A stretch of DNA of 62,818 bases. Origin: Brotaphodocola catenula (GTDB lineage: Bacteria; Bacillota; Clostridia; Lachnospirales; Lachnospiraceae). Positions 1 to 62,818 of this stretch are shown here, one piece after another; the first letter of the stretch is position 1; each line of letters starts with the position of its first letter. The position numbers and the translations under genes were made by a program. The notes under the pieces were generated by a model. The model saw only the letters and a list, made by a program, of their open reading frames with translations, made no database searches and was not told where the DNA came from. The stretch spans positions 1-62,818 of the forward strand of contig JAJEPU010000020.1 of the NCBI GenBank assembly GCA_020686985.1. Reading direction: 5' to 3'.

Positions 1-2
1 CA

Positions 3-197
3 AATTTAAATCTTGCAGAATTTGTAAATGCATTTAAATCTGCATCTTCTCGAAACATTAGAAAACAGTTTTCTGAGAAACTGAAACCTTATTACCGGAA
101 ACCCTATTTTTGGAGTTTGAGTTATTTTATCGGAACGGTCAGTGACCGAACAAGTACTGCGGTAAGGGAATATATTAAGAATCAAAAAAATGAATGA
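3..197 (+). CDS. IS200/IS605 family transposase TnpA, C-terminal part
   Basis: The reading frame is open from the window edge to a TGA at 195-197 and gives about 64 residues. It contains the signature C-terminal segment of Y1 (HUH) IS200 transposases: FKSASSRNIRKQF, then PYFWSLSYFIGTV, then a helix ending YIKNQKNE. In this family the last helix carries or neighbours the catalytic tyrosine; the Tyr in EYIKNQ fits that position. The catalytic HUH motif would lie upstream, outside the window, so I cannot tell whether the gene is intact. A hairpin about 30 bases downstream looks like the element's right end. Confidence 0.85.
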   Translation, partial: NLNLAEFVNAFKSASSRNIRKQFSEKLKPYYRKPYFWSLSYFIGTVSDRTSTAVREYIKNQKNE

Positions 198-227
198 TCT
201 AAAATTTTAAAATCATTACGCATTCAC

Positions 228-256
228 CCACGTCTGATCCAGTTGGTCAGGCGTGG
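228..256. mobile_element. IS200/IS605 right-end hairpin
   Basis: Imperfect inverted repeat: CCACGTCTGA (228-237) pairs with TCAGGCGTGG (247-256) with one G-T wobble, closing a 9-base loop. It sits 31 bases after the transposase stop codon, where IS200/IS605 elements carry a subterminal hairpin recognised by TnpA. The exact cleavage point cannot be fixed without the left end. Confidence 0.55.
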
Positions 257-296
257 TACTCTGCGATTTTGATAGAAAGAATAGGAGATCAGTCAA

Positions 297-1520
297 ATGT
301 TGCGAGTTCAGTCCGAGGCAGAGCGTTGCCTGCAATGCAAGAAACCAAGATGCAGTACGGGATGCCCTATTTCCACAAACATTCCGGGTGCAATTCAGCT
401 GTTGAAAGAGGGCAAGATGAGTGAGGCAGCTCACCAGCTTTTTGAGAATAACCCGCTCTCTGTGGTATGCGCGATTGTCTGCAATCACGACAGTCAGTGT
501 GAGGGGCATTGTGTGCGAGGAATGAAGGGAGAGCCAATCGGCTGGGGACAGATTGAGCGATACATCTCCGACACCTACCTTGACCGCATGGAGATCAAAC
601 CGGCTCCGGAGAGTGGAAAGCGCATTGCAATCATCGGAAGTGGTCCTGCGGGACTGACCGCGGCGATTGAACTGAGAAAATGTGGTCATGACATCACGAT
701 CTTTGAGGCAGAGAGCCAGCTCGGAGGCATGCTTCGCTATGGAATCCCGGAGTTTCGTCTGCCGAAGAGTATTCTGGATCGCTACACGGCTCTGCTCAAG
801 CGTTCTGGCATCCATATCCGTCTCCACACCGCAATTGGAACATCCCTGACAATTCCGGATCTCTTCCGCGACGGTTATGATGCCGTCTTTATTGGAAGCG
901 GTCTGTGGCGTGCCCGTCCGTTGAATGTGCCGGGTGAGAGCCTTCCAAATGTCTGCTACGGAATTCACTATCTGGCATCCCCGGATTCGTTTGAGATCGG
1001 AAAACGTCTGGCAGTGATCGGAACCGGAAATACGGCGATGGATGTGGCGAGAACGGCTCTCCATCGCGGAGTTGAGTATGTAACGCTGTATGCGCGCAGA
1101 AATAAGAGTGCCGCAGATCCGAAGGAAATTGAGATGGCGAAACTTGAGGGCGCAGAGTTCCACTATGGAATGCAGATCGTGAAGATTACAAAGGACGGAC
1201 CCGTATTTCACAAGAGCAACCTCGATGAGAATGGTCAGATCCTCTCTCTTGAGGAGGAGGATCTGCTCGAGCCGGCAGATTTCACGATCATTGCAGCGAG
1301 CCAGGGACCGAAATCCAAGCTGATTCAGACGACGGAGGGACTTGAGGGAACGGAAAAGGGACTTTTGAAAGTCGATGAGGATGGAAGAACGACTGCTGAG
1401 GGTGTCTTTGCGGCGGGAGATGTCGTGCACGGTGGAAGAACCGTTGTCGAGGCAGTTGCAAAGGCGAAGCGAGTTGCCCATGCAATTGATGTTTATCTTG
1501 GAAACGGCGAAGAAAAGTAG
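297..1520 (+). CDS. NAD(P)-dependent oxidoreductase, glutamate synthase small subunit (GltD)-like
   Basis: A 407-residue cytosolic flavoprotein of the GltD/SudA/NfnB superfamily, which moves electrons between NAD(P)H and Fe-S partners through FAD. The N-terminus holds two cysteine clusters (C11, C14, C19, C23 and C58, C62, C68, C72) typical of the Fer4_20 domain. The FAD dinucleotide fold follows (GSGPAG, residues 114-119), then a second NAD(P) fold with IGTGNTAMDVA near residue 245, and a C-terminal AAGDVVHGG flavin motif. AGGAG at 283-287 places the start at 297. No glutamate synthase large subunit is nearby, so it is probably a stand-alone oxidoreductase whose electron acceptor cannot be read from the sequence. 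Confidence 0.88.
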   Translation: MLRVQSEAERCLQCKKPRCSTGCPISTNIPGAIQLLKEGKMSEAAHQLFENNPLSVVCAIVCNHDSQCEGHCVRGMKGEPIGWGQIERYISDTYLDRMEIKPAPESGKRIAIIGSGPAGLTAAIELRKCGHDITIFEAESQLGGMLRYGIPEFRLPKSILDRYTALLKRSGIHIRLHTAIGTSLTIPDLFRDGYDAVFIGSGLWRARPLNVPGESLPNVCYGIHYLASPDSFEIGKRLAVIGTGNTAMDVARTALHRGVEYVTLYARRNKSAADPKEIEMAKLEGAEFHYGMQIVKITKDGPVFHKSNLDENGQILSLEEEDLLEPADFTIIAASQGPKSKLIQTTEGLEGTEKGLLKVDEDGRTTAEGVFAAGDVVHGGRTVVEAVAKAKRVAHAIDVYLGNGEEK

Positions 1521-1745
1521 TATACTGAACGTGTTGTAAAATCCTGAGTTCAGTCACGATCGTCAGATCCGTTAGAAATACTAGAACCATTAAAAATGTT
1601 AAAGTCGTTAAGATTTCTCTAAAATGGTTGAAATTTTTCACCGGTAACCCAGTAATCAGAGTGTCGACAGAGTGTTGACTCGAACTGCATGTGGGCAGGA
1701 ATGGCAGTGACCCAGGAAAAACAGGACAGACAGGAGGAGCGTTGC

Positions 1746-2105
1746 ATGGTCAGAAAAGAGAATATCACAGCAGTGGAGCATTTAGGTGGCGGAAAGGGAA
1801 CCGCATATGTTCACCACATCATCTCAAAGGAGGAGTTTCTTGGACATGGAAGAATGTATGCGAAGGTGGTTCTTCCTCCGGGCACAAGTGTGGGCTGGCA
1901 TCAGCATGTGCATGACACAGAGCCGTACTATATCCTGAAAGGTCAGGCAGATTTCATCGACAATGATAAGTCTGTGACAAAGGTCGGTCCTGGCGACTGC
2001 TGTCTGATCGAGGTTGGACAGTTCCACAGCCTTGAGAACAATTCCGATGAGAATGTCGAGTTCATGGCTCTGATTTATAATGAGAAGGGATTCCTCTACG
2101 AGTAA
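1746..2105 (+). CDS. small cupin-domain protein
   Basis: A 119-residue single-domain cupin. Cupin motif 1 is clear: GWHQHVHDTEPYYILKGQA supplies the two histidines and the glutamate that usually bind a divalent metal. Motif 2 appears as PGDCCLIEVGQFHSLEN with the third histidine. An in-frame start exists at 1689, but the strong AGGAGGAG at 1732-1739 selects ATG 1746. Such proteins include sugar isomerases, small dioxygenases and sensors; the substrate cannot be inferred. A T-rich hairpin at 2215-2266 may terminate it. Confidence 0.85.
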   Translation: MVRKENITAVEHLGGGKGTAYVHHIISKEEFLGHGRMYAKVVLPPGTSVGWHQHVHDTEPYYILKGQADFIDNDKSVTKVGPGDCCLIEVGQFHSLENNSDENVEFMALIYNEKGFLYE

Positions 2106-2214
2106 GACCGAAAAACAGGCAGTTAGAAACGTTTTCAAATTTCCAAAATCGCACGGAAAAATAAAATAATAGGGCAGGGATTTCTCTGATATGAGAGGAT
2201 CGCTGTCATTCACG

Positions 2215-2266
2215 AAAAGAGACAGTTTTTTCTTGAAACAGAAGGGAAAAGATTGTCTCTTTTTTG
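2215..2266 (+). terminator. putative intrinsic terminator after the cupin gene
   Basis: AAAAGAGACA (2215-2224) pairs perfectly with TGTCTCTTTT (2254-2263), followed by more T. The loop is long (29 bases) and the stem AT-rich, so it is weaker than other terminators in this window. The remaining intergenic sequence from 2106 to 2430 shows no gene. Confidence 0.4.
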
Positions 2267-2430
2267 TCTTGAAATTTTCTATCAATTTCGATATGATGAA
2301 AATTAAACCGACTTTATTTTATCGACAATTCATAAACGACACAGGGAAGGAAACATGATTTTGTGAAAAAATAATTTATGGAAATTTTTGATGTCCTTTA
2401 AATGGATTTTTAAAGACGATCTGTACGGAG

Positions 2431-2511
2431 ACGGATCATCTTCTCTACTCGGCAAAGGAGAATGGACGCACCCGCTATGTGATTGGAAACTTTGAGGGAA
2501 ACAAAAGTTGA
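2431..2511 (+). pseudogene. remnant of a GGDEF (diguanylate cyclase) gene, 3' end
   Basis: The frame ending at TGA 2509-2511 reads TDHLLYSAKENGRTRYVIG and then NFEGNKS. This matches the end of a GGDEF domain, where the consensus is (A)D..LY.AK..GR.R. Upstream the frame is closed by a stop about 40 bases earlier and there is no GGDEF motif or start, so only the last ~27 codons survive. It suggests a deleted diguanylate cyclase gene just before uvrB. From 2512 to 2604 I see only the uvrB leader. Confidence 0.6.
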
Positions 2512-2604
2512 GTGGGAACAGACGAATCCATTACAGTTTGTGAAAGGCAAAAGGCATAAATGGCAATGACAGAATAGGAACAGAAGTGGAAAGGAAGAAT
2601 AAAC

Positions 2605-4587
2605 ATGGAATTTCGTCTGCACAGTGAGTATCAGCCGACCGGAGATCAGCCACAGGCAATCGATGAGCTGGTGAAGGGATTTCAGGAAGGCAATCAGTTT
2701 GAGACACTTCTCGGCGTCACCGGTTCCGGAAAGACATTTACAATGGCAAATGTCATTCAGAAATTGCAGAAGCCGACGCTGATTATCGCGCACAATAAGA
2801 CGCTTGCCGGTCAGCTTTATTCGGAAATGAAAGAATTTTTCCCGGAGAATGCGGTCGAATACTTTGTCTCGTACTACGATTACTATCAGCCCGAGGCATA
2901 TGTTCCGTCGACTGACACTTATATCGAGAAAGATTCTGCGATCAACGATGAGATCGACAAACTGCGTCACTCTGCGACGGCGGCGCTCTCGGAGCGGAGC
3001 GATGTGATCATCGTGGCATCGGTGTCGTGCATCTATGGACTCGGTTCTCCGATCGATTATAAGGAGATGGTGATCTCCCTGCGCCCGGGAATGGAGAGGG
3101 ATCGCGATGAGATTATTCACAAGTTGATCGACATTCAGTATAGTAGAAATGATATGGATTTTCACCGCGGAACGTTTCGTGTCCGGGGAGATGTGCTTGA
3201 GATCTTTCCGGCATATTCTGGAAGTGAAGCGTACCGTATTGAGTTTTTCGGAGACGAGATTGACCGGATCACGGAGATCGACACATTGACCGGACAGAGC
3301 AAATGCGAGCTCGGTCACATCGCAATTTTTCCGGCATCCCACTACGTTGTCCCGAAAGAGAAAATGCAGCTGGCGACGGAGAATATTTTGGAGGAGCTTA
3401 AGGAGCAGGTCGCTTATTTTAAGAGCGAGGACAAACTGCTCGAAGCCCAGAGAATTGCAGAGCGGACGAACTTTGATGTTGAGATGATGAGGGAGACCGG
3501 ATTCTGTTCCGGAATTGAGAACTACTCGAGACATCTGACGTTCGGAAAACAGGGAGAACCGCCGTGGACGCTGATCGACTATTTCCCGGAAGAGTTTCTG
3601 ATCATTGTCGATGAGTCCCATATCACGCTTCCACAGGTGCGCGGAATGTATGCGGGAGACCGCTCGAGAAAACAGACCCTTGTCGACTATGGATTTCGTC
3701 TGCCATCCGCTCTCGATAATCGACCGCTGAATTTCACAGAGTTTGAGAGCAAGATTGACCAGATGATGTTCGTCTCGGCGACGCCGGGACAGTATGAGGA
3801 AGAACATGAACTTTTGCGTGCCGAGCAGATCATTCGCCCGACCGGACTGCTCGATCCGGAGATCTCTGTGCGCCCGGTTGAGGGGCAGATCGATGATCTC
3901 GTGTCGGAGGTCAACAAGGAAGTCGCCGGTCATCACAAGGTGCTGATCACGACGCTGACAAAGCGGATGGCGGAGGATCTGACCGACTACATGAGGGAGA
4001 TCGGAATTCGCGTCAAGTATTTGCACTCAGATATCGACACCCTGGAGCGTGCACAGATTATCCGCGATATGCGTCTCGATGTTTTTGATGTCCTTGTCGG
4101 AATTAATCTTTTGAGGGAGGGACTTGATATTCCGGAGATCACGCTTGTCGCGATTCTTGATGCAGATAAAGAGGGATTTCTGCGTTCGGAGACTTCTCTG
4201 ATTCAGACGATCGGACGTGCGGCGCGAAATGCGGAGGGTCATGTCATCATGTATGCGGACACGATCACGGATTCGATGCGCCATGCGATTGAGGAGACGG
4301 GGCGAAGAAGAGAGATTCAGAAGAAATATAATGAAGAACACGGAATCACGCCGACTACGATCAAGAAAGCAGTCAGGGATCTGATTGCAATCTCGAAGGC
4401 ATCGGAGACTCATCCGGAGAAGGAAGAGAAGGATCTCGAGTCCATGAGCAAGAAAGAACTTCAGAAGCTGGAGAAGGAACTTCAGAAGAAGATGAATCAG
4501 GCAGCCGTGGAGCTGAATTTTGAGGAGGCAGTTGTTCTGCGTGACCGCCTGCTTGAGGTCAAGAAAATGCTTCTTGATCTGGAGTGA
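2605..4587 (+). CDS. uvrB: UvrABC excinuclease subunit B
   Basis: A 660-residue protein of normal UvrB length. It is the damage-verifying helicase-like subunit of nucleotide excision repair: UvrA loads it on damaged DNA and UvrC then cuts. Walker A GVTGSGKT lies at residues 37-44, the beta-hairpin segment [22 protein letters not shown] near 91-112, a DESH Walker B near 336, and helicase motif VI as QTIGRAARN. The C-terminal UVR domain ([20 protein letters not shown]) binds UvrC. GGAAG precedes ATG 2605. It stands alone here; uvrA is not adjacent. Confidence 0.98.
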
Positions 4588-4626
4588 GTTTGAGCTTGAA
4601 GTTCTCAAGCTCAAGAAAAGAAAAAA

Positions 4627-5619
4627 TCATTGCTCGTATGACGTGGAAACCGTGGCAAAAAGTTCTTCCGGAAGAATATCGATCATGCCGTCCTCTCTGC
4701 GATAAAAATAGATCTGGTTGGAGAGGCGGTCTTCCGGCAAAACTTCTGTGTGGTTGATCGTGGAGATCATCATTTGCAATTCTCTCAGCCCGATCGGAGT
4801 ATCTGCGGGGAGGATGAGAACCTCATGAATGCTGGACGGAAGGATCAGAAGATCCTGGTTTAAGCGGTCGGAGAGGTCTTCGAGAACAGTTGGATACAGC
4901 ATACATCCGGCACCGTAGAGTCCGCTGGAATTCGTGAGGATGTAGATGGGAGGAGTCGTCTCGCACTCTGTCTCATCCGGCTCACCGATCGTCGTTCTGT
5001 TAATCTCCGTTGAAACGATGGTATTGCTGGTGTCTGCATGAAGGTTGTGGAGATCATTCAGCGTTTCCGACATATTCTGGATAACCGGGGGATAGGCCGT
5101 CGGCGTATTGACGCGGGCAAGTTTCCATAAGTCCGAGACTCCGATCTTCCACTGGCGCAGATGTTCCTTGCGAATCGGGGTTGTCAGCTGACCGACAGCG
5201 TTCTCCTCGATGTAGAGGAAGAAGACGACGGACAGGTCAAGGAAACGGATCGACGGGACTTCCTTTAAGAGTTCCTGATTCGACTCAGTGTGAATCAGTC
5301 GGTACATCACGCGGGATTTCAGGGAGTCAAAATCACTCATAAATTCCGGACTCAAACGGGACGGTGGCATGGCATTCTGGTAGAGACCGAGGATGTCAGA
5401 GAGGATCTCCTCGATGTTCATAGCATGATTCTTGTAGGCATCGAAGTAGGCGTTTAGATAAATCGTCGGTACGAAGAGCTGCCCGTTCTGGTAGAGACGA
5501 ATTCCGTCCAAAGTTACGCCATTATTCTTCTGAAGCGGGCACACGTCAATTCGGCAGGATTCTCCGAGTGCGTGGCGCAGGTTCTGTGTAACTGTCTCCA
5601 GAAATTCCTTGTAATCCAT
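4627..5619 (-). CDS. DUF5688 family protein
   Basis: A 330-residue soluble protein with the N-terminal pattern of DUF5688: MDYKEFLETV, then a KNNGVTLDGI segment, then PTIYLNAYFDAYKN. The family is common, often in several copies, in Lachnospiraceae and related gut Clostridia and has no assigned function. I see no signal peptide or membrane segment. AGGAGG stands at the expected distance on the minus strand (5624-5629). It is convergent with uvrB; a perfect 8-bp inverted repeat (GAGCTTGA 4592-4599, TCAAGCTC 4605-4612) lies between the two 3' ends but lacks a T-tract. Confidence 0.82.
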   Translation of the reverse strand: MDYKEFLETVTQNLRHALGESCRIDVCPLQKNNGVTLDGIRLYQNGQLFVPTIYLNAYFDAYKNHAMNIEEILSDILGLYQNAMPPSRLSPEFMSDFDSLKSRVMYRLIHTESNQELLKEVPSIRFLDLSVVFFLYIEENAVGQLTTPIRKEHLRQWKIGVSDLWKLARVNTPTAYPPVIQNMSETLNDLHNLHADTSNTIVSTEINRTTIGEPDETECETTPPIYILTNSSGLYGAGCMLYPTVLEDLSDRLNQDLLILPSSIHEVLILPADTPIGLRELQMMISTINHTEVLPEDRLSNQIYFYRREDGMIDILPEELFATVSTSYEQ

Positions 5620-5954
5620 AGAAGACCTCCTTTGAAAATGTTTGGTTATCTGGTTGTATAGGTTATATACATGCAGGGAACATGGCTCTTAGAAAGAAGA
5701 ATAAGAGAAAAAAGTGAATAAGCAAGAATCCCTGAAACCCGATTGGGTGATTCTCATTATACTTGATTTCGGGGAAAGGCGCAAGAGAAAATTAAGGGGG
5801 TTTGAAGACAAAATAAGTGCAGGAGCCCTATGAAGATCTTCGTGATTTTTAAGAAAAAGTTTCGTTGTAGTTTTCTGAAAAACAGATAAAATAGGAAGAG
5901 AGAGACTCAAAAAAGAAAAACTCAAAAAAGAAAAACGAACAGAAGCAAACAGAA
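5620..5954. other. divergent intergenic region, no gene seen
   Basis: This region separates the divergent DUF5688 gene and the large membrane-anchored gene. It is A-rich on the plus strand, especially 5890-5950. No ORF with a ribosome binding site, tRNA or strong hairpin is visible. Promoters for both genes should lie here, but none stands out. Confidence 0.5.
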
Positions 5955-8453
5955 ATGGAACAGGAAACAGAGAAAATGTATCAGATTGTAAAACGGATAG
6001 GAATTTTATTTGGAATTTTTGCGACAGCATTGCTGATTTATTTTATGATAGGAAATCGAAACAGGAGCGGAGCAGAGGAAACAGTCTATGTAGCACTTCA
6101 GGATGCTTCGCTTCCGACTGTGTACGCCGAGACCTGTGGGCGGACGATGAACCGGATGGCAGGGTATCGTCAGGAAATGGACTCTTCGGTCGCAGGTGAG
6201 CTGTTGACGTTGATTCCGGAGGATCGAAAGCTCGTGCTCGACATTCAGAACCGGGAGGATGCGATCACAGCGATTCACTATGATGTGCGGAGTATGGATC
6301 GCCAGCGTCTGATTGAGAGAACGGACCTTGAGAACTGGACGACGACGGATAGTGGGATTCAGGCACAGCTTCCGATTCAGAATCTGATTGCGAGAGATCA
6401 GGAATACCTGCTTCAGATCACGTTGGAGACCGAACAGCACGGATCGGTGTATTACTATACCCGAATTTTGTGGACGGACAGCGCGCGCGCGCAGGCGATG
6501 GTGGATCTTGCGGTAAATTTCTCCGAAAAGACCTTTGATCCGGCACAGGCGAGAGAGCTTGCATCGTATTTGGAGACAAATACCTCCCAGGATGAGAACT
6601 CTTATCACCGGACGACAATTCACTCGAGTTTTTCGAGACTGACCTGGGGCAAACTTGGTATGCAACCGTCGGGAGAATTTCAGGTAGCTCTTCGCGAACT
6701 TGACGGAGCGATGAGCAGTGTTCAGGTGAAATATCCGGCTGTTCGGCAGGATGAGGAGACCGGAGAATCTGAGATATATGAGGTCGAGGAGAATTTCACG
6801 ATGAAATGGAATGAACTTCGCATTTATCTGATGGACTATGAGCGGGATGTGAACCAGATTTTTTCCGGAAAAGACGCAGATTATTCAGGAAAACGGATTC
6901 TGCTTGGAATCACGGATGAGAGTCGTGTCGAAGCCAGAAAGAGTCCGTCAGGAAGTGTGATTGCTTACCGGGCAGGCAGGGAACTGTGGACGTATGACCA
7001 GAAGAGTGGTCATGCGGTCAAGGTTTTCTCGTTCCGCGGAAAGAGTGGGGATGTGAGGGAAAACGACAGCCGTCATGATACCCGGATTCTCTCGGTTGGA
7101 GATGACGGAAGCATCGAGTTTCTCGTCTATGGATATATGAACCGCGGAGAGCATGAGGGAAATATGGGAATTGCAGGCTATGTCTACCAGACGGAGGCAA
7201 ATGCGCTCGAGGAGAGATTTTTCATCCCATACAGCGGTTCGTTTACCGAGCTTGAGGAGGATCTCAACCAGCTCGTCTGCCTCAACCCGTCTGGAATGCT
7301 CTACCTTTATTTAAAACATGCGGTTTACGGAATTGATCTCGAGAGCCGTGAAAATATGGTGGTTGCTGATCGCTTAGAGAAGGGAAGCTATGCAGTCAGC
7401 GTGGATCAAAAACGCTTTGCCTGGCAGAGCGGACGCAGTCAGGGCGGAGCCGGTGTGCTCTATCTGATGGATCTTGAGACCGGTCAGAGTCAGGAGATTG
7501 ACGGCGGAGTTGGTGAGAATGTCCGCGTACTCGGTTTTGTCGGCAGGGATCTCGTTTACGGAACGGCGCGCGAGAGCGACCGCTGGATCGTAAACGGCAG
7601 AACGGAAGAAGAACCGATGTACAACGTCAAGATTGTGAACGATCAGATGGAAGTTGAGACGACCTACCAGAAAGAGGGATATTATATCTCAAGGGTTTCG
7701 GTAGAGGAAAGCCGGATTCATTTAGACCGTGTGGTGCGCTCTGGAGATCAGAGCTATGCGCCCACCGTGGAGGATACGATCGTCTGCAATGCGGACATCG
7801 GTCAGGGAAGAATGGATGGAATCGGCTGGTACGCCTCTCCGACAAAGGGAAGAGTGTACTTTGTCCAGCTTGACGGGGAGGTTCGCAGTCGCTCAATCCG
7901 GACTTCTGTTCCGGATGAGATCAGCTACGAGAAGGCAGATGTGCTGAATCTCGAGACAGACCGCACACTTGGCAATATGGAGTTCTATGCGTATGCGAGC
8001 GGACAGTTGAGACTGGTGACGATGGATTTTGCGAGTGCAATTCAGACGGCCTATGAGGGAATGGGCTATGTGACAGATTCGTATCATCGCCTGCTCTGGA
8101 GTCGTGTGGATCGTTCAGTGACGAGAACCATTCGCGATCCGCAGACGGCATTTGCTCCGCTATTCCGTCATCTCGATGAGTTTACAGGAAGCCAGAAATA
8201 CGCAGATGGAGTCCTCGTTCTCGATGGTCGCGGATGCAGTATGATGCAGATGCTCTATTTCATTGATCAGGGAACCCCGGTTGTCGCCTACACGGAGAAT
8301 GGAGGATATCTGCTTCTGTGTGGATATGACGCCTACAATGTGACGATTTTCAATCCGGCGACGGGAGAGATGTACAAGGCAGGTCTCAACGACAGCACGG
8401 AGTATTTCCGCAGACTTGGAAATGACTTTGTGTGTGCGCTTGTCGTAGAGTAG
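5955..8453 (+). CDS. membrane-anchored extracytoplasmic protein, beta-propeller-like with C39-like tail
   Basis: An 832-residue protein I do not recognise as a named family. A single transmembrane segment (about residues 16-35, IGILFGIFATALLIYFMIG) anchors a large outside domain. The middle third is rich in short blade-like strands (ILSVGDDGSIEFLVYGYMN, GVLYLMDLETGQSQEI, VLGFVGRDLVYGTA), like a beta-propeller sensor. The last ~100 residues (GRGCSMMQMLYFIDQGTPVV, then GGYLLLCGYDAYNVTIFNPATG) resemble the second half of a C39-like peptidase fold, but Tyr replaces the usual catalytic His before the GYD motif. The start is uncertain: ATG 5955 has no clear ribosome binding site and ATG 5976 is an alternative. 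Confidence 0.75.
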   Translation: MEQETEKMYQIVKRIGILFGIFATALLIYFMIGNRNRSGAEETVYVALQDASLPTVYAETCGRTMNRMAGYRQEMDSSVAGELLTLIPEDRKLVLDIQNREDAITAIHYDVRSMDRQRLIERTDLENWTTTDSGIQAQLPIQNLIARDQEYLLQITLETEQHGSVYYYTRILWTDSARAQAMVDLAVNFSEKTFDPAQARELASYLETNTSQDENSYHRTTIHSSFSRLTWGKLGMQPSGEFQVALRELDGAMSSVQVKYPAVRQDEETGESEIYEVEENFTMKWNELRIYLMDYERDVNQIFSGKDADYSGKRILLGITDESRVEARKSPSGSVIAYRAGRELWTYDQKSGHAVKVFSFRGKSGDVRENDSRHDTRILSVGDDGSIEFLVYGYMNRGEHEGNMGIAGYVYQTEANALEERFFIPYSGSFTELEEDLNQLVCLNPSGMLYLYLKHAVYGIDLESRENMVVADRLEKGSYAVSVDQKRFAWQSGRSQGGAGVLYLMDLETGQSQEIDGGVGENVRVLGFVGRDLVYGTARESDRWIVNGRTEEEPMYNVKIVNDQMEVETTYQKEGYYISRVSVEESRIHLDRVVRSGDQSYAPTVEDTIVCNADIGQGRMDGIGWYASPTKGRVYFVQLDGEVRSRSIRTSVPDEISYEKADVLNLETDRTLGNMEFYAYASGQLRLVTMDFASAIQTAYEGMGYVTDSYHRLLWSRVDRSVTRTIRDPQTAFAPLFRHLDEFTGSQKYADGVLVLDGRGCSMMQMLYFIDQGTPVVAYTENGGYLLLCGYDAYNVTIFNPATGEMYKAGLNDSTEYFRRLGNDFVCALVVE

Positions 8454-8515
8454 TTGATAGAAATCAGGGAAAGCAGTTAGTGGGATTCGCGCCAGTCAGG
8501 AAACGGGTGTTTCCC

Positions 8516-8543
8516 TTTACAAATCAGATTTATGTGGTATAAT
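8516..8543 (+). promoter_or_regulatory. sigma-A-type promoter upstream of murA
   Basis: TTTACA (8516-8521), a 16-base spacer and TATAAT (8538-8543). It would give a leader of about 245 bases that includes the IS-end hairpin at 8701-8758 before murA. Confidence 0.6.
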
Positions 8544-8700
8544 CATTAAGAATATTCGATGGAAAATTAAAGAAATCTTAAAGATTCAATTTGAAAAAGA
8601 ATTTAACTTACAGATAAGATTTGTTTTTATAGAAGTTTTATAAATGTTTTTGTAGAAGAGTTTATAAACGTTTTTATTTGAGTGTTTTGAAGAGTGAGAG

Positions 8701-8758
8701 ATAACTGTTGAAACAGGAAGCCCATTGGCTTTAGACAATGGGTAATTCACACAGTTAT
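8701..8758. mobile_element. solitary IS200/IS605-type end, nested hairpin
   Basis: The inner stem CCCATTG (8721-8727) / CAATGGG (8736-8742) closes loop GCTTTAGA and is followed by TAATTCAC. This AAGCCC...GCTTTAG...GGGTAATTCAC layout is that of IS200/IS605 right ends. A perfect outer repeat, ATAACTGT (8701-8708) / ACAGTTAT (8751-8758), encloses it. No transposase is adjacent, so it is a solo end or relic in the murA leader. Confidence 0.55.
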
Positions 8759-8795
8759 AAAGAATAGGTTAAAAAGAAAGTGGCAGAGGTGCAGG

Positions 8796-10088
8796 ATGAA
8801 TCAGTTTATTATGAAGGGCGGTAATCCACTGGTTGGAGATGTGGTGATCAGCGGGGCGAAGAATGCGGCGCTTGGTATTTTGGCGGCTGCTATTATGACC
8901 GATGATGATGTCATCATAGAGAATCTGCCGGATGTGCGGGACATCAATGTCCTTCTCGAGGCGATTTCGGAGATTGGTGCTCAGGTAGAGCGGATTGACC
9001 GGCATTCCGTAAAGATCAATGCATCTACGATCCGTGAGGTAAGCGTAGATGATGAGTATATCCGTAAAATTCGTGCTTCCTATTATTTTATTGGAGCACT
9101 GCTTGGAAAGTATAAGAGCGCAGAGGTTCCGCTCCCGGGCGGCTGCAACATCGGAAGCCGTCCGATTGACCAGCATTTAAAGGGATTTCGTGCGTTGGGC
9201 GCAAAGATTGAGATTGATCGCGGGGCAGTGATTGCGCATGCGATCGATCTCGTCGGAAGTCACATCTATCTGGATGTGGTTTCTGTCGGAGCAACGATCA
9301 ATGTCATGATGGCAGCGGCTCTCGCAGAGGGTCAGACAATCCTTGAGAATGCGGCAAAGGAGCCTCACGTTGTGGATGTTGCAAACTTCCTCAACAGCAT
9401 GGGAGCAAATATCAAGGGCGCGGGAACCGATATCATCCGTATCCGTGGTGTTCGTCGCCTTCATGGAACGGAGTATTCGATTATTCCGGATCAGATCGAG
9501 GCGGGAACCTTTATGTGTGCAGCAGCGATCACCCGCGGAGATGTGACGGTCAAGAACGTGATTCCGAAGCATCTTGAGGCGATCTCTGCAAAGCTGATTG
9601 AGATTGGATGCGAGGTAATCGAGGGAGATGATGAGGTGCGTGTGGTTGGAAAACCGAGACAGCATTCGACAAACATCAAGACCCTTCCATACCCGGGATT
9701 CCCGACGGATATGCAGCCGCAGATGGCAGTGACCCTGGCGTTGGCTGAGGGAACAAGCATGATCACGGAGAGTATTTTTGAGAATCGCTTCAAGTATGTC
9801 GATGAGCTCTCGAGAATGGGTGGAAATATCAAGGTTGAGGGCAACGTTGCGGTTATTGACGGTGTGAAGGGATTTACGGGCGCTCAGGTTGAGTCTCCGG
9901 ATCTTCGCGCAGGTGCAGCCCTCGTGCTTGCAGGACTGTCTGCAGCCGGATACACCGTTGTGGATGAGATTGGCTATATTCAGCGCGGATACGAGAAGTT
10001 TGAGGAAAAATTGCAGGCTCTCGGCGCACATATTGATATCGTGGATTCTGAGAAGGAAGCACAGAAGTTTCGCCTGAAGATCGGTTAA
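8796..10088 (+). CDS. murA: UDP-N-acetylglucosamine 1-carboxyvinyltransferase
   Basis: A 430-residue cytosolic enzyme that transfers enolpyruvate from PEP to UDP-GlcNAc, the first committed step of peptidoglycan synthesis and the fosfomycin target. The catalytic cysteine is C117 in VPLPGGCNIGSRPIDQHLKG; K22 and N23 in ISGAKNAALG bind UDP-GlcNAc and PEP. Length is normal. The ribosome binding site is weak (AGAGGTGCAGG before ATG 8796). Clostridia often carry two MurA paralogues and this sequence alone does not say which one this is. It is monocistronic, with a leader carrying an IS-end relic. Confidence 0.97.
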   Translation: MNQFIMKGGNPLVGDVVISGAKNAALGILAAAIMTDDDVIIENLPDVRDINVLLEAISEIGAQVERIDRHSVKINASTIREVSVDDEYIRKIRASYYFIGALLGKYKSAEVPLPGGCNIGSRPIDQHLKGFRALGAKIEIDRGAVIAHAIDLVGSHIYLDVVSVGATINVMMAAALAEGQTILENAAKEPHVVDVANFLNSMGANIKGAGTDIIRIRGVRRLHGTEYSIIPDQIEAGTFMCAAAITRGDVTVKNVIPKHLEAISAKLIEIGCEVIEGDDEVRVVGKPRQHSTNIKTLPYPGFPTDMQPQMAVTLALAEGTSMITESIFENRFKYVDELSRMGGNIKVEGNVAVIDGVKGFTGAQVESPDLRAGAALVLAGLSAAGYTVVDEIGYIQRGYEKFEEKLQALGAHIDIVDSEKEAQKFRLKIG

Positions 10089-10376
10089 AATTTTGGGGAC
10101 TTCTGAGCGCATTTTTGCGTGTGTTAAAATTTTTGTTTTCTTTCCGTAAGCAAATTGTTATGAACTGTACATAAACTGGACACGATTTTCCATTATGATA
10201 AAGACAGAAGATAAGAAGAAAGGAATTGGATCAGACAATTCCGCTATCGGAAAAGAAAAAGATCGAAAATGGAAGACAATTTGAAAGATAGTCGAGATTG
10301 TCGAGAGGATCGAGAAAGGAATTGAATCAGACGGAGCGGGAATGGAGGTCCGGTGTAGCAAAAGGAGGAGAAGAAA

Positions 10377-11387
10377 ATGAAGTTATGGAAAAAAGGATTG
10401 TCCCTGATGCTGGGAGCGGCATTGATCGCAGCCGCATTCACGGGAACAACATTTGCGGCATCCAGCCGAACAAAGATTACAAGAGTCAATCTGGTAGTGG
10501 ATTCTGATATTGCAGTCGGCGATGACAACGGAAGCGTGGATGTCACGACCCCGGATAGCCATTACAAGGTAAGCGATGTCGAGATTGACAACGACGATGC
10601 AGAGTGGACCAGCGGAGATAAGCCGAAGATCGAGGTTACCCTTGAGGCTGACAGCGATTACTACTTTGACGCAATGTCCAAGAGCAAGGTAAGCCTGAGC
10701 GGTGATAAGGCAACTTACACCGGCTCCCGCAGAGAGGACAGCAGCACGACTCTGATCATCAAGCTGACGTTAAAAGAGCTTGAGGGACCGCTTGAAATTG
10801 ATGATCTCTCCTGGGAGGATGAGGAGACTCCGACCGCAAAGTGGGAAGAGGTAGATGGAGCAAAGAGTTATCAGGTACGTCTTTACCGCGACAGCAAGTC
10901 TGTCGGTGAGACCGCGACGACGACGAACAATTACTATGACTTCGCTTCCAGAATCACCAAGGAGGGCGAGTACTACTTCAAGGTTCGTGTAATCAACAAC
11001 AATTCCAAGAAGGGTGAGTGGTATGAGTCCGATTACATCTATGTGGATGATGCCCTGCTCGACTCTCTGAAGAAGACGAATGGTAGCAGTAACAATAACG
11101 GAAGCAGTGTGACTCCGGGAAGCAATACAACTTCTCAGGATCAGTGGATCTGGGACAGCAACCAGAAGAAATGGTGGTATCGCTACGCAAACGGCTCCTA
11201 TCCGACAAACGGATGGCTTCAGATCGGCGGAAAGTGGTACTGCTTCGACTCTGTGGGCTGGATGCGCACAGGCTGGATTCAGGCAGGAAACAACTGGTAC
11301 TACTGCGGAACCGATGGCGCAATGCTGACGAACACAACGACTCCGGATGGATATCGCGTAGATGCAAACGGAATCTGGGTACACTAA
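10377..11387 (+). CDS. secreted cell-wall-binding repeat protein
   Basis: A 336-residue protein with a signal peptide (KKGLSLMLGAALIAAAFTGTTFAA, cleavage about residue 26). Residues ~28-135 form an all-beta domain of unknown type. Residues ~145-225 look fibronectin-III-like (TAKWEEVDGAKSYQVRLYR, then YYFKVRVIN). After a Ser/Asn-rich linker come choline-binding-type repeats (KWWYRYANGSYPTNGWLQIG, KWYCFDSVGWMRTGWI, NWYYCGTDGAML), and the chain ends NGIWVH. The repeats anchor proteins to wall polysaccharide. GGAGG precedes ATG 10377. It has the same architecture as the protein at 54132-55442; role on the surface unknown. Confidence 0.88.
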   Translation: MKLWKKGLSLMLGAALIAAAFTGTTFAASSRTKITRVNLVVDSDIAVGDDNGSVDVTTPDSHYKVSDVEIDNDDAEWTSGDKPKIEVTLEADSDYYFDAMSKSKVSLSGDKATYTGSRREDSSTTLIIKLTLKELEGPLEIDDLSWEDEETPTAKWEEVDGAKSYQVRLYRDSKSVGETATTTNNYYDFASRITKEGEYYFKVRVINNNSKKGEWYESDYIYVDDALLDSLKKTNGSSNNNGSSVTPGSNTTSQDQWIWDSNQKKWWYRYANGSYPTNGWLQIGGKWYCFDSVGWMRTGWIQAGNNWYYCGTDGAMLTNTTTPDGYRVDANGIWVH

Positions 11388-11421
11388 ACCTAAAATCAGA
11401 AGATGGAAGAATGAAAATTGG

Positions 11422-11447
11422 CAGGGCGGAATTTCCGCCCTGTTTTT
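11422..11447 (+). terminator. intrinsic terminator after the wall-binding protein gene
   Basis: CAGGGCGGA (11422-11430) pairs with TCCGCCCTG (11434-11442) over a 3-base loop, followed by TTTTT. It is immediately followed by a second perfect hairpin, ATGATAGGA (11450-11458) / TCCTATCAT (11466-11474), which contains the recurring post-terminator motif described in the findings. Confidence 0.88.
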
Positions 11448-11539
11448 GTATGATAGGAAATTGCGTCCTATCATGTTCCTTAGTAACGATGCGATCAAAA
11501 ATCTCCAAAATAAATTTCTAAAAAACTTTGAAAAAAGTG

Positions 11540-11568
11540 TTGACAAAACAGATAATCTATCATATAAT
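11540..11568 (+). promoter_or_regulatory. consensus sigma-A promoter of the tRNA cluster
   Basis: Perfect TTGACA (11540-11545), a 17-base spacer and perfect TATAAT (11563-11568), about 50 bases before the first tRNA. This strength is expected of a stable RNA operon. Confidence 0.9.
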
Positions 11569-11616
11569 AACCTCGTTGTTCACGACAACACAGCAACAAA
11601 GAGCAATACGAAGTAT

Positions 11617-11689
11617 TCCTCGATAGCTCAGTCGGTAGAGCACGCGGCTGTTAACCGCGCTGTCGTAGGTTCAAGTCCTACTCGGGGAG
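11617..11689 (+). tRNA. tRNA-Asn (GTT)
   Basis: Full cloverleaf: acceptor TCCTCGA / TCGGGGA, D-arm GCTCAGTCGGTAGAGC, anticodon stem CGCGG/CCGCG with loop CTGTTAA and anticodon GTT at 11650-11652, T-arm GTAGG TTCAAGT CCTAC, discriminator G. The 3' CCA is not encoded. First of four tRNAs behind one promoter. Confidence 0.96.
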
Positions 11690-11715
11690 CTAGGTCCATG
11701 GAGACCAGAAATTTC

Positions 11716-11787
11716 GGCCCCATGGTCAAGCGGTTAAGACATCGCCCTTTCACGGCGGTAACACGAGTTCAAATCTCGTTGGGGTCA
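11716..11787 (+). tRNA. tRNA-Glu (TTC)
   Basis: Acceptor GGCCCCA / TGGGGTC, anticodon loop CTTTCAC with anticodon TTC, T-arm ACGAG TTCAAAT CTCGT, discriminator A. CCA is not encoded. Second gene of the tRNA cluster. Confidence 0.95.
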
Positions 11788-11808
11788 TTTGGCAATGCCA
11801 AAGAGTGC

Positions 11809-11882
11809 GGACCTTTAGCTCAGTTGGTTAGAGCAACCGGCTCATAACCGGTCGGTCCTGGGTTCGAGTCCCCGAAGGTCCA
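11809..11882 (+). tRNA. tRNA with CAT anticodon (tRNA-Ile2 or elongator tRNA-Met)
   Basis: Acceptor GGACCTT / AAGGTCC, anticodon stem CCGG/CCGG with loop CTCATAA, discriminator A. The CAT anticodon is shared by Met tRNAs and by tRNA-Ile2, whose C34 is changed to lysidine by TilS. The GGACCTT acceptor and overall sequence resemble Firmicute tRNA-Ile2 as I recall it, but elongator Met remains possible. It is not the initiator type, because the first pair is a Watson-Crick G-C. The T-stem has one mismatch. Confidence 0.85.
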
Positions 11883-11910
11883 TTGAACCGCAAAAACAAT
11901 TTTATAATCT

Positions 11911-11984
11911 GGCCTGGTGGCTCAGCTGGTTAGAGCGCCGCCCTGTCACGGCGGAGGTCGTGGGTTCGAACCCCATCCGGGTCG
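11911..11984 (+). tRNA. tRNA-Asp (GTC)
   Basis: Acceptor GGCCTGG / CCGGGTC, D-arm GCTCAGCTGGTTAGAGC, anticodon loop CTGTCAC with anticodon GTC, T-arm GTGGG TTCGAAC CCCAT, discriminator G. CCA is not encoded. Last gene of the cluster, with a terminator 9 bases downstream. Confidence 0.96.
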
Positions 11985-11992
11985 TTTTGAAG

Positions 11993-12028
11993 AGTCTGGA
12001 GTTTCCTGATGGAAATTTCAGACTTTTT
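11993..12028 (+). terminator. intrinsic terminator of the tRNA cluster
   Basis: AGTCTG (11993-11998) pairs with CAGACT (12019-12024); inside it TTTCC pairs with GGAAA around TGAT. A TTTTT tract follows. Confidence 0.85.
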
Positions 12029-12159
12029 GTGTTACCATAAAAGGAGTAATGGCCTGTCGGCTTCGCGTGTCTTTTGAGGAATCCGCGAGTGGGTGTATGG
12101 GGTAACAGGTAAATGTAAGGTAAATGCAGAAAATTTGGGAAGCGTGTTGGAGGACAGAG

Positions 12160-12576
12160 ATGGCAGTGACAAGAGGCAGTAGAGAGACAGTTTTGTATTA
12201 TTCCCCTGAGGGAAACAAGAATGCGACAAAGTTGAAGGGTGTACTTGTGCGGATGGGAATCCGGATTCGCAATGTGAGCGAGGATCAGCTTGGTGAGACG
12301 ATCGGGGCTCTTCTCGGTCTTGAGGGATTTAAGGAGGAAGAGCACGCGAAAGAGAATATAGATGTAGCGGAAACGATCGATCAGGAGGTTCTCGTCATGC
12401 ACAATTTTTCGGGAAGCCGACTCGACGAACTGCTTCTTGGAATGCGTCGTGCAAAAGTTCAGAAGATTGATTTAAAAGCGATTGTGACGGAGAACAACGT
12501 CGGATGGAGCTTTTATCATCTTTATGAGGAGATTGGCGCAGAACATGAGAGAATGCATCAGAATGCAGAGCAGTAA
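12160..12576 (+). CDS. DUF3783 domain protein
   Basis: A 138-residue soluble protein. The C-terminal part (EVLVMHNFSGSRLDELLLGM, then KAIVTENNVGWSFYHLYEEI) matches DUF3783, a small domain of unknown function frequent in Clostridia. GGAGG at 12149-12153 selects ATG 12160 over the in-frame ATG at 12124. Its end overlaps the start of the substrate-binding lipoprotein gene by about 30 bases, so it may be co-transcribed with the sensing module, although no functional link is known. Confidence 0.8.
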   Translation: MAVTRGSRETVLYYSPEGNKNATKLKGVLVRMGIRIRNVSEDQLGETIGALLGLEGFKEEEHAKENIDVAETIDQEVLVMHNFSGSRLDELLLGMRRAKVQKIDLKAIVTENNVGWSFYHLYEEIGAEHERMHQNAEQ

Positions 12577-13855
12577 GCGAACACAGAGCAGAACGCAGAT
12601 ACCGCGCAGGAAGCAGCAGGGAAAGCGATTTGGCAGGAGGATTTTTTGTGTGCTTACGCTTCTTGTCATCGGTGTGACGCTCACTTCCTGTGGTGGTGAG
12701 GCGGAAGTCGCACCGAAGGAGAAGACACGGTTGGTTCTCTGGCATTACTGGGATATTCCAGCAATGCGCCAGAAGCTGACCCAGCTTGCGGATGAGTACA
12801 ATGCGTCTCAGGATGAGGTGATCATTGATCTGGAGTATGTGCCGGATGAGGATTTCAGAAAGACACTTGCTCTGGCGGGTGAGAATAGGGAACTTCCGGA
12901 TCTGATTCTCGCGGATTGCAGTGATATTCAGTATTTTGAGCGGATAAGTCCGCTTGTGGATCTGTCGAATGTTGTCGATTGGGACGAGTATCTCGATCAG
13001 GCTGTGGAGTTGTGTGAGGGAAAGGACGGTACAATGATCGGGTTTCCGCTCGGTTTGAATTGCCTGACGCTCTATTACAACAAGGGGATTTTACAGCGTT
13101 CCGGTGTGAAGCCTCCAGAGACGTTTGAGGAGTTTTTAAGTGTCGCAAAGACGATGACGAGCGGGCAGATCTATGGATGTGGATTTGCCGGGCTGATCAG
13201 TGAGGAGACGACGTACAGCTTTCTGCCGATCATCTGGGGATTTGGGGCGGATATGAAGAACTTAAATACCCCGGAGGGAGAGCAGGCCTATCATTTCCTG
13301 AAAAAACTCGTGCAGAGCGGGGCAGTCAGTCGGAGCACGGCGAACATGACGATGTCGGATGTGGCGCGCCAGTTCAGCAAAGGAAATATCGCAATGATTT
13401 TTGCGGCATCCGGAAAGATGGAGTATTATTTTAAACAGAATCCTCAACTACGCTATGGGCAGATTCGGATTCCGGGTGCGACGGATCGGACGAGTGTGAT
13501 CGGCGGAGAGGTTCTTCTTGTGCCAGATCAGAAGAACCGGGAGGAGGCAGTTGATTTTGTCCGTTTTCTCTCTCAGCCGGAGCAGATGAAATCTTATCTG
13601 GAATCTGCCGGATACTTGGCACCGCGCAGGGATGTACTCGAGTGGCAGATGGAGAAAAATCCGGAGAGGAGAAAGGATCTGCATGGTCTCAAGTATGCGA
13701 GAATCAGAGAACGGGTCGAGTACTGGCCGGCGATCTCAATCGCACTTGCAGAGACGGTGAACCAGACGATCCTGCAGGATGAACCGCAGGATGCCTGGAA
13801 GAAACTGGCAGATCGTATTGCTCAGATCAGGGAGGAATATCATGAGGGGGAATAA
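12545..13855 (+). CDS. extracellular solute-binding lipoprotein, family 1 type
   Basis: About 436 residues. A basic N-terminus and hydrophobic stretch end in the lipobox TLTSC (C49 with this start), so the mature protein should be lipid-anchored. The rest is a type-1 carbohydrate-type periplasmic-binding fold: RLVLWHYWDIPAMRQKLTQL, a GFPLGLNCLTLYYNKGIL hinge segment, and a late WPAISIALAETVN motif. Starts at 12524, 12545 and 12563 are all possible; none has an ideal ribosome binding site. No ABC permease or ATPase is present; instead the gene overlaps a YesM-type kinase gene by 14 bases. That suggests it works as a ligand sensor or lends ligands to a distant transporter. Confidence 0.88.
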   Translation: MRECIRMQSSKRTQSRTQIPRRKQQGKRFGRRIFCVLTLLVIGVTLTSCGGEAEVAPKEKTRLVLWHYWDIPAMRQKLTQLADEYNASQDEVIIDLEYVPDEDFRKTLALAGENRELPDLILADCSDIQYFERISPLVDLSNVVDWDEYLDQAVELCEGKDGTMIGFPLGLNCLTLYYNKGILQRSGVKPPETFEEFLSVAKTMTSGQIYGCGFAGLISEETTYSFLPIIWGFGADMKNLNTPEGEQAYHFLKKLVQSGAVSRSTANMTMSDVARQFSKGNIAMIFAASGKMEYYFKQNPQLRYGQIRIPGATDRTSVIGGEVLLVPDQKNREEAVDFVRFLSQPEQMKSYLESAGYLAPRRDVLEWQMEKNPERRKDLHGLKYARIRERVEYWPAISIALAETVNQTILQDEPQDAWKKLADRIAQIREEYHEGE

Positions 13856-15545
13856 TCGATCACTTCGCACTTCACTGGTGATGGCAGAGAGCGTCACCAT
13901 TGTTCTTCCCCTGTTGATTCTGATTTTTGTGATGCAGGCGAGAATCGGAGAGATCTTAAAGTCGAATGTTGAGACGGAGATGCAGAGAGAGATTGAGACT
14001 GCGGATCAGATGCTCAATATGATGATGGACCGCTATGACAGTGTGCTCTCTGATTTTTGTACGGATGAGGAGCTTGTTGTTCTCGTCCAGCAGATCAACA
14101 ACAAGAGGGATGTGCTTGATGCAAACAGCAATCAGATTCGCCGTCAGCTTAAACGCCTGTGCAACCGAAATGAGGAAGTGGAGGGCGTGACACTTGTGAC
14201 AACGGGTGGGCAGAAGTACTTTTATGACCGCGTCAGCGCCTCTTCGATGGACAGCACCTGGGCGGGTCATCTGGTGAAGCAGGATATGGGTGGCGGAGTT
14301 CATTTTCACGGTGGCGTGAGTCTGGAGCAGAGTGAGGATGGAAGTGGACATCTGCTCCAGATTGCGCGCAGGATTGTCGATTATCGGGATATTCATCGCG
14401 ATTTGGGAACGGTGATTCTGAGTTTTGATCAGGAAGTACTCTGGGAGGTGATTTCCTCGAAGACTGAGTCAAGACTTTATATCTGCGAGGGAGACCAGAT
14501 TATTGCATCGGAGATCAGGGAGGATATCGGAAAAAAGATCTCGGAGATTTCGACGTCCGGCATCAGTGTCCTGAGTACAGACAATGCAGTGACGGGCTGG
14601 AAACTGTACGATTACTACTCGATGAGAGAGTTTTCAAGACTGATCAGCCATCAGACAACGCTGATGATGGTGATGACGGTGGGATTTCTGATTGAGGGAA
14701 GTATTGCGGTTTGCCTGATTTTTAAGCCGATCTTTCTTCAGGTTAAGCAGATTGAGTCGGCAATGATTGAGGTCGAAAAGGGAGATTTCTCGGTTCGTGT
14801 TCCCGGCAATACCAAACTTCCGCGCGAGGTGGTTACGATTGTCGGCGGATTTAACAAGATGGTGGAGAAGACAGGGGATCTGATTGAGAAGCTCAAGACT
14901 TCGGCGGAGGAACAGCGAAATGCTGAGCTCTCTGCGATGGAGGCACAGATTGACCCGCATTTTCTCTACAATACTCTCGATACGATTAACTGGAAGGCGA
15001 TTGAACGTGATGAGTACGAGATCAGCGGAATGGTTTGTGCACTCGCAGATATCTTGCGCTACTCGATTCGGAATCCGGGAGGCCTTGTGTCGATCGGGCA
15101 GGAACTCTACTGGCTGAGCCAGTACACAATGCTCCAGAAAGAGCGAATCGAACAACCGCTCGAGGTGGAGACAGATATCCCGGAGGAACTGAAAGGGTGT
15201 CAGATTCACAAGATGCTTCTTCAGCCATTTGTGGAAAATGCGATCAAGCATGGAGGGTATCAGAAGGAAGGAGTATGCCGTCTGACGATTCGAATTCGAC
15301 GGATTGAGGATCAGATTTACATCATGATTCGGGACAATGGAAAGGGAATTCCGAAGGAGACGCTTCAGATTCTCAATGATCCGACGAAACGGATGGAAGG
15401 GCATGTCGGGATTTACAATGTAAGAAAACGACTCGAGTTGTATTATGGGGAAGATGCAACTTGTTATTTTGAGAGTCGTCCGGATATCGGAACGACAGTG
15501 CATCTGTTTGTGAAAGCGATACGGGGGGGAGGAAAAAACAGATGA
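13842..15545 (+). CDS. YesM-type sensor histidine kinase
   Basis: 567 residues. TM1 is near residues 10-34, an extracytoplasmic sensor domain follows, TM2 is near 265-290, then a HAMP region (IEVEKGDFSVRVPGN). The His_kinase domain carries the phospho-acceptor H373 in EAQIDPHFLYNTLDTIN, and an HATPase domain has the N-box FVENAIKHG and D498 in DNGKGIP. GGAGGA at 13831-13836 selects ATG 13842 over an in-frame start at 13779. The start overlaps the binding-protein gene and the end overlaps the response regulator by ATGA, so the three genes are translationally coupled. Confidence 0.93.
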   Translation: MRGNNRSLRTSLVMAESVTIVLPLLILIFVMQARIGEILKSNVETEMQREIETADQMLNMMMDRYDSVLSDFCTDEELVVLVQQINNKRDVLDANSNQIRRQLKRLCNRNEEVEGVTLVTTGGQKYFYDRVSASSMDSTWAGHLVKQDMGGGVHFHGGVSLEQSEDGSGHLLQIARRIVDYRDIHRDLGTVILSFDQEVLWEVISSKTESRLYICEGDQIIASEIREDIGKKISEISTSGISVLSTDNAVTGWKLYDYYSMREFSRLISHQTTLMMVMTVGFLIEGSIAVCLIFKPIFLQVKQIESAMIEVEKGDFSVRVPGNTKLPREVVTIVGGFNKMVEKTGDLIEKLKTSAEEQRNAELSAMEAQIDPHFLYNTLDTINWKAIERDEYEISGMVCALADILRYSIRNPGGLVSIGQELYWLSQYTMLQKERIEQPLEVETDIPEELKGCQIHKMLLQPFVENAIKHGGYQKEGVCRLTIRIRRIEDQIYIMIRDNGKGIPKETLQILNDPTKRMEGHVGIYNVRKRLELYYGEDATCYFESRPDIGTTVHLFVKAIRGGGKNR

Positions 15546-17077
15546 AGATTGCAGTAGTGGAAGATGAGAGTTCAATCCGCAACGGTCTGGCAAAGATTAT
15601 CAAAAAGCTGGATCCGGAATATGAGCTTGTGGGAACAGCGGGAAACGGTCTCGAGGGACTGCATCTTGTGCAGAATACTGAGCCGGATCTCGTGATTATG
15701 GATATTCAGATGCCGGAGATGAATGGGCTTGATATGCTCGAACATCTCCGAAAGGACGGATATACAGGACGGGCGGTTGTCCTGACCGCGTATTCGGATT
15801 TTGACTATGCAAAGCGGGCAATCGGTATGAACATTGACAATTATCTGCTCAAGCCGATCAAGATTCAGGAGCTTCGGGAAACACTCTGGAATATCCGAAA
15901 TGTATTGGAGAAAGAGAGAGGAATCGAAAATATGCAGGAAAAATTCCTCTCACTTCCCCAGATTTTTAAGGGCTGTATGCTGGCGGAGCTTCCGGTCGAT
16001 GAGGAACTCAACAAGCTGACTCTGCGGGAGTACGGGCTTGACATCAAAGATTCTCTTGAAGTTTTCTCGATCTGGATGGGAACGAATTATGACCGCCAGG
16101 TTGCCAAGGTCAGACAGATCGTGGAGACGTACACGGGGCGGGTTGCCGATTACTCGAGCACGATCATTGAGTCGGTGCGTCAGCATCAGCTTCTCGTCAT
16201 CCTCTATCATTGTCAGAACAGGGAGAAGATCCAGAAACGTTATGTTGAGATGTTGATTCCGGCGATCTGCCGGGCACTCAGCCCGATTCCGCTCTTTCTC
16301 TGGACACAGAGTGATGGAATGGCTGGGCTTCAGGAGGCATATGAGGAGCTGATCACCGATCGGGAGTGGAACTTGAGTTTTCCAAGAGAAACACTTCTGA
16401 CGAGGGAAAATCTCCGCCAGATGCATCTGGTTCCGCTCCAATATCCACTTGAGATGGAGGAGAAAATGCGCAAGATGATCACAGAGCGCAATCAGGAGGG
16501 ATTCTTGGAGGCACTTGAACAGTTCATCCGTATGTACCGCAACGGAAGTTGTCATCCGAATGAGATCCGTGAGGCGTGTATCCGTTTCAGCATGGCAATC
16601 CTGAATCTCGCAAAGACGCTCGGAAGGACAGCAGGACTTGGCTCGGCGCAGGAGATCGTTGGCTCGATCACGCAGGCAGTGACATGGAATGAGATTCGCG
16701 CAATCATGGAACAGCTCTATGAGAAGACAGCAGTGCCAGAGAAAAGTGAGGCGGTCAGCGATCTCGTCCACCGAGCAAGGCTTCTGATTGAGGAGTATTA
16801 CAGTCAGGGAATCACGCTCGATGAACTGGCGCAGAAGCTGAAAGTGTCGGAGGAGTATCTGAGCAGTCAGTTCAAAAAAGAGACGGGGATGTCGTTTACA
16901 GAGACTGTTCGGAGTTATCGAATTGAAAAGATTAAGGAATTGCTTCTTCATTCAAAACTTAAGCTGAACCAGATCTCGGACATGGTGGGATATGCCGACC
17001 CGAAATATATGAGCAAGGTGTTTAAGGAGGAGGTTGGGGTTCTTCCGGCAGAATTTAGGAAGAACTTCTCTTCTTAA
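15542..17077 (+). CDS. YesN-type AraC-family response regulator
   Basis: 511 residues. The N-terminal receiver has phospho-acceptor D54 (VIMDIQMPEMNG), T82 and K104. A middle region of about 270 residues follows, typical of the long YesN form. The C-terminal AraC DNA-binding domain has two helix-turn-helix units (GITLDELAQKLKVSEEYLSS and KLNQISDMVGYADPKYMSKV). GGGGAGG precedes ATG 15542. It should activate genes in response to the upstream kinase; such targets are often carbohydrate transport genes, but none lies downstream here, so they must be elsewhere or be this operon itself. Confidence 0.94.
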   Translation: MKIAVVEDESSIRNGLAKIIKKLDPEYELVGTAGNGLEGLHLVQNTEPDLVIMDIQMPEMNGLDMLEHLRKDGYTGRAVVLTAYSDFDYAKRAIGMNIDNYLLKPIKIQELRETLWNIRNVLEKERGIENMQEKFLSLPQIFKGCMLAELPVDEELNKLTLREYGLDIKDSLEVFSIWMGTNYDRQVAKVRQIVETYTGRVADYSSTIIESVRQHQLLVILYHCQNREKIQKRYVEMLIPAICRALSPIPLFLWTQSDGMAGLQEAYEELITDREWNLSFPRETLLTRENLRQMHLVPLQYPLEMEEKMRKMITERNQEGFLEALEQFIRMYRNGSCHPNEIREACIRFSMAILNLAKTLGRTAGLGSAQEIVGSITQAVTWNEIRAIMEQLYEKTAVPEKSEAVSDLVHRARLLIEEYYSQGITLDELAQKLKVSEEYLSSQFKKETGMSFTETVRSYRIEKIKELLLHSKLKLNQISDMVGYADPKYMSKVFKEEVGVLPAEFRKNFSS

Positions 17078-17520
17078 AAAGCGGGTTTTGTAAAATTTTC
17101 CTCATAAATTTTCTTCAAAACGGGGGTGTAGGAGGAAAAAATTGATTTGGAAGCATTTACAAATGGGAAAATCCGGGATTTTTGGTGACATTTTCTGACA
17201 GAAATTGACGAAAAATCTTAAATAGTTACTCCTATTTAAGAAATTTCCTCTTTCCAGAATATTTTGGAGTGATAGAATATTCATAAACGGTGAGGAGAGA
17301 TCAGAGAAAAACCGAGTTCCAGATGAGCAGGATGCAAAGTCCAGAAAAAAAGGATAATAAGAGTTGGATCGGACCTGATGAGAGTACTTTCCGTGATGAA
17401 TAAACTATGTATAGAATGAAAAATCAACCAGAATGACAATCCGAGTGAGGAAGACGAATAGAGCGAGAAAATCTGGTTAGACTGTCAGATAAGAAAACCA
17501 AAAAGGAGAATGAGTTTATC
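17078..17520. other. intergenic region with an AT-rich hairpin
   Basis: No ORF with a ribosome binding site is visible. A perfect 9-bp inverted repeat, CTTAAATAG (17217-17225) / CTATTTAAG (17232-17240), closes a 6-base loop and may end the response regulator transcript, although no T-tract follows. The remainder is A-rich leader for the HPr-like gene. Confidence 0.4.
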
Positions 17521-17751
17521 ATGAGCGAAATGAACGTAACCTTTAAGAATCCGAACGATGTTCTTGATTTTATCAGCAAAGTAGAGAAGTATCCGTACAA
17601 CATGGATCTGAGTCGTGGAAGCATTGTTGTGGATGCAAAATCTCTTCTGGGAATCATGAATCTGGGATTCAACCACATCGTGAACTTAAAGGTTTACGCA
17701 GACCATTGTGAGGATCTTTGCAGTGACATCAAGCAGTTCCTTGCAGCATAA
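17521..17751 (+). CDS. HPr-like protein lacking the phospho-accepting histidine
   Basis: 76 residues. From residue ~15 on it follows HPr of the phosphotransferase system: DFISKVEKYPYNMDLSRGS, then VDAKSLLGIMNLGF, then a last strand and helix (VNLKVYADHCEDLCSDIKQF). The Ser in AKSLLGI aligns with the HPr kinase site Ser46. The active-site loop GIHARPA is absent, replaced by NPNDVLD, so it cannot carry phosphate for sugar transport in the usual way. Related His-less proteins are common in Lachnospiraceae; a regulatory role is a guess. AAGGAG precedes ATG 17521. Confidence 0.82.
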   Translation: MSEMNVTFKNPNDVLDFISKVEKYPYNMDLSRGSIVVDAKSLLGIMNLGFNHIVNLKVYADHCEDLCSDIKQFLAA

Positions 17752-17805
17752 AGAGAGTAGTTATTTATTAACAAGCCATTATCAATTTATTGTTCCCCAT
17801 ACTGA

Positions 17806-17836
17806 GCAGGATAGTGAAAGCTATTCTGCTTCTTTT
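17806..17836 (+). terminator. intrinsic terminator after the HPr-like gene
   Basis: GCAGGATAG (17806-17814) pairs with CTATTCTGC (17821-17829) with one G-T pair, followed by a T-rich tract. From here to 18065 the sequence is purine-rich (17930-18060 is almost all A and G) and holds no gene. Confidence 0.75.
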
Positions 17837-18065
17837 CTTTTGTGTGCAGATGTGCTAAACTGTTAAAAAGTTTTTAACGATCTTGTAACCGGGAAAATCG
17901 GACGATTTCAGGGTCAAAAAGCGAACGAAAGGGAATAAACATAAGGGTAAGAAAAAGGAAAAGAAGGCTGAGAAAAAAGTGAGCAAGAGAAAGTAAGTAA
18001 ACATAGGCAAAAGTAAGAAGAGCAAAAGAAAAAAGTAAGTAGAGACAGGGACGGAGGAGAGAGAA

Positions 18066-19373
18066 ATGTACAAGATTGTTTCCAGATTGCTGATTTACGG
18101 AGATATGCCAAAAGATACCATTCTGATGGAGCTTGCGGATATCACGAGAAAGATGGATGACAAGAGCCAGACGAAAGAGGAGCTTGTGACCCGCGTATTT
18201 ACCCAGATGAAACATCTGCTTCAGGTTGCGACGGATTATGGATTTGACAAGAATCTGTGGCACAACTATTTGACATTTCTGCTGATTACGAATGAGAATC
18301 CGTTCAGTATTACCTGTGAGAAGGTAGGAGCGAGCGATGGAAGCGTCAATGCATTCGCAAAGGGCGATTTTCGTGCATTTATGGATCTGTTTGACTATGA
18401 TTTCGGACCGCTTGAGGAGTATCTCGGTGTCGACTGCTTCTCCCGCATTTCCAATTACAAGGCGATCGGCAAGAAGGAGCTGATGTATAACAAGAACGTC
18501 AGCGAGAAGGTTCAGGCACTCAGCGAGAAGCTCGAGCAGGCGAAGAACGAGGATATGTTCTTTGATGCAGTGACCGGATTCTACAAGGACTACGGTGTTG
18601 GTATGTTTGGTCTGAACAAGGCATTCCGAATCCAGTCGGATGAGAGCGGAGTGGCGAAGTTCTGTGCAATCAACAACATGGATACCGTTATGCTTGACGA
18701 TCTGATCGGTTATGAGATCCAGAAGAAAAAACTTGTCGACAATACGCTCGCCTTCGTTGAGGGCAAGAAGGCAAACAACGTGCTTCTGTTCGGTGACAGC
18801 GGAACCGGAAAGTCCACGAGCGTCAAGGCGATTGTCAATGAGTTTTACGGTCAGGGTCTGCGCATGATCGAGATTTACAAGCATCAGTTCCGCGATCTTT
18901 CCTCCGTGATCGCACAGATCAAGAACCGCAACTACCGTTTCATCATCTACATGGACGATCTGTCGTTTGAGGAGTTTGAGGTGGAGTACAAGTTTCTCAA
19001 GGCCGTCATCGAGGGTGGTGTGGAGACGCGCCCGGACAACATCCTGATCTATGCAACCTCGAACCGCCGTCATCTGATCAAAGAGAACTGGAGTGACCGC
19101 GATGATGTCGAGAGCGACAACGGTATGCACCGTTCCGACACGATGGAGGAGAAGCTGTCCCTTGTAAATCGTTTCGGTGTGACGATCAACTACTCAAAGC
19201 CAACGCAGAAGGAGTATTTCGGAATTGTCATCGGACTTGCAAAGAAGGCAGGACTGACGATCAGCGACGAGGAGCTGTGTGCAGAGGCAAACAAGTGGGA
19301 ATTAAGCCACGGCGGAATTTCCGGACGTACCGCTCAGCAGTTCATCAACTACCTGATCGGAACCCGTTCCTGA
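18066..19373 (+). CDS. DUF815 family AAA-type ATPase
   Basis: 435 residues. The C-terminal ~240 residues are an AAA ATPase of the DUF815 family: Walker A GDSGTGKST near residues 243-251, Walker B RFIIYMDDLSFE near 295, and a sensor segment ILIYATSNRRHLIKENWSDR. The N-terminal ~200 residues are helical and not recognised. GGAGG precedes ATG 18066. The family is widespread, has no settled function in bacteria and tends to stand alone, as here. Confidence 0.9.
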   Translation: MYKIVSRLLIYGDMPKDTILMELADITRKMDDKSQTKEELVTRVFTQMKHLLQVATDYGFDKNLWHNYLTFLLITNENPFSITCEKVGASDGSVNAFAKGDFRAFMDLFDYDFGPLEEYLGVDCFSRISNYKAIGKKELMYNKNVSEKVQALSEKLEQAKNEDMFFDAVTGFYKDYGVGMFGLNKAFRIQSDESGVAKFCAINNMDTVMLDDLIGYEIQKKKLVDNTLAFVEGKKANNVLLFGDSGTGKSTSVKAIVNEFYGQGLRMIEIYKHQFRDLSSVIAQIKNRNYRFIIYMDDLSFEEFEVEYKFLKAVIEGGVETRPDNILIYATSNRRHLIKENWSDRDDVESDNGMHRSDTMEEKLSLVNRFGVTINYSKPTQKEYFGIVIGLAKKAGLTISDEELCAEANKWELSHGGISGRTAQQFINYLIGTRS

Positions 19374-19442
19374 GAAAATAAGAAAAAATCGGTTGCCGTT
19401 TGTGCGATGCATGAACGGTAACGAAACTGCGAAAGATTATCC

Positions 19443-19471
19443 TTGACAGCTATATGGGAATCTGCTAGTAT
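19443..19471 (+). promoter_or_regulatory. promoter of the SAM riboswitch-metK transcript
   Basis: TTGACA (19443-19448), 17-base spacer, TAGTAT (19466-19471). Transcription would begin just before the riboswitch aptamer. Confidence 0.75.
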
Positions 19472-19510
19472 TATTCACGGAACAATCTAAATAACAATCG
19501 AAAAGTGCGT

Positions 19511-19657
19511 AATCCCTTATTCAGAGTGATGGAGATACAAAGGATCTATGAAGTCACGGCAACCCCGAATGAAATGTCTGAACCTCCAAGCGGTGCGATC
19601 AGGCAGGAGCGTTGGGAAGGTGCCAACCTGAGCGAGAAATCGAGCAATAAGAGGATT
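19511..19657 (+). promoter_or_regulatory. SAM-I (S-box) riboswitch aptamer
   Basis: P1 pairs AATCCCTTATT (19511-19521) with AATAAGAGGATT (19646-19657). The conserved core is present: CTTATTCAGAG, ATGAAGTCACGGCAACC, then GGTGCCAACC and GAGCAATAAGAGG. The P3 arm (about 19570-19615) is longer than average. Binding of S-adenosylmethionine should favour the terminator at 19676-19710 and stop metK transcription, the standard OFF switch of this class. Confidence 0.95.
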
Positions 19658-19675
19658 TGATGTGCAAAGAATATC

Positions 19676-19710
19676 AAGTCCGCAGTATGATTGCTACGGA
19701 CTTTTCTTTT
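19676..19710 (+). terminator. riboswitch-controlled terminator
   Basis: AAGTCCG (19676-19682) pairs with CGGACTT (19697-19703), followed by TTTTCTTTT. It lies 18 bases after the aptamer and 41 bases before metK. Confidence 0.9.
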
Positions 19711-19751
19711 GTTTTCAACCAGCTTTAATATTTTAACGTAGGAGGATTTTC

Positions 19752-20939
19752 ATGGAAAAGTTACTGTTTACATCTGAGTCTGTAACCGAAGGCCATCCGG
19801 ACAAAATGTGCGATGCGATTTCAGATGCGATTCTGGATGCTCTGATGGAGAAGGACCCGATGAGCCGTGTAGCATGTGAGACTTGCTGTACGACCGGTCT
19901 TGTTATGGTAATGGGAGAGGTTACCACAAATGCATATGTCGATATTCAGAAAATTGTTCGTGAGACGATTCGTGAGATCGGATATGACCGTGCAAAGTAT
20001 GGTTTTGACTGCGATACCTGTGGCGTTATGGTTGCACTTGACGAGCAGTCTTCCGATATCGCTCTCGGCGTTGACAAGGCACTTGAGGCAAAGGAAAATG
20101 CAATGGATGACGATGCCCTCGATGCAATTGGTGCAGGAGATCAGGGTATGATGTTCGGTTATGCAACGAATGAGACCGAGGAGTACATGCCGTACCCGAT
20201 CGCTCTGGCTCACAAGCTTGCAAGACGTCTGACTGAGGTTCGTAAGAACGGAACCCTTCCGTATCTTCGTCCGGATGGAAAGACCCAGGTAACCGTAGAG
20301 TACGATGAGAACGGCAAGCCGATCCGTCTGGATACCGTTGTTCTTTCTACCCAACATGATGAGAATGTAACTCAGGAGCAGATTCATGAGGATATCCGCA
20401 AGTATGTATTCGATGTAGTTCTTCCGTCCGGAATGGTAGATGAGGAGACGAAGTACTATGTAAATCCGACCGGTCGTTTCGTAATCGGTGGACCTCACGG
20501 AGACAGCGGTCTGACCGGACGTAAGATTATCGTAGACACCTACGGTGGATATGCTCGTCACGGCGGTGGCGCATTCTCCGGAAAGGACTGCACAAAGGTA
20601 GACCGTTCCGCTGCATACGCAGCTCGTTATGCAGCAAAGAACCTTGTTGCAGCAGGACTGGCTGACAAGTGCGAGATCCAGCTTGCATATGCAATCGGTG
20701 TTGCACATCCGATGTCTGTTCGCGTAGATACCTTTGGAACCGGAAAGCTCAGCGATGAGAAACTGGTTGAGATCGTTCGTGAGAACTTTGATCTGCGTCC
20801 GGCAGGAATCATCAAGATGCTTGACCTTCGTCGTCCGATCTATCACCAGACCGCAGCTTACGGTCACTTTGGAAGAACCGATGTTGATCTGCCGTGGGAG
20901 AGAGTGGACAAGGTAGAGGCTCTGAAGAAGTATCTGTAA
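19752..20939 (+). CDS. metK: S-adenosylmethionine synthase
   Basis: 395 residues, normal length. It makes S-adenosylmethionine from methionine and ATP. Signature motifs: [20 protein letters not shown] at the N-terminus, [12 protein letters not shown] in the middle, and the phosphate-binding [25 protein letters not shown] precedes ATG 19752. It is monocistronic, controlled by the SAM-I riboswitch directly upstream and closed by a strong terminator. Confidence 0.98.
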
Positions 20940-21043
20940 GATTGTAAATCCGATCGGATGCTGGTGCTTTTATTTTATACGCTCCGCGAGCATTGGATTA
21001 AAGCTGTAAAGTAATAAGAAACGTAATAAAAGTAAGAATTATG

Positions 21044-21077
21044 GCAGGAAAAGTCTGAGGGCTTTTCCTGCTTTTTT
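21044..21077 (+). terminator. intrinsic terminator of metK
   Basis: GCAGGAAAAG (21044-21053) pairs perfectly with CTTTTCCTGC (21062-21071), followed by TTTTTT. Confidence 0.92.
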
Positions 21078-21123
21078 AATTTAGTTTTATTTGTATGGAT
21101 TGTGTGTATATGTGTATATGCGG

Positions 21124-21262
21124 GGCACCGACGGTGAGTAAAGTCGTGCAACCGCGCTTTCGCTCCGGGTTCAACGTAACGGTGCATAAGGCTGTAAAGG
21201 ACACAGCCTAAGCACCGACGTTTCACACGGGGTTGACACGATCTTTCTCACCTTACGGCGCT
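21124..21262 (-). repeat. structured intergenic element, family E, copy 1
   Basis: About 130 bases forming one long stem with an inner arm. Read on the minus strand, outer GGTGAG...CTCACC encloses CGTGTCAACC/GGTTGCACG, then an inner arm GGCTGT-GTCCTTT-ACAGCC. It aligns end to end with copy 2 at 25974-26092 and shares AACCCCGTGTGA and GAACCCGGAGCGA blocks. Arm sequences differ between copies while pairing is kept. Function unknown: it may be a non-coding RNA or a miniature mobile repeat. Confidence 0.7.
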
Positions 21263-21340
21263 AAGTTTATGTGTTGCACAAAGGAATTTTTTTGATACTT
21301 TGTGTTTGAAATTGGAAAAATTTGATCTTATCATTGTATT

Positions 21341-21376
21341 ATACGGGATTTTCCGTTTAGAAAATTCCTACCCGCG
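21341..21376 (+). repeat. partial copy of the 53.9-kb three-way-junction element
   Basis: ATACGG, then hairpin GGGATTTTC-CGTTTA-GAAAATTCC, then TACCCGCG. It matches 53952-53987 (ATACGG, GGCATTTTC-AGTTCA-GAAAATGCC, TACCCGTG) almost base for base with the hairpin kept. The outer arms seen at 53.9 kb are missing. From 21377 to 21604 I see only the leader of the next gene. Confidence 0.55.
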
Positions 21377-21604
21377 ATAATATCCTTTACAGCGCAGGTT
21401 TATTGTGCGTGTATTCGTCTGAATTTTGGTTTGAAGCATTGGTATTTATGTTGTTTATCATGCGTATATTTGGCTAGATTTCGGGGAGGAGATGTGATAA
21501 CGTATAATGGAATGATAAAAAATATATAACTCAGAATAGATGTCCTCTTCGGTGAGGATGTTAATTGGGGTTGGGGTACTCGTGGCGAAGGAGGAGAAAA
21601 GACG

Positions 21605-22804
21605 ATGAAATACGATTTTACGACCGTGATGGATCGGCATGGAAAAGATGCGATTGCAGTGGATTTGCTTGGAAAAGAGGGAGCACCGGGGGCGCCGAAG
21701 GAGGGCTTTGATGCGATCCCGATGTGGGTGGCAGATATGAACTTTGCGACGGTTCCGACTGTTCAGCAGGAGATGATTGAGCGGGCAGGTCATCCGGCAT
21801 TTGGATATTTTGATCCGCGCGAGGAGTATTTTACTTCGATTATCAAGTGGCAGGAGACACGAAATGGAGTGAAGGGACTTGAGAAGAAACACATCGGATA
21901 TGAAAACGGTGTGCTCGGCGGACTGATCTCTGCGGTCTCAGCGTTCAGTGCACCGGGAGATGCGATTCTGCTCCACAGCCCGACTTATATCGGATTTACA
22001 AGATGTATTGAGAATTCAGGACGTAAGATTATTCTCTCTCCGTTAAAGAAAGATGAGAATGGAGTCTGGCGGATGGATTATGAAGATATGGAGGCGAAGA
22101 TTCAGAAGAATCGAATTCATCTGGCAGTTTTCTGTAATCCGCATAATCCATGTGGTCGTGTGTGGGAAAAAGAGGAGATTGAGAAGGCAATGGAAGTGTA
22201 CAAGCGCAATTCTTGCGTCGTGATTTCCGATGAAATCTGGTCAGATCTCATGATTAATGGAAGCAAACATACGTCAACCCAGTCGGTCAGCGAGGATGCG
22301 AGAAATCGAACGATCGCACTCTATGCGCCGTCAAAGACGTTTAACCTTGCAGGGCTGATCGGTTCTTATCACATCATTTACAATGACTATCTGAGAGATC
22401 GTGTTCTGGCGCAGAGCAGTAAGTGCCATTATAATGAGATGAATCTGATGAGTATGTATGCGCTGATCGGTGCTTACCGTCCGGAGGGATATGAGTGGGT
22501 TGATGAGTTGTGCGAGGTGCTGTCAGAGAACGTCAATTATGCGTATGACTATATCCAGGATCATTTCGATGGTGTGGAGGTGTCCAAACCGCAGGGAACT
22601 TATATGCTGTTTCTCGACTGTACGAAATGGTGTGAGAAGCATGAAGAGAGCCTCGATGAGCTGCTCCGGGCTGGATGGGATGTCGGAGTTGCATGGCAGG
22701 ATGGACGCCCGTTCCACGGTTCTTGCAGTATCCGCATGAATTTGGCGTCCCCGAAGAGCCAGATTGAGAAGGCATTTGAGCGTTTGAGTCAGTATGTGTT
22801 CTAA
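21605..22804 (+). CDS. MalY/PatB-type aminotransferase (C-S lyase)
   Basis: 399 residues, a fold-type I PLP enzyme. The PLP lysine lies in YAPSKTFNLAGL; NPHNPCGRVW and the SDEIWSDL aspartate supply cofactor contacts; IPMWVADMNF near residue 38 is the N-terminal MalY/PatB motif. Such enzymes cleave cystathionine or cysteine conjugates to a thiol, pyruvate and ammonia, and some double as regulators (MalY). AAGGAGG precedes ATG 21605. Being two genes from metK hints at methionine/sulfur metabolism, but the spacing shows separate transcription. Confidence 0.92.
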   Translation: MKYDFTTVMDRHGKDAIAVDLLGKEGAPGAPKEGFDAIPMWVADMNFATVPTVQQEMIERAGHPAFGYFDPREEYFTSIIKWQETRNGVKGLEKKHIGYENGVLGGLISAVSAFSAPGDAILLHSPTYIGFTRCIENSGRKIILSPLKKDENGVWRMDYEDMEAKIQKNRIHLAVFCNPHNPCGRVWEKEEIEKAMEVYKRNSCVVISDEIWSDLMINGSKHTSTQSVSEDARNRTIALYAPSKTFNLAGLIGSYHIIYNDYLRDRVLAQSSKCHYNEMNLMSMYALIGAYRPEGYEWVDELCEVLSENVNYAYDYIQDHFDGVEVSKPQGTYMLFLDCTKWCEKHEESLDELLRAGWDVGVAWQDGRPFHGSCSIRMNLASPKSQIEKAFERLSQYVF

Positions 22805-22862
22805 TCCGGCTGTTCTCTGATGTGTATTTTTGAAAACAATGAGAAAAATTGTCATTTACTGT

Positions 22863-22890
22863 TTGATTTTTTACTCTTCACTGATATAAT
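22863..22890 (+). promoter_or_regulatory. promoter of the [FeFe] hydrogenase gene
   Basis: TTGATT (22863-22868), 16-base spacer, TATAAT (22885-22890), about 95 bases before the start codon. Confidence 0.65.
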
Positions 22891-22989
22891 ACAAATGAGA
22901 AAAATAATCGTTAAAAAATAAACATGAGTAACTGCTCAGTATCTTTGCAGTTACGAACAGGGTCAATTATCAGGAGGAGAGAGAAAAGA

Positions 22990-24513
22990 ATGAGAGGAGT
23001 CGAGACACGAATCCAGGAAATCCGTCATAGAATATTCAGAGAGGTAGCCCGCATGGCTTATCATACCGAGTGGCCGGTAGACAAGCGTATTGAGGAACTG
23101 CCGTACAAGATCATTCCGGGAGAGGTAGGAAACTTCCGAAATGATGTATTTCTGGAGAGAGCAATCGTTGGAGAGCGTCTTCGTCTGGCAATGGGTCTTC
23201 CGGCAAGAGGTGCAGCAGAGCATGCACCGATTTCTGACAACATTGAGGCAGCTGACCGTCCGGAAACTTATTACACCCCGCCACTGATCAATGTCATCAA
23301 GTTTGCATGTAATGCCTGTGCACCGAAGCGCGTAACGGTGACAGAGGGATGTCAAGGCTGTCTGGCACATCCGTGTGTGGAGGTATGTCCAAAGAATGCA
23401 GTCAGCCTTGACCGCACAACCGGTCGTTCTCATATTGATCAGGATGCCTGCATCAAGTGTGGTCGTTGTGCAACCGTCTGCTCTTACAATGCAATCATTG
23501 TTCAGGAGCGTCCGTGTGCCGCTGCCTGTGGAATGGATGCAATCGGATCTGATGCAAATGGTAAGGCAGATATCAATTATGAGAAGTGCGTATCTTGTGG
23601 TCAGTGTCTTGTAAACTGCCCGTTTGGAGCAATTGCCGACAAGTCCCAGATCTTCCAGGTTATCCGTGCAATTCAGTCTGGTGAGCGGGTATATGCAGCG
23701 GTTGCACCGGCATTCGTAGGTCAGTTTGGACCGAAGGTAACTCCGGGAAAACTGCGTGCAGCAATGAAGGCACTCGGATTTACGGATGTATTTGAGGTTG
23801 CAATCGGAGCGGATCTGTGCGCAACTCAGGAGGCAATTGACTTTGTAAATGAAGTTCCGGAGAAACTGCCATTCATGGCAACTTCCTGTTGTCCGGCATG
23901 GTCAATGATGGCAAAGAAGCTTTTCCCGAAGAATGCAAACAGCATCTCGATGGCATTGACCCCGATGACTCTGACAGCAAGACTGATCAAGCGTCATAAT
24001 GAGAATGCAAAGGTAGTCTTTATCGGACCGTGCGCAGCAAAGAAGCTCGAGGCAATGCGTACTGATATCCGAAGCGATGTGGACTTCGTTCTGACCTTTG
24101 AGGAGATGGCGGGCGTCTTTGATGCAAAGCATGTAGATCTCGAGACGATTGAGGAAGATCCGAACGGTGTCAACGATGCTTCGACCGATGGACGTAACTT
24201 CGCAGTTGCAGGCGGTGTTGCACAGTCTGTTGTCAATGTCATTAAGGAAAAGTTCCCGGATAGAGAGATCAAGATCGCAAATGCAGAGGGTCTGAAGGAT
24301 TGCCGAAAGCTGTTGACGATGGCAAGTGCTGGAAAGTACAATGGCTATCTGCTTGAGGGTATGGCATGTCCGGGTGGATGTGTGGCAGGTGCAGGTACGA
24401 TGCAGCCGATCAAGAAGTCTCAGGTTGCAGTCAACCAGTACGCTTCCAAGGCAAACCATAAGACATCCAATGAGACCGAGCATGTAAAAGAGCTTGATAA
24501 GCTGGTAGATTAA
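22990..24513 (+). CDS. monomeric [FeFe] hydrogenase, group B-like
   Basis: 507 residues. The N-terminal half has several Fe-S binding segments (CQGCLAHPCVEVCP, CIKCGRCATVC, CVSCGQCLVNCP, plus CAAACG). The C-terminal half has H-cluster motifs: P1 TSCCPAW (C300, C301), P2 GPCAAKK (C348) and P3 EGMACPGGCVAGAG (C460, C464). P2 has Gly where group A enzymes have Met (MPCxxK), which fits the group B monomeric enzymes of Clostridia. It should use ferredoxin and protons/H2 in the cytosol. AGGAGGAG at 22972-22979 selects ATG 22990 over the in-frame ATG at 22924. Its maturases are encoded at 56.8-61.2 kb. Confidence 0.92.
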   Translation: MRGVETRIQEIRHRIFREVARMAYHTEWPVDKRIEELPYKIIPGEVGNFRNDVFLERAIVGERLRLAMGLPARGAAEHAPISDNIEAADRPETYYTPPLINVIKFACNACAPKRVTVTEGCQGCLAHPCVEVCPKNAVSLDRTTGRSHIDQDACIKCGRCATVCSYNAIIVQERPCAAACGMDAIGSDANGKADINYEKCVSCGQCLVNCPFGAIADKSQIFQVIRAIQSGERVYAAVAPAFVGQFGPKVTPGKLRAAMKALGFTDVFEVAIGADLCATQEAIDFVNEVPEKLPFMATSCCPAWSMMAKKLFPKNANSISMALTPMTLTARLIKRHNENAKVVFIGPCAAKKLEAMRTDIRSDVDFVLTFEEMAGVFDAKHVDLETIEEDPNGVNDASTDGRNFAVAGGVAQSVVNVIKEKFPDREIKIANAEGLKDCRKLLTMASAGKYNGYLLEGMACPGGCVAGAGTMQPIKKSQVAVNQYASKANHKTSNETEHVKELDKLVD

Positions 24514-24552
24514 TTTGAAATGAGACAGGCGAATAAAGGAATTATATAAATG

Positions 24553-24594
24553 GGGCGGAAGATTCTTATAAATCGAATCTTCCGCCCTGTTTTT
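24553..24594 (+). terminator. intrinsic terminator of the hydrogenase gene
   Basis: A perfect 13-bp stem, GGGCGGAAGATTC (24553-24565) / GAATCTTCCGCCC (24575-24587), is followed by TGTTTTT. It sits only 7 bases before the 3' end of the convergent VanZ-like gene and could serve both directions. Confidence 0.93.
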
Positions 24595-24600
24595 ACATTA

Positions 24601-25092
24601 TCAGGCGTTTTTCTTAAAAAGAGTACTGACGATCAGCGAGAATGTAACAATCGATGAACCAATGCTGTCGATCATGACATCGGTAATTCTCGCGGAGCGG
24701 TCCGGAACGAAATACTGGTGGAATTCGTCGGTGCAGGCATAGCAGACTGTGATCAGAAATGCCGTCAGCGCCCATCTCTTTCGAGAAAATTTGCGTGGAG
24801 AAAGACCGAGAAGAACAGTCAGATAGAGGATTGTGTACTCGGTCACATGGGCAGTTTTTCGCAGAAGGAATTCTAAGCGGTCAAGCAATAAGAGATTCGG
24901 TTCTGCATTTGGATCGCTCGGGAAAAAGCGAGAGATCGCAAGAAGGATCTCATGGAGAAGAGATCCACTTAATTTAGAGGAATCTTCTCCGGGCTGACTG
25001 GAAAAGAAAAAGATGAGTCCAGCCATGATGAGGGCAGGAATCCAGAAGCGGAATTTCGAAAATGTTAAAGTTCTTTTTTTATTTGTTGTCAT
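24601..25092 (-). CDS. VanZ-like membrane protein
   Basis: 163 residues with about four hydrophobic segments and VanZ signatures: FWIPALIMAGLIFFFSSQPG at the N-terminus, KTAHVTEYTILYLTV, and CYACTDEFHQYFVPDRSARITDVMIDSIGS. VanZ itself raises teicoplanin resistance; most homologues have no known role. The start is ATG 25092 behind AAGGAC on the minus strand; an upstream in-frame TTG at 25101 is less likely. Divergent from a second VanZ-like gene. Confidence 0.88.
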   Translation of the reverse strand: MTTNKKRTLTFSKFRFWIPALIMAGLIFFFSSQPGEDSSKLSGSLLHEILLAISRFFPSDPNAEPNLLLLDRLEFLLRKTAHVTEYTILYLTVLLGLSPRKFSRKRWALTAFLITVCYACTDEFHQYFVPDRSARITDVMIDSIGSSIVTFSLIVSTLFKKNA

Positions 25093-25371
25093 GAAAATCA
25101 AAGTCCTTTCTTATTATCCATATACAGCAATAATTATTGTTCATATATTGTACAAACTGGAATGGATTTTTGTACAGCAACAACATTATAACATGGATTA
25201 CAGAAATGTCCTCTTTTTTCTTGCGTTCCGTTAGTTGGTATGATAGGATGAGTTACAGTTTACAGGAGATGTTGGCATGACACAAGAATATGCCAAGGCA
25301 CATTCTTTTTGTGAAACAGCTAGTCGGATGAAGCAATAGGGAAAATGGATACGAAAGGTAAGGTGGAAAAC

Positions 25372-25908
25372 ATGTGGAAGTATGTTTGGAAAGATATTCT
25401 GGAGCAGGCGTGTTTTCTTCCTGTGACAGCTTTTTTGGCGCTGATTTATTATAGTCTCAGACGGGCGATTGTTAAGAGAAGAGGAATGTTAAACCGAGAA
25501 ACAAAGAAACAGCTTTTTTGGAAATCGTGCATGGCAATGTATCTGATGATGCTCGTGCAGATCACTCTTCTTGAGCGTGAGGCTGGATCAAGAACAAAGG
25601 TCAGCCTGGAACTGTTTGAGACCTTTGGTGGTCCGATGGCAAATGCTTTTGTTGTAGAAAATGTCTTTCTTTTTATGCCATATGGATTCCTCCTCCCTCA
25701 AATTTGGCGAGGTCTTGGTAAAATGAGGATTTCCCACCAAATGCTTGTATGTACAATAATTGGATTTTTCAGCAGTTTAATGATCGAATGTACTCAGCTA
25801 GTGACACAGAGAGGATTTTTTCAGGTCGATGATATTATGACAAATACAATCGGAATGGTTTGTGGCTGGACTGTTTACCAGATTGTTCGTAAAATAATAT
25901 TTAAGTGA
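25372..25908 (+). CDS. VanZ-like membrane protein
   Basis: About 178 residues with 4-5 hydrophobic segments. The core matches VanZ: FVVENVFLFMPYGFLLP, FFSSLMIECTQLVTQRGFFQ, VDDIMTNTIGMVCGW. AAGGTGG precedes ATG 25372; ATG 25345 is a possible alternative start. It is a distant paralogue of the neighbour on the minus strand; function not inferable. Confidence 0.85.
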   Translation: MWKYVWKDILEQACFLPVTAFLALIYYSLRRAIVKRRGMLNRETKKQLFWKSCMAMYLMMLVQITLLEREAGSRTKVSLELFETFGGPMANAFVVENVFLFMPYGFLLPQIWRGLGKMRISHQMLVCTIIGFFSSLMIECTQLVTQRGFFQVDDIMTNTIGMVCGWTVYQIVRKIIFK

Positions 25909-25973
25909 TAGATTTATTGTGTTTGTAATTTTTTTCATGGTATATTTTTTATCAGTATTATCTCAGCGACGAG

Positions 25974-26092
25974 GGCGAAAAAGATCCTGCAAACCCGTGT
26001 GAGACGCTGGTCCTTAGATCGTGTATTTTACGATCTTACGCACCACTGCGTCGAACCCGGAGCGAGAGCGAGTTTGTAGGACTTCTTTCGCC
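25974..26092 (+). repeat. structured intergenic element, family E, copy 2
   Basis: The outer stem GGCGAAA.../...TTTCGCC continues with TCCTGCAAAC/GTTTGTAGGA. An inner arm has ACGC/GCGT, TGGT/ACCA and GATCGT-GTATTTT-ACGATC. It aligns with the reverse strand of 21133-21252 along its whole length. It ends 42 bases before the scfA promoter, so it is not in the scfA leader. No ORF or ribosome binding site lies inside it. Confidence 0.7.
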
Positions 26093-26100
26093 ATGAGGAG

Positions 26101-26162
26101 CGTGCAAGAGAACAACCAGCCACAACTTTACACTTGCACGCCTCGGGTAGATATGATATAAT
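26101..26162 (+). promoter_or_regulatory. scfA promoter with an inverted repeat over the -35 box
   Basis: TTGCAC (26134-26139), 17-base spacer, TATAAT (26157-26162). The -35 lies within the right arm of a perfect inverted repeat, CGTGCAAG (26101-26108) / CTTGCACG (26133-26140), 24 bases apart. This could be an operator or the end of the adjacent repeat element. Confidence 0.65.
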
Positions 26163-26206
26163 CTGATAGAATTGCAATACTTGAACGAATATAGGAGGCG
26201 AGAGAT

Positions 26207-26353
26207 ATGAAGCACGTTAAGACTTTAACCAATAAGACCCTGAAGGAGTCCATGAAGAAGGGCGGATGTGGCGAGTGCCAGACTTCCTGCCAGTCTGCAT
26301 GTAAGACTTCCTGCACCGTAGGCAACCAGGCTTGCGAGAACGCAAACAGATAA
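26207..26353 (+). CDS. scfA: SCIFF ribosomal peptide precursor (six cysteines in forty-five)
   Basis: A 48-residue peptide: leader MKHVKTLTNKTLKESMKKGG, then a core with exactly six cysteines (C21, C24, C28, C32, C36, C43) and the family pattern CGECQTSCQSACKTSCTVGN. In this RiPP system the radical SAM enzyme ScfB links a core cysteine to a nearby residue by a thioether bond. AGGAGG at 26194-26199 precedes ATG 26207. The maturase gene follows after a terminator. SCIFF is nearly universal in Clostridia and its biological role remains unsettled. Confidence 0.97.
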   Translation: MKHVKTLTNKTLKESMKKGGCGECQTSCQSACKTSCTVGNQACENANR

Positions 26354-26398
26354 GACTGCCTGAAATTTCAGGTGTCACAACGCGATAAGGCGGATGAG

Positions 26399-26436
26399 AA
26401 AGACCCCTATTGATGTATGATGATAGGGGTCTTTTG
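26399..26436 (+). terminator. intrinsic terminator between scfA and scfB
   Basis: AAAGACCCCTAT (26399-26410) pairs with ATAGGGGTCTTT (26423-26434), then TT. A 14-base palindrome CCTGAAATTTCAGG (26360-26373) precedes it. If partly read through, it would give much more peptide mRNA than enzyme mRNA. Confidence 0.88.
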
Positions 26437-26467
26437 CGTGCCGTCCAGAATAGTAAGGAGAATATAA

Positions 26468-27868
26468 GTGATTCATCAGTATAAAAATAATGGTTACAAC
26501 ATCGTGATGGATATTGCCAGCGGATCAGTTCATGTTGTGGACGATGTCGTTTATGACGCAATTGCCATGCTTGAGCCGGCAATCGGTGAGATCGAGTCCG
26601 CTATGCCGATCCCGGCAGAAGCCCGCGCAGAGGCAAAGCAGAAGCTGTCTGAGATATATCCGGAGGCAGATGTTGAGGAGGCTCTGAGCGATGTTCAGGA
26701 GCTGATTGACGCAGAGGAGCTGTATACAAAGGACATTTATCACAACTATGTGATGGATTTCAAGAAGAGAAAGACCGTCGTGAAGGCGCTGTGCCTGCAT
26801 ATCGCGCATGACTGTAATTTAGCATGCCGTTATTGCTTTGCGGAGGAGGGCGAGTACCACGGTCGTCGTGCCCTGATGAGCTTTGAGGTCGGCAAGAAGG
26901 CTTTGGATTTCCTGATTGCAAACTCCGGAAACCGAAGAAATCTGGAGGTCGATTTCTTCGGCGGAGAACCGCTCATGAACTGGAACGTTGTAAAACAGCT
27001 TGTTGAGTACGGTCGTTCCCAGGAGGAGCCACACAACAAGAAGTTCCGCTTTACTCTGACGACAAACGGTGTACTCTTAAATGATGAGATCATGGAGTTC
27101 TGTAACCGTGAGATGGCGAACGTTGTCCTAAGTCTGGACGGACGAAAGGAAGTCAACGATCGCATGCGTCCGACGAGAAACGGTCACGGAAGCAGTTACG
27201 ACATCATTGTTCCGAAGTTCCAGAAATTTGCAAAGAGCCGTGAGGACAGAGATTACTATGTGCGCGGAACCTTTACCCGCAATAACCTCGATTTCAGCGA
27301 GGATGTAAAGCATTACGCAGATCTCGGATTTGAACAGCTTTCCATGGAGCCGGTTGTCGCAGCACCGGAAGAGCCGTACTCGATCCGCGAGGAAGATCTC
27401 CCGCAGATTCTTGAGGAGTACGATCGCCTTGCAGTAGAGTACTTAAAGCGCAGGAAAGAGGGAAAAGGATTTAACTTCTTCCACTTTATGATTGATTTGA
27501 GCCAGGGACCGTGTGTGGCAAAGCGCCTCTCCGGTTGTGGTTCAGGAACGGAGTACCTTGCAGTTACTCCGTGGGGAGATTTCTATCCGTGCCATCAGTT
27601 CGTCGGCAATGAGAAGTTCCTCATGGGAAATGTGGATACCGGAATCGTTCGCGAGGACATTCGCGATGAGTTTAAGCTCTGTAACGTATATGCAAAGGAA
27701 AAATGCCGGGATTGCTTCGCTCGCTTCTATTGCAGTGGTGGATGCGCAGCAAATTCCTACAATTTCCACGGAAAAATCACGGACACTTATGACATCGGAT
27801 GCGAAATGCAGAAGAAGAGAATTGAGTGTGCGATTATGATTAAAGCTGCGCTTGCTGACGAGGACTAA
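26468..27868 (+). CDS. scfB: SCIFF peptide thioether maturase, radical SAM/SPASM
   Basis: 466 residues. An N-terminal peptide-binding (RRE-like) region spans about residues 1-90. The radical SAM cluster is CNLACRYC (C116, C120, C123), followed by the FFGGEPLMNW motif. The C-terminal SPASM domain carries the auxiliary cluster cysteines (CHQF, CNVYAKEKCRDCFARFYCSG, then GC). It forms the thioether cross-link in the ScfA peptide using S-adenosylmethionine. The start is GTG 26468 behind AAGGAG. secDF, tgt and yajC follow in the same direction. Confidence 0.96.
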   Translation: MIHQYKNNGYNIVMDIASGSVHVVDDVVYDAIAMLEPAIGEIESAMPIPAEARAEAKQKLSEIYPEADVEEALSDVQELIDAEELYTKDIYHNYVMDFKKRKTVVKALCLHIAHDCNLACRYCFAEEGEYHGRRALMSFEVGKKALDFLIANSGNRRNLEVDFFGGEPLMNWNVVKQLVEYGRSQEEPHNKKFRFTLTTNGVLLNDEIMEFCNREMANVVLSLDGRKEVNDRMRPTRNGHGSSYDIIVPKFQKFAKSREDRDYYVRGTFTRNNLDFSEDVKHYADLGFEQLSMEPVVAAPEEPYSIREEDLPQILEEYDRLAVEYLKRRKEGKGFNFFHFMIDLSQGPCVAKRLSGCGSGTEYLAVTPWGDFYPCHQFVGNEKFLMGNVDTGIVREDIRDEFKLCNVYAKEKCRDCFARFYCSGGCAANSYNFHGKITDTYDIGCEMQKKRIECAIMIKAALADED

Positions 27869-27928
27869 TCGTCAGCCGGTGCAGTCGCCGTGGAGAGGAG
27901 AATCCTTTGACGGCGGAAAGGAGACAAC

Positions 27929-30091
27929 ATGAAGAACAGCAAGACAAAGGGTCTGATTGGTCTGCTGATTCTGCTGGTGGCAGTTGTCGGTTTCGGATTT
28001 CTCGGTTATAAGACTGTTGGAGATGTGAAGCTCGGACTGGACCTTGCCGGCGGTGTCAGCATCACCTATCAGGCGGTGGAGGACAATCCTTCTTCCGAGG
28101 AGATGTCCGATACCATCTACAAACTTCAGCAGAGAGTGCAGAATTACAGCACAGAGGCTGAGGTTTACCAGGAGGGCAGTAATCGAATCAACATCGATAT
28201 TCCGGGTGTGAGCGATGCGAATGCCATTCTGGAAGAACTCGGAAAGCCGGGTTCTCTGACGTTTACCGATGAGAGCGGAAATGTGCTCTTAACCGGAGAT
28301 CAGGTGGCAACTGCAAAGGCAGGAATCATCGATCAGAAGAACGGTCAGAAGAGTTATGTCGTAAGCCTGACATTTACGGACGAGGGAACAAAGACGTTCG
28401 CAGATGCAACGACAGCAAATGTCGGAAAGAGAATCGCAATCATTTACGACGGACAGGTTTACTCCGCTCCGCTTGTCCGCGAGGCAATCACCGGAGGTCA
28501 GTGCCAGATCGATGGAATGGCTTCCTACGAGGAGGCTGAGAACCTGGCATCCACGATCCGTATCGGTTCCCTTTCTCTCGAACTTGAAGAACTGCGTTCC
28601 AACGTGGTAGGCGCAAAGCTGGGACAGGAAGCGATCTCGACAAGCCTCAAGGCAGGTGCAGTCGGATTTGCAATCCTTGTCGTATTTATGCTTGTCGTTT
28701 ACCTGCTTCCGGGTCTGTCCGCTGTGATCGCCCTGACTCTGTATGTAGGACTTGTGGTTCTTCTGCTGGCAGCTTTTGAGGTGACATTGACTCTGCCGGG
28801 AATCGCAGGAATCATCCTGTCAGTCGGCATGGCAGTTGATGCAAATGTCATCATCTTTACCCGTATCAAGGAGGAGATCGGTCTTGGTCACTCCGTTCAG
28901 AATGCGATCAAGGCAGGATTTGCAAAAGCGCTCTCCGCAATCGTTGACGGAAACGTGACGACGCTGATTGCCGCTGTGGTTCTGTATTTCCGCGGTTCCG
29001 GTACGGTAAAGGGATTTGCAACGACTCTGGCAATCGGTATCGTTCTGTCGATGTTTACCGCCCTCGTTGTGACGAGAGGAGCTCTTTATGCATTCTATGC
29101 ACTCGGACTTCAGAGCCCGAAGCTCTACGGCAGTAAGACGACGAAGAAGGTTTACAATGTCTTAAAGATCCGCAAGGCAGTTTTTGCGATCTCTGTTCTG
29201 ATCCTTTTGGCAGGCGGAGCTGGCATGGGAATCAACAATTCCAAGACAGGTCATCTCTTCCATTACAGCATGGACTTCACCGGTGGTACTTCCACAAGTG
29301 TGACCTTCAATGAGGAGATGTCTCTTGAGGATATTTCTTCAAAGGTCGTTCCGGTTGTTGAAAAAGTGACCGGAGATGCCGATGTGCAGACCCAGAAGGT
29401 TGCAGGAACGAGTGAGGTTATCATCAAGACGAAGACGCTGAATGTCGATCAGAGACAGGCACTCGAGGAAGAGCTTGTAAACGAGTTTGGCGTGGACGGA
29501 AGCAAGATCACAGCTGAGAGCATTTCCGGCGCAGTCAGCACGGAGATGAAGCGTGATGCCGCAGTTGCACTCGCAATTGCAGGTGTTCTGATGCTTCTCT
29601 ACATCTGGGCTCGTTTCCGCGACATCCGTCTGGCAGCAAGCTCCGTCATCGCACTGATGCACGATGTTCTCGTCGTTGTCTCCTGTTATGCACTGTTTGG
29701 ATGGTCGGTTGGATCTACGTTTATCGCCTGTGTCCTGACGATTGTGGGATACTCGATCAACGCGACGATCGTAATTTTTGACCGTATCCGTGAAAATCTG
29801 GCAATTCAGGGCAAGAGAACGCTCGAGGAAGTTGTCAACACAAGTATCACTGAGACCCTGACCCGAAGCATCAACACTTCTCTGACCACATTTGTGATGG
29901 TTCTGGCTCTCTACATTATGGGAGTTTCCTCCATCCGTGAGTTTGCACTTCCGTTGATGGTTGGCGTTATGTGCGGTACCTATTCTTCTGTATGCCTGTC
30001 CGGTTCCCTCTGGTATGAGCTGACAGTTCGGAAGAACAAGAAGGTGGCTGAGGCGAAGGCACAAGCAAAGAAAGCAAAGGCAAAGAAATGA
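27929..30091 (+). CDS. secDF: SecDF protein-export membrane protein, fused
   Basis: 720 residues. The SecD half starts with a membrane anchor and DVKLGLDLAGGVSITYQ, has a P1 periplasmic-type domain, then six transmembrane segments with GMAVDANVIIFTRIKEE. The SecF half repeats the pattern (DFTGGTS, then TIVGYSINATIVIFDRIREN). The complex uses the proton gradient to help SecYEG pull proteins out. Both halves in one chain is usual for Firmicutes. AAAGGAG precedes ATG 27929, and ATGA overlaps the start of tgt by four bases. Confidence 0.96.
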   Translation: MKNSKTKGLIGLLILLVAVVGFGFLGYKTVGDVKLGLDLAGGVSITYQAVEDNPSSEEMSDTIYKLQQRVQNYSTEAEVYQEGSNRINIDIPGVSDANAILEELGKPGSLTFTDESGNVLLTGDQVATAKAGIIDQKNGQKSYVVSLTFTDEGTKTFADATTANVGKRIAIIYDGQVYSAPLVREAITGGQCQIDGMASYEEAENLASTIRIGSLSLELEELRSNVVGAKLGQEAISTSLKAGAVGFAILVVFMLVVYLLPGLSAVIALTLYVGLVVLLLAAFEVTLTLPGIAGIILSVGMAVDANVIIFTRIKEEIGLGHSVQNAIKAGFAKALSAIVDGNVTTLIAAVVLYFRGSGTVKGFATTLAIGIVLSMFTALVVTRGALYAFYALGLQSPKLYGSKTTKKVYNVLKIRKAVFAISVLILLAGGAGMGINNSKTGHLFHYSMDFTGGTSTSVTFNEEMSLEDISSKVVPVVEKVTGDADVQTQKVAGTSEVIIKTKTLNVDQRQALEEELVNEFGVDGSKITAESISGAVSTEMKRDAAVALAIAGVLMLLYIWARFRDIRLAASSVIALMHDVLVVVSCYALFGWSVGSTFIACVLTIVGYSINATIVIFDRIRENLAIQGKRTLEEVVNTSITETLTRSINTSLTTFVMVLALYIMGVSSIREFALPLMVGVMCGTYSSVCLSGSLWYELTVRKNKKVAEAKAQAKKAKAKK

Positions 30092-31221
30092 AATACAAAC
30101 TGATTACTACGGATGGACGCGCAAAGCGTGCCGAGGTGGAGACTGTTCACGGAACCGTCCAGACGCCGTTGTTTATGAACGTAGGTACGGTGGCTGCAAT
30201 CAAAGGCGCAGTTTCCACCGATGACCTGCGCCAGATCGGCACTCAGGTGGAGCTTTCCAACACCTACCATCTGCATGTGCGCACCGGTGACAAGCTGATC
30301 AAACAGTTTGGCGGTCTGCACAAGTTTATGAACTGGGATCGCCCGATCCTCACGGACTCCGGCGGATTTCAGGTTTTCTCCCTTGCAGGTTTAAGAAAGA
30401 TCAAGGAGGAAGGCGTTTACTTCCAGTCTCATATCGATGGTCATAAGATCTTTATGGGACCGGAGGAGAGCATGCAGATTCAGTCGAATCTCGCTTCCAC
30501 GATTGCGATGGCATTTGATGAGTGTCCGCCGAGCCATGCAGAGCGCTCTTACATTCAGAATTCGGTAGAACGGACGACGAGATGGCTTGAGCGCTGTAAG
30601 AAAGAGATGGCTCGCTTAAATTCTCTGCCGGATACGATCAACAAAGAACAGCTCCTGTTTGGTATCAATCAGGGTGGTGTTGTCGATGAGATCCGAATTG
30701 CTCATGCAAAGACGATCGCAGATATGGATCTCGATGGCTATGCAATCGGTGGACTTGCAGTCGGAGAGACGCATGAGGAGATGTATCACATCCTCGATGT
30801 GACCGTTCCTCACCTTCCGCAGAACAAGCCGACTTACCTCATGGGTGTCGGAACTCCTGCGAACATTCTGGAGGCAGTGGACAGGGGCGTAGACTTCTTT
30901 GACTGTGTATACCCGTCAAGAAATGGTCGTCACAGCCATGTATACACGAATCATGGAAAGCTGAATCTGCTGAACCAGAAATATGAACTGGACCCTCGTC
31001 CAATCGAGGAGGGATGCCAGTGTCCGGCATGCCGTTCTTACAGCAGAGCGTATATTCGTCATCTGTTCAAGGCGAAAGAAATGCTCGGAATGAGATTATG
31101 TGTCTTGCATAATCTGTACTTTTATAATACAATGATGACGGAGATTCGCGAAGCGATCGAACAGCACCGCTATGCAGCCTATAAAGCAGAAAAGCTGGCA
31201 GGAATGGAAGCGGGAGAATAA
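30088..31221 (+). CDS. tgt: queuine tRNA-ribosyltransferase
   Basis: 377 residues. It swaps guanine 34 of tRNAs with GUN anticodons for preQ1, the queuosine pathway step. Motifs: LTDSGGFQVFSLAGL (the first Asp is a base-exchange acid), GINQGGVVDEIR, the nucleophile in GVDFFDCVYPSRNGRH, and a zinc site CQCPACRSYSRAYIRHL. Two likely substrates, tRNA-Asn and tRNA-Asp (both GUN anticodons), are encoded at 11.6-12.0 kb. It is coupled to secDF by an ATGA overlap. Confidence 0.98.
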   Translation: MKYKLITTDGRAKRAEVETVHGTVQTPLFMNVGTVAAIKGAVSTDDLRQIGTQVELSNTYHLHVRTGDKLIKQFGGLHKFMNWDRPILTDSGGFQVFSLAGLRKIKEEGVYFQSHIDGHKIFMGPEESMQIQSNLASTIAMAFDECPPSHAERSYIQNSVERTTRWLERCKKEMARLNSLPDTINKEQLLFGINQGGVVDEIRIAHAKTIADMDLDGYAIGGLAVGETHEEMYHILDVTVPHLPQNKPTYLMGVGTPANILEAVDRGVDFFDCVYPSRNGRHSHVYTNHGKLNLLNQKYELDPRPIEEGCQCPACRSYSRAYIRHLFKAKEMLGMRLCVLHNLYFYNTMMTEIREAIEQHRYAAYKAEKLAGMEAGE

Positions 31222-31236
31222 GGAGGAGTTTGTATC

Positions 31237-31527
31237 ATGTTACAGGCAACAGGAATGTCTATGCCGCTTCTGGTGGGTTATATTATTTTCTTTTGTGCTC
31301 TGATGTATTTTACGGCAATTCGCCCACAGCAGAAAGAGAAGAAGAAACAGGAAGAGCTGATTGCTTCCGTAGCAGTAGGCGATACTGTTCTGACAAGCAG
31401 TGGTTTTTACGGTGTGATCATCGATATGACAGACGATACGGTAATCGTGGAGTTTGGAAATAACAAGAACTGCCGTATTCCGATGCAGAAGGCAGCGATC
31501 GTTCAGATCGAGAAGCCGGAGGCATAA
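31237..31527 (+). CDS. yajC: preprotein translocase subunit YajC
   Basis: 96 residues: one transmembrane helix (LLVGYIIFFCALMYFTAIRP), then the YajC cytosolic motif QQKEKKKQEELIASVAVGDT and VLTSSGFYGVI. It associates with SecDF. AAGGAGG precedes ATG 31237. Last gene of the secDF-tgt-yajC unit, closed by a strong terminator. Confidence 0.95.
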   Translation: MLQATGMSMPLLVGYIIFFCALMYFTAIRPQQKEKKKQEELIASVAVGDTVLTSSGFYGVIIDMTDDTVIVEFGNNKNCRIPMQKAAIVQIEKPEA

Positions 31528-31550
31528 GAATCGCAAAAGTAAGAAAGAAA

Positions 31551-31597
31551 AGTGGCTTGCGTAACCGTTTCAGTTGCGCAAGCCACTTTCTTTTTTG
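31551..31597 (+). terminator. intrinsic terminator after yajC
   Basis: AGTGGCTTGCG (31551-31561) pairs perfectly with CGCAAGCCACT (31577-31587), followed by TTCTTTTTT and then the GTATGATAGGAAAT motif. Confidence 0.93.
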
Positions 31598-31626
31598 TAT
31601 GATAGGAAATTCTTTTTGATAGAAAT

Positions 31627-32487
31627 TTATTTCTCCCATCTTCCGGAAGCACCGCACGGAAGAACAAGTCCGGTTTCCTTTACCGGGAGACCGATTTCCT
31701 GAGAGTCCACATGACCGCCGTATTTGGAAACGACCTCAAGAGAGATCATGTAAGTCAGGACAGCCGGAGCGAGACCGGTTGTGTAGGAGTTGATCAGGAA
31801 AAACAGCGGATCGTCGGAGAGAAGCTGTGCACACAGCTTGACGAGTGGGTGGATGGCGTCTTCAATTTTCCAGATCTCACCCTTTGGTCCACGGCCGTAG
31901 GACGGCGGGTCCATGATGATCGCGTCGTAGTGATTGCCACGGCGGATCTCGCGCTCTACGAATTTCACACAGTCATCGACAAGCCAGCGGATCGGGGCAT
32001 CTGAGAGACCGGAGGAAATCGCGTTCTCTTTTGCCCAGGCAACCATTCCCTTGGAAGCGTCGACGTGAGTGACGGAAGCTCCTGCTTTTGCAGCTGCGAG
32101 AGTCGCACCGCCTGTGTATGCAAAAAGATTTAAGACCTTGATCGGGCGATTTGCCTGACGGATCTTGTCACTGAACCAATCCCAGTTTGCTGCCTGCTCC
32201 GGAAAGAGTCCGGTGTGCTTGAAGCTGAACGGTTTTAAGTTGAAGGTGAGTCCACGGTATCCGATCGTCCACTGCTCCGGGAGATCGAAAAACTCCCACT
32301 CACCGCCACCCTTTGCGCTGCGGTGATAATGACCGTTCATGTGTCTCCATCCCTTGTGCTCGCGCGGAGTGTCCCAGATGACCTGCGGGTCCGGACGAAC
32401 AAGGAGATAATTTCCCCAACGCTCCAGTTTTTCACCTCTGGAGCAGTCGATTACCTGGTAGTCTTTCCAGTTATCTGCTAACCACAT
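31627..32487 (-). CDS. class I SAM-dependent methyltransferase, RlmI/RlmK-like
   Basis: 286 residues. Rossmann methyltransferase motifs: VLNLFAYTGGATLAAAKAG (motif I), VTHVDASKGMVAWAKEN (motif II) and the catalytic-type AIIMDPPSYGRGPKGE (motif IV, NPPY-like DPPSYG). These resemble 23S rRNA cytosine methyltransferases of the RlmI group, but without the N-terminal PUA domain. CAGGA on the minus strand selects ATG 32487 over longer in-frame starts. Convergent with yajC. The exact target is not predictable. Confidence 0.86.
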   Translation of the reverse strand: MWLADNWKDYQVIDCSRGEKLERWGNYLLVRPDPQVIWDTPREHKGWRHMNGHYHRSAKGGGEWEFFDLPEQWTIGYRGLTFNLKPFSFKHTGLFPEQAANWDWFSDKIRQANRPIKVLNLFAYTGGATLAAAKAGASVTHVDASKGMVAWAKENAISSGLSDAPIRWLVDDCVKFVEREIRRGNHYDAIIMDPPSYGRGPKGEIWKIEDAIHPLVKLCAQLLSDDPLFFLINSYTTGLAPAVLTYMISLEVVSKYGGHVDSQEIGLPVKETGLVLPCGASGRWEK

Positions 32488-32810
32488 AGTATATCCTGCC
32501 TTTCTTTGAGAACCGCGAATATCCTCTCGCGGTAAAATCATTCGTTTTCCATTCGCTTTTAAATCGGAGTATTCTGCCGGAAGTCGAAACATCACTTCTA
32601 TATAATAAAACAATATAGTGCAATATAGTTAATATAATTATAGAAGAATCTGTTTGCTTACAAATTTGCGATTGTCTTATTATAGCATTGATTGATTGTT
32701 TTGGCTACATCACCTTTATACAATCTTGTTGATCGTTGTACGGGTGATTTTTGTAGATGGAATAGAACGCAGAATTGCAGGGATTCTGATTGAAAAATAA
32801 CAGGTTTTCA

Positions 32811-32839
32811 TTTACCGTAGAAAGCAGGACGTGTATAAT
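32811..32839 (+). promoter_or_regulatory. promoter of the 32.9-kb wall-binding protein gene
   Basis: TTTACC (32811-32816), 17-base spacer, TATAAT (32834-32839), about 30 bases before the start codon. The rest of 32488-32810 is AT-rich; it holds a short hairpin CCGCGA/TCGCGG (32512-32531) upstream of the methyltransferase and a doubled CAATATAGT at about 32610-32628, but no gene. Confidence 0.6.
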
Positions 32840-32868
32840 AAGGATAAAATAACGTGAGAGGAAGAAGT

Positions 32869-34242
32869 ATGAGAAAAGAAAAATATTTGACGGCGGTGAT
32901 GCTTGCCACAGCATTATCGATCAGTTTTGGAGTACCTGCATGGGCTTCCGGGTGGACGCAGGAAAATGGAACCTGGGTATATTATGGAGTAAACGATACT
33001 CGTGTGACGAATGCATGGCGTCAGGGCGCGGACGGAGCGATGCGCTATCTCGACAGCAACGGACAGATGGCAGTCAGTTCCTGGGTCGATGATGACAACA
33101 GTTATGTGGATGAAAACGGAATCCGGATTTCCGATAAATGGCTTCAGGTTGAGAATTCTTCTAAGACATCCGGATATGATTACTATTATTTTAATCAGAG
33201 TGGCAAATGCGTAAAGAGCAAATGGGAGAAAATTGACGGCAAGTGGTATTACTTTGATGAGAAGGGCATCATGCAGACAGGCTGGATTGACGATAACCGA
33301 TATTATTCCGATGAAAATGGTGTGATGCTCACAGGATGGCAGAAACTTGATCCGCCGGAAGATGAGAAGGATAGCTATAAACGTCCGGCACCGTGGGAAA
33401 CGGATAACGGAAAGAAATGGTATTATTTTGGAAGTACAGGAAAGAAAGTTCTGCCGGATGAGAAGAAGGACAACATCAGTCAGAAGAAAATCGGTGGTTC
33501 CTATTATTGCCTTGATGAGTATGGAGCCATGCAGACAGGTTGGGTATGTGTGACCGGATCGGATTCGGATAATATTGCCGACTATCGCTATGTGGATGAG
33601 AATGGTCAGGTCAAAACGGGCTGGTACTCAATCAATCCGCCGGAAGATCTTCAGGGACAGTACGACCACGATGTCGAGTGGTTCTATTTCAACAGCAAGG
33701 GTGTGCCGAAGACGGGGCCGGAGCGTGGAGGTGCCAAGAAGAATGATTTTTCAAAAATCGGAGGAAATACCTATCTATTTGATGAGAGAGGAGTGCCGGT
33801 CTATGGGGTACAGAAAATCTACTCGGGAAGTGATGGGGATTCTTACACCGCCTACTATTTTGGAGACCGCAGTCAGAGCTGTCTCTTAAAAGGAAAGTTT
33901 ACGCTCGATGAGGCTGGCGATCAGGTGAATTATTATTTCGCTCCAGGCGGAGAGGGTTACACCGGAGTGAAGGATAATTCTTTATATTATATGGGAAAAC
34001 TCCAGAAAGCCGACAGTGGGGATCAGTATACAGTTTTCTCGATTCCACAGGGAAATTGCTACAACAATTATGTCGTCAATACATCCGGAAAGATTGTGAA
34101 GAATACAACTGTAAAAGACAAGACAGGAACGAAATATAAGACAAACAGCAGTGGAATCCTCGTGAAAGAAGATGACGAGGTTGTAAGCGGAGGCGATTAC
34201 ACCGAGCCGAGAGAGCCGGAGTGGAGCGCTTGGAGCGAGTAA
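32869..34242 (+). CDS. secreted cell-wall-binding repeat protein
   Basis: 457 residues. Signal peptide (LTAVMLATALSISFGVPAWA), then almost entirely choline-binding-type repeats with W/Y-rich turns: GTWVYYGVNDTRVTNAWRQG, KWYYFDEKGIMQTGWI, YYSDENGVMLTGWQ, SYYCLDEYGAMQTGWV, WFYFNSKGVPKTG, TYLFDERGVPVYG. There is no separate catalytic domain, and the tail is acidic (YTEPREPEWSAWSE). AGAGGAAG selects ATG 32869 over GTG 32854. It should sit on the cell wall; unlike the other three wall-binding proteins here it lacks the beta/FN3-like N-terminal domains. Confidence 0.88.
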   Translation: MRKEKYLTAVMLATALSISFGVPAWASGWTQENGTWVYYGVNDTRVTNAWRQGADGAMRYLDSNGQMAVSSWVDDDNSYVDENGIRISDKWLQVENSSKTSGYDYYYFNQSGKCVKSKWEKIDGKWYYFDEKGIMQTGWIDDNRYYSDENGVMLTGWQKLDPPEDEKDSYKRPAPWETDNGKKWYYFGSTGKKVLPDEKKDNISQKKIGGSYYCLDEYGAMQTGWVCVTGSDSDNIADYRYVDENGQVKTGWYSINPPEDLQGQYDHDVEWFYFNSKGVPKTGPERGGAKKNDFSKIGGNTYLFDERGVPVYGVQKIYSGSDGDSYTAYYFGDRSQSCLLKGKFTLDEAGDQVNYYFAPGGEGYTGVKDNSLYYMGKLQKADSGDQYTVFSIPQGNCYNNYVVNTSGKIVKNTTVKDKTGTKYKTNSSGILVKEDDEVVSGGDYTEPREPEWSAWSE

Positions 34243-34280
34243 AGCGAAGGGGAAGCATATTTATATTCAGTATATAATGG

Positions 34281-34358
34281 GGCGCGCCTCCGGCGAAATA
34301 AGGTGTGCAAACTCGTTCTCACACGGGTTTGCCCATCCTTTTTTGCCGGAGGCGCGCC
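34281..34358 (-). repeat. structured intergenic element, family E, short copy 3
   Basis: A perfect 14-bp stem, GGCGCGCCTCCGGC (34281-34294) / GCCGGAGGCGCGCC (34345-34358), encloses a core that reads GCAAACCCGTGTGAGA, ACGAGTTTGC on the minus strand. The same GCAAACCCGTGTGAGA block is in copy 2 at 25989; the inner arm of the longer copies is missing. It lies between the wall-binding gene and the ribosomal operon promoter and could also stop transcription. Confidence 0.7.
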
Positions 34359-34403
34359 AGACAATGTATCCATAAAAAAACATAAAAATAATTTAAAAAC
34401 CGC

Positions 34404-34432
34404 TTGCAATTTCCAAAAAGACATGCTATTAT
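34404..34432 (+). promoter_or_regulatory. main promoter of the ribosomal protein operon
   Basis: TTGCAA (34404-34409), 17-base spacer, TATTAT (34427-34432). Transcription would start near 34439, giving a leader of about 260 bases before rpsJ. Confidence 0.75.
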
Positions 34433-34439
34433 AGGGGAG

Positions 34440-34697
34440 CTGTGACATGATAGCGATGAAACGAGAGGTTGCTACCTAGGATGAGGTAGGTTTTCCGCGG
34501 AGCGAATGTCAAGTTAGGAAACTGACGACAAGTCACTGTACAAATTGAACAGCTGTAATTAAGATCGAGATTAAGTATCGAGAGATAGAGTAATGCAGTA
34601 ACGCAGTGTGGGGTCCAGGGCGACACACACGGAGAAGTGTACAGTCACCGCTTGTCGTACTTCGAATGAAAAGTGCGAAAAGGAGGCGACTTTTTTT
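34440..34697 (+). promoter_or_regulatory. structured 5' leader of the S10 operon
   Basis: About 258 non-coding bases. Local hairpin CTACCT-AGGATG-AGGTAG (34472-34489). Long-range pairing joins CGACAAG (34526-34532) with CTTGTCG (34651-34657) and ACTGTAC (34535-34541) with GTACAGT (34639-34645), giving a branched fold over the whole leader. S10 leaders of Firmicutes are known autoregulatory sites; the ligand protein here is inferred, not shown. It ends with AGGAGG for rpsJ. Confidence 0.65.
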
Positions 34698-35015
34698 ATG
34701 GCAAGTCAAGTAATGAGAATCACGTTAAAGGCTTACGATCACCAGCTGGTTGATCAGTCTGCCGGAAAAATTATCGAGACCGTAAAGAAAACAGGAGCAC
34801 AGGTGAGCGGACCGGTGCCGTTACCGACCAAGAAAGAGGTTGTAACAATTCTGAGAGCGGTACACAAGTACAAAGATTCCAGAGAGCAGTTCGAGCAGAG
34901 AACTCACAAGAGACTGATTGATATCACCACCCCGAGCCAGAAGACCGTAGATGCACTGTCTAAGCTGGAAATGCCGGCTGGTGTTTATATCGATATCAAA
35001 ATGAAGCAGAAATAA
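34698..35015 (+). CDS. rpsJ: 30S ribosomal protein S10
   Basis: 105 residues. Matches S10 throughout ([46 protein letters not shown]). S10 sits in the 30S head and also takes part in antitermination with NusB. AGGAGG at 34681-34686 selects ATG 34698; the in-frame extension to 34608 lies in the leader. First gene of the S10 operon. Confidence 0.98.
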
Positions 35016-35066
35016 GACTTTAGTATGATTGCCAAAAAAGGTAATCCGCTGTAAGGAGGAAATGAA

Positions 35067-35702
35067 ATGAAGAAAGCTATCTTAGCTACCAAAGTCGGAA
35101 TGACCCAGATCTTCAACGAAGACGGTGTACTGGTTCCGGTAACGGTTCTTCAGGCTGGTCCGTGCGTAGTAACGCAGGTTAAGACCATGGAGAACGATGG
35201 CTACAAGGCCGTACAGGTTGGTTTTGTTGACAAGAGAGAGAAACTGGTTAGCAAGCCGGTAAAGGGACACTTCGACAAGGCTGGTGTTTCTTATAAGAGA
35301 TTTATCAGAGAGTTCCGTTTTGAGAACGCAGAAGATTACTCCGTAAAGGACGAGATCAAGGCTGACATCTTCGCTGCTGGCGATAAGATCGATGCAACTG
35401 CTGTTTCTAAGGGAAAAGGTTTCCAGGGCGCGATCAAGAGATTTGGTCAGCACAGAGGACCGATGGCTCATGGTTCTAAGTTCCATCGTCATCAGGGTTC
35501 CAACGGTGCATGTTCCGATCCGAGCAAGGTATTCAAGGGTAAGGGAATGCCGGGTCACATGGGAAGCAAGCAGGTAACCGTTCAGAATCTTCAGGTTGTC
35601 AGAGTTGACGCTGAGAATAATCTGATTCTGGTTAAGGGCGCTGTTCCAGGACCGAAGAAATCTTTAGTAACGCTGAAAGAAACAGTGAAGGCTAGCAAGT
35701 AA
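35067..35702 (+). CDS. rplC: 50S ribosomal protein L3
   Basis: 211 residues, standard length. [20 protein letters not shown] at the start and the conserved loop near [20 protein letters not shown] that reaches toward the peptidyl transferase centre. L3 is an early assembly protein of 23S rRNA. AAGGAGG precedes ATG 35067; 51 bases after rpsJ. Confidence 0.98.
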
Positions 35703-35730
35703 GCCTTGACGAGAAAGGAGGAACACACAG

Positions 35731-36351
35731 ATGGCAAACGTATCTGTTTACAATATGGAAGGTAATGAAGTCGGCAAGATCGACTTAAACGATGCGGTGT
35801 TTGGTGTTGAAGTAAATGAGCACCTGGTACACCTTGCAGTAGTTGCTCAGCTTGCAAACAAGCGTCAGGGCACTCAGAAGGCAAAGACCCGCTCTGAGGT
35901 ATCTGGAGGCGGAAGAAAGCCGTGGAGACAGAAGGGAACCGGTCATGCAAGACAGGGTTCAACCAGATCTCCGCAGTGGAAGGGCGGCGGTACCGTATTT
36001 GCTCCGGTTCCGAGAGACTACACCATCACCCTGAACAAGAAGGAGAAGAGAGCAGCTCTGAAGTCTGCACTGACCACCCGCGTTCAGGAGAACAAGTTCA
36101 TCGTTGTTGATGAGCTGAAGCTTGACGAGATCAAGACCAAGAAGTTCCAGACCGTTCTGAACAACCTGAAGGTTTCCAAGGCTCTGGTTGTTATCGGCGA
36201 GGACAGCGAGAACGTAGTTAAGTCCGCTAAGAATATCCCGTCTGTAAAGACTGCTTATGTTAATACGATCAACGTATATGACATTCTGAAGTACAACACA
36301 GTAGTAGCTACCAAGACTGCTGTCGCAAACATCGAGGAGGTGTACGCATAA
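35731..36351 (+). CDS. rplD: 50S ribosomal protein L4
   Basis: 206 residues. The long central loop reads [20 protein letters not shown] and lines the exit tunnel, where macrolide resistance changes occur. In some bacteria L4 represses its own operon through the S10 leader. AAGGAGG precedes ATG 35731. The last base of its TAA is the first base of the rplW start codon (TAATG). Confidence 0.98.
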
Positions 36352-36650
36352 TGGCAAACGTTCAGTATTTTGATGTCATTCTCAAGCCGGTTATCACCGA
36401 GAAGAGCATGAACGCAATGGCTACGAAGAAATATACTTTCCTGGTACACACCGATGCTAACAAGGCTATGATCAAGGATGCCGTTGAGAAGATGTTCCCG
36501 GGCACCAAGGTTAAGAGTGTAAATACCATGAACAACGAAGGCAAGAACAAGAGAAGAGGAATGACCTTCGGTAAGACCGCAGCAACCAAGAAGGCTATCG
36601 TTCAGCTGACTGAGGATAGCAAGGAGATCGAGGTATTCGCTGGTCTGTAA
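36351..36650 (+). CDS. rplW: 50S ribosomal protein L23
   Basis: 99 residues ([39 protein letters not shown]). L23 surrounds the tunnel exit and docks trigger factor and SRP. It overlaps rplD by one base (TAATG), with a GAGGTG ribosome binding site inside rplD. Confidence 0.98.
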
Positions 36651-36661
36651 GGTATTGAAAA

Positions 36662-36693
36662 TTCATCGCTCAGCCAATCGGCTTTGCGATGAA
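36662..36693 (+). other. hairpin in the rplW-rplB gap
   Basis: TTCATCGC (36662-36669) pairs perfectly with GCGATGAA (36686-36693), with inner AGCC-AATC-GGCT. No T-tract follows, so it is not a terminator. The 151-base gap is unusually long for this operon and has a second inverted repeat, ACACGC (36753-36758) / GCGTGT (36773-36778). Confidence 0.5.
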
Positions 36694-36801
36694 CTTATGT
36701 AAAATATACGGCGTAGTGATGATTACGAGACTATACTGTGCCGTGATAAAGAAACACGCGAAGCTGTTGCGAAGCGTGTGAAAGTTTGAAAGGAGAACGT
36801 C

Positions 36802-37647
36802 ATGGGAATTAAAACATACCGCCCATATACACCGTCCAGAAGACATATGACCGGTTCTGACTTCGCTGAGATCACGAAGACCACTCCGGAGAAGTCTCTG
36901 GTTACTTCTTTAAAGAAGAATGCAGGACGTAACAATCAGGGTAAGATCACTGTGAGACATCGTGGAGGTGGCTCCAGAAGAAAATATAGAATCATCGATT
37001 TTAAGAGAAACAGCAAAGACGGTATTCCGGCAACTGTAATCGGTATCGAGTACGATCCGAACAGAACCGCTAACATCGCACTGATCTGCTATGCAGATGG
37101 AACCAAGGCTTATATCCTTGCTCCGGCTGGTTTGACCGACGGAATGAAGGTTATGAGTGGCGTTGAGGCTGAGGCTAAAGTAGGTAACTGCTTACCGCTG
37201 GCTAACATTCCGGTTGGTACTCAGATCCACAACATCGAGCTGTACCCGGGTAAGGGTGGTCAGCTGGTTCGTTCCGCTGGTAACGCTGCACAGCTGATGG
37301 CTAAGGAAGGTAAGTACGCTACTCTGAGACTTCCGTCCGGCGAGATGAGAATGGTTCCGATCGCATGCCGCGCAACTATCGGTGTTGTAGGTAACGGCGA
37401 GCACAACCTGGTTAATATCGGTAAGGCTGGAAGAAAACGCCATATGGGAATTCGTCCTACCGTTCGCGGTTCCGTTATGAACCCGAATGACCATCCGCAT
37501 GGTGGTGGTGAAGGTAAGACTGGTATCGGCCGTCCGGGTCCGTGCACTCCTTGGGGCAAGCCTGCTCTGGGACTGAAGACCCGCAAGAAGAACAAGCAGT
37601 CTAATAAGCTGATTGTAAGAAGACGTAACGGCAAGACCATTAAATAA
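36802..37647 (+). CDS. rplB: 50S ribosomal protein L2
   Basis: 281 residues. Conserved core [20 protein letters not shown] and the C-terminal [20 protein letters not shown], whose His is needed for peptidyl transfer architecture. AAAGGAG precedes ATG 36802. It is separated from rplW by a structured 151-base gap. Confidence 0.98.
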
Positions 37648-37666
37648 TTGAAGGAGGAAGACACCT

Positions 37667-37945
37667 ATGGCACGTTCATTAAAAAAAGGACCATTTGCTG
37701 ACGCGCACCTGCTGAAAAAGGTTGACGCGCAGAACGCATCGGGACAGAAGCAGGTTATCAAGACCTGGTCTCGTCGTTCTACTATCTTCCCGCAGATGGT
37801 TGGACATACAATTGCAGTTCATGACGGTAGAAAGCATGTTCCGGTATATGTTACCGAGGATATGGTAGGCCACAAGCTTGGTGAGTTCGTAGCTACCAGA
37901 ACCTACAGAGGACATGGTAAAGACGAGAAGAAGACCAAACGTTAA
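37667..37945 (+). CDS. rpsS: 30S ribosomal protein S19
   Basis: 92 residues ([56 protein letters not shown]). It contacts S13 and 23S rRNA in the head. AAGGAGG precedes ATG 37667; 19 bases after rplB. Confidence 0.98.
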
Positions 37946-37975
37946 TCGGCATGAGCGAAAGGAGGTAATTTAGCA

Positions 37976-38362
37976 ATGGCTAAAGGACATAGAAGTCAGA
38001 TTAAGAGAGAAAGAAATGCCCAGAAGGATACCAGACCAAGCGCAAAGCTGTCTTACGCTCGTGTATCCGTTCAGAAGGCTTGCTTCGTATTAGATGCCAT
38101 CAGAGGCAAAGATGTGCAGACCGCACTTGGTATTGTAACTTATAATCCCAGATATGCTTCTTCCCTGATTCGGAAGCTGCTTGAGTCTGCTGTTGCAAAT
38201 GCAGTAAACAACAACAACATGGACCCGGCTAAGCTTTACGTAGAAGAATGCTATGCAAACAACGGCCCGATCATGAAGAGAGTACACCCGAGAGCACAGG
38301 GACGTGCTTACAGAATCGAGAAGAGAATGAGCCACATTACCGTTGTTCTGAATGAGAGATAA
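37976..38362 (+). CDS. rplV: 50S ribosomal protein L22
   Basis: 128 residues. The beta-hairpin that lines the exit tunnel ends in MKRVHPRAQGRAYRIEKRMS, the macrolide-sensitive loop. AAGGAGG precedes ATG 37976. The N-terminus (MAKGHRSQIKRERNAQKDTR) is slightly longer and more basic than in E. coli. Confidence 0.98.
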   Translation: MAKGHRSQIKRERNAQKDTRPSAKLSYARVSVQKACFVLDAIRGKDVQTALGIVTYNPRYASSLIRKLLESAVANAVNNNNMDPAKLYVEECYANNGPIMKRVHPRAQGRAYRIEKRMSHITVVLNER

Positions 38363-38375
38363 ATAGGAGGCAATT

Positions 38376-39032
38376 ATGGGACAGAAAGTTAATCCGCACG
38401 GCATCAGAGTCGGCGTTATTAAAGACTGGGATTCCAAGTGGTATGCAGAAGGCAACTTCGCAGACAACCTGGTAGAAGATTACAACATCCGTACCTTCCT
38501 CAAGAAGAAGCTGTACAGCGCTGGTATCTCCAAGATCGAGATCGAGCGTGCTTCTGACAGAGTTAAGATCATCGTTTTCACCGCAAAGCCGGGCGTAGTT
38601 ATCGGTAAGGGTGGTTCTGAGATCGAGAAGCTGAAAGCTGAAGTTCAGAAGATGACCGACAAGAAGGTATTCATCGATATCAAAGAGATCAAGAGACCGG
38701 ATCGTGACGCTCAGCTCGTTGCTGAGAACATCGCACAGCAGCTGGAGAACCGTGTGTCCTTCCGTCGTGCAATGAAGTCTACCATGGGTCGTTCCATGAA
38801 GACCGGTATCAAGGGAATCAAGACCGCTGTTGGCGGACGTCTTGGCGGTGCGGATATCGCACGTACCGAGTTCTACAGCGAGGGAACTATTCCGCTGCAG
38901 ACCCTGAGAGCAGATATTGACTATGGTTTCGCTGAGGCAGATACCACCTACGGCAAGCTTGGCGTTAAGGTTTGGATCTACAAAGGCGAGGTACTTCCGA
39001 CTAGAGGAAAAAAGGAAGGGAGCGATAAATAA
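38376..39032 (+). CDS. rpsC: 30S ribosomal protein S3
   Basis: 218 residues. The KH domain motif [17 protein letters not shown] and the C-terminal S3 domain ([17 protein letters not shown]-like segment, seen as [20 protein letters not shown]) are present. S3 lines the mRNA entry channel. GGAGG precedes ATG 38376. Its stop overlaps rplP by one base (TAATG). Confidence 0.98.
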
Positions 39033-39469
39033 TGTTAATGCCGAAGAGAGTAAAGCGCCGCAAACAGTTCCGTGGAACTATGGCTGGTAAGGCTTTAAGA
39101 GGAAATAAGATTAACTATGGTGAGTTCGGTCTGGTAGCAACTGAGCCGTGCTGGATCAAGTCCAATCAGATCGAGGCAGCTCGTGTAGCTATGACCCGTT
39201 ACATCAAGCGTGGTGGTAAAGTCTGGATCAAGATTTTCCCGGATAAGCCAGTAACCGCAAAGCCGGCTGAGACCCGAATGGGTTCCGGTAAGGGCGCAGT
39301 AGAGTACTGGGTAGCAGTTGTTAAGCCAGGTCGCGTACTGTTCGAGATCTCTGGCGTTTCTGAGGAGACTGCTCGTGAGGCTCTGCGTCTTGCCATGCAC
39401 AAGTTACCCTGCAAATGTAAGATTGCTTCCAAAGCAGAGTTAGAAGGCGGTGATAACAGTGAAAACTAA
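39032..39469 (+). CDS. rplP: 50S ribosomal protein L16
   Basis: 145 residues ([50 protein letters not shown]-type segment seen as [20 protein letters not shown]). L16 organises the A-site side of the 50S subunit. Start ATG 39032 abuts rpsC; the end overlaps rpmC by 11 bases. Confidence 0.98.
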
Positions 39470-39665
39470 TAAGTTCGTAGAAAGTTTACAGGCTAAGTCT
39501 GCTGCTGAGCTGAACGAGGAGTTAGTAGCAGCAAAGAAGGAACTCTTTAACCTGAGATTCCAGAATGCAACCAATCAGTTGGACAATACCAGCCGGATCA
39601 AAGAGGTTCGCAAGAACATTGCCCGGATTCAGACTGTTATTACTGAGAAGTCCAAGCTGGCATAA
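39459..39665 (+). CDS. rpmC: 50S ribosomal protein L29
   Basis: 68 residues of two helices ([40 protein letters not shown]). The start is GTG 39459 with AAGGCGGTGA just upstream; an in-frame GTG at 39450 lies within that ribosome binding site and is less likely. It overlaps rplP by 11 bases. L29 lies beside L23 at the tunnel exit. Confidence 0.95.
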
Positions 39666-39674
39666 GGAGGAAAA

Positions 39675-39935
39675 ATGACCGTGGAAAGAAATTTAAGAAA
39701 AACCCGCGTTGGTAAGGTCGTAAGCGATAAGATGGATAAGACCATCGTAGTTGCTATTGAGGACCACGTTAAGCATCCCTTATACGGCAAGATCGTGAAG
39801 AAGACCGTTAAGCTGAAAGCTCATGACGAGAACAACGAGTGCGGTAAGGGCGATACCGTTAAAGTTATGGAAACCAGACCGCTGTCTAAGGACAAGAGAT
39901 GGAGACTGGTTGAGATTATCGAGAAGGCGAAGTAA
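39675..39935 (+). CDS. rpsQ: 30S ribosomal protein S17
   Basis: 86 residues ([55 protein letters not shown]). OB-fold primary binding protein of 16S rRNA. AAGGAGG precedes ATG 39675, 9 bases after rpmC. Confidence 0.98.
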
Positions 39936-39955
39936 AGCAGGAAGGAGTATCAGGC

Positions 39956-40324
39956 ATGGTTCAGCAGGAAACAAGACTGAAGGTTGCTGATAACACCGGA
40001 GCAAAAGAGTTACTGTGCATTCGTGTTATGGGCGGATCTACCAGAAGATATGCTAATATTGGCGATGTCATCGTCGCTTCCGTTAAAGATGCAACACCAG
40101 GTGGCGTTGTAAAGAAGGGCGATGTTGTTAAGGCCGTTGTTGTACGTACCGTTAAGGGCGCACGTCGTAAAGACGGTTCCTATATCAAGTTCGATGAGAA
40201 CGCAGCAGTAATTATTAAGGATGACAAGACCCCAAGAGGAACCCGTATTTTTGGGCCGGTTGCAAGAGAACTTCGTGAGAAGCAGTTCATGAAGATCGTT
40301 TCTCTGGCTCCGGAAGTACTGTAA
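39956..40324 (+). CDS. rplN: 50S ribosomal protein L14
   Basis: 122 residues ([60 protein letters not shown]). L14 forms an intersubunit bridge and is the docking site of the silencing factor RsfS. AAGGAG precedes ATG 39956. Confidence 0.98.
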
Positions 40325-40337
40325 GGAGGTGTCCACT

Positions 40338-40637
40338 GTGCAGAAGATCAAGAAAGACGACCTGGTAAAGGTTATCACGGGAAAAGATAAAGACAAGACC
40401 GGTAAAGTTCTTCAGGTTAAGGACGGTAAGGTTGTTGTTGAAGGATGTAATATGGTTACCAAGCACACGAAGCCGAATGCAGGAAATCCGCAGGGCGGCA
40501 TCGTAAAGCACGAGGCTGCAATCGACGCTTCCAACGTAATGCTGGTAGTTGATGGCAAGGCAACCAGAGTTGGTTTTGAGATCAAGGACGGCAAGAAAGT
40601 CCGCGTCGCAAAGGCAACCGGTAAAGTAATCGACTAA
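40338..40637 (+). CDS. rplX: 50S ribosomal protein L24
   Basis: 99 residues with the KOW motif at the N-terminus ([20 protein letters not shown]). It initiates 50S assembly. The start is GTG 40338, 7 bases after TAAGGAGGT; the in-frame GTG at 40329 lies inside that ribosome binding site. 13 bases after rplN. Confidence 0.95.
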
Positions 40638-40659
40638 TTGCAGAGAGGAGGAACGAGAG

Positions 40660-41199
40660 TTGGCAAGATTAAAAGAACAGTATCAGAACGAGATCGTTGA
40701 CGCTCTGATCAAAAAATTTGGATACAAGAACATCATGGAAGTCCCGAAGCTTGATAAGATCGTTATCAACATGGGCGTTGGTGAAGCAAAAGAGAATGCC
40801 AAGGTTCTGGATTCTGCAGTAAGAGACTTAGAGCTGATTACTGGCCAGAAGGCAGTTACCACCAAGGCAAAGAAGTCTGTCGCAAACTTCAAGATCAGAG
40901 AGGGTATGCCGATCGGATGTAAGGTTACCCTGCGTGGCGAGAAGATGTATGAGTTCGCTGATCGTCTGATCAACCTGGCTCTGCCGCGTGTACGTGACTT
41001 CCGCGGTGTGAACCCGAACGCTTTCGATGGCAGAGGAAACTACGCTCTGGGCATCAAAGAGCAGCTGATCTTCCCTGAGATTGAATACGATAAAGTTGAC
41101 AAGGTAAGAGGTATGGATATCATCTTCGTTACCACTGCCAAGACCGATGAGGAAGCTCGTGAACTTTTGACATTATTCAATATGCCGTTTGCAAAATAA
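40660..41199 (+). CDS. rplE: 50S ribosomal protein L5
   Basis: 179 residues ([60 protein letters not shown]). L5 binds 5S rRNA in the central protuberance. The start is a rare TTG at 40660, set by AGAGGAGG 8 bases upstream; no ATG or GTG lies closer. Confidence 0.97.
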
Positions 41200-41214
41200 T
41201 AGGAGGAAAGATCC

Positions 41215-41400
41215 ATGGCTAAGACTTCAATGAAGATCAAGCAGCAGCGTCCTGCAAAGTTCTCCACCAGAGAGTACAATCGTTGCAGAATCTGCGGACG
41301 TCCGCATGCTTATTTAAGAAAATATGGCATCTGCCGTATCTGCTTTAGAGAACTGGCATACAAGGGCCAGATCCCGGGCGTAAAGAAGGCAAGCTGGTAG
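41215..41400 (+). CDS. rpsN: 30S ribosomal protein S14, type Z
   Basis: 61 residues, the short zinc-binding form. Zinc ligands are CRICGRP and CRICFREL (CxxC...CxxC), as in the Firmicute housekeeping copy rather than the longer zinc-free form used under zinc limitation. AGGAGG precedes ATG 41215. A tandemly repeated structured spacer follows. Confidence 0.98.
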
Positions 41401-41403
41401 GCC

Positions 41404-41539
41404 GAAAGCCAATCGCGAAACTTAGTGAATCCGAGCTGTAAGGCGAAGGATGAACTTAGTAGAGCGATCGCTGAAAGCCCATCCCGAAACTTAGCGAATC
41501 CGAGCCATTATGGCGACGGATGAGCTTGGTTGATTGGGG
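41404..41539 (+). repeat. two tandem ~69-base hairpin repeats between rpsN and rpsH
   Basis: Copy A (41404-41472) and copy B (41473-41539) both begin GAAAGCC and share CGAAACTTAG and GAATCCGAGC. Each folds around ATCC(G)/(C)GGAT with an inner GCC/GGC turn; the outer arms differ (ATCGC/GCGAT in A, CCCATC/GATTGGG in B), yet still pair. No T-tract and no ORF. The spacer of 192 bases is far longer than the usual 10-20 in this operon. Confidence 0.65.
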
Positions 41540-41592
41540 TGTAGGTCCAGACAAGGAAACCAATCAGTATATACAAGGAGGAATTATCTACC

Positions 41593-41994
41593 ATGACTAT
41601 GAGCGATCCGATTGCAGATATGCTTACCAGAATCCGTAACGCAAACACTGCAAAACATGATACCGTAGATGTTCCCTCTTCCAAGATGAAGCTCGCTATC
41701 GCTGACATCCTGGTTAACGAGGGTTATATTCAGAAGTACGACATCGTAGAGGACGGCGCATTCAAGACCATCCACATCACGCTGAAGTACGGCGCTGACA
41801 AGAATCAGAAGATCATCACCGGAATTAAGAGAATCTCTAAGCCGGGTCTGCGTGTTTACGCAAACAAAGAGGATCTGCCGAGAGTTCTCGGTGGACTTGG
41901 TACCGCAATCATTTCTACAAACCAGGGCGTAGTTACCGACAAGGAAGCTCGTCGTTTAGGTGTAGGTGGCGAGGTTCTGGCATTCGTTTGGTAA
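41593..41994 (+). CDS. rpsH: 30S ribosomal protein S8
   Basis: 133 residues ([56 protein letters not shown]). S8 binds 16S rRNA helix 21, and in enterobacteria represses the spc operon at the L5 site. AAGGAGG precedes ATG 41593; it follows the tandem hairpin spacer. Confidence 0.98.
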
Positions 41995-42136
41995 TTTCAG
42001 CTTAAAACTGAGATCTCCGCGAAGACCGCTGGTATTTCGCATCCGTTTTCTGAGTGAGGAAGCGGATATATGATGTAACTGAAAACAGAAGACGCAGGAA
42101 AGCGTTTTCCGAAAATTTAAGTAGGAGGTAAGTGGC

Positions 42137-42679
42137 ATGTCACGTATCGGAAGAATGCCTATCGCAATCCCGGCAGGTGTAACTGTTACGATTGCTGAGA
42201 ATAATAAAGTGACTGTAAAAGGTCCGAAGGGAACTCTTGAGAGAGAGCTTCCAGTAGAGATGGACATCAAAGAAGAGGATGGACATATCGTAGTAACCAG
42301 ACCGAACGATCTGAAGAAGATGAAGTCTCTTCATGGTCTGACCAGAACCCTGATCAACAACATGGTAGTTGGTGTTACTGCTGGTTATGAGAAGGTTCTT
42401 GAGGTTAACGGTGTAGGTTACAGAGCATCCAAGCAGGGTAAGAAATTAACTCTGAACCTTGGTTATTCTCATCCGGTAGAGATGGAGGACCCGGAGGGTC
42501 TGGAGACTGTTCTCGACGGACAGAATAAGATCACGGTTAAGGGTATCGATAAAGAGAAAGTTGGCCAGTACGCTGCAGAGATCCGTTCCAAGAGAGCTCC
42601 GGAGCCGTACAAGGGCAAGGGCATCAAGTATGCGGATGAGACGATCAGACGCAAAGTTGGTAAGACTGGTAAGAAATAA
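42137..42679 (+). CDS. rplF: 50S ribosomal protein L6
   Basis: 180 residues ([60 protein letters not shown]). L6 lies near the GTPase centre. AGGAGG precedes ATG 42137. A 142-base gap after rpsH shows no gene. Confidence 0.98.
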
Positions 42680-42696
42680 TTAAGGAGAGTACGAAG

Positions 42697-43065
42697 ATGG
42701 TTAGTAAGAAATCAAGAAGCGAAATCCGCGTTAAAAAGCATACCAGATTACGTAATCGCTTTGCAGGCACTGCAGAGAGACCGCGTCTGGCTGTGTTCAG
42801 AAGTAACAACCACATGTATGCTCAGATTATTGACGACTCAGTCGGCAATACTCTGGTTGCAGCATCCACCGCAGAGAAGGCAGCAAAAGCTGAGCTGGAG
42901 CACACCAATGATGTGGCTGCAGCATCCTATGTTGGAACTCTGATCGCTAAGAGAGCACTGGAGAAGGGAATCGAGGAAGTTGTATTCGACAGAGGCGGTT
43001 TCATTTACCAGGGTAAGATTCAGGCACTTGCAGATGCAGCTCGTGAAGCTGGTCTGAAATTCTAG
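42697..43065 (+). CDS. rplR: 50S ribosomal protein L18
   Basis: 122 residues ([60 protein letters not shown]). L18 binds 5S rRNA with L5. AAGGAGAG precedes ATG 42697; 17 bases after rplF. Confidence 0.98.
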
Positions 43066-43081
43066 TAGAGAGGAGAACGGC

Positions 43082-43591
43082 ATGAAGCGTACAATTATTG
43101 ACCCGAATCAGTTCGAGTTAAATGACAATGTAGTAGCAATCAAGCGTGTATCTAAGACCGTTAAGGGCGGACGTACCATGAGATTCTCTGCTCTGGTAGT
43201 AGTAGGAGATGGCAATGGCCACGTAGGCGCAGGTCTGGGTAAGGCTGGCGAGGTTCCGGAAGCAATCCGTAAGGGTAAAGAGGCAGCTATGAAGAACCTG
43301 GTTGAGATCCCGGTTGATGAGAACAAGAGCATTCCTCATGATCATCTGGCAAAATTCGGTAGCTCCAGCGTACTGCTGAAGAAGGCTCCGGAAGGTACCG
43401 GTATCATCGCTGGTGGTCCGGCTCGTTCCGTACTGGAGCTGGCTGGTATCAAGAACATCCGTGCAAAGTCTCTGGGTTCTAACAACAAGACCAACGTTGT
43501 TCTGGCAGTAATCAACGGCCTGACTCAGCTTAAGACTCCGGAGGAGTATGCAAAGCTTCGCGGCAAATCCGTAGAAGAGATTTTAGGCTAA
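43082..43591 (+). CDS. rpsE: 30S ribosomal protein S5
   Basis: 169 residues. N-terminal double-stranded RNA-binding region ([40 protein letters not shown]); the loop around KTVKGGR is where spectinomycin-resistance changes map. C-terminal [27 protein letters not shown] precedes ATG 43082. Confidence 0.98.
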
Positions 43592-43604
43592 GGAGGACAG
43601 TAAA

Positions 43605-43787
43605 ATGGCAGATAAGTTAAAAGTTACGTTAGTCAAGTCCCCGATCGGTGCAATCCCGAAGCAGAAAGCTACCGTTGAGGCTCTTGGCCTGAAGAAGCTG
43701 AACAAGACTGTTGAGCTTCCGAACAATGACGCTGTTAGAGGTATGATCTGGCACGTTAAGCATTTAGTTAAAGTAGAAGAGATCTAA
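43605..43787 (+). CDS. rpmD: 50S ribosomal protein L30
   Basis: 60 residues ([40 protein letters not shown]). A small protein present in most but not all bacteria. AAGGAGG precedes ATG 43605; 13 bases after rpsE. Confidence 0.97.
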
Positions 43788-43813
43788 TTACTGAAGTAAG
43801 GAGGTGTACTGCA

Positions 43814-44254
43814 ATGGATTTATCCAATTTACAGCCTGCTGTAGGTTCCAAGCACAGCGATAATTTCAGAAGAGGACGCGGTCACGGTTCAGGCAACGGT
43901 AAGACTGCTGGTAAGGGCCATAAGGGTCAGAAGGCACGTTCTGGAGCACCGAGAATCGGTTTCGAGGGTGGTCAGATGCCGCTGTACAGACGTCTTCCGA
44001 AGAGAGGATTTAAGAACCGCAACACGAAGACCATCGTTGGCATCAACGTAAGCGCTCTGGAGTGCTTCGAGAACGATGCAGTGGTTACCGTTGAGTCTTT
44101 ACTGGAGACCGGAATCGTTAAGAATCCGAGAGATGGCGTTAAGATCCTTGGTAACGGTGAGTTAACCAAGAAGCTCAACGTTAAGGTTGATGCATTCAGT
44201 GAGAGTGCAAAGGCTAAGATCGAGGCATTAGGCGGAACCTGCGAGGTGATCTAA
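43814..44254 (+). CDS. rplO: 50S ribosomal protein L15
   Basis: 146 residues with the Gly/Arg-rich N-terminal arm ([40 protein letters not shown]) that threads into 23S rRNA. AAGGAGG precedes ATG 43814. One base separates its stop from the secY start. Confidence 0.98.
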
Positions 44255-44255
44255 T

Positions 44256-45572
44256 ATGTTGAAAACGCTCCAAAATGCATGGAGAGTTGTGGAGATCAGA
44301 AAAAAACTGATCTTCACCTTCTTGATGCTGGTAGTGATCCGATTCGGTTCCGAACTGCCAATTCCAGGAGTGAGAACGGATTTTTTCGCGAATTTCTTCG
44401 CGAATCAGTCCAATGATGCTTTTGGTTTCTTCAACACGATGACAGGTGGTTCTTTTACCTCCATGTCTATTTTTGCGTTAAGCATTACTCCCTACATCAC
44501 ATCATCCATCATTGTTCAGCTTCTGACGATTGCGATTCCGAAGCTGGAGGAGATGCAGCGTGAGGGAGAGGACGGAAGAAAAAAGATCGCAGAGTACACC
44601 CGTTACCTGACTGTCGGTCTGGCTCTGGTTGAGTCCATTGCCATGGCTGTCGGCTTCGGCGGACAGGGTCTGCTGATTAAGTTCGATGTCTGGAGCGTGA
44701 TCATTGCGGTTGTCACGATGACTGCGGGTAGTGCGTTCCTGATGTGGATCGGTGAGCGAATCACGGATAAGGGCGTTGGCAACGGTATATCCATCGTTCT
44801 GCTTTTCAACATCGTTTCCTCTCTTCCAGAGGATGTGAATACTATTTACACCAAGTTCCTCAGAGGAAAAAACATTGGTGTCCTTGTGACGACTCTTGTC
44901 ATTATCTTGGCAGTTGTCATTGCAATGGTGGTATTTGTTGTTATTCTGCAGGATGGCGAGCGCAGAATTCCGGTTCAGTATTCCAAGAAAATGGTAGGAA
45001 GAAAGATGGTTGGAGGTCAGGCTTCCAACATTCCGCTGAAGGTTAACACCGCAGGCGTTATGCCGGTAATCTTTGCTTCTTCCATCATGTCGTTCCCGGT
45101 TGTGATTGCTCAGTTCTTCAAACCGGATTACACGACTATTCCGGGCAAGATTCTGATGGTTCTGAATTCCTCTTACTGGTTCAGACCGGAGATGCCCAAA
45201 TATTCCATCGGTCTGGTGATCTATCTGGTACTGATTGTGCTCTTCGCATATTTCTATACCTCCATCACCTTCAATCCGCTGGAAGTGGCAAACAATATGA
45301 AAAAATCCGGTGGATTTATTCCGGGAGTTCGTCCGGGTAAGCCGACTTCCGACTACCTGAACAAGATCCTGAATTATATTATCCTGGTCGGAGCTGCTGG
45401 TCTGATTGTGATCAGTGTGATTCCGATTATGATTTCCGGGCTGTTCTCTGTGAACAGAATGTCCTTCATGGGAACATCTCTGATCATCATTGTCAGCGTT
45501 ATTCTGGAAACCATCAAGGCGGTTGAGTCACAGTTGATTGTACGGAATTACAAGGGCTTTTTGAATGATTAA
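44256..45572 (+). CDS. secY: protein translocase subunit SecY
   Basis: 438 residues with ten transmembrane segments. SecY motifs: RFGSELPIPGVRTDFF, SIFALSITPYITSSIIVQLL (plug and pore region), ERRIPVQYSKKMVGRKMVGG. It is the channel of the Sec translocase; secDF and yajC helpers are encoded at 27.9-31.5 kb. GAGGTG within rplO precedes ATG 44256. It ends the first ribosomal unit, since a terminator follows. Confidence 0.98.
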   Translation: MLKTLQNAWRVVEIRKKLIFTFLMLVVIRFGSELPIPGVRTDFFANFFANQSNDAFGFFNTMTGGSFTSMSIFALSITPYITSSIIVQLLTIAIPKLEEMQREGEDGRKKIAEYTRYLTVGLALVESIAMAVGFGGQGLLIKFDVWSVIIAVVTMTAGSAFLMWIGERITDKGVGNGISIVLLFNIVSSLPEDVNTIYTKFLRGKNIGVLVTTLVIILAVVIAMVVFVVILQDGERRIPVQYSKKMVGRKMVGGQASNIPLKVNTAGVMPVIFASSIMSFPVVIAQFFKPDYTTIPGKILMVLNSSYWFRPEMPKYSIGLVIYLVLIVLFAYFYTSITFNPLEVANNMKKSGGFIPGVRPGKPTSDYLNKILNYIILVGAAGLIVISVIPIMISGLFSVNRMSFMGTSLIIIVSVILETIKAVESQLIVRNYKGFLND

Positions 45573-45583
45573 GCGTTCGTGAG

Positions 45584-45616
45584 AAGAGCTGCTGCGGATA
45601 GGCAGCAGCTCTTTTG
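45584..45616 (+). terminator. intrinsic terminator between secY and adk
   Basis: A perfect 12-bp stem, AAGAGCTGCTGC (45584-45595) / GCAGCAGCTCTT (45602-45613), followed by TTG. The T-tract is short (CTCTTTTG), so read-through is likely. Confidence 0.8.
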
Positions 45617-45789
45617 TTATTTTAAAGGGATGCCTGCTACGCCTCAAATAACCATCCTCACTACGAAAGAATAATAAATACCTCAGAGTAAATCTCTTTG
45701 GTGAAGCGGGCATTGTCAACTGCCCGGTGATGTAGGCAGAATTAGGGAGATATTTTACGATATCGTTACTACCTATGCTTCTCTGACTT

Positions 45790-45824
45790 ACAAGCTCCCG
45801 CTTTTACAAGCAGGAGTAGTTGAC
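45790..45824. mobile_element. IS200/IS605-type right-end relic between secY and adk
   Basis: ACAAGCTCCCGC-TTTTACAA-GCAGGAGTAGTTGAC has the layout of IS605-group right ends (hairpin, then TAGTTGAC) and parallels the solo end at 8719-8750. No transposase or tnpB sequence remains in 45573-45894. A GC hairpin (GGGCATTGTCAACTGCCC, 45709-45726) lies upstream. Confidence 0.55.
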
Positions 45825-45888
45825 GAGCATGTATGGGGAGTATTACCTCTGAGGGAAGATTCCCTCAGCATCACAAAATGGAGGATAA

Positions 45889-46539
<651 letters not shown>

Positions 46540-46542
46540 ATT

Positions 46543-47292
46543 ATGCCGGTGACCATAAAATCTGCGAGAGAAATTGAGCGAATGCGCGTGGCTGGAAAGA
46601 TTCTGGCAAGTGTGCATGAGGAACTTGGAAAAGCGCTGAAGCCGGGAATGTCCACTCTGGATATCGACCGTCTGGGCGAGGAGCTGATCCGCAGTCATGG
46701 CTGTGTTCCTTCTTTTAAGAATTACAATGGTTATCCTGCTTCTATCTGTGTGTCGGTCAACGATGAGATCGTTCACGGAATCCCGAATAGCCACCGAATC
46801 CTTCATGAGGGCGACATCGTCAGCCTCGATGCAGGTGTGATCTATGAGGGCTATCACTCTGACGCGGCGAGAACGCATGCGGTCGGAGTGATTGATCCGA
46901 AGGCACAGAAACTGATTGATGTGACCCGGGAATCTTTCTTTGAGGGCATCCGCCATGCAAAGGCAGGCAATTATCTGAATGATATTTCGTCTGCGATTCA
47001 GGCGTATGCGGAGAGCTTCGGATACGGAGTGGTGCGAGATCTGGTAGGTCACGGAATTGGAAGTCATCTTCACGAAGATCCGGAAGTACCGAACTTTGCA
47101 CGCAAAAAGAAAGGCATCCGCCTTCAGGCGGGAATGACACTGGCGGTAGAACCCATGATCAATGCCGGAACCTGGCAGGTATCATGGATGAGTGACGGGT
47201 GGACGGTTGTGACGAAAGATCACTCCCTGTCCGCACATTATGAAAACACGATTTTGATCACGGACGGCGAGCCGGAGATTCTTTCCCTGTAA
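46543..47292 (+). CDS. map: methionine aminopeptidase, type I
   Basis: 249 residues. Metal ligands: D in VSLDAGVIYEGYHSDAART (two Asp), H in GHGIGSHLHEDPEVPN, and E in LAVEPMINAG and the C-terminal TVVTKDHSLSAHYENTI. It removes the initiator Met from new proteins. Co-transcribed with adk. In many Clostridia a KOW-domain gene follows map before infA; here that place holds a 165-base gap with an imperfect hairpin (about 47324-47383). Confidence 0.98.
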   Translation: MPVTIKSAREIERMRVAGKILASVHEELGKALKPGMSTLDIDRLGEELIRSHGCVPSFKNYNGYPASICVSVNDEIVHGIPNSHRILHEGDIVSLDAGVIYEGYHSDAARTHAVGVIDPKAQKLIDVTRESFFEGIRHAKAGNYLNDISSAIQAYAESFGYGVVRDLVGHGIGSHLHEDPEVPNFARKKKGIRLQAGMTLAVEPMINAGTWQVSWMSDGWTVVTKDHSLSAHYENTILITDGEPEILSL

Positions 47293-47457
47293 GATCTCTC
47301 ATCACTCCCATCAGGTGAATGAAGAAGGGTTTCTTCGTCAGGGGGAGAGGCTGCCGAAGAGGCTTCGCTGGGAAGAACCCATGCGAAAGCGGTCAGAACT
47401 GTGAAAATAGAAACAGAACAATCATGAAATTATGAAATAAAAAAGGAGGCAGAGCAC

Positions 47458-47676
47458 ATGTCTAAAGCAGATGTTATTGAGATTGAGGGTACGGTTGTTG
47501 AGAAACTGCCGAATGCCATGTTTCAGGTAGAACTGGAGAATGGTCATCAGGTATTGGCGCACATCAGCGGTAAGCTGAGAATGAACTACATTCGTATTCT
47601 TCCGGGCGATAAGGTAACGCTCGAGATGTCCCCGTATGATCTGAGCAAGGGTCGTATCATTTGGAGAGACAAATAA
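47458..47676 (+). CDS. infA: translation initiation factor IF-1
   Basis: 72 residues, the full S1/OB-fold protein ([55 protein letters not shown]). It blocks the A site during initiation. AAGGAGG precedes ATG 47458. Confidence 0.98.
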
Positions 47677-47711
47677 ATTGAAATTTTTTAAAAAAAGTTT
47701 CTAAAAACCAC

Positions 47712-47749
47712 TTGCATAAAGTGCGCCATGATGTTATAATGTCATGGCG
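47712..47749 (+). promoter_or_regulatory. promoter before rpmJ with a palindrome over the -10 box
   Basis: TTGCAT (47712-47717), 17-base spacer, perfect TATAAT (47735-47740). A perfect 8-bp inverted repeat, CGCCATGA (47724-47731) / TCATGGCG (47742-47749), is centred on the -10 box, the geometry of a repressor operator. It would let the alpha operon be transcribed apart from adk-map-infA. Confidence 0.7.
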
Positions 47750-47827
47750 ACTTTGTTGAGATGCCGGGACAAGTGCGTCCGTGAGGGAACACTTTCCGGG
47801 GCTTATTCAGTAGAAAGGAGATTTGCC

Positions 47828-47941
47828 ATGAAGGTGAGATCGTCGGTAAAACCGATTTGCGAAAAGTGCAAAATCATCAAGCGCAAAGGCAGTATCAGAG
47901 TAATCTGTGAGAATCCTAAGCACAAGCAGAGACAAGGTTAA
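47828..47941 (+). CDS. rpmJ: 50S ribosomal protein L36
   Basis: 37 residues, the zinc-binding form ([31 protein letters not shown]: three Cys and one His). GAAAGGAG precedes ATG 47828; longer in-frame starts run back into the promoter region. First gene after the internal promoter. Confidence 0.98.
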
Positions 47942-47976
47942 TAGACAATAATTGTAATAGGAGGTGTACGACGCAA

Positions 47977-48345
47977 ATGGCTCGTATTTCAGGTGTTGAC
48001 TTACCAAGAGAAAAACGTGTGGAAATCGGCTTGACTTACATCTACGGAATCGGCAGAACCAGTTCTAACCGTATTCTTGCAGCTGCAGGTGTTAATCCGG
48101 ACACTCGTGTTAAAGATCTGACTGATGACGAAGTAAAGAAGCTCGCAGCAGTTATCGCTGAGACTCAGACTGTAGAGGGTGACCTTCGCAGAGAGATCGC
48201 TATGAACATCAAGAGACTCCAGGAGATCGGATGCTATCGTGGAATCCGTCACAGAAAGGGTCTGCCGGTTCGTGGTCAGAAGACAAAGACCAACGCAAGA
48301 ACTCGTAAGGGTCCGCGTAAGACCGTTGCAAACAAGAAGAAATAA
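47977..48345 (+). CDS. rpsM: 30S ribosomal protein S13
   Basis: 122 residues ([57 protein letters not shown]). Head protein contacting the P-site tRNA and the 50S subunit. AGGAGGTG precedes ATG 47977. Confidence 0.98.
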
Positions 48346-48436
48346 TTAGTTTCAAGAAACAAGTAGTAGAATCAGGTTGCATGTTTTAAAAACAGGAAAC
48401 AGGATTCGAGATGAAAGGAAAGTAGGTTAGTTTAAA

Positions 48437-48838
48437 ATGGCTAAAAAAGTGTCCACTACTAAAAAAGTGACAAAAAAGCGTGTAAAGAAAAACGTTGAAC
48501 GCGGACAGGCACATATCCAGAGCTCTTTTAACAATACAATCGTTACCTTAACCGATGCACAGGGTAATGCATTGTCTTGGGCAAGTGCCGGTGGTCTGGG
48601 ATTTAGAGGTTCAAGGAAATCTACTCCATATGCAGCTCAGATGGCTGCAGAGACTGCTGCCAAAGCAGCTATCGTACATGGTTTAAAGTCTGTTGACGTT
48701 ATGGTTAAAGGACCTGGTTCAGGCCGTGAAGCAGCAATCCGCGCACTTTCTGCATGCGGTATTGAAGTAACTAGCATTAAGGACGTAACCCCGGTTCCGC
48801 ATAACGGTTGCCGTCCGCCAAAGCGTAGAAGAGTTTAA
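48437..48838 (+). CDS. rpsK: 30S ribosomal protein S11
   Basis: 133 residues ([56 protein letters not shown]). Forms part of the platform near the mRNA exit. A weak AAAGGAAAG precedes ATG 48437. The 91-base gap from rpsM shows nothing notable. Confidence 0.98.
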
Positions 48839-48856
48839 TCTTAGGAGGTACGAAAA

Positions 48857-49450
48857 GTGGCAGTAGATAGAGTTCCTGTTCTTAAAAGATGTAGATCTCT
48901 TGGTCTGGATCCGATTTATTTAGGAATTGATAAAAAGTCAAACAGAGAGTTAAAGAGAGCCAACAGAAAAGTTAGCGAGTATGGCTTACAGCTGCGCGAG
49001 AAGCAGAAGGCAAAGTTCATCTATGGTGTTCTTGAGAAGCCGTTCCGTAACTACTACACCAGAGCTGAGAAGATGGAAGGTCAGACCGGTGAGAACATGA
49101 TGATCCTTCTGGAGAGAAGACTGGACAACGTTGTATTCCGTATGGGATTCGGCCGCACCAGACGTGAGACCAGACAGATCGTTGATCACAAGCATGTACT
49201 TGTTAATGGCAAGTGCGTAAACATTCCGTCCTACCTGGTAAAGGCTGGCGACGTAATCGAGATCAAAGAGAAGGCTAAGTCCTCTCAGAGATACAAAGAC
49301 ATCCTGGAAGTAACTGCAGGACGTCTGGTTCCGGCCTGGATCGAGGTTGACCAGGAGAACCTGCGCGGTACCGTTAAGGAACTGCCGAACAGAGAAGAGA
49401 TTGATGTTCCGGTAAACGAGATGCTTATCGTCGAGCTGTACTCCAAGTAA
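48857..49450 (+). CDS. rpsD: 30S ribosomal protein S4
   Basis: 197 residues with the C-terminal S4 RNA-binding domain ([40 protein letters not shown]). The N-terminal Cys-rich zinc knuckle of other S4 proteins is absent (only C12). S4 nucleates 30S assembly, and in some bacteria represses the alpha operon. The start is GTG 48857 behind AGGAGG. Confidence 0.97.
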
Positions 49451-49605
49451 GATGTAAGCGCGTGAGCCTGAATACAGGGCAAAGCCAGGCCGAGAGGTTC
49501 TGGCTGTGCTTTGTCTAAAGGGCTTTCTTTTCCAACACGGAAAAAGCGATTTTACGGAATACAGAAATCCCTCGAATCATATACCCAGAAGGAGGGGCTA
49601 TAATC

Positions 49606-50565
49606 GTGTTCGATTTTGAAAAACCAAACATTGAGATTGTTGAAATTTCAGATGACAAGAAATATGGCAAGTTTGTAGTTGAACCGCTTGAGAGAGGCTA
49701 TGGCACCACATTGGGCAACTCCCTGAGAAGGATTATGCTTTCTTCCTTACCGGGCGCAGCTGTCAGTCAGGTGAAAATCGACGGAGTTTTGCATGAGTTC
49801 AGTTCTATTCCTGGAGTAAAGGAAGATGTAACTGAGATCATCATGAACATCAAGAGCTTATCTATTAAGAATAACAGCGACAGCAACGAAGTCAAGACCG
49901 CATACATTGAGCATGAGGGCGAGGGCGTGATCACTGCTGCTGATATTCAGGCTGACCCGGACATCGAGATCATGAACCCGGATCAGGTCATCGCAACACT
50001 GAGTGGCGGTGCGGATAGTCGCTTCTACATGGAGCTGACGATCACCAAGGGCCGTGGCTATGTGAGCGCTGACAAGAATAAGGGCGAGGATCTTCCGATC
50101 GGCGTGATCGCGGTAGATTCCATCTACACCCCGGTTGAGCGTGTCAATATGTCCATCGAGAACACCCGTGTGGGACAGGTTACCGATTACGATAAGCTGA
50201 CTCTGGATGTTTACACCAATGGAACGCTTGCTCCGGATGAGGCTGTCAGCCTTGCGGCTAAGGTGCTCAGCGAGCATCTGAACCTCTTCATCGACCTTTC
50301 CGAGAATGCCAAGACCGCTGAGATCATGGTAGAGAAGGAAGATGACGAGAAGGAAAAAGTTCTGGAAATGAACATTGACGAACTGGAGCTTTCCGTTCGT
50401 TCCTACAACTGCTTAAAGCGTGCCGGCATCAACACCGTGGAGGAGCTGTGCAACAGAACTCCGGAGGATATGATGAAGGTTCGTAACTTGGGAAGAAAGT
50501 CCCTTGAGGAAGTTCTTGCCAAGTTGAAAGAGCTGGGACTTCAGCTGAATCCTAGCGAGGAATAA
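49606..50565 (+). CDS. rpoA: DNA-directed RNA polymerase subunit alpha
   Basis: 319 residues. N-terminal dimerisation domain ([40 protein letters not shown]), acidic linker, and C-terminal domain ([40 protein letters not shown]) that binds UP elements and activators. The start is GTG 49606, set by AGAAGGAGG. The 155-base gap before it holds an imperfect hairpin (about 49479-49519) followed by a T-rich stretch, possibly an attenuator. Confidence 0.98.
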
Positions 50566-50710
50566 CTTAGAAGTTATATAAATTAAAATGATGTGCCATA
50601 CCCCGTAAGTCCATAGGGCAGGGGTGGGTACGAAAAATATCTTGGATGCTGCGGCCCGGTAAGTCCGATGTGCATGAGGCTGCACTCCACATTATATGGA
50701 GGAAAATAAA
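50566..50710 (+). other. structured leader between rpoA and rplQ
   Basis: 145 non-coding bases in the slot where about 15-30 are usual. They contain two similar GC-rich blocks, CCCCGTAAGTCC (50601-50612) and GCCCGGTAAGTCC (50653-50665), each followed by possible hairpins, and end with GGAGGA for rplQ. No T-tract. It may be a regulatory leader; I cannot assign it to a known family. Confidence 0.4.
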
Positions 50711-51247
50711 ATGGCAGGTTACAGAAAGCTTGGAAGAACTTCCAATCAGAGAAAGGCACTGATCCGTAGCCAGGTTACAGCTCTGCTGTATCATGGAAAG
50801 ATCGTTACCACCGAGGCAAGAGCAAAGGAGATCCGCAAGGTTGCTGAGGGTCTGATCGCTCTGGCTGTTAAGGAGAAGGACAACTTCGAGACTGTTACCG
50901 TTACCGCTAAGGTTGCTCGCAAGGACGAGAACGGCAAGCGCGTAAAGGAAGTTGTAAACGGCAAGAAAGTTACCGTTTATGATGAGGTTCAGAAGGAGAT
51001 CAAGAAGGATAAGCCGTCCAGACTTCACGCTCGTCGTCAGATGCTGAAGGTTCTGTACGATGTAACTGAGGTTCCGACCGCAGCAGCAGGCAAGAAGAAG
51101 AACACCAAGAGTGTTGATCTTCCGGCAAAGCTGTTCGATGAGATCGCTCCGAAGTACGTTTCCCGTAACGGTGGTTACACCCGTCTGGTAAAGATCGGTC
51201 TTCGTCACGGTGACGGCGCTATGGAGGTTCTGCTTGAGCTGGTTTAA
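50711..51247 (+). CDS. rplQ: 50S ribosomal protein L17, long form
   Basis: 178 residues against about 115-130 in most bacteria. The N-terminal core is standard (MAGYRKLGRTSNQRKALIRS, IVTTEARAKEIRKVAEGLIA), as is the C-terminus (YVSRNGGYTRLVKIGLRHGD). The extra ~50 residues form a Lys-rich insertion near residues 60-100 and a second one near 120-140 (TEVPTAAAGKKKNTKSVDLP). GGAGG precedes ATG 50711. Last gene of the ribosomal block. Confidence 0.96.
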   Translation: MAGYRKLGRTSNQRKALIRSQVTALLYHGKIVTTEARAKEIRKVAEGLIALAVKEKDNFETVTVTAKVARKDENGKRVKEVVNGKKVTVYDEVQKEIKKDKPSRLHARRQMLKVLYDVTEVPTAAAGKKKNTKSVDLPAKLFDEIAPKYVSRNGGYTRLVKIGLRHGDGAMEVLLELV

Positions 51248-51323
51248 TAGACCGCTTGCATGAGAATCCGAGTGTAGATTTTCGCATAAAGCCCTGTCAG
51301 TCTGACTGACAGGGGATGCAAAG

Positions 51324-51366
51324 AAAGCCTGCGTGAGAGAGTCATTCTTTCAGACAGGCTTTTTTG
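51324..51366 (+). terminator. intrinsic terminator after rplQ
   Basis: AAAGCCTG (51324-51331) pairs with CAGGCTTT (51355-51362) and more T. A second perfect stem, CCCTGTCAGT (51292-51301) / ACTGACAGGG (51305-51314), precedes it. GTATGGTAGGAAAT follows the T-tract. From 51367 to 51608 I see only the leader of the next gene. Confidence 0.88.
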
Positions 51367-51608
51367 TATGGTAGGAAATCTGCCAAAATCCTCTTTATTA
51401 GGGGGAAAAACCCTGTATTTTCTTCCCAAATAGAATAAAAAAGGAAAATAGTATTGGATTTTGTCGAGAAAAGTGATAGACTAATATTAACTTTGCCTTG
51501 TTCTTTTTGCATTGCAGATCGAGGGTGCATCATTATCCAGGTCGCTAATGTGTGCAGAAATAATAGAGATACAGGGGATGAAAACCGGCATTTACGGAAG
51601 GAAGTATC

Positions 51609-52814
51609 ATGGATTGGTTAAAGAAAAACAGAGAGGCATTGAGAAACGCGCTGATCGGAATCTGCATGGTGGGAATTACCGTATTTGTCTGGTATAGCGT
51701 TGGACTGTATCGGCAGAGGCGGGCAACTGAGGAGATGATTGCGACGAATCGTGCCAATCAGACTGAGATGAATCAACAGCAGGGCAGTGATGGAAATTCT
51801 GCTTCCGGTTCCCCGGATTCATCGAGTGATGGAAACACGGGAAATCAGGAAAATGGAGCAAACTCATCGACAGACGCTTCGGGAACTCCGGGTTCTGATC
51901 CTGGTTCTGCGAATTTTGAGGAGGCAGAGATGGGAGACTATCTCGTTGATCTCAGTCAGGACATGGTGACCTGGAATGGAAAGACATACCGCAGAAATAC
52001 CTACATTCACACAATTCTCTGTCTCGGTATCGATCGTACCGACGATATGGTTGGAACGCGAGAGCCGGGAGAAGCAGGACAGAGTGATGGTATTTATCTG
52101 ATTGCTCAGGATACGGTTCGCAACCAGATCAAGATTCTGATGATTCCGCGAGACACGATGACAAGGATTGTGATCACGGACAAGAATAATCAGGAGCTTG
52201 GAACACGAGTGGATCATTTGAACATTGCATATGGATACGGCGATGGCGAGAAACTCAGCTGTGATCTTGCAAAGCGTGCTGTGACGAATCTTCTTCAGGG
52301 GATTCCGATTGACCGCTATATGGCGGTGGATATCGTTGTACTTTCCAAGCTGAATGATGCAGTTGGCGGTGTTACCGTCACGATTCCGACAGATGGCATG
52401 GAGAAACGCGATCCGGCATTTGTCAAGGGAACTCAGGTCACTCTTCACGGAGATCAGGCAGAAGCCTTTATCCGTTACCGTGATATCGAGCGCGACAACT
52501 CCGCACTGTTTCGTATGAACCAGCACAAGGAATATATGGAGCAGTTCTTCAAGGCAGTCAAGCAGAAATCAAAAGAGGACAGTCAGATTGTGACAAATAT
52601 GTTTGACATGATTCAGGATTATATGCAGACGGATATGCCGAAGAATGAGTACATGAAGATTGCGATCGATGTGCTTGGAAGTGGAAATCTTGGAGATGAC
52701 AATTTCCGAATGATTCCGGGTGTCGGCACAGCAACGGATACTTACGATGAATTCCATGCAAACATTCAGCAGATGATTCCGATTCTTTTGCAGATGTTTT
52801 ACAGGGAAGTATAA
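51609..52814 (+). CDS. LytR-CpsA-Psr (LCP) family protein
   Basis: 401 residues: N-terminal membrane anchor (ALIGICMVGITVFVWYSVG), a Ser/Gly/Asn-rich stalk near residues 50-100, then the LCP catalytic domain (TILCLGIDRTDD, SDGIYLIAQD, ILMIPRDTMTRI, RVDHLNIAYGYG, GAVGGV-type VGGVTVTIP, and the conserved R in AFIRYRD). LCP enzymes attach teichoic acids or other anionic glycopolymers to peptidoglycan outside the membrane. AAGGAAG precedes ATG 51609. Its neighbours downstream are all surface genes. Confidence 0.93.
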   Translation: MDWLKKNREALRNALIGICMVGITVFVWYSVGLYRQRRATEEMIATNRANQTEMNQQQGSDGNSASGSPDSSSDGNTGNQENGANSSTDASGTPGSDPGSANFEEAEMGDYLVDLSQDMVTWNGKTYRRNTYIHTILCLGIDRTDDMVGTREPGEAGQSDGIYLIAQDTVRNQIKILMIPRDTMTRIVITDKNNQELGTRVDHLNIAYGYGDGEKLSCDLAKRAVTNLLQGIPIDRYMAVDIVVLSKLNDAVGGVTVTIPTDGMEKRDPAFVKGTQVTLHGDQAEAFIRYRDIERDNSALFRMNQHKEYMEQFFKAVKQKSKEDSQIVTNMFDMIQDYMQTDMPKNEYMKIAIDVLGSGNLGDDNFRMIPGVGTATDTYDEFHANIQQMIPILLQMFYREV

Positions 52815-52916
52815 CCAAAATAGATAAACTAGATAAACCAGACAAGCAATAATCAGTTCGCGTGAGGGCTGTTATTGAAAATAAATATCCCATTTATGGG
52901 AAGGAAGGTGGAGACA

Positions 52917-53708
52917 ATGAAAAAGAGAGGTCTGAAATTAGCAGCAGTTGTGATGGCGCTGGCAATGGTACCGGCAGTTGCATTTGCAGCAGGTTCTAAA
53001 GTCACTGACAGAGATAACAGCAACACAACTTCTAGTACGGATAATACGTTTTCCGGCGGTACCAGCAGTACTGGTACTGTAACTCAGGGTAATGGTCAGG
53101 TAGTAGGAACTATGACCACAACCACGACCACAACCGCTAGCACGGTATCTCAGGGTTCTAACGTTATCACAGCTGGAAATGGAGAGACTGTAAGTGCTAC
53201 TGCAACAAGCACCCAGACAACTGCAACAGGAGAGAGCGTAACCACAGGTTCTGTTTCTGATGTAACGACTGAGAACGGTTCCAAGATTACCTATGCAGGA
53301 AATGCAACTGTAACCATAGCAGATACAACTGGTGTTGCAACAAACGTTAAGGTTCTGAGCGGTTCTGAGATCAACACTGCAGATGTTAGTGCTGAGCTGA
53401 GCACCCTGCGTCAGGCAGTAACAGCTGGTACTTCTACCGATGCTGCAACTGCTTCTGTAAAGGCACAGGGATTCCAGTCCACTGGTATTACCGAGAGCGT
53501 ATTCCTGACCGATGCTACCAGCAATGTAGAGGTTCAGAGAAATACCGAGTACGGATATGTATGTGCTGGTCTGAGAGCTGATGCTCAGGTAAGCGTTGTA
53601 TTCGTAAACAACAACGGTACTACTCAGGTTCTGAGCGTACGTCGTGTTGGTGATATCCTGTACTTCGTACTGCCGGCATCTGGCCAGATCACCATTTACA
53701 CCAAATAA
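52917..53708 (+). CDS. Thr/Ser-rich secreted protein of unknown function
   Basis: 263 residues. Signal peptide (LKLAAVVMALAMVPAVAFAA), then about 130 residues made mostly of Thr, Ser, Gly and Val, including MTTTTTTTAST. The last ~90 residues look folded (SVFLTDATSNVEVQRNTEYG, VSVVFVNNNGTTQVLSVRRV, LYFVLPASGQITIYTK) and resemble a small beta domain; I do not recognise it. No LPXTG or wall-binding repeat. AAGGTGGAG selects ATG 52917. Codons here (many GTA, GCA, ACT) suggest high expression like the ribosomal genes. Confidence 0.82.
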   Translation: MKKRGLKLAAVVMALAMVPAVAFAAGSKVTDRDNSNTTSSTDNTFSGGTSSTGTVTQGNGQVVGTMTTTTTTTASTVSQGSNVITAGNGETVSATATSTQTTATGESVTTGSVSDVTTENGSKITYAGNATVTIADTTGVATNVKVLSGSEINTADVSAELSTLRQAVTAGTSTDAATASVKAQGFQSTGITESVFLTDATSNVEVQRNTEYGYVCAGLRADAQVSVVFVNNNGTTQVLSVRRVGDILYFVLPASGQITIYTK

Positions 53709-53734
53709 GAAATCCCTAGGGATATTCTGATCCG

Positions 53735-53771
53735 AAAGGAAGAAGTTCGATGAGAGCTTCTTCCTTTTTTT
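53735..53771 (+). terminator. intrinsic terminator of the Thr-rich protein gene
   Basis: AAAGGAAGAAG (53735-53745) pairs with CTTCTTCCTTT (53757-53767), followed by TTTT. Confidence 0.88.
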
Positions 53772-53864
53772 GTTTTATGACAGGTTCTCGTCGGAAAAGG
53801 GTAAGGATATCGTAAGTTGACTATACAATTTTCTTCCACTATAATAAAAGTACAATCAAAAGCG

Positions 53865-53995
53865 TTACTGTTCACGCGTTGCGCAAACAGCAACAGATTT
53901 TGCCGATGCTTCGCATTCCAAATCGGCAAAATCTGCTACCACCACTGTACCATACGGCATTTTCAGTTCAGAAAATGCCTACCCGTGAACAGTAA
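53865..53995. repeat. three-way-junction inverted repeat element
   Basis: Outer perfect 12-bp arms TTACTGTTCACG (53865-53876) / CGTGAACAGTAA (53984-53995). Inside are two perfect hairpins: CAGATTTTGCCGAT / ATCGGCAAAATCTG (14 bp, 53891-53904 with 53919-53932), and GGCATTTTC-AGTTCA-GAAAATGCC (9 bp, 53956-53979). No ORF. The design fits a miniature transposable or extragenic palindromic element, or a structured RNA. The right-hand part recurs at 21341-21376. Confidence 0.8.
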
Positions 53996-54131
53996 TTCAA
54001 AAGCCTCTTATGAAAGAAAAATAGGGGATTAGGAGATTGCGAAAAGATTTTAAGAATTTCGAGAATTTCATAAAAATTTGTGAGAGAAATGAGTGAGTTT
54101 CATTTTTATAACAGGAAAGTGGGGGTTGACA

Positions 54132-55442
54132 ATGAGAAAGAGCAATTTACGGGCACTGTGCATGAGTGCCATGATCGGTGTGGCGGGGATCACCGGAACC
54201 GTTGGAGCTGTGGCGAATGTCGGAATGACGGTTGCGTATGCGTCGGATAAGGCAGTGACGAAGGTGACTTTGAGAGTGGATTCCAAGCTGAAGCCGGGAG
54301 ATACTTTGCCATCCATTTCTTACAACAATTCGGGAGAGAGCACGAGTGTAGGAGACGGAGAGATTGTAGTCAGCAATACATCGGATACCTACTCGATCGT
54401 GGATGCTGAGTGGACGACATCGACGAGCAAGGTGATGGAAGTTGGACAACAGCCTCAGATGAAGTTGACGTTGAGACCCAATTCTGTTGGTGGGGATCAG
54501 TACCAATTTAAGGGAACCTACCGTTCTAGCAATGTCAGCATCCGCAAAGCAGATTTTGTGAGTGCGAGCAAGAGCGGAGGCGATCTGATTGTCAAGGTTA
54601 AGGTTCGTGCAGTGGAGGGAACGTTCTCCGCACCGGACAATGCCTACTGGAAGGACAACAGCAAAGGAACTGCGCGCTGGGATGAGCCGGAGGATGGAGG
54701 CACCGGACGCTATGAGGTGGAGCTTCGCAGAGGTTCCTCTAAGGTGTATTCGACGGAGACGAACAATCGCTCCTTCAACTTCTATCCATATATGACAAAG
54801 AAGGGAACCTACACCTTCCGTGTTCGCACGATTGCGAAGACGACAAAGGAAAAGGATTATGGCGACAAGAGTGACTGGGTAGAGTCCGATGAGATTTATC
54901 TCGCAGAGGAGGATGTATCGGATGGAAGCGGTCAGGAGAGCGGTTCCACGATCACGGCTGGTGGTCCGGGAACTTCGAATACTCCGGGTGGCAATATAAA
55001 TGTCGGCTGGAGACAGTCTGGAGGAAACTGGTATTTCTACTATCCGGACGGAAGCTACCAGAAGAACGGCTGGAGTATGATTGGCGGAAGCTGGTATCTG
55101 TTCAATAGCAGTGGTCAGATGCTGACGGGATGGCAGACGATCAATGGCCAGACCTACTATCTGTCGGACAGCGGAGCAATGCTGACGGGATGGATTCAGT
55201 GGGGCGGACGCTGGTATTACCTGAACACGACACCGGATCAGTACCAGGGCGCTCTGGTGAAGGGACGCTGGTGGACCGTGAATGGTAAGGCTTGCTACCT
55301 CGGTGCAGACGGTGCGAGAGCGACCGGATGGACACAGGTGGATGGAAACTGGTACTACTTCTATCCGGACAGCGGTGCGAGAGCAGAGAACACCTATGTG
55401 GATAGCTTTTATGTAGATCAGAATGGTGTCTGGGTACACTAG
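54132..55442 (+). CDS. secreted cell-wall-binding repeat protein
   Basis: 436 residues. Signal peptide ending near AYASDKAV; an all-beta domain (KVTLRVDSKLKPGDTLPSIS, then YSIVDAEWTTST) related to the one in the 10.4-kb gene; an FN3-like segment (GTARWDEPEDGGTGRYEVEL, YTFRVRTIAKTT); a Gly/Ser linker; then about six choline-binding-type repeats (NWYFYYPDGSYQKNGWSMIG, SWYLFNSSGQMLTGWQTING, WYYLNTTPD). It ends NGVWVH. GTGGGGG precedes ATG 54132. Probably displayed on the cell wall; ligand unknown. Confidence 0.88.
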   Translation: MRKSNLRALCMSAMIGVAGITGTVGAVANVGMTVAYASDKAVTKVTLRVDSKLKPGDTLPSISYNNSGESTSVGDGEIVVSNTSDTYSIVDAEWTTSTSKVMEVGQQPQMKLTLRPNSVGGDQYQFKGTYRSSNVSIRKADFVSASKSGGDLIVKVKVRAVEGTFSAPDNAYWKDNSKGTARWDEPEDGGTGRYEVELRRGSSKVYSTETNNRSFNFYPYMTKKGTYTFRVRTIAKTTKEKDYGDKSDWVESDEIYLAEEDVSDGSGQESGSTITAGGPGTSNTPGGNINVGWRQSGGNWYFYYPDGSYQKNGWSMIGGSWYLFNSSGQMLTGWQTINGQTYYLSDSGAMLTGWIQWGGRWYYLNTTPDQYQGALVKGRWWTVNGKACYLGADGARATGWTQVDGNWYYFYPDSGARAENTYVDSFYVDQNGVWVH

Positions 55443-55500
55443 ATATTAGATTGACCAAGGCAGAATCAGAGAATAGGATCGTTGACTGAATGACTGAATG

Positions 55501-55541
55501 ACCGGGAGGGGCTTGTTGAGCTTCCTCCCGGTTACTTTTTT
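55501..55541 (+). terminator. intrinsic terminator after the 54-kb wall-binding gene
   Basis: A perfect 9-bp stem, ACCGGGAGG (55501-55509) / CCTCCCGGT (55524-55532), followed by TACTTTTTT. Confidence 0.88.
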
Positions 55542-55678
55542 CTGAGATTTCCTGATGGGACACCGGGTGGATTCACAGGATTTTCAAATTTCTCTGTTAT
55601 ATTAAATATATTGGATAAGTCATGGAAGGTGTTTATGATTTAAACGCGAAAGATCCATTTGATCAGAAAGGAAACGGA

Positions 55679-56614
55679 ATGAAGCGAAGAGCGAACAGTC
55701 AGGGAGAGAACAGTCAGAAACAGGGAAAAAATCATTTAGGTGCATGGATGGCAGTGAGACGAACGCTCGTGAGAGTGTGCCTGTGCGGAATCGTGCTTGC
55801 GGGGACAGCGGGGGCGAGTATTCTGCCGGTTATGCATGCATATGCGTCGGATAAGGCGGTTGAGACTGTTTATCTCTCCACATCCAGGCATGCGTGGTGG
55901 GAGACTGATACTGTCGGAAGATGGAATTCTGTGAGCAAGGCGCATGAGTATCAGGTCAAGCTCTATATTGCGGATGATTTTGATCTGGATACGGATGATG
56001 AGGATAACGGAGTGATTACGCTGACTGATGCAAAGCTCAATGAGCTGACTCAGGATGCAGAGTGCGTGATGATGAAGCGAACGACGGAGACCAGTTATGA
56101 TTTCTCTCCGTATATGAAGGATCTTCACACCTATATTTTCGTTGTCCGGGCAGTTCCGAAACTCAGTGAACAGCAGTATGTGAAATCCGGAGACTGGGTT
56201 GCCTCTCCGACCGCAGATTTTAAGGAAAATCAGGTTCAGGGAATCACCGGTGGAAAGTGGCGCAACTATCTTGAGGGAACAAAGTATGAGACCGAGGATG
56301 GAGAGTTTCTCACCGGAGGTTGGCAGAGAATTCAGGGAGTCTGGTATCTGTTCGATGAAAATGGATATCGCCTGGGTGGCTGGCAGACCGTAGATGGAGT
56401 TCACTACTATCTCGATGAAGACAATGGAATGCTTGCGACAGGATGGTTTGTCTGGGACGATAACTGGTATTATGCAGATAAGACAGGTGCGGTGCAGACA
56501 GGATGGATCATGGATCAGCCGGGAAAGTATTATTACCTGAATGAGGACGGCACGATGGCGCATGACACGGTTGTAGACGGATATACACTTAACAGCAAGG
56601 GGCTTCGCCAGTAA
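55679..56614 (+). CDS. secreted cell-wall-binding repeat protein
   Basis: 311 residues. A long basic N-region precedes a hydrophobic signal (VRVCLCGIVLAGTAGASILP) and the AYASDKAVETVYLS junction, which is nearly the same as AYASDKAVTKVTL in the gene just upstream. An FN3-like domain follows (GRWNSVSKAHEYQVKLYIAD, YDFSPYMKDLHTYIFVVRAV), then about five wall-binding repeats (WQRIQGVWYLFDENGYRLGG, NWYYADKTGAVQTGWI). AAAGGAAAC selects ATG 55679 over ATG 55622. It looks like a diverged tandem duplicate that has lost the first beta domain. Confidence 0.87.
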   Translation: MKRRANSQGENSQKQGKNHLGAWMAVRRTLVRVCLCGIVLAGTAGASILPVMHAYASDKAVETVYLSTSRHAWWETDTVGRWNSVSKAHEYQVKLYIADDFDLDTDDEDNGVITLTDAKLNELTQDAECVMMKRTTETSYDFSPYMKDLHTYIFVVRAVPKLSEQQYVKSGDWVASPTADFKENQVQGITGGKWRNYLEGTKYETEDGEFLTGGWQRIQGVWYLFDENGYRLGGWQTVDGVHYYLDEDNGMLATGWFVWDDNWYYADKTGAVQTGWIMDQPGKYYYLNEDGTMAHDTVVDGYTLNSKGLRQ

Positions 56615-56660
56615 CAGAAAGAAAAGAGAATTATTGGGTATGTGCGCGTGAACAGGAAGA

Positions 56661-56708
56661 AAAGCGACAGTCCGACGGGAAAAAGTTCGTCGGGCTGTCG
56701 CTTTCTTG
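56661..56708 (+). terminator. intrinsic terminator after the 55.7-kb wall-binding gene
   Basis: AAAGCGACAG (56661-56670) pairs with CTGTCGCTTT (56695-56704), extended by CCGACG/CGTCGG; followed by CTTG and the TATGATAGGAAAT motif. Confidence 0.9.
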
Positions 56709-56832
56709 TATGATAGGAAATGTTATCAGTTATCCTGTAAAATGAAAAAATATTTTGTAAGGGCGCAAAGTAACTAACTATATAATCGATACCTAGAGAT
56801 TGCAATACCGTGGAGAAACATACCGGATCGCA

Positions 56833-58140
56833 TTACGGTACGAGTTTTGCAAGCTCCGGGAAGAGTCCAAGACTGCGCTTTAAGATTCCTTTCATAAATG
56901 CAATCGTGATGCCATAATTCGTAAACGGAATTCCGGCATCGAGCGCTGATTTCTGTCGGTAGAGAACCTCACGCTCGTTGAGCATACATCCACCGCAGTG
57001 AATCACCAGCTTAAATTTTGACAGGTCTTCCGGGAAGCCGAGACCGGAACTTGTCTCAATCTCAAGCGATTTTCCGGTGCATTTATGGAGCCAGCCGGGA
57101 ATCTTGACGGTTCCGATATCTCCGCATTGGCGGTGATGGGTACAGCCCTCGGAGATCAAAATTCGATCGCCGTCTTTCAGCGTGGAGATTGCAGAGACAC
57201 CGCGAACCGCTGTCTCTAAAAATCCTTTGTAGCGCGCCATCAGAATCGAGTAGGAGGTTAGCGGAAGCTCGTCGGGGACGAGACGGCTCACGAGACCGAA
57301 CGCCTGACTGTCGGTGATAACCATAGCGGGCTGGATTCCACCTGCCTGAAAACGGGCAAGCGTCTCTTCAAGCTCGGTTTCCCGGCAGACAATGGAGATT
57401 GCGCCAGATTCTAAGACCTCGCGGATCATCATTTGCTGGGGCAGAATCAGTCGTCCCTTCGGCGCGGACTCATCGATCGGGATGACCTGAATCACGAGAT
57501 CGCCGGGATGCAATAGATCGCGGATAAGGTTGCGGGTGGGCTTTCCGGTGTGAACCAGGGAGGCAATGCGCTCTTTTAACTCCTGAATGCCGATGTTTTT
57601 TTGTGCACTGACACTGAGAATATTAGCGGGTAAGATGTTGGTGCCCTCAATATTGGCATTTGGAATCTCAGCGCCTGAAATTCCAGTGCCTGAAATTTCA
57701 GTGTCTGTTGCGGGTAAATCGTGCTTCTTTGAATTTTGAAATGCAGAAAGGTCGCATTTGTTAAAAACGATGAGAAATGGAAGATCTTTTTCTTTAAAGA
57801 GATCAAGAAGTTCCTGATCGGAAGCACCGATTCCTTCCGTGCCGTCCACGACGAGAACCGCACAGTCGGCGCGGTTTAAGATCTGTCGGGCACGTTTGAT
57901 GCGCTGTTTTCCGAGACTTCCCTCATCGTCGAATCCGGGCGTATCAATGATCACAACCGGACCAAGTGGGAGAAGTTCCATAGATTTTGTTACCGGGTCT
58001 GTCGTCGTTCCCTTTGTATCAGAGACGACAGACATTTGCTGACCGGTGATTGCGTTGACGATACTGGATTTTCCGGCATTTCGTCGCCCGAAAAATCCGA
58101 TATGAATCCGCTCAGCGGATGGAGTTGCATTCAATCCCAT
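56833..58140 (-). CDS. hydF: [FeFe] hydrogenase maturation GTPase HydF
   Basis: 435 residues. GTPase domain with P-loop GRRNAGKS (residues 18-25), DTPGFDDEG and NKCD. The C-terminal cluster-binding part has CTHHRQCGD and HCGGCML, the CxH...HCxxC ligands of the scaffold [4Fe-4S] cluster. HydF carries the di-iron precursor built by HydE and HydG to the hydrogenase. Between NKCD and SAQK lies an unusual run of six pentapeptides (57613-57702). GAGAGG selects ATG 58140 over 58155. Last gene of the maturase group. Confidence 0.96.
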   Translation of the reverse strand: MGLNATPSAERIHIGFFGRRNAGKSSIVNAITGQQMSVVSDTKGTTTDPVTKSMELLPLGPVVIIDTPGFDDEGSLGKQRIKRARQILNRADCAVLVVDGTEGIGASDQELLDLFKEKDLPFLIVFNKCDLSAFQNSKKHDLPATDTEISGTGISGAEIPNANIEGTNILPANILSVSAQKNIGIQELKERIASLVHTGKPTRNLIRDLLHPGDLVIQVIPIDESAPKGRLILPQQMMIREVLESGAISIVCRETELEETLARFQAGGIQPAMVITDSQAFGLVSRLVPDELPLTSYSILMARYKGFLETAVRGVSAISTLKDGDRILISEGCTHHRQCGDIGTVKIPGWLHKCTGKSLEIETSSGLGFPEDLSKFKLVIHCGGCMLNEREVLYRQKSALDAGIPFTNYGITIAFMKGILKRSLGLFPELAKLVP

Positions 58141-58180
58141 AATAGATCCTCTCATAAATCGAAATGATAAAGTAACGAAA

Positions 58181-59602
58181 TTAGAAGCGGAAATCGCGGA
58201 TTCCCTCTTCGATTTTCTTTAAGTGGTCAGCGCAGATTTCGCGAACCTTTTCTTTCGGAATATTTGAGAGTTCTGCCTGAATCAGTGCCTCACCGATCTT
58301 TTTCGTATCCTCGGATGCGTAGTCCATCAGATACTCTTTCAGCGTCATCAACGCGTTCGGATGACAGCAGTTTTGGATCTGTCCGCTCTTGCAAAGACTC
58401 ATGAAGCGGTCGCCGGTGCGTCCCTCACGGTAGCAGGCAGTACAGAACGACGGAATATACCCAAGCTCCATCAGCCATTTCACAACCTCATCGAGCGTTC
58501 TCTGATCGGATACATCGAACTGTTCGGTATCTGTTGGGCGAACTTCCTCCTGATAACCGCCGACGGAGGTGCGGGAACCACCACTGATCTGGGAGACACC
58601 GAGACGAATGACTTTCTCGCGGACTTTCTGGCTCTCTCTCGTGGAGATGATCATGCCGGTGTAAGGAACGGCAACGCGGATCAGAGCGCAGAGTTTGGCA
58701 AAGATTTCATCGCTGATTCCATTGTCGAAGGTGTTTGGATCAATGTCGTCAGCGCGCTTGATTCGCGGAACGCTGATCGTGTGCGGGCCGACTCCGTGAA
58801 CGGCTTCAAGATGTTCAGCGTGCATCAGAAGACCGGCAAACTCATACTTGTACAGCTCCAGACCAAAGAGAACACCGAGACCGACATCATCGATGCCACC
58901 CTCCATCGCGCGGTCCATCGCTTCGGTGTGGTAGCAGTAGTCGTGCTTCGGACCGGTCGGGTGAAGGGTCTCATAGCTCTCTTTGTGATAGGTCTCCTGG
59001 AACAGAATGTAGGTTCCGATTCCGGCTTCCTTGAGCTTTCGGTAATTCTCCACAGTCGTGGCTGCAATGTTGACATTGACTCTGCGGATTGCTCCGTTCT
59101 TGTGCTTGATGGAGTAGATCGTATTGATACACTCGAGAATGTACTCGATCGGGTTGTGGAGCGGATCTTCGCCGGCCTCGATGGCAAGACGCTTATGTCC
59201 CATATCCTGAAGAGCAGTGACCTCAGTGGCGACCTCCTGCTGTGTCAGCTTCTTGCGCGCGATATGGCGGTTCTTGCTGTGGTAAGGGCAGTAAACACAG
59301 CCGTTGACGCAGTAGTTGGAGAGGTAGAGCGGGGCAAACATGACAATGCGGTTGCCATAGAATTTCTTTTTCAGCTCTTCTGCGAGCGTGTAGAGTTCCT
59401 CAATTTTCTCCTGATTTTCGCAGGCGAGAAGAACGGAGGCCTCACGGTGAGTTAGACCCTTGCAGAGCTTTGCCTTCTCAATGATCTGATCAATCAGCTC
59501 GAGATTGTCCTTGTTGGCCTCCGCGTATGCGAGTGTGTCAAGAATTTCCTGATGGTTGATGAATTCCTCCGCTTTCAGAGATTTTGGATTGTATGCGTAC
59601 AT
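58181..59602 (-). CDS. hydG: [FeFe] hydrogenase maturase HydG, tyrosine lyase
   Basis: 473 residues. Radical SAM cluster CVNGCVYC, near residue 100. C-terminal auxiliary cluster region CTACYREGRTGDRFMSLCKS. HydG splits tyrosine to make the CO and CN ligands of the H-cluster through a cysteine-bound iron synthon. It lies 40 bases before hydF and 156 bases after hydE on the minus strand. AAGGAAA precedes ATG 59602. Confidence 0.97.
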   Translation of the reverse strand: MYAYNPKSLKAEEFINHQEILDTLAYAEANKDNLELIDQIIEKAKLCKGLTHREASVLLACENQEKIEELYTLAEELKKKFYGNRIVMFAPLYLSNYCVNGCVYCPYHSKNRHIARKKLTQQEVATEVTALQDMGHKRLAIEAGEDPLHNPIEYILECINTIYSIKHKNGAIRRVNVNIAATTVENYRKLKEAGIGTYILFQETYHKESYETLHPTGPKHDYCYHTEAMDRAMEGGIDDVGLGVLFGLELYKYEFAGLLMHAEHLEAVHGVGPHTISVPRIKRADDIDPNTFDNGISDEIFAKLCALIRVAVPYTGMIISTRESQKVREKVIRLGVSQISGGSRTSVGGYQEEVRPTDTEQFDVSDQRTLDEVVKWLMELGYIPSFCTACYREGRTGDRFMSLCKSGQIQNCCHPNALMTLKEYLMDYASEDTKKIGEALIQAELSNIPKEKVREICADHLKKIEEGIRDFRF

Positions 59603-59758
59603 AATATTTTCCTTTCTTGCAGGTCAGCGGGATTTCTACTTTCCCTTGATCGAACACGATATGTTCAGCATTTTTTCGGGACTAAAAATTTTCAAAGTCA
59701 AAAATCCGGCTTTCCTGTCAGAGCGTTTTTATAATTTTATTTTTTTGATAGGAATCTT

Positions 59759-60856
59759 TTACTCGATTCCGATCAGACTGTCTCCGCGTGAGGACACAAT
59801 GTGAAATCCGGCGCTTGTGACACGGCGCTCGAGACAGCCACGACATTCGGCAGCCTCCTCACCGGTGCAGATCTTGTTGTCGTAGAGCGCATATTTTTTG
59901 CGAACTCCGACGGGTGAGAGATTCGGCATGATGACGTTTGCACCGGAGCGAAGTCCCTCCTCGCGTCCATCGGACTGTGCGGTTCCGAGAGCAGTCGTTG
60001 CTGGCAGGAGTACTTTCGGGAGCAGAAGGCGGATCACGGACAGAAGAAACAGCGTCAACTCGACGCTTCCGGCAGGCATCTCTCCAAATGGCGTATCTTT
60101 CTGCGGAAGAAACGGACCGATGCCAACCATGTGAGGCTGAAATATTTTGAGAAAACGCAGATCCTTCACGAGATCCGCAGTTGTCTGATACGGAGAACCA
60201 ACCATGAAGCCACAGCCTGTCTGATAACCGATTCGGCGCAGTGTCTCGAGACATTTCATGCGATTGTCAAAACTCATCTGCTCGGGATGAAGTTTCTCGT
60301 AGTGAGATTTTGAGGCGGTCTCATGGCGAAGCAGGTAGCGGTCAGCGCCGGCATCAAACAGTCGCTGATAGCTCTCCTCGCTTCGCTCACCGAGAGACAA
60401 TGTGATCGCACAATCCGGGTATTCGGCACGGATTGCGGAGACGATTTTCTCCATCCGCTCGTCCGTGAAATAGAGATCTTCTCCTCCCTGAAGCACAAAG
60501 GTGCGGAAACCGAGATCATATCCCTGGCGACAGCAGGAGAGAATCTCGTCGAAACTCAGGCGGTAGCGGTCTGCATGTGGATTGCTACGGCGAATTCCGC
60601 AGTAGAAGCAGTCATTTTTGCAGTAGTTGGTAAACTCAATCAGTCCGCGCAGAAAGACTTCCTCATGGTAGTAACGGGCACAGCACTCAGATGCTTTCTT
60701 CTTTAAAAATGCGCGGATGCGCCCATCATCCTCGTTTCGTCCGTCAATCAGGAGACGGAGATCCTCATCGGGAAGATCGTGTTCGCGAACCAGAGTCTTG
60801 GCGATTGCCATTAAGTCTAAATTCGTCATGTTCGTTATGTTTTTCAAGTCATTCAT
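59759..60856 (-). CDS. hydE: [FeFe] hydrogenase maturase HydE
   Basis: 365 residues, a TIM-barrel radical SAM enzyme of the BioB family. Cluster motif CKNDCFYC after EFTNY; GGEDLYFTDERM follows. HydE acts on the HydG product on the path to the bridging dithiolate of the di-iron site. A Cys triplet near the C-terminus (CTGEEAAECRGCLERRV) may hold a further cluster seen in part of the family. It overlaps the upstream regulator gene by ATGA. Confidence 0.96.
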   Translation of the reverse strand: MNDLKNITNMTNLDLMAIAKTLVREHDLPDEDLRLLIDGRNEDDGRIRAFLKKKASECCARYYHEEVFLRGLIEFTNYCKNDCFYCGIRRSNPHADRYRLSFDEILSCCRQGYDLGFRTFVLQGGEDLYFTDERMEKIVSAIRAEYPDCAITLSLGERSEESYQRLFDAGADRYLLRHETASKSHYEKLHPEQMSFDNRMKCLETLRRIGYQTGCGFMVGSPYQTTADLVKDLRFLKIFQPHMVGIGPFLPQKDTPFGEMPAGSVELTLFLLSVIRLLLPKVLLPATTALGTAQSDGREEGLRSGANVIMPNLSPVGVRKKYALYDNKICTGEEAAECRGCLERRVTSAGFHIVSSRGDSLIGIE

Positions 60857-61155
60857 GATTTCACTCCCGAATAGGCCGCCTTGGAACTAACTCCGGGCAG
60901 TTTTCCGATCTTTCCTGACAGTGCGGAGATCACCGGTTGGGGGGCATCGATCGCGATACTGATGATGCTCAACTGCTTTTGACGATAGGGAATTCCCATG
61001 CGTCCGATGATGAAAGTGCGATACTCATGCAGAATGTCGTTGAGCGCTTCAACGGAATCTGAATTTTCCACAACGATTCCAATGACGGCGATCCGTGTTT
61101 CCTCAGCAGGAGACGGAGCATGTTCTGTGTGCAGTTTTGATTCTGGTGTTTTCAT
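60853..61155 (-). CDS. TM1266-type small ACT-like protein, putative hydrogenase system regulator
   Basis: About 100 residues. The core (IAVIGIVVENSDSVEALNDI, LHEYRTFIIGRMGIPYRQKQ, LSIISIAIDAPQPVISALSG) matches the TM1266 family, an ACT/NikR-C-like ligand-binding fold usually encoded with hydE and called an iron-only hydrogenase system regulator. It has no DNA-binding domain. AGGAGG on the minus strand precedes ATG 61155. First gene of the hydE-hydG-hydF unit. Confidence 0.85.
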   Translation of the reverse strand: MKTPESKLHTEHAPSPAEETRIAVIGIVVENSDSVEALNDILHEYRTFIIGRMGIPYRQKQLSIISIAIDAPQPVISALSGKIGKLPGVSSKAAYSGVKS

Positions 61156-61765
61156 GTGCGACAGAGTCCTCCTGGCATATAAAGATGTTTTTAGGCTACT
61201 GTTCATGTTCATAGTGCTAGACACGTGTGGGTGAACAGAAACAATTTTAGAATCCAGGACGCAAAAAAGACTGTAACGATTTGTGGATTGGTAGTGTGAA
61301 TCCAGATTCGCAGAATTCAAGTCAAAGTTATTTGCTGATATTCGTTTAATGGAAGCACAAAAATATCAAATATCATAGTTACAGAATGTGAATTTTGAAT
61401 AGAAAATAAAATAGGTGAACCTTTCTCCTCAAAATAGTTTCATAGTTTTTTGGCGTCAGGATACAAGAACATCGTATCATAGTGAGAAAAAGTTTGCAAT
61501 AGGGAGTGCGTGAAAGTGGGGGTAGAGCGATAGGATGTGTGCAGAGATGTTTATTGCTTTTGGGCTTTGATGTTCTTTGATGTTTTCTCTAATGATTTTT
61601 TTGGTGCTTTTTCGGCTCCTCCAGCGAGAAAAGTCCCGCAAACACGCCGTCGGAGCCTGTCTCCTCTTTTGTGTTGTAAATGTCTTAATGTTTGTTCTCA
61701 GTTTGCAAGAGAGAAAAGCCTGTGATAAAATAAGACTCAGACATAAGGAAGGACAAGAGGATGAA
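61156..61765. other. divergent intergenic region, no gene seen
   Basis: 610 bases between the divergent maturase unit and the Sir2-like gene. An inverted repeat, GGCTCC / GGAGCC (61612-61617 with 61652-61657), occurs around CCGCAAACACGCCG, loosely like the core of family E. An open frame runs through 61577-61765 into the Sir2-like gene but has no ribosome binding site and is not supported as protein. Promoters for both sides should lie here; none is clear. Confidence 0.4.
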
Positions 61766-62551
61766 ATGATAGAAAAAATTGATGAAATTCAGGAACAGCT
61801 TGCGGGGGCAGAAAAAGTGTTAGTCGGACTTGGCGAGGAGTGGAAGTGGAATCGTCAGGGCGAGGATGCAAAAGAACGCCGGGAAGAGCTGGTGAGAGCA
61901 TATGAGAAACTGTATCAGATGCTTCAGAATAAAGATTATTTTATTGTGACGCTTGCAACGGATGCGCTGATCTATGAGACTTCGCTTGGAAGCAAGGCAG
62001 AGAACGTGATTTCAACGGATAAAGAGGAAGATGCAGTTTCCTGTCCGTCGGAGAATGCAGAGACACTTGCGGTGATGGAACGTCTGTTTCCATCCAAGAA
62101 GCGTCCGGAAGATACCAGATGGCAGAGGATTGTAGCTCCTTGTGGAAATGAGACGTGGAGACAGTGTTCCGCCGCTTGTACGAAGGACATCTGGGAGCCG
62201 GGCGAGGTCCCGAATGATATCTGTCCACACTGCGGAGCACCGCTGACTGGAAATACAGTCGAGGCAAATCCTTATATTGAGGAGGGATACCTGCCACAGT
62301 GGAATCGTTATACGCAGTGGCTGACGCGCACTTTGAACCGCGAGACTTTGATTTTGGAATTGGGAGCGGGATTTGGCAATCCGGGAGTCATTCGTTTCCC
62401 ATTTGAGAAGACAGCATTTTTTAACCGCAAATCGCATCTCTGCCGTGTACATGCCCAATTCCCACAGATCACGCAGGAACTGGCAGATCGCGCAGTTGGA
62501 ATTAAGGAGAATTCGGTTGAGTGGGTGAATCAGATTAAAAATCAGATATGA
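61766..62551 (+). CDS. Sir2-like (SIR2 superfamily) protein
   Basis: 261 residues resembling proteins annotated as Sir2-family NAD-dependent deacetylases in Clostridia. Supported by the zinc-ribbon-like cysteines (PCGNETWRQCSAAC, then ICPHCGAPL) and the C-terminal strand ILELGAGFGNPGVIRFPFEK. The N-terminal segment KVLVGLGEEW stands where canonical sirtuins have GAGxS, so NAD binding or deacetylation is uncertain. AGAGG at 61756-61760 selects ATG 61766; the in-frame extension to 61577 lacks a ribosome binding site. Confidence 0.75.
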   Translation: MIEKIDEIQEQLAGAEKVLVGLGEEWKWNRQGEDAKERREELVRAYEKLYQMLQNKDYFIVTLATDALIYETSLGSKAENVISTDKEEDAVSCPSENAETLAVMERLFPSKKRPEDTRWQRIVAPCGNETWRQCSAACTKDIWEPGEVPNDICPHCGAPLTGNTVEANPYIEEGYLPQWNRYTQWLTRTLNRETLILELGAGFGNPGVIRFPFEKTAFFNRKSHLCRVHAQFPQITQELADRAVGIKENSVEWVNQIKNQI

Positions 62552-62818
62552 TTGAAATATAATCATACGAAAATGTAAGATACCTAGCTAAGGCGAAAGA
62601 CGGCGGGAAAATACGCGCAAACACGCTCGCGCTGGATGAGCCGTAAAATAAAAGTGTGCTGTAAAACAAAAATCACAAACCCCACCTTAAATGTACAAAC
62701 GAAGAAACAAAAGTTGTGAAAATAACTGGTGTGTGTTAAACTCCCGTCTTTGACAGTGATATTTGGAAAAACATCGCAGAAAGGCTTATTCTATATAGCT
62801 TTTCCGGCGGTGCTTTTT
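62552..62818. other. right-hand edge, no gene seen
   Basis: Non-coding to the window edge. A weak inverted repeat, ACGGC / GCCGT (62600-62604 with 62640-62644), surrounds GCGCAAACACGCTCGCGC. The last bases (CGGCGGTGCTTTTT) resemble GGTGCTTTTTCGGC at 61602-61615, so a repeat may begin at the edge. Confidence 0.3.

Follow-up and report, generated by a model that had tools for sequence, protein, structure and literature searches.

A folded intergenic repeat of Lachnospiraceae with a conserved cap and variable, paired arms

Results

The window (the whole stretch of 62,818 nucleotides of Brotaphodocola catenula DNA analysed here) carries copies of a palindromic element whose shape is under selection, the arms differing in sequence yet remaining largely paired. 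The explanation that we prefer as a whole, with a probability of about 0.47, is a non-autonomous Lachnospiraceae repeat that would work as a folded single strand, likely RNA, with a conserved cap recognised in trans.

Copies in the window

The copies, here called E1, E2 and the third copy, lie among their neighbouring genes as follows.

19752..20939, (+): ORF that we take to be metK (S-adenosylmethionine synthase), with a SAM riboswitch upstream; it lies 3' end to 3' end with E1
21125..21261, (-): E1 plus its outermost pair GCGCCG/CGGUGC, minimum-energy fold
21133..21252, (-): E1, full element of 120 nt, with arms, P2, core hairpin and GNRA side hairpin
21156..21163, (-): E1 GNRA side hairpin, GC-GAAA-GC
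21190..21208, (-): E1 apical hairpin, GGCTGT-GTCCTTT-ACAGCC, which is helix 8 of the diverse-copy alignment
21605..22804, (+): ORF on the 5' side of E1, presumably a PatB-like aminotransferase
25345..25908, (+): ORF on the 5' side of E2, presumably VanZ-like
25974..26092, (+): E2, full element of 119 nt
26062..26069, (+): E2 GNRA side hairpin, GC-GAGA-GC
26207..26353, (+): neighbour of E2, presumably a six-cysteine (SCIFF-like) peptide, read by eye
26468-27868: ORF after the peptide gene, presumably the radical SAM maturase of the peptide
~34281..34358, (-): third copy, a deletion derivative with long arms GGCGCGCCTCCGGC/GCCGGAGGCGCGCC and no core hairpin, ends placed by eye

The original prediction of two full copies that align end to end was correct and understated. 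E1 and E2 are identical in 89 of 120 columns with one gap, and the three arm replacements described between them are all present and all paired in both. When both strands of the window were scanned with E2 without gaps, the highest scores were 119 (E2 itself), 80 (E1) and 60 (its own complement), the remaining scores forming a chance tail from 50 downward (mean 29.7, sd 4.7). The fold energies of E1 and E2 beat 200 of 200 shuffles (z of -8.7 and -5.1, respectively). Moreover, three findings go beyond that prediction, namely the third copy, matched by the model at 34292-34347 (28.4 bits), the outermost pair of E1, whose counterpart elsewhere is an outer arm that often reads GCTCCG/CGGAGC, and the model matches outside the window (below).

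Conservation of the cap and pairing of the arms

The cap is conserved in sequence and the arms mainly in pairing. We compared a diverse set of 96 copies taken by hand, from which host copies, cut-off matches and some partial matches were dropped. In an alignment of diverse copies, which was fitted to the structure so that its pairing and GNRA counts lean that way, 41 of 43 pairs are altered on both sides, double changes fill 1292 cells (381 in shuffles), pairing is kept in 92.4% of 4112 cells, and the GNRA side hairpin occurs in 98 of the 100 rows having a loop, as counted on alignment columns. The stems of further copies, which were expected to hold their pairing, also did so in 24 near-gapless host copies whose alignment was not fitted to structure (96.2% of 1031 cells). 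Covariation was seen there too; on the measure of further pair types, these host copies did not exceed shuffles (226/500). Together with the compensations found at orthologous loci (below), covariation in the diverse and host copies supports the proposed selection on structure.

The arms are asymmetric between strands, the ratio of G.U to A.C being 10:1 for host copies and 30:7 for diverse ones, counted on the 24-25 of 50 host and 75-80 of 96 diverse copies that fitted the pattern. The excess fades when flanks of 20 nt are included (18:9 and 56:39), and it is not significant in the diverse set when the entire structure is counted (63:49). Both this arm excess and the GNRA loop speak for a single folded strand, perhaps RNA. 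A d(GCGAAAGC) hairpin is also very stable as DNA, a point against the preferred explanation.

Short forms of 57 nt are explained by a loss of 62 nt between AACCCG repeats, and we therefore do not treat them as a separate family.

Distribution and copy number

Further copies, whose absence would have counted against the original prediction, were found in the host, the genus and the family. Model R1 was built from the host copies E1 and E2, so diverged copies in other genomes may be missed. It has E1 as its top genome match (144.7 bits), and 48 of the 51 matches in the host genome lie outside the window; by form, 36 are full-length, 5 have an extra hairpin, 1 is a variant and 9 are short deletion forms. 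In the genus the distribution is patchy, R1 matching 13 of 24 genomes including the host.

A broader model matched 133 of 299 Lachnospiraceae genomes, 119 of them with a best E of at most 1e-6 and the other 14 above that value. In a class-wide sample of 291 genomes, at least ten of them Lachnospiraceae, 7 matched, and all 7 belong to this family. Many members of the family carry the element, often with dozens of copies per genome, and since 12 candidates per genome were scored in the family- and class-wide searches, copy numbers from these are lower bounds. Some species have tandem arrays and many near-identical copies, and head-to-head pairs occur in some genomes. Family-wide, the centre of the element is conserved and its ends are variable. 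Phages searched with E1, plasmids searched with one copy from genome G245 and viral contigs searched with the cap pattern all gave no match, which led us to discard a phage or plasmid origin.

Orthologous loci

Comparison of orthologous sites reveals insertion, decay and deletion of copies: copies occupy sites that are empty at related loci, and a number of them decay or are deleted. Vertical inheritance of an ncRNA gene family, with frequent loss and no mobility, is an unlikely account of this pattern. It would suit the genomes G245 and G511, since 11 of 12 G511 copies have an orthologous copy in G245 and caps are conserved in nine of ten pairs. Against it, at 12 of 20 related loci (a total that includes G245 and G511) two genes overlap exactly where G245/G511 carry a copy, only 2 of 13 fetched copies of genome G656 share flanks with fetched G245/G511 copies, and some species have the arrays and many near-identical copies mentioned above.

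In nine G245/G511 pairs, 10 of 658 cap positions were changed, fewer than in the 5' flank of ten pairs (135/1307, p=4e-15) and in the 3' flank of the same nine pairs (67/1391, p=1.5e-4). The tenth pair, L304/L312, has caps that are 55/73 alike, far below the other nine, and its cap may be a replacement. With this pair included, the cap (28/731) continues to show fewer changes than the 5' flank (p=6e-8) but not fewer than the 3' flank (74/1551, p=0.33). These alignments support a slower change of the cap than of its surroundings in retained copies, as seen in one species pair.

Double-compensated pairs occur at orthologous loci, 7 at L350/L357 and 5 at L304/L312. Over twelve orthologous pairs, with the stems defined by the predicted fold of one copy, 29 altered stem pairs were broken, 22 stayed paired through a single change, 14 were double-compensated and 17 were lost to gaps. 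Both the comparison with the 3' flank and the number of broken pairs weaken the case for selection in place.

We also considered how arms and caps could have arisen. Formation of new arms from target DNA at each insertion was not supported, as the junctions read that lack the element show no arm sequence by eye, and some copies from separate loci share 85-91% identity over 107-109 nt, a stretch that extends into the arms. Homogenisation of the cap by gene conversion was judged unlikely, because in nine of ten pairs the orthologous caps agree at 98.5%, while matches between different loci reach about 69-91%.

Candidate movers

The element could be REPIN-like and move as a single-stranded DNA fold through a Y1 (HUH) transposase, either RAYT or IS200/IS605 in type. 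The head-to-head pairs would agree with this, and the strand asymmetry of the arms is also compatible with single-stranded DNA. GTAG is the foot of REP sequences, and in 8 of 27 copies of relatives GTAGC stands 5' of the hairpin at a distance of up to 30 nt; in other, partly overlapping sets it is rare, occurring at 1 of 50 copies in the host, 5 of 96 in the diverse set and 1 of 24 in G245/G511. Y1_Tnp genes and the element did not co-occur across 20 genomes: G004, G005, G014 and G018 have elements without a Y1 match, and G001, G002, G009, G013, G017 and G020 have Y1 without an R1 match. Moreover, no element was present in 27 Y1 loci together with their flanks of up to 1.5 kb (loci were obtained for 27 of 37 Y1 matches), and the readable Y1 proteins resemble ordinary IS200/IS605 TnpA by eye. 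With no co-occurrence, no elements at Y1 loci and few GTAGC sites in most sets, we set this mover aside as improbable.

Still less probable is a passenger structure within ordinary MITEs that DDE transposases move through terminal inverted repeats. Genome G023 does have head-to-head pairs inside a larger repeat with both ends approximately ATACCTTNTCGTGC (by eye), but such common ends were not seen by eye at the other copies inspected, and a conserved centre with variable ends is the reverse of a MITE. No target-site duplication was evident at one G245/G511 empty site.

Neighbouring genes

Orientation was counted with simple ORF calls on 50 of the 51 host matches and 27 copies of relatives, 3 and 4 copies falling within a called ORF that was taken as spurious. 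The 3'-side gene is antisense to the element, thus convergent with its end facing the element's 3' end, in 56 of 77 cases (p=8e-5), and the 5'-side gene is sense in 36 of 71, which is unbiased. That the element serves the adjoining gene as a bidirectional terminator or 3'-UTR stabiliser is very improbable: copies do lie near gene 3' ends and fold strongly on both strands, but most 3'-side genes run antisense to the described strand, which bears the arm G.U excess, the 5'-side genes are sense in just about half of cases, and no general T-run is seen by eye at element ends.

A scan for promoter-like sites 5' of the element gave no enrichment. Short tandem repeats are enriched 3' of the element relative to the 5' flank in the host (p=0.001) and weakly elsewhere (p=0.035); retroposon-like tails were dropped as a candidate, and the repeats are noted as a curiosity.

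Discussion

The element is seemingly uncatalogued. As the original prediction allowed for, no Rfam 15 family reaches gathering score over E1 or E2, where searches with E up to 10 gave chance-level matches only, and full-text literature searches found no description of it. It behaves like BOX or BIME repeats yet fits no family tested, BOX being compared by description only.

REP/BIME and REPIN repeats, which are linked to RAYT, are palindromic and extragenic and occur in pairs and tandem arrays. The element shares these traits, with a GTAG-like foot in some lineages, but it is longer and branched, and no link to a Y1 transposase was found. In integron attC sites structure prevails over sequence, one strand is folded and length varies. 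The same seems to hold for the element, whose copies are in contrast scattered in both orientations.

BOX repeats of Streptococcus pneumoniae are small, modular intergenic repeats that fold strongly, are more frequent between convergent genes and are probably non-autonomous, with a middle module present or absent (PMC3049150). Going by that description, the element is likewise small, intergenic, modular and strongly folding, tends to sit at convergent gene ends, is probably non-autonomous and has an optional middle module. It differs in its host family, its conserved cap, its largely locus-specific arms and its GNRA side branch, and its module loss, unlike that of BOX as described there, is consistent with slippage between AACCCG repeats spaced by 62 nt. 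MITEs are characterised as short, non-coding, highly base-paired and present in many copies (PMC10969869). The element matches this outline; it departs from it in its conserved centre and variable ends, and its copies showed neither consistent terminal repeats nor an evident target duplication. Palindromic candidate RNAs of the human microbiome are structured and come from gut bacteria, 20 of 250 not being predicted terminators (PMC8040213). The element is also a structured palindrome of gut bacteria; the examples named in one section of that source are Bacteroidetes, unlike the element, and its tables may overlap.

The original prediction left a choice between a non-coding RNA class and a mobile palindrome. 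The element has features of both, and the mobilising enzyme that the second option invoked was not found. In our preferred reading, the single-stranded form, most likely RNA from the described strand, would fold into a long hairpin. A trans-acting factor would recognise the sequence-conserved cap, which the arms would merely present as the recognition part, and an enzyme working in trans would at times spread the copies. Those that are retained may affect transcripts where convergent genes end, through processing, stability or termination. A bolder version, which we hold only tentatively and consider doubtful, is a Lachnospiraceae class of host-retained structured RNAs with tens of copies per genome, each having a double-stranded arm of its own that presents the shared protein- or RNA-binding cap; an enzyme recognising the cap rather than terminal repeats would spread them.

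The element occurs in about 40% of the sampled genera of Lachnospiraceae, a main gut-bacterial family. With many copies per cell, one conserved cap and different arms, it constitutes a natural experiment whose orthologous copies can be compared between species, and the recognition of the cap and the reason why bacteria keep interspersed palindromes become directly testable questions.

A folded repeat in the window and the host genome

Alignment bore out the full-length match that the original prediction had described between two copies of the element, E1 (21133-21252, reverse strand) and E2 (25974-26092, forward strand). Both share one fold, with a long arm, a P2 stem in two parts and a core hairpin whose internal loop is UUA/UUA and whose apical loop is GUNNUUU; the junction bears a short GNRA hairpin. 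Membership of a known Rfam family was not supported, as Rfam 15 gave no credible match over E1 or E2; the same search of the window detected a SAM riboswitch, an S10 leader and four tRNAs. A short third copy lies directly upstream of the S10-Clostridia leader.

Features in the window
6-185, plus strand: Y1 transposase fragment, IS200/IS605-type, at the contig edge
19514-19653, plus strand: SAM riboswitch, before metK (Rfam 15 search)
34281-34358, minus strand: third copy of the element, a deletion derivative
34448-34531, plus strand: S10-Clostridia leader (Rfam 15 search)

Further copies do exist: in the host genome (3.3 Mb), R1, the model built from E1 and E2, gave 51 matches at E<=1, 36 of them 117-122 nt long and 9 of 56-60 nt without the core hairpin. 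Five host copies of 161-162 nt each carry one additional hairpin, and one 122-nt copy holds only this hairpin. The module, GAGGAAGCGCCAGTGACGCTTCCGCTGA in five host copies (L065-L069) whose arms differ, sits at the P2/GNRA junction, as does a variant of it in another host copy (L073). Relative to the 119-nt form, the 57-nt forms lack 62 nt, a length identical to the distance between the two AACCCG repeats on either side of the core, and are therefore explained by slippage. Short imperfect tandem repeats were also seen immediately 3' of host copies (e.g., L062, L023 and L059); in the host such repeats are more frequent in the 3' than in the 5' flank, an enrichment that is weak elsewhere.

Distribution of the element

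When 40 relatives were searched with R1, matches were obtained in 12, every one in the host's genus, and in none of 17 genomes from other genera. A broader model, built from 104 matches, detected the element in 133 of 299 Lachnospiraceae genomes (essentially one per genus), with a best E<=1e-6 in 119. In a class-wide draw, 7 of 291 genomes matched at E<=1e-4, all seven from Lachnospiraceae. A pattern scan of named genomes matched at least 111 stretches; among the matches listed (80 records), the names were those of Lachnospiraceae or their genera, or broad labels (e.g., Clostridia, Eubacteriales, Clostridiaceae, Clostridium or Eubacterium sp.). No match was found in viral contigs scanned with the pattern of the cap (the sequence-conserved core and GNRA hairpins), in phages queried with E1, or in plasmids queried with one copy from G245, a genome of another genus (g223).

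Selection on the structure

The structure of the element is under selection, as the paired substitutions between E1 and E2 had suggested. In an alignment of 101 distinct rows, fitted to the structure, 92.4% of 4112 stem cells are paired, double changes occur at 41 of 43 pairs, and both sides have changed in 1292 cells; shuffling gave 381 such cells (sd 17), and sliding the partners gave no more than 274. For 24 host copies aligned almost without gaps, double-change cells numbered 114, compared with 34.5 (sd 4.8) shuffled and at most 17 slid; further pair types did not exceed shuffles in this host alignment (226/500).

Evidence in situ is mixed. Twelve orthologous pairs, drawn from three species of a genus other than the host's, comprise 597 unchanged stem pairs, 14 doubly compensated and 22 kept through a single change; pairing is broken in 29 more, and gaps remove another 17. 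The compensated pairs cluster at the more diverged sites (seven at L350/L357, five at L304/L312).

Conservation differs between cap and arms. The side loop is GNRA in 98 of the 100 rows having one, the apical loop GTNNTTT in 83/103, and the internal loop TTA on both strands in 97/104; by contrast, what the arms keep is mainly pairing. By eye, caps in G245 and G511 are similar across loci and arms of ~20-45 bp mostly unrelated, and at several loci in other genera the paired arms extend into the flanks. At the orthologous locus L303/L307, the caps agree at 70/73 positions and the arms largely differ, each still self-complementary.

Nature of the folded strand

If the strand as written folds, an excess of G.U over A.C is expected. 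Isolated G.U:A.C pairs in the arms stood at 10:1 for host copies and 30:7 for the diverse set, becoming 15:2 and 45:22 with 10-nt flanks, and 18:9 and 56:39 with 20-nt flanks. Over the whole structure, the ratio was 27:6 in the host and 63:49, not significant, in the diverse set; a C.A position that recurs in the core is a probable contributor. The folded form may instead be a single DNA strand; the arm G.U excess, taken with the GNRA loop, favours RNA.

Candidate movers

A Y1 (HUH) transposase, of RAYT or IS200/IS605 type, is a rival candidate as mover. Its presence or absence is independent of that of the element, which occurred in none of 27 Y1 loci examined out of 37 Y1 matches. A REP-like GTAGC foot is found in 8/27 copies from relatives, 1/50 from the host, 5/96 from the diverse set and 1/24 from G245/G511. 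One relative from the host's own genus (G023, L216-L230) holds many copies of a larger repeat that ends in inverted repeats of ~ATACCTTNTCGTGC and contains two element units head to head; in the other lineages whose copies were inspected, no such ends were seen. Further IS200/IS605-type Y1 fragments, besides that at 6-185, lie on or close to the ends of other contigs, so the assembly is probably interrupted by an IS.

Genomic position

Copies are mostly intergenic, 3/50 in the host and 4/27 in relatives falling within a called ORF. In 56/77 cases (host 37/50, relatives 19/27), the 3' end of the element faces that of a gene running in the opposite direction, at a median distance of 69 nt in the host and 62 nt in relatives. 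As the 5' neighbour shows no orientation bias (sense in 36/71), the positional bias is tied to the convergent gene end.

Gain, loss and retention at orthologous sites

In a g223 operon, an overlap of ~4 nt between two genes is seen in 12 of 20 loci; G245 and G511, which are among the 20, carry a copy between the two genes. At the following junction both genomes have copies, and G656 has what reads as a decayed remnant. At the EPI-DEAC junction, where G245/G511 carry the element, L259, L265 and L274 have a different repeat (GATTCAAAGTCATG...CATGACCTTGAAGA and more). Another G245 copy lies within a 183-nt segment missing from G511; G656 and G628 have a short, element-free junction there, and the site shows no clear target duplication. 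A third compared site looks like a deletion in G511 with arm bases left behind; at a fourth, G245 has lost an internal stretch between GCTTA repeats. In G149 the element forms tandem arrays (L239, L240 and L241; periods 164, 187 and 137 bp), and head-to-head pairs are present in several records.

Eleven of the 12 G511 copies have an orthologous copy in G245, the twelfth being the site of the G245 internal deletion; of the four others among the 15 G245 matches, one has no counterpart in G511 and another is deleted there. Across nine of ten G245/G511 pairs the cap changed at 10/658 positions, versus 135/1307 in the 5' flank (ten pairs; p=4e-15) and 67/1391 in the 3' flank (same nine pairs; p=1.5e-4). 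Including the tenth, L304/L312, the cap (28/731) remains less changed than the 5' flank (p=6e-8) but not significantly less than the 3' flank (74/1551, p=0.33). Selection on the cap in situ is thus likely for this one species pair, with L304/L312 treated as an exception.

Relation to known repeats

REP, BIME and REPIN repeats are among the nearest analogues of the element. So too are pneumococcal BOX elements (PMC3049150) and MITEs (PMC10969869). Another paper describes 250 candidate RNAs of palindromic form, of which 20 are not predicted to be terminators (PMC8040213). Full-text literature searches returned no description of the element among the matches listed. The element is a real, large family of structured interspersed repeats, apparently undescribed so far, and there is a fair chance that it constitutes a new RNA class.
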